Positions 1 to 17,809 of a DNA stretch of 17,809 nucleotides are shown piece after piece. The notes beneath the pieces are model-generated. The model saw only the letters and a list, made by a program, of their open reading frames with translations. It was not told where the DNA came from and did no database searches. The translations under genes and the position numbers were made by a program. The first letter of the stretch is position 1. Each line of letters starts with the position of its first letter. Source of the stretch: an uncultured Flavihumibacter sp. (GTDB lineage Bacteria > Bacteroidota > Bacteroidia > Chitinophagales > Chitinophagaceae); the NCBI GenBank assembly GCA_946481605.1, contig CAMLPA010000014.1:1-17809 (forward strand), given 5' to 3'.

Positions 1-114
1 TGGCAAGATATGCAGAACAGGATTGCGATTTTCACGCAAACGGTTGATGAAATTTTAAACAACGATAAAGCATTGAAGAGAACGTGTATAGCCCATCACA
101 AAACAAGGCTTCCG
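1..114. other. Left-edge stretch with no assignable gene
   Basis: This short stretch lies beyond the stop codon of the minus-strand GH78 gene. On the plus strand one frame could be the last residues of a gene entering from the left: it reads ARYAEQDCDFHANG and stops at 45-47. A second frame stops at 55-57. The third stays open but runs far into the antisense of GH78. Nothing in the window decides between them. On the minus strand I see no convincing start for a next gene and no clear terminator hairpin. Confidence 0.3.
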
Positions 115-2448
115 CTAGATGGGCGTAACCCGGTATATAACATATTCCCCTGGCTGCAATCTAAAAGCAGTGAATTTTTCCTTCTTCCAGTTTTCATTTA
201 CCACAAGCATTTTTTTGTGGGGTGGTTTGTTGTTGATCAGCACGGCCTGGCCATCAGGTATTCTTACAATGGCGGTGGTTCTTGCAGGAACGGTAACTTT
301 CATGGTGAAGCCTCCCGGTGTGTTTTCGAAAGCTGTTTTGATTTTTCCTTTTACTGTGGGCACTTCAATCGTTGCCATTGTAAAAGTTGCCGGACATGGT
401 TCTATCAAAAATGTTTTATACCCTGCCTCAAGTGGTTTAATTCCAAAAAGGTATTCCCCTAATACAATCTGTGCGCCGCCACTCCATGCGTGATTAGTGG
501 TACCTCCGCCATAGCCCTTCTCCCCTATGCCCCACCCTTCAAAAAGTGTGGTATAATCAGGATGCTCCACCATTTCTTCAAAACGGCGTTTTGTTCTTTC
601 CAGGGCATCATTTGCATACCCCATCACGAACAAGGCTTCCATCACATATTTTTCCATGTAAGGACTGGCGAAGTATTGTGTTTGGAACAGCTTTAAAAGT
701 TGCGGGTACTTTGAGGCATCGGCGATACCGGTTATAACTGCCAGCGCCTGCGCACGATCGTCGGTCTCCAGGGTATAATCCGGATGGCGGTAAGCCTGTC
801 CGTTCCAGCAACGGTTAAACCCTTTTTTTACTGCTTCCATTGTATTGGAAAATATTTGCCTGTCTGCATCGTACCCCAGCAATCCGGCCATATTCGCTGC
901 GCCTTTCAGCGCCAGGTAATGCCAGCCGGCCATAATCAGCCTGATGTCTTTGTTTTCACCCCAATCGCCCCAGAGCCAGTCGCCTTTCCGAAGCACGGTG
1001 AGCCCGGTTTCATCCGTTTGCCATAAGGAAAGGTATTTTTTAACGGCGGGATATACTTCGTCTATCGTTTTGCGGTCACCGGTATTTATATAATAATTCC
1101 AGAAACCATAATAGCCGATACTGGTAAGCATCTGGTCGGGCAATTCGCCTTTAAAGTTTCCGGGTATCGGAGAGAAAAGCTGGCCTTCAGGACGCTGCCA
1201 TGCGGCCAATTCGCGGATGGCTTTGCGCATAAGCGCGTGCGTGGAAATCGAAGCCGTATAAAAACATTCTCCCATCAGCAAGACCACATCTCCCCACCAC
1301 TGGGCGCGTTCTCTGTCGGGACAATCGAAATAATTATCGCGCATGTTCACATACAAGGTACGTGATGCTTTTTCCCAGAACCGGTTATAAAATTCATCAC
1401 TGCAACGAAAACTTTGCGCCATCTCCGTATCGTAACCAGTTTCGCGGTATTGAACGGAAATTACCTTCACTCCGGCGGGAACGGTCAATATTATTTTGTC
1501 ACCATTCAACCACCCATAGGATTCATATTCCTGGTATCCCTTTTGGGTAATGTAGGCTGCCCGGAGGTTCATGTCGCCACCACTTCGGCTATGGTCCGTA
1601 GCAATACCGATCAGGTTTTTACCAGCATCGTCGTGAAGTGCAATGATTGGCATCATCTGCATATTGTAAGGTAAGCTGGCGAAAATAGTATCCACTTTTT
1701 CACCAGGATGCCGTTTGAATGGCGCGGTTTTAATACCGAAATCTTTCCAGAACGGGATCGGACGTTCTACCAGTTTGTTCCAGGGCGCGTCGCCGGGGCG
1801 TCCTGCTTCTTTTGCGGGTTGAAATCCCGGAAGTTGTGCAACAGGTAGCGTGCACCAGCCGGGAATATCCTTTTCTGCATCAAAACAGATATTGGATTCT
1901 GGTAAGCGATTGTTCGGAGGAGGGCCAGCCGCGGTGCTGTAAGCGGGATGCCGTCGGGAAACCCAGTTTTTATCGCTCACCAGTTTAAACCGACCTGCTT
2001 TCATGCTGAACAGTAGCCCGGACTTCCCACTATTGATGTGAGAGAAGCCATCTTTTCCGAAATGCCACACCAGCACAGCGATGGCGTTATTACCTTTTCT
2101 AAGGTATGGCGCAAGGTCAACCTTATCATAATAGGAATCGGTTGGTGTGGGGCCACGTTTGAGTCCACCTTCAAATACCACAAGTTCCCCATTGATCCAG
2201 AGCCAATACTTAGTATCTGCCGCAATGATGGTTTCGGCGTACTTAGGCTTGCTTTCCAATGTAAAGTCTCTTCTGAAAGCGATCCAGGTATTGGGTGCAT
2301 TTACTTGTTCTTCGGGGGATGTAATCCAATAACCAGGAAGTTCCTTCGCTGTAGCGCAAACCGGTTGAATGAATCTCATCCACAGGCATACCAACATAAA
2401 CAGCTTGATTAAGCCTGCTCTTTCCATTGCGTTAAACTCTTTTTTCAT
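115..2448 (-). CDS. GH78 family alpha-L-rhamnosidase-like exported enzyme
   Basis: The 777-residue product should release terminal alpha-L-rhamnose from a plant-type glycan by an inverting mechanism. The N-terminus has a hydrophobic export signal (about residues 10-33). A beta-sandwich part follows with a WLWINGELV stretch (about 80-92) typical of rhamnosidase N domains, then an (alpha/alpha)6-barrel. The motif DCPDRERAQWWGD places D375, E380 and D387 at the same spacing as the acidic residues known in Bacillus RhaB. The TTLFEGW motif gives E637 as the likely general base. A second ATG at 2427 (residue 8) has an AAGAG stretch just upstream and could be the true start; both keep the signal peptide. 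The gene faces away from the rest of the locus but carries the same operator (2559-2620). The family call is firm; substrate linkage is inferred. Confidence 0.88.
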   Translation of the reverse strand: MKKEFNAMERAGLIKLFMLVCLWMRFIQPVCATAKELPGYWITSPEEQVNAPNTWIAFRRDFTLESKPKYAETIIAADTKYWLWINGELVVFEGGLKRGPTPTDSYYDKVDLAPYLRKGNNAIAVLVWHFGKDGFSHINSGKSGLLFSMKAGRFKLVSDKNWVSRRHPAYSTAAGPPPNNRLPESNICFDAEKDIPGWCTLPVAQLPGFQPAKEAGRPGDAPWNKLVERPIPFWKDFGIKTAPFKRHPGEKVDTIFASLPYNMQMMPIIALHDDAGKNLIGIATDHSRSGGDMNLRAAYITQKGYQEYESYGWLNGDKIILTVPAGVKVISVQYRETGYDTEMAQSFRCSDEFYNRFWEKASRTLYVNMRDNYFDCPDRERAQWWGDVVLLMGECFYTASISTHALMRKAIRELAAWQRPEGQLFSPIPGNFKGELPDQMLTSIGYYGFWNYYINTGDRKTIDEVYPAVKKYLSLWQTDETGLTVLRKGDWLWGDWGENKDIRLIMAGWHYLALKGAANMAGLLGYDADRQIFSNTMEAVKKGFNRCWNGQAYRHPDYTLETDDRAQALAVITGIADASKYPQLLKLFQTQYFASPYMEKYVMEALFVMGYANDALERTKRRFEEMVEHPDYTTLFEGWGIGEKGYGGGTTNHAWSGGAQIVLGEYLFGIKPLEAGYKTFLIEPCPATFTMATIEVPTVKGKIKTAFENTPGGFTMKVTVPARTTAIVRIPDGQAVLINNKPPHKKMLVVNENWKKEKFTAFRLQPGEYVIYRVTPI

Positions 2449-2756
2449 TTACGGCAGCATTTTCTTCAAACTTGATATCAAGTGGGGCAGATGCAAATCC
2501 AGCAGTAATCTTCCGCCTAAAAATTCGTCATTACAACCTGGCAATTCTTTTCGGTGGAGCAAATATCACGAATAGAAATCTGTATAAGCGGGGGTAAATT
2601 ACCGATAATAGCGGGTTAAATTAACATTATAGCACAAGCTTTCACTAAGATGGGTTCCGTCCCCATCGTCGCATTTCACCTCATTTTTGTCAGTTTCGCA
2701 CCGCATTGAAACCTACAGCTACAATAAATTTACCAATCACAAAAACTGCGACTTCC
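2449..2756. other. 308-bp divergent intergenic region
   Basis: This gap separates the minus-strand GH78 gene from the plus-strand VOC gene. It holds the GH78 promoter and operator on the minus strand (2559-2620), leaving a GH78 leader of roughly 100 nt. A small inverted repeat, GATGGG/CCCATC with a 7-nt loop (2649-2667), is present but has no T-tract and no clear role. I found no clean TAnnTTTG promoter for the VOC gene. An in-frame TTG at 2706 would extend that gene upstream but is an unlikely start. Confidence 0.6.
2559..2620 (-). promoter_or_regulatory. Putative HTCS operator and promoter of the GH78 gene
   Basis: Read on the minus strand, there is a half-site TTTAACCCGC (A of ACCC at 2616) and a second, TTTACCCCCGC (A at 2595). 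They are exactly 21 bp apart in direct orientation. A GATATTTGC element follows, with its TTTG at 2563-2560 starting 32 bp after the second A. Both spacings equal those at the promoters at 7435-7492 and 8780-8837. TTTG fits the 3' half of the Bacteroidota TAnnTTTG -7 element, while the TA half is not matched. I infer activator-dependent transcription. The first half-site is the weakest of the six, with only three C. Confidence 0.6.
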
Positions 2757-3176
2757 ATGGCAGCGGTAAATCCCTATCTCACATTCAACGGCAACTGCGC
2801 CAGCGCGTTTCTTTTTTATAAGGAAGTATTCGGAGGAACTTTTATCCATTTTATCAGGTTCAGCGCGGTTGAAAATGACAGCACAGCAGAAGGAAATAAA
2901 ATCATGCATGTATCACTTCCGATTGGAAATGGTACTATTCTGATGGGAAGCGATGCGCCTTCCACCTTTGGTGAACTGGTGATCGGGCAAAATATGGCCG
3001 TTTCAGTGAGTACGGCAAGCGAAACGGAGGTAAGGCGTATTTATAAAGCGCTTTCCCTGGATGGTGTTGTTGTTATTCCGTTGGAAAGAACCTTCTGGGG
3101 TGCGCTGTTCGGCCTTTTCTACGACCAATTCGGCGTGCAGTGGATGGTTAATTATGATTATTCCGGAAAGAATTAG
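2757..3176 (+). CDS. VOC family protein, PhnB-like
   Basis: This 139-residue cytoplasmic protein belongs to the vicinal oxygen chelate (glyoxalase/bleomycin-resistance fold) superfamily, PhnB-like branch. The start MAAVNPYLTFNGN, followed by AFLFYKEVFGG, is the usual N-terminus of the family. The middle HVSLPIGNGTILMGSD and the end FWGALFGLFYDQFGVQWMVNYD are also typical. I chose ATG 2757 because the family begins there; the frame stays open upstream only to a TTG at 2706. There is no clear ribosome binding site. Family members are mostly uncharacterised, so no reaction can be assigned. It does not carry the operator seen at the PUL genes and is probably a bystander sitting between GH78 and the regulator. 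Confidence 0.85.
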   Translation: MAAVNPYLTFNGNCASAFLFYKEVFGGTFIHFIRFSAVENDSTAEGNKIMHVSLPIGNGTILMGSDAPSTFGELVIGQNMAVSVSTASETEVRRIYKALSLDGVVVIPLERTFWGALFGLFYDQFGVQWMVNYDYSGKN

Positions 3177-3278
3177 CAGACACTAAAAATTCACCCCATG
3201 CTAAAAAAGGTTATTAAATGGTAACTATGCCTTAAAATCCGCAAACCCGCTTCTGAAATTAAATCCTTTCTTGCAAAT

Positions 3279-3283
3279 GGAGG
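3279..3283 (+). promoter_or_regulatory. Strong Shine-Dalgarno of the HTCS gene
   Basis: GGAGG lies 6 nt upstream of the ATG at 3290. Such a canonical site is uncommon in Bacteroidota and is not seen at the other genes here. It fixes the HTCS start. Confidence 0.6.
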
Positions 3284-3289
3284 AACAAG

Positions 3290-6200
3290 ATGCGTATTTC
3301 TTACACCAAAACCTGCTTACAACCTGGCAAAACAACTCTTTTGTTGTTACTGTGCCTGCTTCTTTGCGGGTACTATGCCCAAAGCACCCCTCCCACTTCT
3401 GTAAGGAATTTAAGTATTGAAAACGGCCTATCGAACAATACCATTACCAGCATTTACCAGGACAGGTTTGGCTTTTTGTGGATCGGCACCTACGATGGCA
3501 TCAACCGGTATGACGGTTATGGGTGCAAAATTTTCAGACACCGGCTGAACGACACCACTTCCCTCGTAAACAATAAGATCACGTGCATCACCGAAGACAA
3601 ATCGGACCGTCTGTGGATTGGCACTAAAAAGGGACTCTGTACTTTTTCAAATACCACACAACGTTTTTCACCCGTATATTATAGAACCGGTTCCGGAAGC
3701 GCTCAGGCGAAAGTCCTGAAAGGGATCCCGGTAAACGAAGTGCTCGTCACAAAAGCAGGTGATATACTCGTGGCCCCGCAATCTCTGGGTTTGATGCGGT
3801 ACAACAATACATCGGGCCTGATGGAGCAGATACCTGTAAAATCGGGCAACGGCGCCGCTGTTCACGATTTTCATATCACGGCACTGAAAGAAGATAGAAA
3901 CGGGACGATCTGGGTGATGGTGTACCAGATGGGAATTGGGCAATACCATCCATCTACCAAAGAAATTACCATCCTCAATACTGAACTCACCACCTGTTCG
4001 CTGATGGAAACTGATGGGAAGGGCAATGTGCTCATCGCTCTGGTAAACAGGTTCTACAGCTACAATATCCGTTCAAATAAAATTCAGTCGCTCGGCTATC
4101 CTTCTCCGAAGGCGGAAAGAATTCTCTGTTTCTATCAAACATCACAACGGCTGCTGATGGGCACAGACGGTGGCGGCATCTTTGCTTTTAATGAAGAGAA
4201 AGGCATTCATGTTCCCGCTGATCTGCAAACCATCAACAGCGATTTTGTCTCCGCTCTTTTTGTAGACAAGAAAGGCAACAAATGGGTAGGTACATTACAG
4301 CAGGGACTATTCTGCCGGCAGAAAGGTGAAAAAGTATTCGGGTCGCTTGAGCATACGCCTGGTAACCCAAACAGTTTACCCGGGAATTTTGTCTCCTGTT
4401 TTGAGTACGACGGCAATGGCAAATACTGGATCGGCATTGAAGGTGCCGGGGTATGCCTCTGGGAACCTGAAGTGAACAAATTCAAGACTTTTAACGGAAA
4501 GAACGGCCTTTCAAGTCATGTAATCACCACCATCCGTAAAACTGCTGATGGAAACGTATGGGTGGGCACCTACGGAAAAGGTGTTGACAAATTTGATGCG
4601 AAGAGCGGACGTTTTACCAACTACACCTTCATCAATAAAAAAGCAAACACTTACGAAGGAAACGTATGGACACTCTTTGAAGACAAGGGCGGAACATTAT
4701 GGGCAGGAACGGTAACCGGATGCCTGTTCACCTTCAATAAAAGCGCCAATACGTTTGAAGTGTATGATCATACCCTACGCGACATCCTATGCATTACAGA
4801 AGATAAGAAAGGGGAACTTTGGGCGGGCAATTTTGAAGCACTGATCAGGATCGATAAAAAAAGCGGTCAACACAAATTATACCCTACAGAAGCACCTGTG
4901 CGGGCCATCCGGGAAGACAGAAAAGGAAGGTTCTGGATTGCTACCGAAGGAAACGGATTGCTGCTTTTTGACAGAAACAGCGGCCATTTTGAAGCATTCA
5001 CAGAAGAAAACGGACTGGCCAATAATTCTGTATTGAACATTGTTGAAGATAAAAACGGAGACCTTTGGCTGACTACATTCAACGGATTATCAAGGTTGAA
5101 CATTGATACAAAAAAATTCACCAATTATTTTCAGACCGATGGACTTCAATCGAACCAGTTCATCTACAATGCCGCCTTCGCCGCGCCATCCGGACAACTT
5201 TTTTTCGGAACACTGAAAGGGATGAATTATTTCAACCCGGACAGCATTGCGCTCAGTTATACCCCCGCGCCCATTGTGATTACAGACCTGCGGATCAACA
5301 ACCAAACGGTAGCACAAAACAGCACCTTCACGGAGAACCAGGTGATGTACACGCTGAGCGAACTTGAATTACCTTACGACCAGGCCATCGTATCCATCGA
5401 TTTCGCATCACCAGAATTCAATAACCCGGACCAGATTGCTTACGCCTATTACCTGGAAGGATGGGACAAACACTGGAACCATTCCGGCAAAGTAAGAACA
5501 GCGCATTACAGCCGCCTGGAGGAAGGCACTTACACCCTGCGCATCAGGTCAACTGATCCAGGTGGTACGTGGACGCGCAACGAAAAAGTAATTTCCATCA
5601 AAGTATTGCCGCCATGGTACCGGAGCTGGTGGGCATGGACACTGTACATTTCGATTGCCGTAAGCATACTCGGAATGTACCTCCGCTTCAGTAGTAAGCA
5701 AACAAAACTGGCTTTTGAAGTAAAACTGGCGCATATCAACGCGGAACGCGAACAGGAAATCAACAGGCGAAAACTGGATTTCTTCACCAATATCGCACAC
5801 GAATTCAGGACACCGCTAACGCTCATCATTAATCCTATAAAGGATTTGCTCCATAAACAAGGCAACAGTTTAGAAAGTGCAGGCATGAAAATGGCCTTCA
5901 GAAACAGTAAAAGATTACTCAGTCTGGTAGACCAACTGTTGCTTTTCAAAAAAGCGGACAGTGGCGCCGACGACCTTCGCGTAGCGAAACTCAACCTGGT
6001 GCATGTTTGCAGAGAAGTTTTCCTCTGTTTTTCGCAACAGGCCAAAACACAGGAACTGCAGTACAGTTTCGAGAGCGCCATCCAGGAACTAGAAATATAT
6101 GGCGACCGTGAAAAAATTGAGATTGCCGTATTCAACCTGATCTCCAACGCCATGAAATTTACGCCGCCGGGTGGGCGCATACAAATCATTTTATCGGAAG

Positions 6201-7402
6201 GAGCAAATGAAGCCGAACTGATTGTAGCGGATACGGGCTGCGGCATTCCGCCGGAAGAAAGTGCACGCCTTTTTGATAGATTTTATCAGTCGAAACAAAC
6301 AGGTCCCGCCACCAAAGCAGGTTTCGGCATCGGCCTCTTCCTCGCAAAAAGTTTTGCGGAAGCGCACAAAGGAAGCCTCAGCTTTACTTCTGTCCCCGAA
6401 AAAGGAACAAGTTTCTCCCTTACCCTTCCGAAGGGCCTCGCCCATTTCAACCCGGCACAAATCACCAGTTCGGCTGTGCAGCAATCAGAACTTTTACAGG
6501 AACTTGCTGTACATGAAGAACCGATTGTGCTTCCTGCTGAAAAAGAACTGCCGCCGCCGGAAGCAGGCACCGGCACACTGATCAGTTCAGGGCACAGTAT
6601 ACTGGTAGTGGACGACAACGAAGGCATACGCACCTACCTGAAACAGGTTTTCCAGGAAAACTTCAGGATACTTGAAGCTACCAATGGAAAAGAAGGACTT
6701 GCCCTGGCCAAACAATACCAGCCCGACATCATCATCAGCGATATTGTGATGGATGAAATGAGTGGCATCGAATTTTGCACAGCCATCAAGGAAGACCCGA
6801 CCCTCAACCATATTCAACTCATCCTGCTTACCGGAAGTTCTTCCGCTGAAATAAAACTGAAAGGAGTGGAATGCGGGGCCGACGACTACATTACCAAGCC
6901 CTTTGAAAAAGAATTGCTGCTGGCCCGGGTGGCGAGTTTATTGAAAAGCAGGAACAATATTCAGAAATATTTCTACAACGAAGTGACACTGCAAAGGAAT
7001 AACCTCTCTATTTCAGAAGAATACAAAATCTTCCTGGAGAAGTGCATCGAAATTGTGGAAGCGAACTTTGATAAAGATGACTTTTCCATTAAACAGTTCG
7101 CCAGGGAAATGGGCATGAGCCATTCCAACCTGTACAAAAAGGTAAAACATGTTTCCGGGCAGTCTATTAACGGGTTCCTCCGTTTTCTGCGACTGCGCAA
7201 AGCGGCTGAATTACTGATTACCACAGATTGCAATGTGAACGAGGCCGCTTTCCAGGTAGGCATCGGCGACAGTAAATATTTCCGGACCCAGTTCGCCAAA
7301 CTTTTCGGGATGAATCCTTCTGAATACCGGAAACGTTACCACCACACTTTCAGTAAAAATTACCAGGTGAACGAGAAAGCAGTGAACCGGCTTAAGGCCT
7401 GA
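3290..7402 (+). CDS. Hybrid two-component system (HTCS) regulator of the PUL
   Basis: This 1370-residue protein joins sensor, kinase, receiver and DNA-binding parts in one chain in the inner membrane. After a signal or anchor segment (about 15-30) come two-component-regulator propeller repeats (about 35-660, recurrent motifs such as FLWIGT, RLWIGT, NVWVGT). A Y_Y_Y domain (about 665-775) and a single membrane helix (about 781-800) follow. The kinase has the H box IAHEFRTP with H837, the N box with N953 and a DTGCGIPP G box (D981). The receiver has D1108, D1109, phosphoacceptor D1151, T1181 and K1203, so all key residues are intact. An AraC-type HTH domain (about 1248-1350) ends the protein. 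HTCS proteins typically bind an oligosaccharide in the periplasm and activate the adjacent susCD locus. The tandem sites at 2559-2620, 7435-7492 and 8780-8837 are its likely targets. Confidence 0.96.
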   Translation: MRISYTKTCLQPGKTTLLLLLCLLLCGYYAQSTPPTSVRNLSIENGLSNNTITSIYQDRFGFLWIGTYDGINRYDGYGCKIFRHRLNDTTSLVNNKITCITEDKSDRLWIGTKKGLCTFSNTTQRFSPVYYRTGSGSAQAKVLKGIPVNEVLVTKAGDILVAPQSLGLMRYNNTSGLMEQIPVKSGNGAAVHDFHITALKEDRNGTIWVMVYQMGIGQYHPSTKEITILNTELTTCSLMETDGKGNVLIALVNRFYSYNIRSNKIQSLGYPSPKAERILCFYQTSQRLLMGTDGGGIFAFNEEKGIHVPADLQTINSDFVSALFVDKKGNKWVGTLQQGLFCRQKGEKVFGSLEHTPGNPNSLPGNFVSCFEYDGNGKYWIGIEGAGVCLWEPEVNKFKTFNGKNGLSSHVITTIRKTADGNVWVGTYGKGVDKFDAKSGRFTNYTFINKKANTYEGNVWTLFEDKGGTLWAGTVTGCLFTFNKSANTFEVYDHTLRDILCITEDKKGELWAGNFEALIRIDKKSGQHKLYPTEAPVRAIREDRKGRFWIATEGNGLLLFDRNSGHFEAFTEENGLANNSVLNIVEDKNGDLWLTTFNGLSRLNIDTKKFTNYFQTDGLQSNQFIYNAAFAAPSGQLFFGTLKGMNYFNPDSIALSYTPAPIVITDLRINNQTVAQNSTFTENQVMYTLSELELPYDQAIVSIDFASPEFNNPDQIAYAYYLEGWDKHWNHSGKVRTAHYSRLEEGTYTLRIRSTDPGGTWTRNEKVISIKVLPPWYRSWWAWTLYISIAVSILGMYLRFSSKQTKLAFEVKLAHINAEREQEINRRKLDFFTNIAHEFRTPLTLIINPIKDLLHKQGNSLESAGMKMAFRNSKRLLSLVDQLLLFKKADSGADDLRVAKLNLVHVCREVFLCFSQQAKTQELQYSFESAIQELEIYGDREKIEIAVFNLISNAMKFTPPGGRIQIILSEGANEAELIVADTGCGIPPEESARLFDRFYQSKQTGPATKAGFGIGLFLAKSFAEAHKGSLSFTSVPEKGTSFSLTLPKGLAHFNPAQITSSAVQQSELLQELAVHEEPIVLPAEKELPPPEAGTGTLISSGHSILVVDDNEGIRTYLKQVFQENFRILEATNGKEGLALAKQYQPDIIISDIVMDEMSGIEFCTAIKEDPTLNHIQLILLTGSSSAEIKLKGVECGADDYITKPFEKELLLARVASLLKSRNNIQKYFYNEVTLQRNNLSISEEYKIFLEKCIEIVEANFDKDDFSIKQFAREMGMSHSNLYKKVKHVSGQSINGFLRFLRLRKAAELLITTDCNVNEAAFQVGIGDSKYFRTQFAKLFGMNPSEYRKRYHHTFSKNYQVNEKAVNRLKA

Positions 7403-7434
7403 CCTGCTTATTTCCGGGCGCTTTTTACTATTCC

Positions 7435-7492
7435 ACCCCCCTTTTTTGAACATTCACCCCCTATGGTTCCGCTCCATAACTGTGCATTTTGC
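7435..7492 (+). promoter_or_regulatory. Putative HTCS operator and promoter of the HExxH lipoprotein gene
   Basis: Two direct C-rich half-sites, ACCCCCCTTTTTTG (A at 7435) and ATTCACCCCCTATGG (A of ACCCCC at 7456), lie 21 bp apart. The element GCATTTTGC (7484-7492) follows, with its TTTG starting 32 bp after the second A. The ACCCCCTATGG and GCATTTTGC blocks recur at 8801-8811 and 8829-8837 with an identical 17-nt spacer of unrelated sequence. No TTTG-type -33 element is visible where the second half-site sits, which fits an activator bound next to RNA polymerase. Transcription would start about 30 nt before the ATG at 7529 (inference). Confidence 0.72.
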
Positions 7493-7528
7493 ATTGGCTG
7501 ATTCATCCATTGACCAAAACATACAGTT

Positions 7529-8746
7529 ATGAAAAAACTTCTTTTCCCGCCGCTCTTCGCGGCCCTTGCCGCTGCATGCGTATTTGCCTGCAGCAAAAAA
7601 TCGGGGCCGGAAGAGGAGCCTCCCGTTGTAACGCCTGAACTCACCATGCCCGCCGTTAGTGCAGACAGTGTGCGCAATATCACCACAGCAAGCGCAACAT
7701 TTTACGGCAACGTACCTTCAAACGGCGGCGCAGCACTTTCCGACCGCGGCATTTTTATTGGCGCCACCGCCACACCTACGGAAAACAAAACGGCGGCCAC
7801 CAGTTACCAGACCAACGGCCGTTTTACCGTGGAACTAAAACAACTTACACCCAATACAACCTACTTCATCCGCGGTTATGCCACCAATAGCAAAGGCACC
7901 TCCTACTCCACGGACATTCAATTCACCACCACCAATGTGCCACAGGCAGAAGTATTTACCGACACGATTTTCGCCAGCGGCGCCAGCACCCTGTTCGCCG
8001 CCGGTAAAATAGTGGACACCAAGAGCATCCCAATGCGGGAAGTAGGCATCTGCCTGAGTAAAAACACCAACCCCACTGTTGCCGACACCAAAATAGCCGC
8101 CGCCAGCAGCAACGAACAAAATCTTTTCTTCCGTTTCAATAACCTGGAACCTTCCACTACCTATCACATCAGAACCTACGCCACCAATACCTACGGCTCC
8201 ACTGTTTATGGTGCGGACGTTACAGTATCCACCATTGCCCGCGGAAATGTGACCTATACCCTGAACCAGAACGCCTACCCCACCGATGAAGAAAAAGCAG
8301 CTTACGCCAGGATAAAATCAGCGTTCGACGATGCAATGGTTTACTACAACAACTATACTTCCATCACCAAACACCTTACGGTAAACTACAATCCCGGTGT
8401 CCCCACCGCAGATGCTACCATTGCCGGGAATATCCGGGTGGGCTCCAATGCCGGTTACCAGCGCACCGGTACAGCACTTCATGAAATTGCCCACGCTGTG
8501 GGTGTGGGACAGCATTACATCTGGAACCAACTGATCCAGGGGGGTACCTACCAGGGGCTGCACGCGAACAGGATGCTGCGTTTCATGACCCGTAATCCCA
8601 GCGAAGCCATCAAGGGCGATGCACTCCATTTCTGGCCCTACGGCATCAACGGCGCCAACGAAGATACCGGCCAGGAAATACTCTATATCACCAATGTACT
8701 CATCATGCAGGGGATGAAAAAAGACGGATTACCCAGCAGCTATTGA
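7529..8746 (+). CDS. Surface lipoprotein with two FN3-like repeats and a metzincin-like HExxH domain
   Basis: The 405-residue product has a lipoprotein signal peptide ending VFAC (C21), so it is probably anchored in the outer membrane. Two repeats of about 95 residues (roughly 41-136 and 140-235) share the pattern L-x-P-x-TTY-x-IR-x-YATN-x-x-G and resemble fibronectin type III folds. The C-terminal part (about 240-405) carries HEIAHAVGVGQH: H318, E319, H322, G325 and H329. This resembles the metzincin zinc motif HExxHxxGxxH, but the last histidine is one residue late and Q328 holds the usual ligand place. A later stretch, DALHFWPYGIN, looks conserved-type but is not one I can assign. It may be a zinc peptidase or a binding protein built on that fold. 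It has its own copy of the PUL operator just upstream, so it likely belongs to the regulon. Confidence 0.75.
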   Translation: MKKLLFPPLFAALAAACVFACSKKSGPEEEPPVVTPELTMPAVSADSVRNITTASATFYGNVPSNGGAALSDRGIFIGATATPTENKTAATSYQTNGRFTVELKQLTPNTTYFIRGYATNSKGTSYSTDIQFTTTNVPQAEVFTDTIFASGASTLFAAGKIVDTKSIPMREVGICLSKNTNPTVADTKIAAASSNEQNLFFRFNNLEPSTTYHIRTYATNTYGSTVYGADVTVSTIARGNVTYTLNQNAYPTDEEKAAYARIKSAFDDAMVYYNNYTSITKHLTVNYNPGVPTADATIAGNIRVGSNAGYQRTGTALHEIAHAVGVGQHYIWNQLIQGGTYQGLHANRMLRFMTRNPSEAIKGDALHFWPYGINGANEDTGQEILYITNVLIMQGMKKDGLPSSY

Positions 8747-8779
8747 GAAAAGACCATATTAAGGCTGAATTACCAATCT

Positions 8780-8837
8780 GCCCCCGCTTTTTGGTGATTT
8801 ACCCCCTATGGGCCCTGTAGTATATAACGCATTTTGC
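8780..8837 (+). promoter_or_regulatory. Putative HTCS operator and promoter of the susC operon
   Basis: Direct half-sites GCCCCCGCTTTTTGG (from 8780) and ATTTACCCCCTATGG (A of ACCCCC at 8801) are 21 bp apart. GCATTTTGC (8829-8837) has its TTTG 32 bp after the second A. The arrangement matches 7435-7492 position for position. The CCCCCGCTT form also matches the second half-site at the GH78 promoter. The TTTG overlaps the in-frame TTG at 8834, which argues that this TTG is not a start codon and supports ATG 8900. The predicted leader is about 55 nt. Confidence 0.72.
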
Positions 8838-8899
8838 CTTCATTGACTGTTTTTTCGACTGCAACACAAACAAAAACTTCATTTCAAAACAAACTGTTT

Positions 8900-11800
8900 A
8901 TGACCCAAAAACGACAACCGGGAAAGTTGGGGAAGCAAGGTTTCTTCTTCCTCCTATTCCTGTTTCTGGCAAACCTTACCACTTCGGCACAAACCGAAAT
9001 TACGGTAACGGGTAAGGTGCGGAGCGACTCTTCCGCACTGGAAGGCGTTACCATTACCGTAAAAGCGAATCCCGGTCGGGTGGCTGTTTCAGGCCCCGGC
9101 GGTATCTACTCCATCAAAGCGCCGGCCAACGGCATCCTTGTTTTTACCAGTGTGGGCTACCAGACTTTAGAGCAGCCCATTGAAGGTAACGACAAGATTG
9201 ATGTAAAAATGACCACCGATTTCCAGGCGATGGACAATGTGGTGGTAAGCGTAGGCTTCGGTACACAGAAAAAAACCAGCCTGGTAAGTTCCATTACTTC
9301 AGTTGACCCCAAAGAACTGAAGGGGCCAACCAGTAACCTCACCAATATGCTGGCGGGAAGGGTTGCAGGCGTAATCGCTTACCAACGGACGGGAGAACCG
9401 GGATCGGACAACGCGTCTTTCTTCATCCGCGGACTCGGTTCCTTTGGAGCGGGAAAAGTGGATCCACTGATTCTGATCGATGGTATAGAATCCACCAATA
9501 ACGACCTGGCCCGCTTGCAGCCAGATGATATTGCTTCGTTCTCCGTACTGAAAGATGCCACTGCGGCAGCAGTATACGGGGCAAGAGGTGCAAACGGCGT
9601 GTTGATTATTACCACCAAAACAGGTAAAGCAGGTGCAACATCCTTCACCGGCAGGTTTGAAAATTCTCTTTCCACCAATACAAGGAATTTCCAGCTTACG
9701 GACAATATTACCTATATGAATATGGCCAACCAGGCCGCGCTCACCAGGAACTCACCGGGCGGAGCTCCTTATTCTCAGACTAAAATCAACCGAACCACCG
9801 CGGGAGACAATCCACTGCTGTATCCGAACAACAACTGGATCGACATGCTGATCGATGATTATACCATCAACCAGCGCTTCAACTTCGGTGTTTCCGGCGG
9901 CTCAGAAAAAGCACGTTATTACATCGCAGGAACGTATAATGTGGACAATGGCTTGCTGAAAGAAAATAAGCTGAACGGCTTCAGCAACAACATCCAGTTA
10001 AAGAATTATTCCGTCCGTTCAAATATTGACCTTAAAGTCACGAATACCACATCCGCCGCACTCAGGATGTATGGCCAGTTCGATGACTACAACGGGCCGA
10101 TTGGCGACCGCAGAAGTGATGGCACCATGGGCAGTGGCGGGCAGCGTGTATTCAACCAGGCGATCTGGTCAAACCCGGTAATGTTCCCTGCTATCTATCC
10201 GCAGGCATACCTGCCGCACATCAAACACCCGCTTTTTGGTAACAGCACCATCCCTGGGCTTTCCACGCCTACTATGTACAGCAACCCTTACGCCAATATG
10301 ATGTCGGGCTTCGCACAAAGCAATGCTTCCACATTACAGGTACAGGTAGAACTGAAACAGGATATGGGCGCCATTACGCCAGGACTTTCAGGACGGGTGA
10401 TGACGTACACCAGGAGATATGGCTATTTTGATATGCAACGCAGCTACACCCCATTCTATTACAAAGCAGTTTCCTACGACGACCGGAACATTGACGCATT
10501 GAATGTACTGAATGGCGGCGGACAGAATACAATTAACCCCGTGGGTACAGAATTCCTGGGTTACTCCGAAGGGTACAAAATGGTGAACAGCATATTCTAT
10601 ACAGAAGCAGCACTGAACTACAACAGAACACTGAATGATGTTCATGAACTTTCGGGTATGGTAATCGGTACGATGCGAAACTACCTTACAGGCAATGCTT
10701 CCACGCTGGAAGCCAGTCTGCCCGCTAGGAACCTGGGCGTATCCGGAAGGTTTACTTATGGTTACGACAGGCGCTACCTCGCTGAATTTGATTTCGGCTA
10801 CAACGGTTCTGAAAAATTCGATAAAGCGTCCAGCAGGTTTGGTTTCTTCCCCTCCATAGGCCTGGCCTGGAACGTATCCAACGAAAAATTCTTCGACAGG
10901 TTCGCCGACAAAGTTACCAACCTGAAACTGAGGGGCACTTATGGCCTGGTGGGCAACGACCAGATCGGTAATTCGAACGACAGGTTCTTTTACATGTCGA
11001 TGGTGAACATGAATGCAGGCGGGTACACATTCGGGCTGGATTACAACTTTAACCCCGGCGGCATTGCAGTGCAGCGCTACGCCAACCCTGAAATCACCTG
11101 GGAAAAAACAAAACAACTGAACGTGGGCATGGACCTCACCATTATGAACGCGCTCACCTTCACAGTGGATGCTTACAAAAACAAACGTTCACAAATCCTG
11201 ATGCCCCGCTCTTATATTCCGTCCACCATGGGTCTTCAGGCGGGTGTTTCTGCTAACGTAGGAAAAACCGAAGTGAAAGGTGTTGACCTGTTGCTGAACT
11301 ACAACAAAACCATCAACAAGAAAGTATGGCTGGAAGGCAGGGCTAACCTTACTTATGCCACGGGAAAAATTACGGTGTATGATGAACCCGATTACGGAGA
11401 CGCATTGTCTAATCTGTACAGACAGGGTTCCAGGATCGGACAGGTATATGGTTACATTGCCGAGCGCCTTTTCTACGATGAAAAGGAAGTGCTGAATACG
11501 CCAAGAACACCTTATGAGAATGTAATGGGTGGCGACATCAAATACCATGATGTGGATGGCGATGGCAGAATTACCAGTAACGACGTGGTTCCCATCGGTT
11601 TGCCCACCACCCCGGAGGTCATCTACGGCTTCGGTGGCTCGGTTGGTTACGGCAACTTCGATTTCAGCATTATGTTCCAGGGTTCTGCAAGATCTTCTTT
11701 CTTCATCAACCCGCAGAACATTTCTCCCTTCGTAAGGAATGGCGGCGCACAGAACGGACTGCTCACGGCTATTGCTGAAAACCACTGGAGCGAAGACAAC

Positions 11801-12100
11801 AGGAACAGTTATGCTTTCTGGCCAAGACTCAGCAACCAGTTCATCGACAACAACAACCTCACCTCTACCTGGTGGATGAGAGATGGTTCTTTCCTCCGGT
11901 TGAAAAATATGGAATTCGGTTATTCCATCCCCACGCGCCTGTTGAATAAAATCAAATTCAAAACCACCAGGATTTACATCAACGGCAGCAACCTTCATGT
12001 ATGGAGCGCTTTCGACATGTGGGATCCTGAAATGGGCGGCAACGGCTTAGGTTACCCTGTTCAGCGTGTATTCAACGCCGGTATCAACTTCAATCTCTAA
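8900..12100 (+). CDS. susC: SusC-like TonB-dependent outer membrane glycan importer
   Basis: This protein of 1066 residues imports oligosaccharides across the outer membrane using TonB energy, in complex with the SusD protein encoded next. I chose ATG 8900 over the upstream in-frame TTG (8834) because the latter falls on the promoter element. A signal peptide precedes a TTSAQ cleavage region (about residue 30). A carboxypeptidase-regulatory-like domain follows (about 33-110), then a TonB-box-like stretch (VVVSVGFGTQKK) and the plug domain with LAGRVAGV, FFIRGLGS, PLILIDGIE and the classic VLKDATAAAVYGARGANGVLIITTK. The rest is a beta-barrel ending in NAGINFNL, with a terminal aromatic and hydrophobic strand suited to barrel assembly. 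There is no STN domain, so it is not a transducer type. The length is normal for the family. It is the first gene of a four-gene operon. Confidence 0.96.
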   Translation: MTQKRQPGKLGKQGFFFLLFLFLANLTTSAQTEITVTGKVRSDSSALEGVTITVKANPGRVAVSGPGGIYSIKAPANGILVFTSVGYQTLEQPIEGNDKIDVKMTTDFQAMDNVVVSVGFGTQKKTSLVSSITSVDPKELKGPTSNLTNMLAGRVAGVIAYQRTGEPGSDNASFFIRGLGSFGAGKVDPLILIDGIESTNNDLARLQPDDIASFSVLKDATAAAVYGARGANGVLIITTKTGKAGATSFTGRFENSLSTNTRNFQLTDNITYMNMANQAALTRNSPGGAPYSQTKINRTTAGDNPLLYPNNNWIDMLIDDYTINQRFNFGVSGGSEKARYYIAGTYNVDNGLLKENKLNGFSNNIQLKNYSVRSNIDLKVTNTTSAALRMYGQFDDYNGPIGDRRSDGTMGSGGQRVFNQAIWSNPVMFPAIYPQAYLPHIKHPLFGNSTIPGLSTPTMYSNPYANMMSGFAQSNASTLQVQVELKQDMGAITPGLSGRVMTYTRRYGYFDMQRSYTPFYYKAVSYDDRNIDALNVLNGGGQNTINPVGTEFLGYSEGYKMVNSIFYTEAALNYNRTLNDVHELSGMVIGTMRNYLTGNASTLEASLPARNLGVSGRFTYGYDRRYLAEFDFGYNGSEKFDKASSRFGFFPSIGLAWNVSNEKFFDRFADKVTNLKLRGTYGLVGNDQIGNSNDRFFYMSMVNMNAGGYTFGLDYNFNPGGIAVQRYANPEITWEKTKQLNVGMDLTIMNALTFTVDAYKNKRSQILMPRSYIPSTMGLQAGVSANVGKTEVKGVDLLLNYNKTINKKVWLEGRANLTYATGKITVYDEPDYGDALSNLYRQGSRIGQVYGYIAERLFYDEKEVLNTPRTPYENVMGGDIKYHDVDGDGRITSNDVVPIGLPTTPEVIYGFGGSVGYGNFDFSIMFQGSARSSFFINPQNISPFVRNGGAQNGLLTAIAENHWSEDNRNSYAFWPRLSNQFIDNNNLTSTWWMRDGSFLRLKNMEFGYSIPTRLLNKIKFKTTRIYINGSNLHVWSAFDMWDPEMGGNGLGYPVQRVFNAGINFNL

Positions 12101-12110
12101 ATCAACTGTA

Positions 12111-14033
12111 ATGTTCAAAGGAAAAAATATATTAATCGCATCCATCTGCACGATCCTCGCGTTCACGTCGTGCAAGAAGTATATGGATATCGTTCCGGAC
12201 AACGTCCCCACGATAGACCACGCATTCTCGCTCCGCACGCAGGCGCTCAAATACCTGACCACCTGCTATTCCTACCTTCCCAACAATGCTGATCCACAGG
12301 GCAACGTAGGCTTTCTTGGTGGTGACGAAATATGGTTCCCCTCCGAGTACCGCGAATTTGATACGGAAATATGGAGCTGGAGCATTGGAAGAGGATTTCA
12401 GAACGTGACCGAACCGCACGTGAATTACTGGGATGGTTCCCGTTATGGCGTGAACACTTTCCAGGCCATCCGGCAGTGTAACATCTTCACGGAAAATGTG
12501 TCTGACCCCGCTAAGGTGGTGGACCTTACACAAACCGAAAGAGAAAGATGGCTGGCGGAAGTAAAATTCCTGAAAGCCTACTACCATTACCTCCTGCTGC
12601 GCATGTACGGCGCGTTCCCGCTGATGGATGAGAACATCCCTGTATTCGCCGAGCCGGAGGACGTAAAAGTGAGCCGGGTACCATTCGACAGTTGCGTTAA
12701 CTACATTGTACGGTTGATGGACGAATCTATGTCGTCTCTTCCTGCATTCATCGCTGATCGCAACACGGAATTGGGCCGCATCACCCTTCCCATCGCGAAA
12801 GCCATCAAAGCCCGTGTACTTGTTCTGGCAGCCAGCCCGTTGTTCAACGGCAACCCTGACCTCGCTGCTTCAAAGAACCACGATGGAACGGCACTGTACA
12901 ACAACGAATACGACCAGCAAAAATGGGTGAGGGCTGCTGAAGCCTGTAAAGATGCGGTGCAGGAAGCCGAACTTCAGGGATTCGCCTTGTACAAATTCCC
13001 GCCCACATCATTCAAATTATCCCAACAAACCATTACCCAGCTTAGCATACGCCAGGCCATCTGCGACAGGTGGAACACCGAAAAAGTATGGGGCAATTCA
13101 AGCAGGCTCGCCAGCAGGCTACAACAGACCTGTATGGGAAGAATCGCTTCCAATGCAGCGTCCAATACCAGCATGAGGGCCATGTTCAGCGCCACCATGA
13201 AAATGGCTGAAATGTTCTATACGAAAAATGGTGTACCCATCAGCGAAGACAAAACCCTTGATTATGAAGACAGGTATCAACTCAGAACAGCCGTAGACAG
13301 TGAAAGATACCTTATTGAACCGGCTTACAAAACAGCCAGGCTCAACTTCGACCGTGAACCACGCTTCTATGCAGACCTCGGTTTCGATGGCGGCACCTGG
13401 TACCTGTACAGCAGCCCCACCAACTCCGATTCCGGCACGTATGTAATGCGTGGAAAAGCCAATCAGTATGGCGGAAGCGATATTGGCGGCGGTATCAACC
13501 AAACAGGTTACTTCATTAAGAAACTGGTAGACTGGAACTTCAGCTTCAGCGACAATGGGATAACCATCCGCTCTTACGAATGGCCCGAAGTAAGACTTGC
13601 CGACCTCTACCTCCTTTATGCAGAAGCACTGAATGAAGCAGATGGCCCACAGGATGAAGTTTGCGCACTCCTGAATAAAGTAAGGGAAAGAGCGGGTATC
13701 CCTTCCGTACAGGAAGCCTGGAGCCAGTATTCCACTAACCCGAATAAATACACGAACAAAACCGGAAGAAGAGAAATCATCAAACGTGAAAGAGCGATTG
13801 AAATGGCCTTTGAAGGAAGCCGTTTCTGGGACCTGCGCCGCTGGAAAGATGCCGCTTTTGAAATGAACCAGCCCGTAAAAGGATGGACCGTTACCGGCAC
13901 AACGGATGATACATACTACCAGGTAAGAACCATCTACCAACAGCGTTTCGTTTCCCCGCGCGATTACCTGTGGCCCATCAAACTTTACAACCTTTCCGTG
14001 AACCCCAACCTGGTACAGAATCCCGGATGGTAA
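12111..14033 (+). CDS. susD: SusD/RagB-like surface glycan-binding lipoprotein
   Basis: This 640-residue protein forms the lid of the SusC channel and binds the target glycan. The start ATG lies 10 nt after the susC stop; a GTG at 12066 in the same frame overlaps susC and is unlikely. The signal peptide ends LAFTSC (C21), followed by KKYMDIVPD, a common SusD N-terminus. The N-terminal SusD-like region contains EVKFLKAYYHYLLLRMYGAFPLMDE. The C-terminal RagB/SusD domain contains EVRLADLYLLYAEALNEA, RERAIEMAFEGSRFWDLRRWKDA, and ends with the typical DYLWPIKLYNLSVNPNLVQNPGW. Nothing is truncated. The position directly after susC and the shared transcript are standard for a PUL. Confidence 0.96.
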   Translation: MFKGKNILIASICTILAFTSCKKYMDIVPDNVPTIDHAFSLRTQALKYLTTCYSYLPNNADPQGNVGFLGGDEIWFPSEYREFDTEIWSWSIGRGFQNVTEPHVNYWDGSRYGVNTFQAIRQCNIFTENVSDPAKVVDLTQTERERWLAEVKFLKAYYHYLLLRMYGAFPLMDENIPVFAEPEDVKVSRVPFDSCVNYIVRLMDESMSSLPAFIADRNTELGRITLPIAKAIKARVLVLAASPLFNGNPDLAASKNHDGTALYNNEYDQQKWVRAAEACKDAVQEAELQGFALYKFPPTSFKLSQQTITQLSIRQAICDRWNTEKVWGNSSRLASRLQQTCMGRIASNAASNTSMRAMFSATMKMAEMFYTKNGVPISEDKTLDYEDRYQLRTAVDSERYLIEPAYKTARLNFDREPRFYADLGFDGGTWYLYSSPTNSDSGTYVMRGKANQYGGSDIGGGINQTGYFIKKLVDWNFSFSDNGITIRSYEWPEVRLADLYLLYAEALNEADGPQDEVCALLNKVRERAGIPSVQEAWSQYSTNPNKYTNKTGRREIIKRERAIEMAFEGSRFWDLRRWKDAAFEMNQPVKGWTVTGTTDDTYYQVRTIYQQRFVSPRDYLWPIKLYNLSVNPNLVQNPGW

Positions 14034-14060
14034 TCTCCTTCAACAGTAAATAACCGAAAC

Positions 14061-15257
14061 ATGAACTTACGAACCATATTTCCCGCCTTCGCCGTTTGCT
14101 CGCTCAGCATCCTGGCCGCATGTGCGAAAAAAGACGCCTTCAACGACCCGCTCACGCCCAGCAGCGGCACGCCCGGCATTGTAACCAGTGTGGCTGTTAC
14201 CAACGACAGTGCAAAAGCCGTGATCAGTTATACAGTGCCGAACATACCGGATATCGCTTATGTAAAAGCTGTATATGACATTGGTGGCGGAAGAATGCGC
14301 GAAGTGAAAGCAAGCATCTACGAAAAATCACTGGTGGCCGATGGATTTGGAGACACCCTTGAACACGATATTAAACTGTATGTCGTAAACAAGGCAGAAG
14401 TAGCCTCAGAACCCGTTACAGTTAAAGTGAAACCACTCGAAAACCCGATCTGGGGCGTGTTCCGCAATATGGAAGTACTGCCCGATTTCGCAGGAATCAG
14501 GATCAAATCGAAGAATCCCTCCAAATACAACCTGGCCATTGAAGTGATGGTAGATTCCGTTGGACAGTGGTTCCCATTCTCCGGTGTGTACACTTCACTC
14601 GACAGCATCAACGCAGCCATCAGGGGAATGGACACCATTCCCAAAAAACTCGCGGTTTACGTGAGAGACAGGTTTATGAATATAAGCGACACGTTGTTTA
14701 CCACGCTCACCCCATTCTATGAAACACCAATAGCAAAAAGCGGATACCGGGAATACGCGCTCCCGGGCGACTCCCCTTCCGCCTGGGCTTCCAACAGGGT
14801 GGCCAACCTATGGGACGGAAACACAGAAGTATGGCCCGGTGTGAACATCACCACCGACCAGGGAAAACCATCCGTGATCACTTTTGATATCGGGCGTCCC
14901 GCACAACTCAGCCGCATCATGATCTGGGATTATCCCGAATACCTGAACTCAGGCCGTGCCTTCTACTACGGCGGCAACCCAAGAAGATTTGAAATATGGG
15001 GTAGCGCCAACCCTCCGCTGGACGGCAGTTTCAACAACTGGACCCTGCTGGCGGAATGTGAGCAGATCAAACCCTCCGGACTTCCTTACGGCCAATCCAC
15101 CAACGAAGACAGAACCATTGGCTTCGCAGGACTCAACTGGGACCTTCGTTCCGATGTGCCCAAAATGCGGTACATCCGCATCAGGTGTCTGCAAAACTGG
15201 GCCGGTTCCTATTTCATGGCGCTGGGTGAAGTACAGGTGTACGGTGACCCCCGCTAA
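14061..15257 (+). CDS. Surface glycan-binding lipoprotein, DUF4959/DUF5126/DUF5000-type
   Basis: This 398-residue lipoprotein has a textbook lipobox LAAC (C21) after the signal peptide. By its overall layout I assign a DUF4959-like Ig-type domain (about 25-125), a DUF5126-like domain (about 130-225) and a C-terminal DUF5000, F5/8-type-C-like beta-sandwich (about 235-398). The last is supported by NLWDGNTEVWPG, PSVITFDIGRPAQLSRIMIWDY, FEIWGS and MRYIRIRCLQNW..LGEVQVYG. Such proteins commonly follow susCD and are thought to bind the target polysaccharide at the cell surface. The gene starts 27 nt after susD in the same operon. Domain names come from recognition of the sequence pattern, not from a search. 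The ligand is unknown. Confidence 0.85.
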   Translation: MNLRTIFPAFAVCSLSILAACAKKDAFNDPLTPSSGTPGIVTSVAVTNDSAKAVISYTVPNIPDIAYVKAVYDIGGGRMREVKASIYEKSLVADGFGDTLEHDIKLYVVNKAEVASEPVTVKVKPLENPIWGVFRNMEVLPDFAGIRIKSKNPSKYNLAIEVMVDSVGQWFPFSGVYTSLDSINAAIRGMDTIPKKLAVYVRDRFMNISDTLFTTLTPFYETPIAKSGYREYALPGDSPSAWASNRVANLWDGNTEVWPGVNITTDQGKPSVITFDIGRPAQLSRIMIWDYPEYLNSGRAFYYGGNPRRFEIWGSANPPLDGSFNNWTLLAECEQIKPSGLPYGQSTNEDRTIGFAGLNWDLRSDVPKMRYIRIRCLQNWAGSYFMALGEVQVYGDPR

Positions 15258-15283
15258 TTTGGTAATCACACAAAAAACAACAG

Positions 15284-16531
15284 ATGAAACCAGGTATATC
15301 AAAACTATTCCGGAAAGTACTGTTCGCCGGCGCACTGATCGCCGCAACAGTATCCTGTTCCAAAATGGATGAGTACAAAGAAAAATATGTTCCCAACGGA
15401 GAAATCGTGTACACCGGAAAAATAGACAGTGTGCACATGTTTCCAGGAAAAAACAGGGTGGGCTTCACCGCATTTCTCACAAACGACCCACGCGTTTCCA
15501 TATTCCGCGTTTACTGGGGCGCCAGGGCCGACTCTGCCACTTTCCCGTTGAAAGCATCAGAACTGGGCACCGCTGTGTACAGGGTGATCCCAAATGTACC
15601 GGAGGGAGAACAATCTTTTGAATTCGTCACTTTTGATGATGCCGGTAACAAATCCGTTTCTTTCTATGGAAACGTGGCCTCCTTCGGAACCAGGTTCCAG
15701 GAATCCCTCAACAACAGGGGCATCAAAGACAGTTGGCTGAATGCCGACCTGGAAACGGTAGTAAATCTCGGAGGTATGGATACCGCAACCAAAGCCATCC
15801 TTACAGAAATCCGTTACCTGACCACCAATGGCGATAGCGCCTCCATCCGTGTGCCACTGCTGTTGCCCAACACGGAATCGGATACCGTGCTGGCAAACCA
15901 TAAGTACGGTTCAGAAGTGATTTTCAGAACATACTTCCTGCCCGCGAAAAATTCCATCGATACATTCTATACTCCCTTCGCGACCTACCAACCCGTTTCA
16001 GGCGCAGCATGGATCGACCTCACCACGCAGTTCGTGAAGAACCCCGGAGCACCTTTCGCAAGGGCTTCCTGGGACGGATCAAGATGGGGTATACTCGCCG
16101 ACTGGACCAGCAACGCTGATGTAAGAAACACCTCAGGCGGAAATGGCGGATGGGAACTGCGAAGTGGTGCAGGCTTCCTCTCAATGGAAGGCGGATGGGG
16201 ACTTCCAGCCGTTCCGAATGGTAAGATTTACCAAACGGTAAGTTTACCTTATGCCGGCAAATGGCGCTTCATGGCGTATATGAACGACCTTGGCGCATCG
16301 GGCACCAAATACCTTGTGGTAAATAAAGGCACAACAGTTCCTGATTTCACCAATATTGCGTCCGCAACGCATTCCTTCAATTTCTCCACCGTTTCAAGAA
16401 CGGCAACACCTTACATCGAATTCACTGTTGATGAACCTACAGAAGTAACCATCGGTTTCGTGGCAAACATGCCCAACACCGGAAGTTATTACAAAGTAGG
16501 CAGGGTAACATTGAGTTTCCTTAAAGAGTAA
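15284..16531 (+). CDS. Surface glycan-binding lipoprotein, DUF4998/DUF5013-type
   Basis: This 415-residue lipoprotein has a signal peptide ending TVSC (C25), followed by SKMDEYKEKYV, a start typical of DUF4998 proteins. The N-terminal part (about 30-240) is DUF4998-like with two Ig-type folds (GKIDSVHMFPGKNRVGF; FRVYWGARADSATFPL). The C-terminal part (about 245-415) is a DUF5013-like beta-sandwich resembling carbohydrate-binding domains: SWDGSRWGILADWTSN, GGNGGWELRSG, KIYQTVSLPYAGKWRFMAYM, and SYYKVGRVTLSFLKE at the end. It is the last gene of the susC operon, 26 nt after the previous stop and just before the terminator at 16553. A second surface glycan-binding role is inferred from position and fold; no catalytic motif is visible. 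Confidence 0.82.
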   Translation: MKPGISKLFRKVLFAGALIAATVSCSKMDEYKEKYVPNGEIVYTGKIDSVHMFPGKNRVGFTAFLTNDPRVSIFRVYWGARADSATFPLKASELGTAVYRVIPNVPEGEQSFEFVTFDDAGNKSVSFYGNVASFGTRFQESLNNRGIKDSWLNADLETVVNLGGMDTATKAILTEIRYLTTNGDSASIRVPLLLPNTESDTVLANHKYGSEVIFRTYFLPAKNSIDTFYTPFATYQPVSGAAWIDLTTQFVKNPGAPFARASWDGSRWGILADWTSNADVRNTSGGNGGWELRSGAGFLSMEGGWGLPAVPNGKIYQTVSLPYAGKWRFMAYMNDLGASGTKYLVVNKGTTVPDFTNIASATHSFNFSTVSRTATPYIEFTVDEPTEVTIGFVANMPNTGSYYKVGRVTLSFLKE

Positions 16532-16552
16532 CAATACGAATAAACCAGCCAT

Positions 16553-16590
16553 AAGCGGGCGTATCACAAAATGATACGCCCGCTTTCTTT
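16553..16590 (+). terminator. Intrinsic terminator of the susC operon
   Basis: A perfect 14-bp inverted repeat (16553-16566 pairs with 16572-16585), rich in G and C in its lower half, encloses a 5-nt CAAAA loop. A T-rich tail TTTCTTT follows. It sits 21 nt after the stop codon of the DUF5013-type gene. It should reduce or stop read-through into the GH30 gene. Confidence 0.9.
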
Positions 16591-16644
16591 CAACCTGTTA
16601 TCCCATCATTTTCTTTACATTTAATGTTTCAGAATACTATCATA
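16586..16644 (+). promoter_or_regulatory. Possible weak promoter region of the GH30 gene
   Basis: Between the terminator and the GH30 start there are 59 AT-rich bases. TACATTTA (16616-16623) matches seven of eight positions of the Bacteroidota -7 consensus TAnnTTTG. No convincing -33 element is seen at the expected distance, and no C-rich half-site is present. Expression may instead depend on read-through of the terminator. Confidence 0.25.
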
Positions 16645-17809
16645 ATGAGATTACCCTTACTATCCCTTATTATCTTACCGGCAACAGGCTTCGCGCAGCA
16701 AAACAAAGCCATCCATTTTACCATTCATCCGGACCGTAAAGAGCAGGTCGTGGACAATATCGGCGCCTCCGGTTGCTGGTTCTCCGAGGGCATCGGCAAA
16801 TACTGGCCCGAAGAAAAAAAAGAACAGATCGCGGAATGGCTCTTCAGCAAAGAACTGGATCAAACCGGAACACCAAAAGGAATCGGGCTTTCTGCCTGGC
16901 GTTTCAACATTGGCGGCGGAACCGCTGAACAGGGCGACAGCAGCGGCATCAAAGATTTCAGAAAAAGAGTGGAGAGCTTTCAGAACCCGGATGGCTCCTA
17001 CGATTGGAGCAAACAATCGGGCTACCTCTGGTTCGTAAAAAAAGCAAAAAATTACGGCGTTGAAAACCTGATCGCTTTCTCCAATACGCCGCCCGTTCAT
17101 TTCACAAAAAACGGACGCGGCTTTAAAACAGAAAAAGATTTCACGGCCAACCTTCGTCCTGATAAATACAGCGCTTACGCGGGATTTCTTGCAGATGTAC
17201 TGAAACATTTCCAGCAGGAAGGCATCTTCTTTAAATACATCAGTCCGGTGAATGAACCGCAATGGGACTGGAGCAACAAACCAGGGCAGGCAAGCCAGGA
17301 AGGAAGTCCATGGTACAATGAAGACATTTACAAAATTGCAACCGCCCTTGACAGTGCGCTTTCTGCGCATCAACTTACTTCCCGCATCATGATTACCGAA
17401 GCAGGTATGCTGGATTACCTCTATAAAAATAACGGTCGCGCAGGAGCGCAGATGCAGACATTTTTTAATCCGAAAAGCGCCTTGAACGTTTCAAAACTTA
17501 CACATACAGCGCCATTCATCGGCGGACACAGCTATTTTACGGATGGTGGAGACACGAACCGCATCCGCATCCGGCAGGCACTGAAAGATACCGCACACGC
17601 CTACGGCGTAGATTACTGGCAAACCGAATACTCCATGCTGGGCGAAGGTTTCAGAGAAGGCACCAGGGGTAGAAGAAGCGCCATGGACTGCGCTCTATTC
17701 CTGGCCAAAGTGATCCATACCGACCTGGCAGTGGCCAATGCAAAGGCCTGGCACCTCTGGAACAGTTACGAACCCGGCAATCCTTCCTTCGACACACGGT
17801 ATTTCCTGA
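16645..17809 (+). CDS. GH30 family exported glycosidase, endo-beta-1,6-galactanase-like (3' end missing)
   Basis: The first 388 residues of a secreted clan A TIM-barrel glycosidase are visible; the gene runs off the right edge with no stop. A signal peptide (MRLPLLSLIILPATGFA, cleaved about residue 17) precedes DNIGASGCWFSEGIGKYW, typical of GH30. LSAWRFNIGGGTAEQGDSSGI follows. The acid/base glutamate is expected in SPVNEPQW (E204) and the nucleophile in WQTEYSM (E328). Both are at plausible strand-4 and strand-7 places for a retaining enzyme. The sequence most resembles the GH30 group that includes endo-beta-1,6-galactanases, but the exact subfamily cannot be fixed by eye. It follows a strong terminator and lacks the tandem operator. 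A weak TACATTTA (16616-16623) may be part of its own promoter. Confidence 0.82.
   Translation, partial: MRLPLLSLIILPATGFAQQNKAIHFTIHPDRKEQVVDNIGASGCWFSEGIGKYWPEEKKEQIAEWLFSKELDQTGTPKGIGLSAWRFNIGGGTAEQGDSSGIKDFRKRVESFQNPDGSYDWSKQSGYLWFVKKAKNYGVENLIAFSNTPPVHFTKNGRGFKTEKDFTANLRPDKYSAYAGFLADVLKHFQQEGIFFKYISPVNEPQWDWSNKPGQASQEGSPWYNEDIYKIATALDSALSAHQLTSRIMITEAGMLDYLYKNNGRAGAQMQTFFNPKSALNVSKLTHTAPFIGGHSYFTDGGDTNRIRIRQALKDTAHAYGVDYWQTEYSMLGEGFREGTRGRRSAMDCALFLAKVIHTDLAVANAKAWHLWNSYEPGNPSFDTRYFL

Follow-up and report, generated by a model that had tools for sequence, protein, structure and literature searches.

The window, by which we mean the whole stretch of 17,809 nucleotides that was analysed, is a polysaccharide utilisation locus (PUL). 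It comprises, in order, an alpha-L-rhamnosidase gene on the minus strand, a glyoxalase-like gene, a complete HTCS gene, and the genes of a HExxH lipoprotein, SusC, SusD, two lipoproteins and a GH30_2 hydrolase. The rhamnosidase (positions 115–2448, minus strand) belongs by its Pfam match to the 6-hairpin family. The HTCS regulator (3290–7402, plus strand) has Pfam matches to the Reg_prop propeller, Y_Y_Y, HisKA, HATPase_c, the receiver (Response_reg) and an AraC-type HTH, uniting within a single protein the propeller sensor, histidine kinase, receiver and AraC-type HTH by which an HTCS is defined. Its HTH_18 match spans residues 1271–1349 (nucleotides 7100–7336; Pfam). A solved structure in the PDB (12aw_A), titled 'hybrid two-component system protein', spans the receiver and the HTH (E-value of 2.3e-51) and could serve for modelling the DNA complex.

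The remaining genes lie on the plus strand. SusC (8900–12100; TonB receptor plug and CarbopepD_reg_2), SusD (12111–14033), the two lipoproteins (14061–16531; DUF4959/5126/5000 and DUF4998/5013) and the GH30_2 glycoside hydrolase (16624–17809, incomplete at the window end) were assigned by Pfam. The susC start was set to the ATG at 8900 because the mechanically assigned TTG start at 8834 overlaps the −7 element described below. The lipoprotein that follows the HTCS (7529–8746; Pfam and open reading frame list) contains HEIAHAVGVGQH, of the form HExxH, together with fn3-like repeats, and has no Pfam zincin match. An ortholog is also found between HTCS and SusC in loci L035 and L066–L069, and none of these six lipoproteins, that of the window included, matches the stricter HExxHxxGxxH pattern. 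The protein may be a surface hydrolase of this PUL that is so far undescribed.

Paired C-run sites in the window and their orthologs

Two sites on the plus strand, one ahead of the HExxH lipoprotein gene (site 1, 7435–7492) and one ahead of susC (site 2, 8780–8837), each consist of two C-run half-sites at a distance of 21 bp, with TTTGC 26 nt past the proximal one. In site 1, the distal half-site TCCACCCCCCTT (7432–7443, A at 7435) is followed at a distance of 21 bp by the proximal half-site TTCACCCCCTAT (7453–7464, A at 7456), and the −7-like element GCATTTTGC (7484–7492) shares TTTG, but not TA, with the Flavobacterium −7 box. The susC promoter comprises the distal half-site TCTGCCCCCGCT (8777–8788, G at 8780), the proximal half-site TTTACCCCCTAT (8798–8809, A at 8801) and again GCATTTTGC as the −7-like element (8829–8837). 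An earlier note on this DNA had proposed these two sites; its CCCCC pairs 21 bp apart stand, but the distal half-site of susC reads GCCCCC and not ACCCCC. A third copy, absent from that note, lies on the minus strand at 2619–2559, ahead of the rhamnosidase gene, and is built of AACCCGC, ACCCCC 21 bp on and, after 26 nt, TTTGC at 2563–2559. Its distal half-site TTAACCCGCTAT (2608–2619, A at 2616) and proximal half-site TTTACCCCCGCT (2587–2598, A at 2595) were located by a mismatch scan, and its −7-like element is GATATTTGC (2559–2567).

The pattern CCCNC-N16-CCCCC-N26-TTTGC matches these three sites and nowhere else within the window, and both the half-site spacing (21 bp from A to A or G) and the 26-nt distance to TTTGC are identical at all three. 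The HTCS thus has a candidate site ahead of three transcription units around it. No such site was seen within the window upstream of the GH30_2 gene, and no paired site upstream of the HTCS gene itself, where only a lone ACCCC is present.

The window has exactly two copies of CCCCC-N16-CCCCC (at 7436 and 8781), compared with a mean of 0.05 in 200 dinucleotide shuffles, of which 2 reached two copies. ACCCCCTATGG-N17-GCATTTTGC likewise occurs twice without mismatch, and was found in none of 200 shuffles, even with 3 mismatches allowed. C-run pairs alone at 2 mismatches were not above chance (15 found, 20 expected); the significance of the window sites comes from their exactness and their combination, and in combination the shuffle tests bear out both sites of the earlier note. 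The 17-nt spacers of sites 1 and 2 agree at 4 of 17 positions and are therefore unrelated; the two sites have 42 nt at 76% identity in common. Recent duplication of a promoter, already discounted in the earlier note, was ruled out, since each plus-strand site has its own separate counterpart in the orthologous loci L066, L067 and L068.

The same locus is present in one genome, G041, with a DNA identity of approximately 81%. Two of its sites match the strict pattern, and the remaining one, site 2, was recovered by alignment. All three promoters align with those of the window without indels; their spacers have partly diverged, with sites 2 and 3 the clearest cases. Site 1 is almost unchanged: the stretch from ACCCCCC through to the proximal site, and the proximal half-site itself, are identical. 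Site 2 keeps the proximal TACCCCCTATG and the register across a different spacer; its distal half-site is ATCCCC, and TTTTC replaces TTTGC at an unchanged distance. At site 3, one base of the distal half-site is changed, the proximal TTTACCCCCG is kept and GATATTTGC is identical, while much of the intervening sequence has been replaced at unchanged length; the spacing of this rhamnosidase site is 21 bp by its C-runs and 22 bp by the motif model. The proposal that spacer length is kept and spacer sequence is not agrees with these three promoters, which align in the same register. The order HTCS, HExxH, SusC, SusD is kept in L066, L067 and L068, where both plus-strand promoters have half-sites 21 bp apart and 32 nt between the proximal A and TTTGC; in L069 only the first plus-strand site was found. 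The putative operator sites are conserved among these orthologs.

Association with one HTCS subfamily

Bare patterns were searched in wider sets of genomes. In the 394 genomes of the family of G002 (Paraflavisolibacter caeni, Chitinophagaceae, carrier of locus L002), matches with no more than one mismatch were found at 26 places, distributed over 23 genomes; the reversed pattern had 5. The expectation that such matches in related genomes lie beside the regulator holds in part: for 16 of the 26, the 3-kb locus contains an HTCS or SusC match, and for the other 10 it contains neither. A search for exact TTTACCCC pairs in 247 phylum genomes gave 9 places, spread over 7 genomes, while the reversed pattern gave 3. 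A single one of the nine places (L209) has HTCS and SusC matches, so that the bare TTTACCCC pattern is not specific.

The receiver and HTH region of the window HTCS was then used as a query against 36 genomes, comprising 17 with a motif match in the 394-genome search, G002 as the entry point and 18 picked for size. Among the matches listed, HTCS identities are at least 48%, followed by a gap to 42% and less. The 99 listed members above this gap that were used form, with the window, a set of 100 subfamily loci, with as many as six members in one sampled genome; 42 loci below the gap, drawn from the same genomes, represent other HTCSs. Some listed loci were omitted for stops or short frames, and others were left out without such a defect. 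Members and other HTCSs fall on two sides of a supported branch in a quick tree, which carries a warning of long branches that meet, and the split rests also on the identity gap.

CCCC pairs in the non-coding DNA of the 100 subfamily loci peak at 21 bp (96, 116 and 91 pairs at 20, 21 and 22 bp), with shoulders near 11–12 and 32–33 bp. No comparable peak was found in coding DNA or in the 42 other-HTCS loci. A trained motif model, applied unmasked at 18 bits, finds a site in 87 of the 100 subfamily loci and in 3 of the 42 other-HTCS loci, an association by neighbourhood among related loci that are not independent of each other; 13 of the 100 have no site at this threshold in the places examined. 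When trained on 57 loci, the model finds 37 of the 43 held-out loci, which are those from the size-chosen and not the motif-chosen genomes, and 2 of the 42 other HTCSs. The rarity of the motif beside other HTCSs (3/42) rules out a general promoter feature of these genomes.

At the same threshold, matches occur inside the HTCS gene in none of the 100 loci and on the opposite strand after the HTCS in one, compared with 80 of 100 at the true spacing within 700 nt after the HTCS. With the model spacing shifted, 54 of 100 loci still match at 17–19 bp and 38 at 23–25 bp, because the C-runs let the match slip, and the numbers are 12 at 15–17 bp, 2 at 25–27 bp and 14 at 40–42 bp. With the −7 element displaced by 6 to 15 bases, 38–48 of the 100 still match. 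Subfamily sequences read backwards match in 13 of 100 loci at 20 bits, a poor control because a direct repeat remains one on reversal; the opposite strand, the inside of the gene, other spacings and other HTCSs are preferred to it. Column-permuted matrices gave up to 51, against 68, with a mean of 4, and some permutations probably keep the C-run.

Two further tests concerned the regions upstream of susC. A matrix built from the six half-sites of the window, paired at 20–22 bp, matches 41 of 96 subfamily regions (window and G041 excluded), 0 of 29 regions of other HTCSs and 0 of the 96 on the opposite strand. In a matrix-free test, 10 of 12 bases are repeated at a lag of 21 bp in 12 of 98 regions, with 22 bp (8 regions) and 14 bp (7 regions) as the next lags; for other HTCSs, no lag stands out among only 29 regions. 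Half-site spacing is also clustered on the HTCS tree, with 21 changes compared with at least 32 in 300 shuffles. Taken from sequence, these comparisons support an association of the C-run motif with one HTCS subfamily.

Site consensus, downstream genes and candidate reading residues

The best sites of 89 loci give a half-site consensus of about W-T-T-T-A-C-C-C-C-C-Y, with a T-tract after the distal half-site and a T-rich block that ends in an enriched TTTG. The half-sites are 20, 21 and 22 bp apart in 27, 34 and 28 of these best sites, respectively, although long C-runs leave the spacing of any one site open to an error of one base or more. From the A of the proximal ACCCCC to the start of TTTGC there are 30–34 nt, with a mode of 32 (35/89). 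The fixed promoter distance of the earlier note thus applies to the window locus and its nearest orthologs, but gives way to this range across the subfamily. The Flavobacterium sigma-A −7 box is reported as TAnnTTTG at −12 to −5 (PMC9723704). Compared with it, the three window promoters have the TTTG and lack the TA, of which site 3 keeps only the A. The position of that box would place the proximal C-run near −40 (about −41 to −35, a range set by placing the G of TTTG at −7 or −5). Part of the sites have a third C-run some 11–12 nt after the proximal half-site (for example in L131, L143 and L149), which accounts for the extra shoulders at 11–12 and 32–33 bp and is perhaps a contact of the second HTH or of a further subunit.

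The genes that follow were counted for 103 sites of at least 20 bits, with at most two per locus and a non-coding mask applied; the count is low because the mask hid a good site in L095. The next gene is SusC at 64 of the 103 sites and HExxH at 7, one of which (L080) is a separate short match; 27 next genes are unlabelled and 2 sites have no gene within 400 nt. Ten of the 27 unlabelled genes were scanned with Pfam, giving GH43 (three), GH2, GH28, BNR_4, LacI (two) and no match (two). The genes downstream of the sites are PUL-type genes and regulators. In L113 and L109, the C-run site behind the HTCS has a LacI-family regulator gene as its next gene, an arrangement that suggests a relay from the HTCS to a cytoplasmic sugar regulator.

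Subfamily members have, in their second recognition helix, D at position 1327 (94/100) and R at position 1332 (99/100), while other HTCSs have N (30/42) or D (7/42) at 1327 and mostly A, T or S at 1332. The site is absent in 5 of the 6 loci without D1327, compared with 8 of the 94 with it (P of about 1e-4 before correction; the tree shows no more than 4 changes, and its supported branches give 2 independent pairs). D1327 is the second of 68 columns tested, and the top column, 1232, falls outside the HTH_18 match. Some loci without D1327 show, by eye, GTCCC-type words instead. The pattern is suggestive of D1327 as a residue that reads the C-run. A broader scheme, in which this Chitinophagaceae HTCS group has a common C-run operator, its members are separated by spacing (20, 21 or 22 bp), −7 distance and flanks, D1327 and R1332 read the C:G run, and paralogs with a replaced D1327 have mostly lost the site, is tentative and would more probably fail than hold as a whole.

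Candidate control by the adjacent HTCS

The three sites are very probably operators of the adjacent HTCS, whose AraC-type domains would bind the direct repeats as a dimer and activate transcription beside the −7 box. In the proposed mechanism, a phosphorylated HTCS dimer would set its two AraC-type domains on the two direct half-sites (about WTTTACCCCCY) 21 bp apart, both on one face of the helix and two helix turns from each other. The proximal half-site would lie just upstream of the promoter, where a −33 element is otherwise expected, and from there the HTCS would help RNA polymerase at a weak −7 box. A single signal would in this way turn on the lipoprotein, SusCD and rhamnosidase units together; judged by the GH30_2 and rhamnosidase genes, arabinogalactan and rhamnogalacturonan are candidates for the inducing glycan. 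Binding by the HTCS, its dependence on phosphorylation, activation and the transcription start points are what we infer from the arrangement of the sites. AraC at araI1–araI2 of Escherichia coli is similar in that it is an activator on direct half-sites 21 bp apart, the nearer of which abuts the core promoter; it differs from the window in being a soluble one-component regulator, in acting at a sigma-70 −35/−10 promoter and in having no C-runs.

The C-run pair could instead be bound by another regulator, such as a global factor of the CRP type or a LacI regulator of this locus, with the HTCS as a bystander. LacI-type genes do follow a site in L113 and L109, but the motif accompanies one HTCS group (87 of 100 loci) and is rare beside the others in the same genomes (3 of 42), and its spacing clusters on the HTCS tree, although shared descent of locus and regulator would give the same clustering. 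Against a CRP-like factor, the C-run motif is a directional direct repeat, and the BT4338 consensus is given as a palindrome (PMC11501099). We consider another regulator improbable.

About equally improbable is that the HTCS binds the sites but represses, or holds them without phosphorylation. Its receiver motif lends this some weight, since residues 1173–1176 (nucleotides 6806–6817) read NHIQ where the S/CHIP of most Bacteroides HTCSs is expected, and the inhibitory contact between receiver and HTH may differ in this protein. Departures from S/CHIP are linked to phosphorylation-free binding in Gao et al. 2024, where one repressing HTCS is cited. However, H and I, two of the four motif residues, are kept, and the first position is loose across the group (S or C in 37 of the 100 subfamily HTCSs, with Q for P in 6 of 100). 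The site also lies upstream of the −7 box and not on it, as expected of an activator. C-runs arisen by chance, or recent copying of one promoter onto another, as the 42 nt shared by the plus-strand sites might suggest, have a negligible probability given the shuffle tests and the own counterparts of each site in G041, L066, L067 and L068.

Operation by the adjacent HTCS, the preferred reading, has precedent. The earlier note had held that no HTCS site of such form was described; this is contradicted by Ravcheev et al. 2013 (PMC3878776), who predict 16 HTCS motifs in Bacteroides thetaiotaomicron, direct repeats averaging 21 bp, and interpret them as bound by dimers two helix turns apart. As in the window, those motifs are paired direct repeats before PUL genes, including susC, and beside an HTCS. 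The window differs in its family (Chitinophagaceae), its C-run half-site, its 20–22 bp spacing and its measured −7 distance; for the half-site letters, this comparison covers the text of that paper. A response-regulator fragment of the HTCS BT0366 is reported to shift a promoter with a predicted site (PMC5061871), and gel shifts are reported for BT4124 and BT4663, with binding made possible by phosphorylation for BT4124 and greatly strengthened by it for BT4663 (PMC11253607). All three concern a receiver with an AraC-type domain, tested on promoter fragments with predicted HTCS sites; these are experimental results for other proteins and targets, whereas the window is known from sequence.

The form and, by analogy, the mechanism of the operator are thus already known for HTCSs, and the window sites appear to be a real, conserved operator set of that known kind, putative targets of the HTCS. 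What is new is the C-run consensus, its link to a subfamily, the promoter distance and the candidate reading residues; no description of the C-run lettering for this Chitinophagaceae HTCS group was found in a search of part of the open literature, figures aside. The finding provides a checkable operator consensus for glycan regulators outside gut Bacteroides, with target genes that are predictable from sequence, and raises the question of how paralogous membrane-bound regulators with near-identical sites distinguish their promoters.
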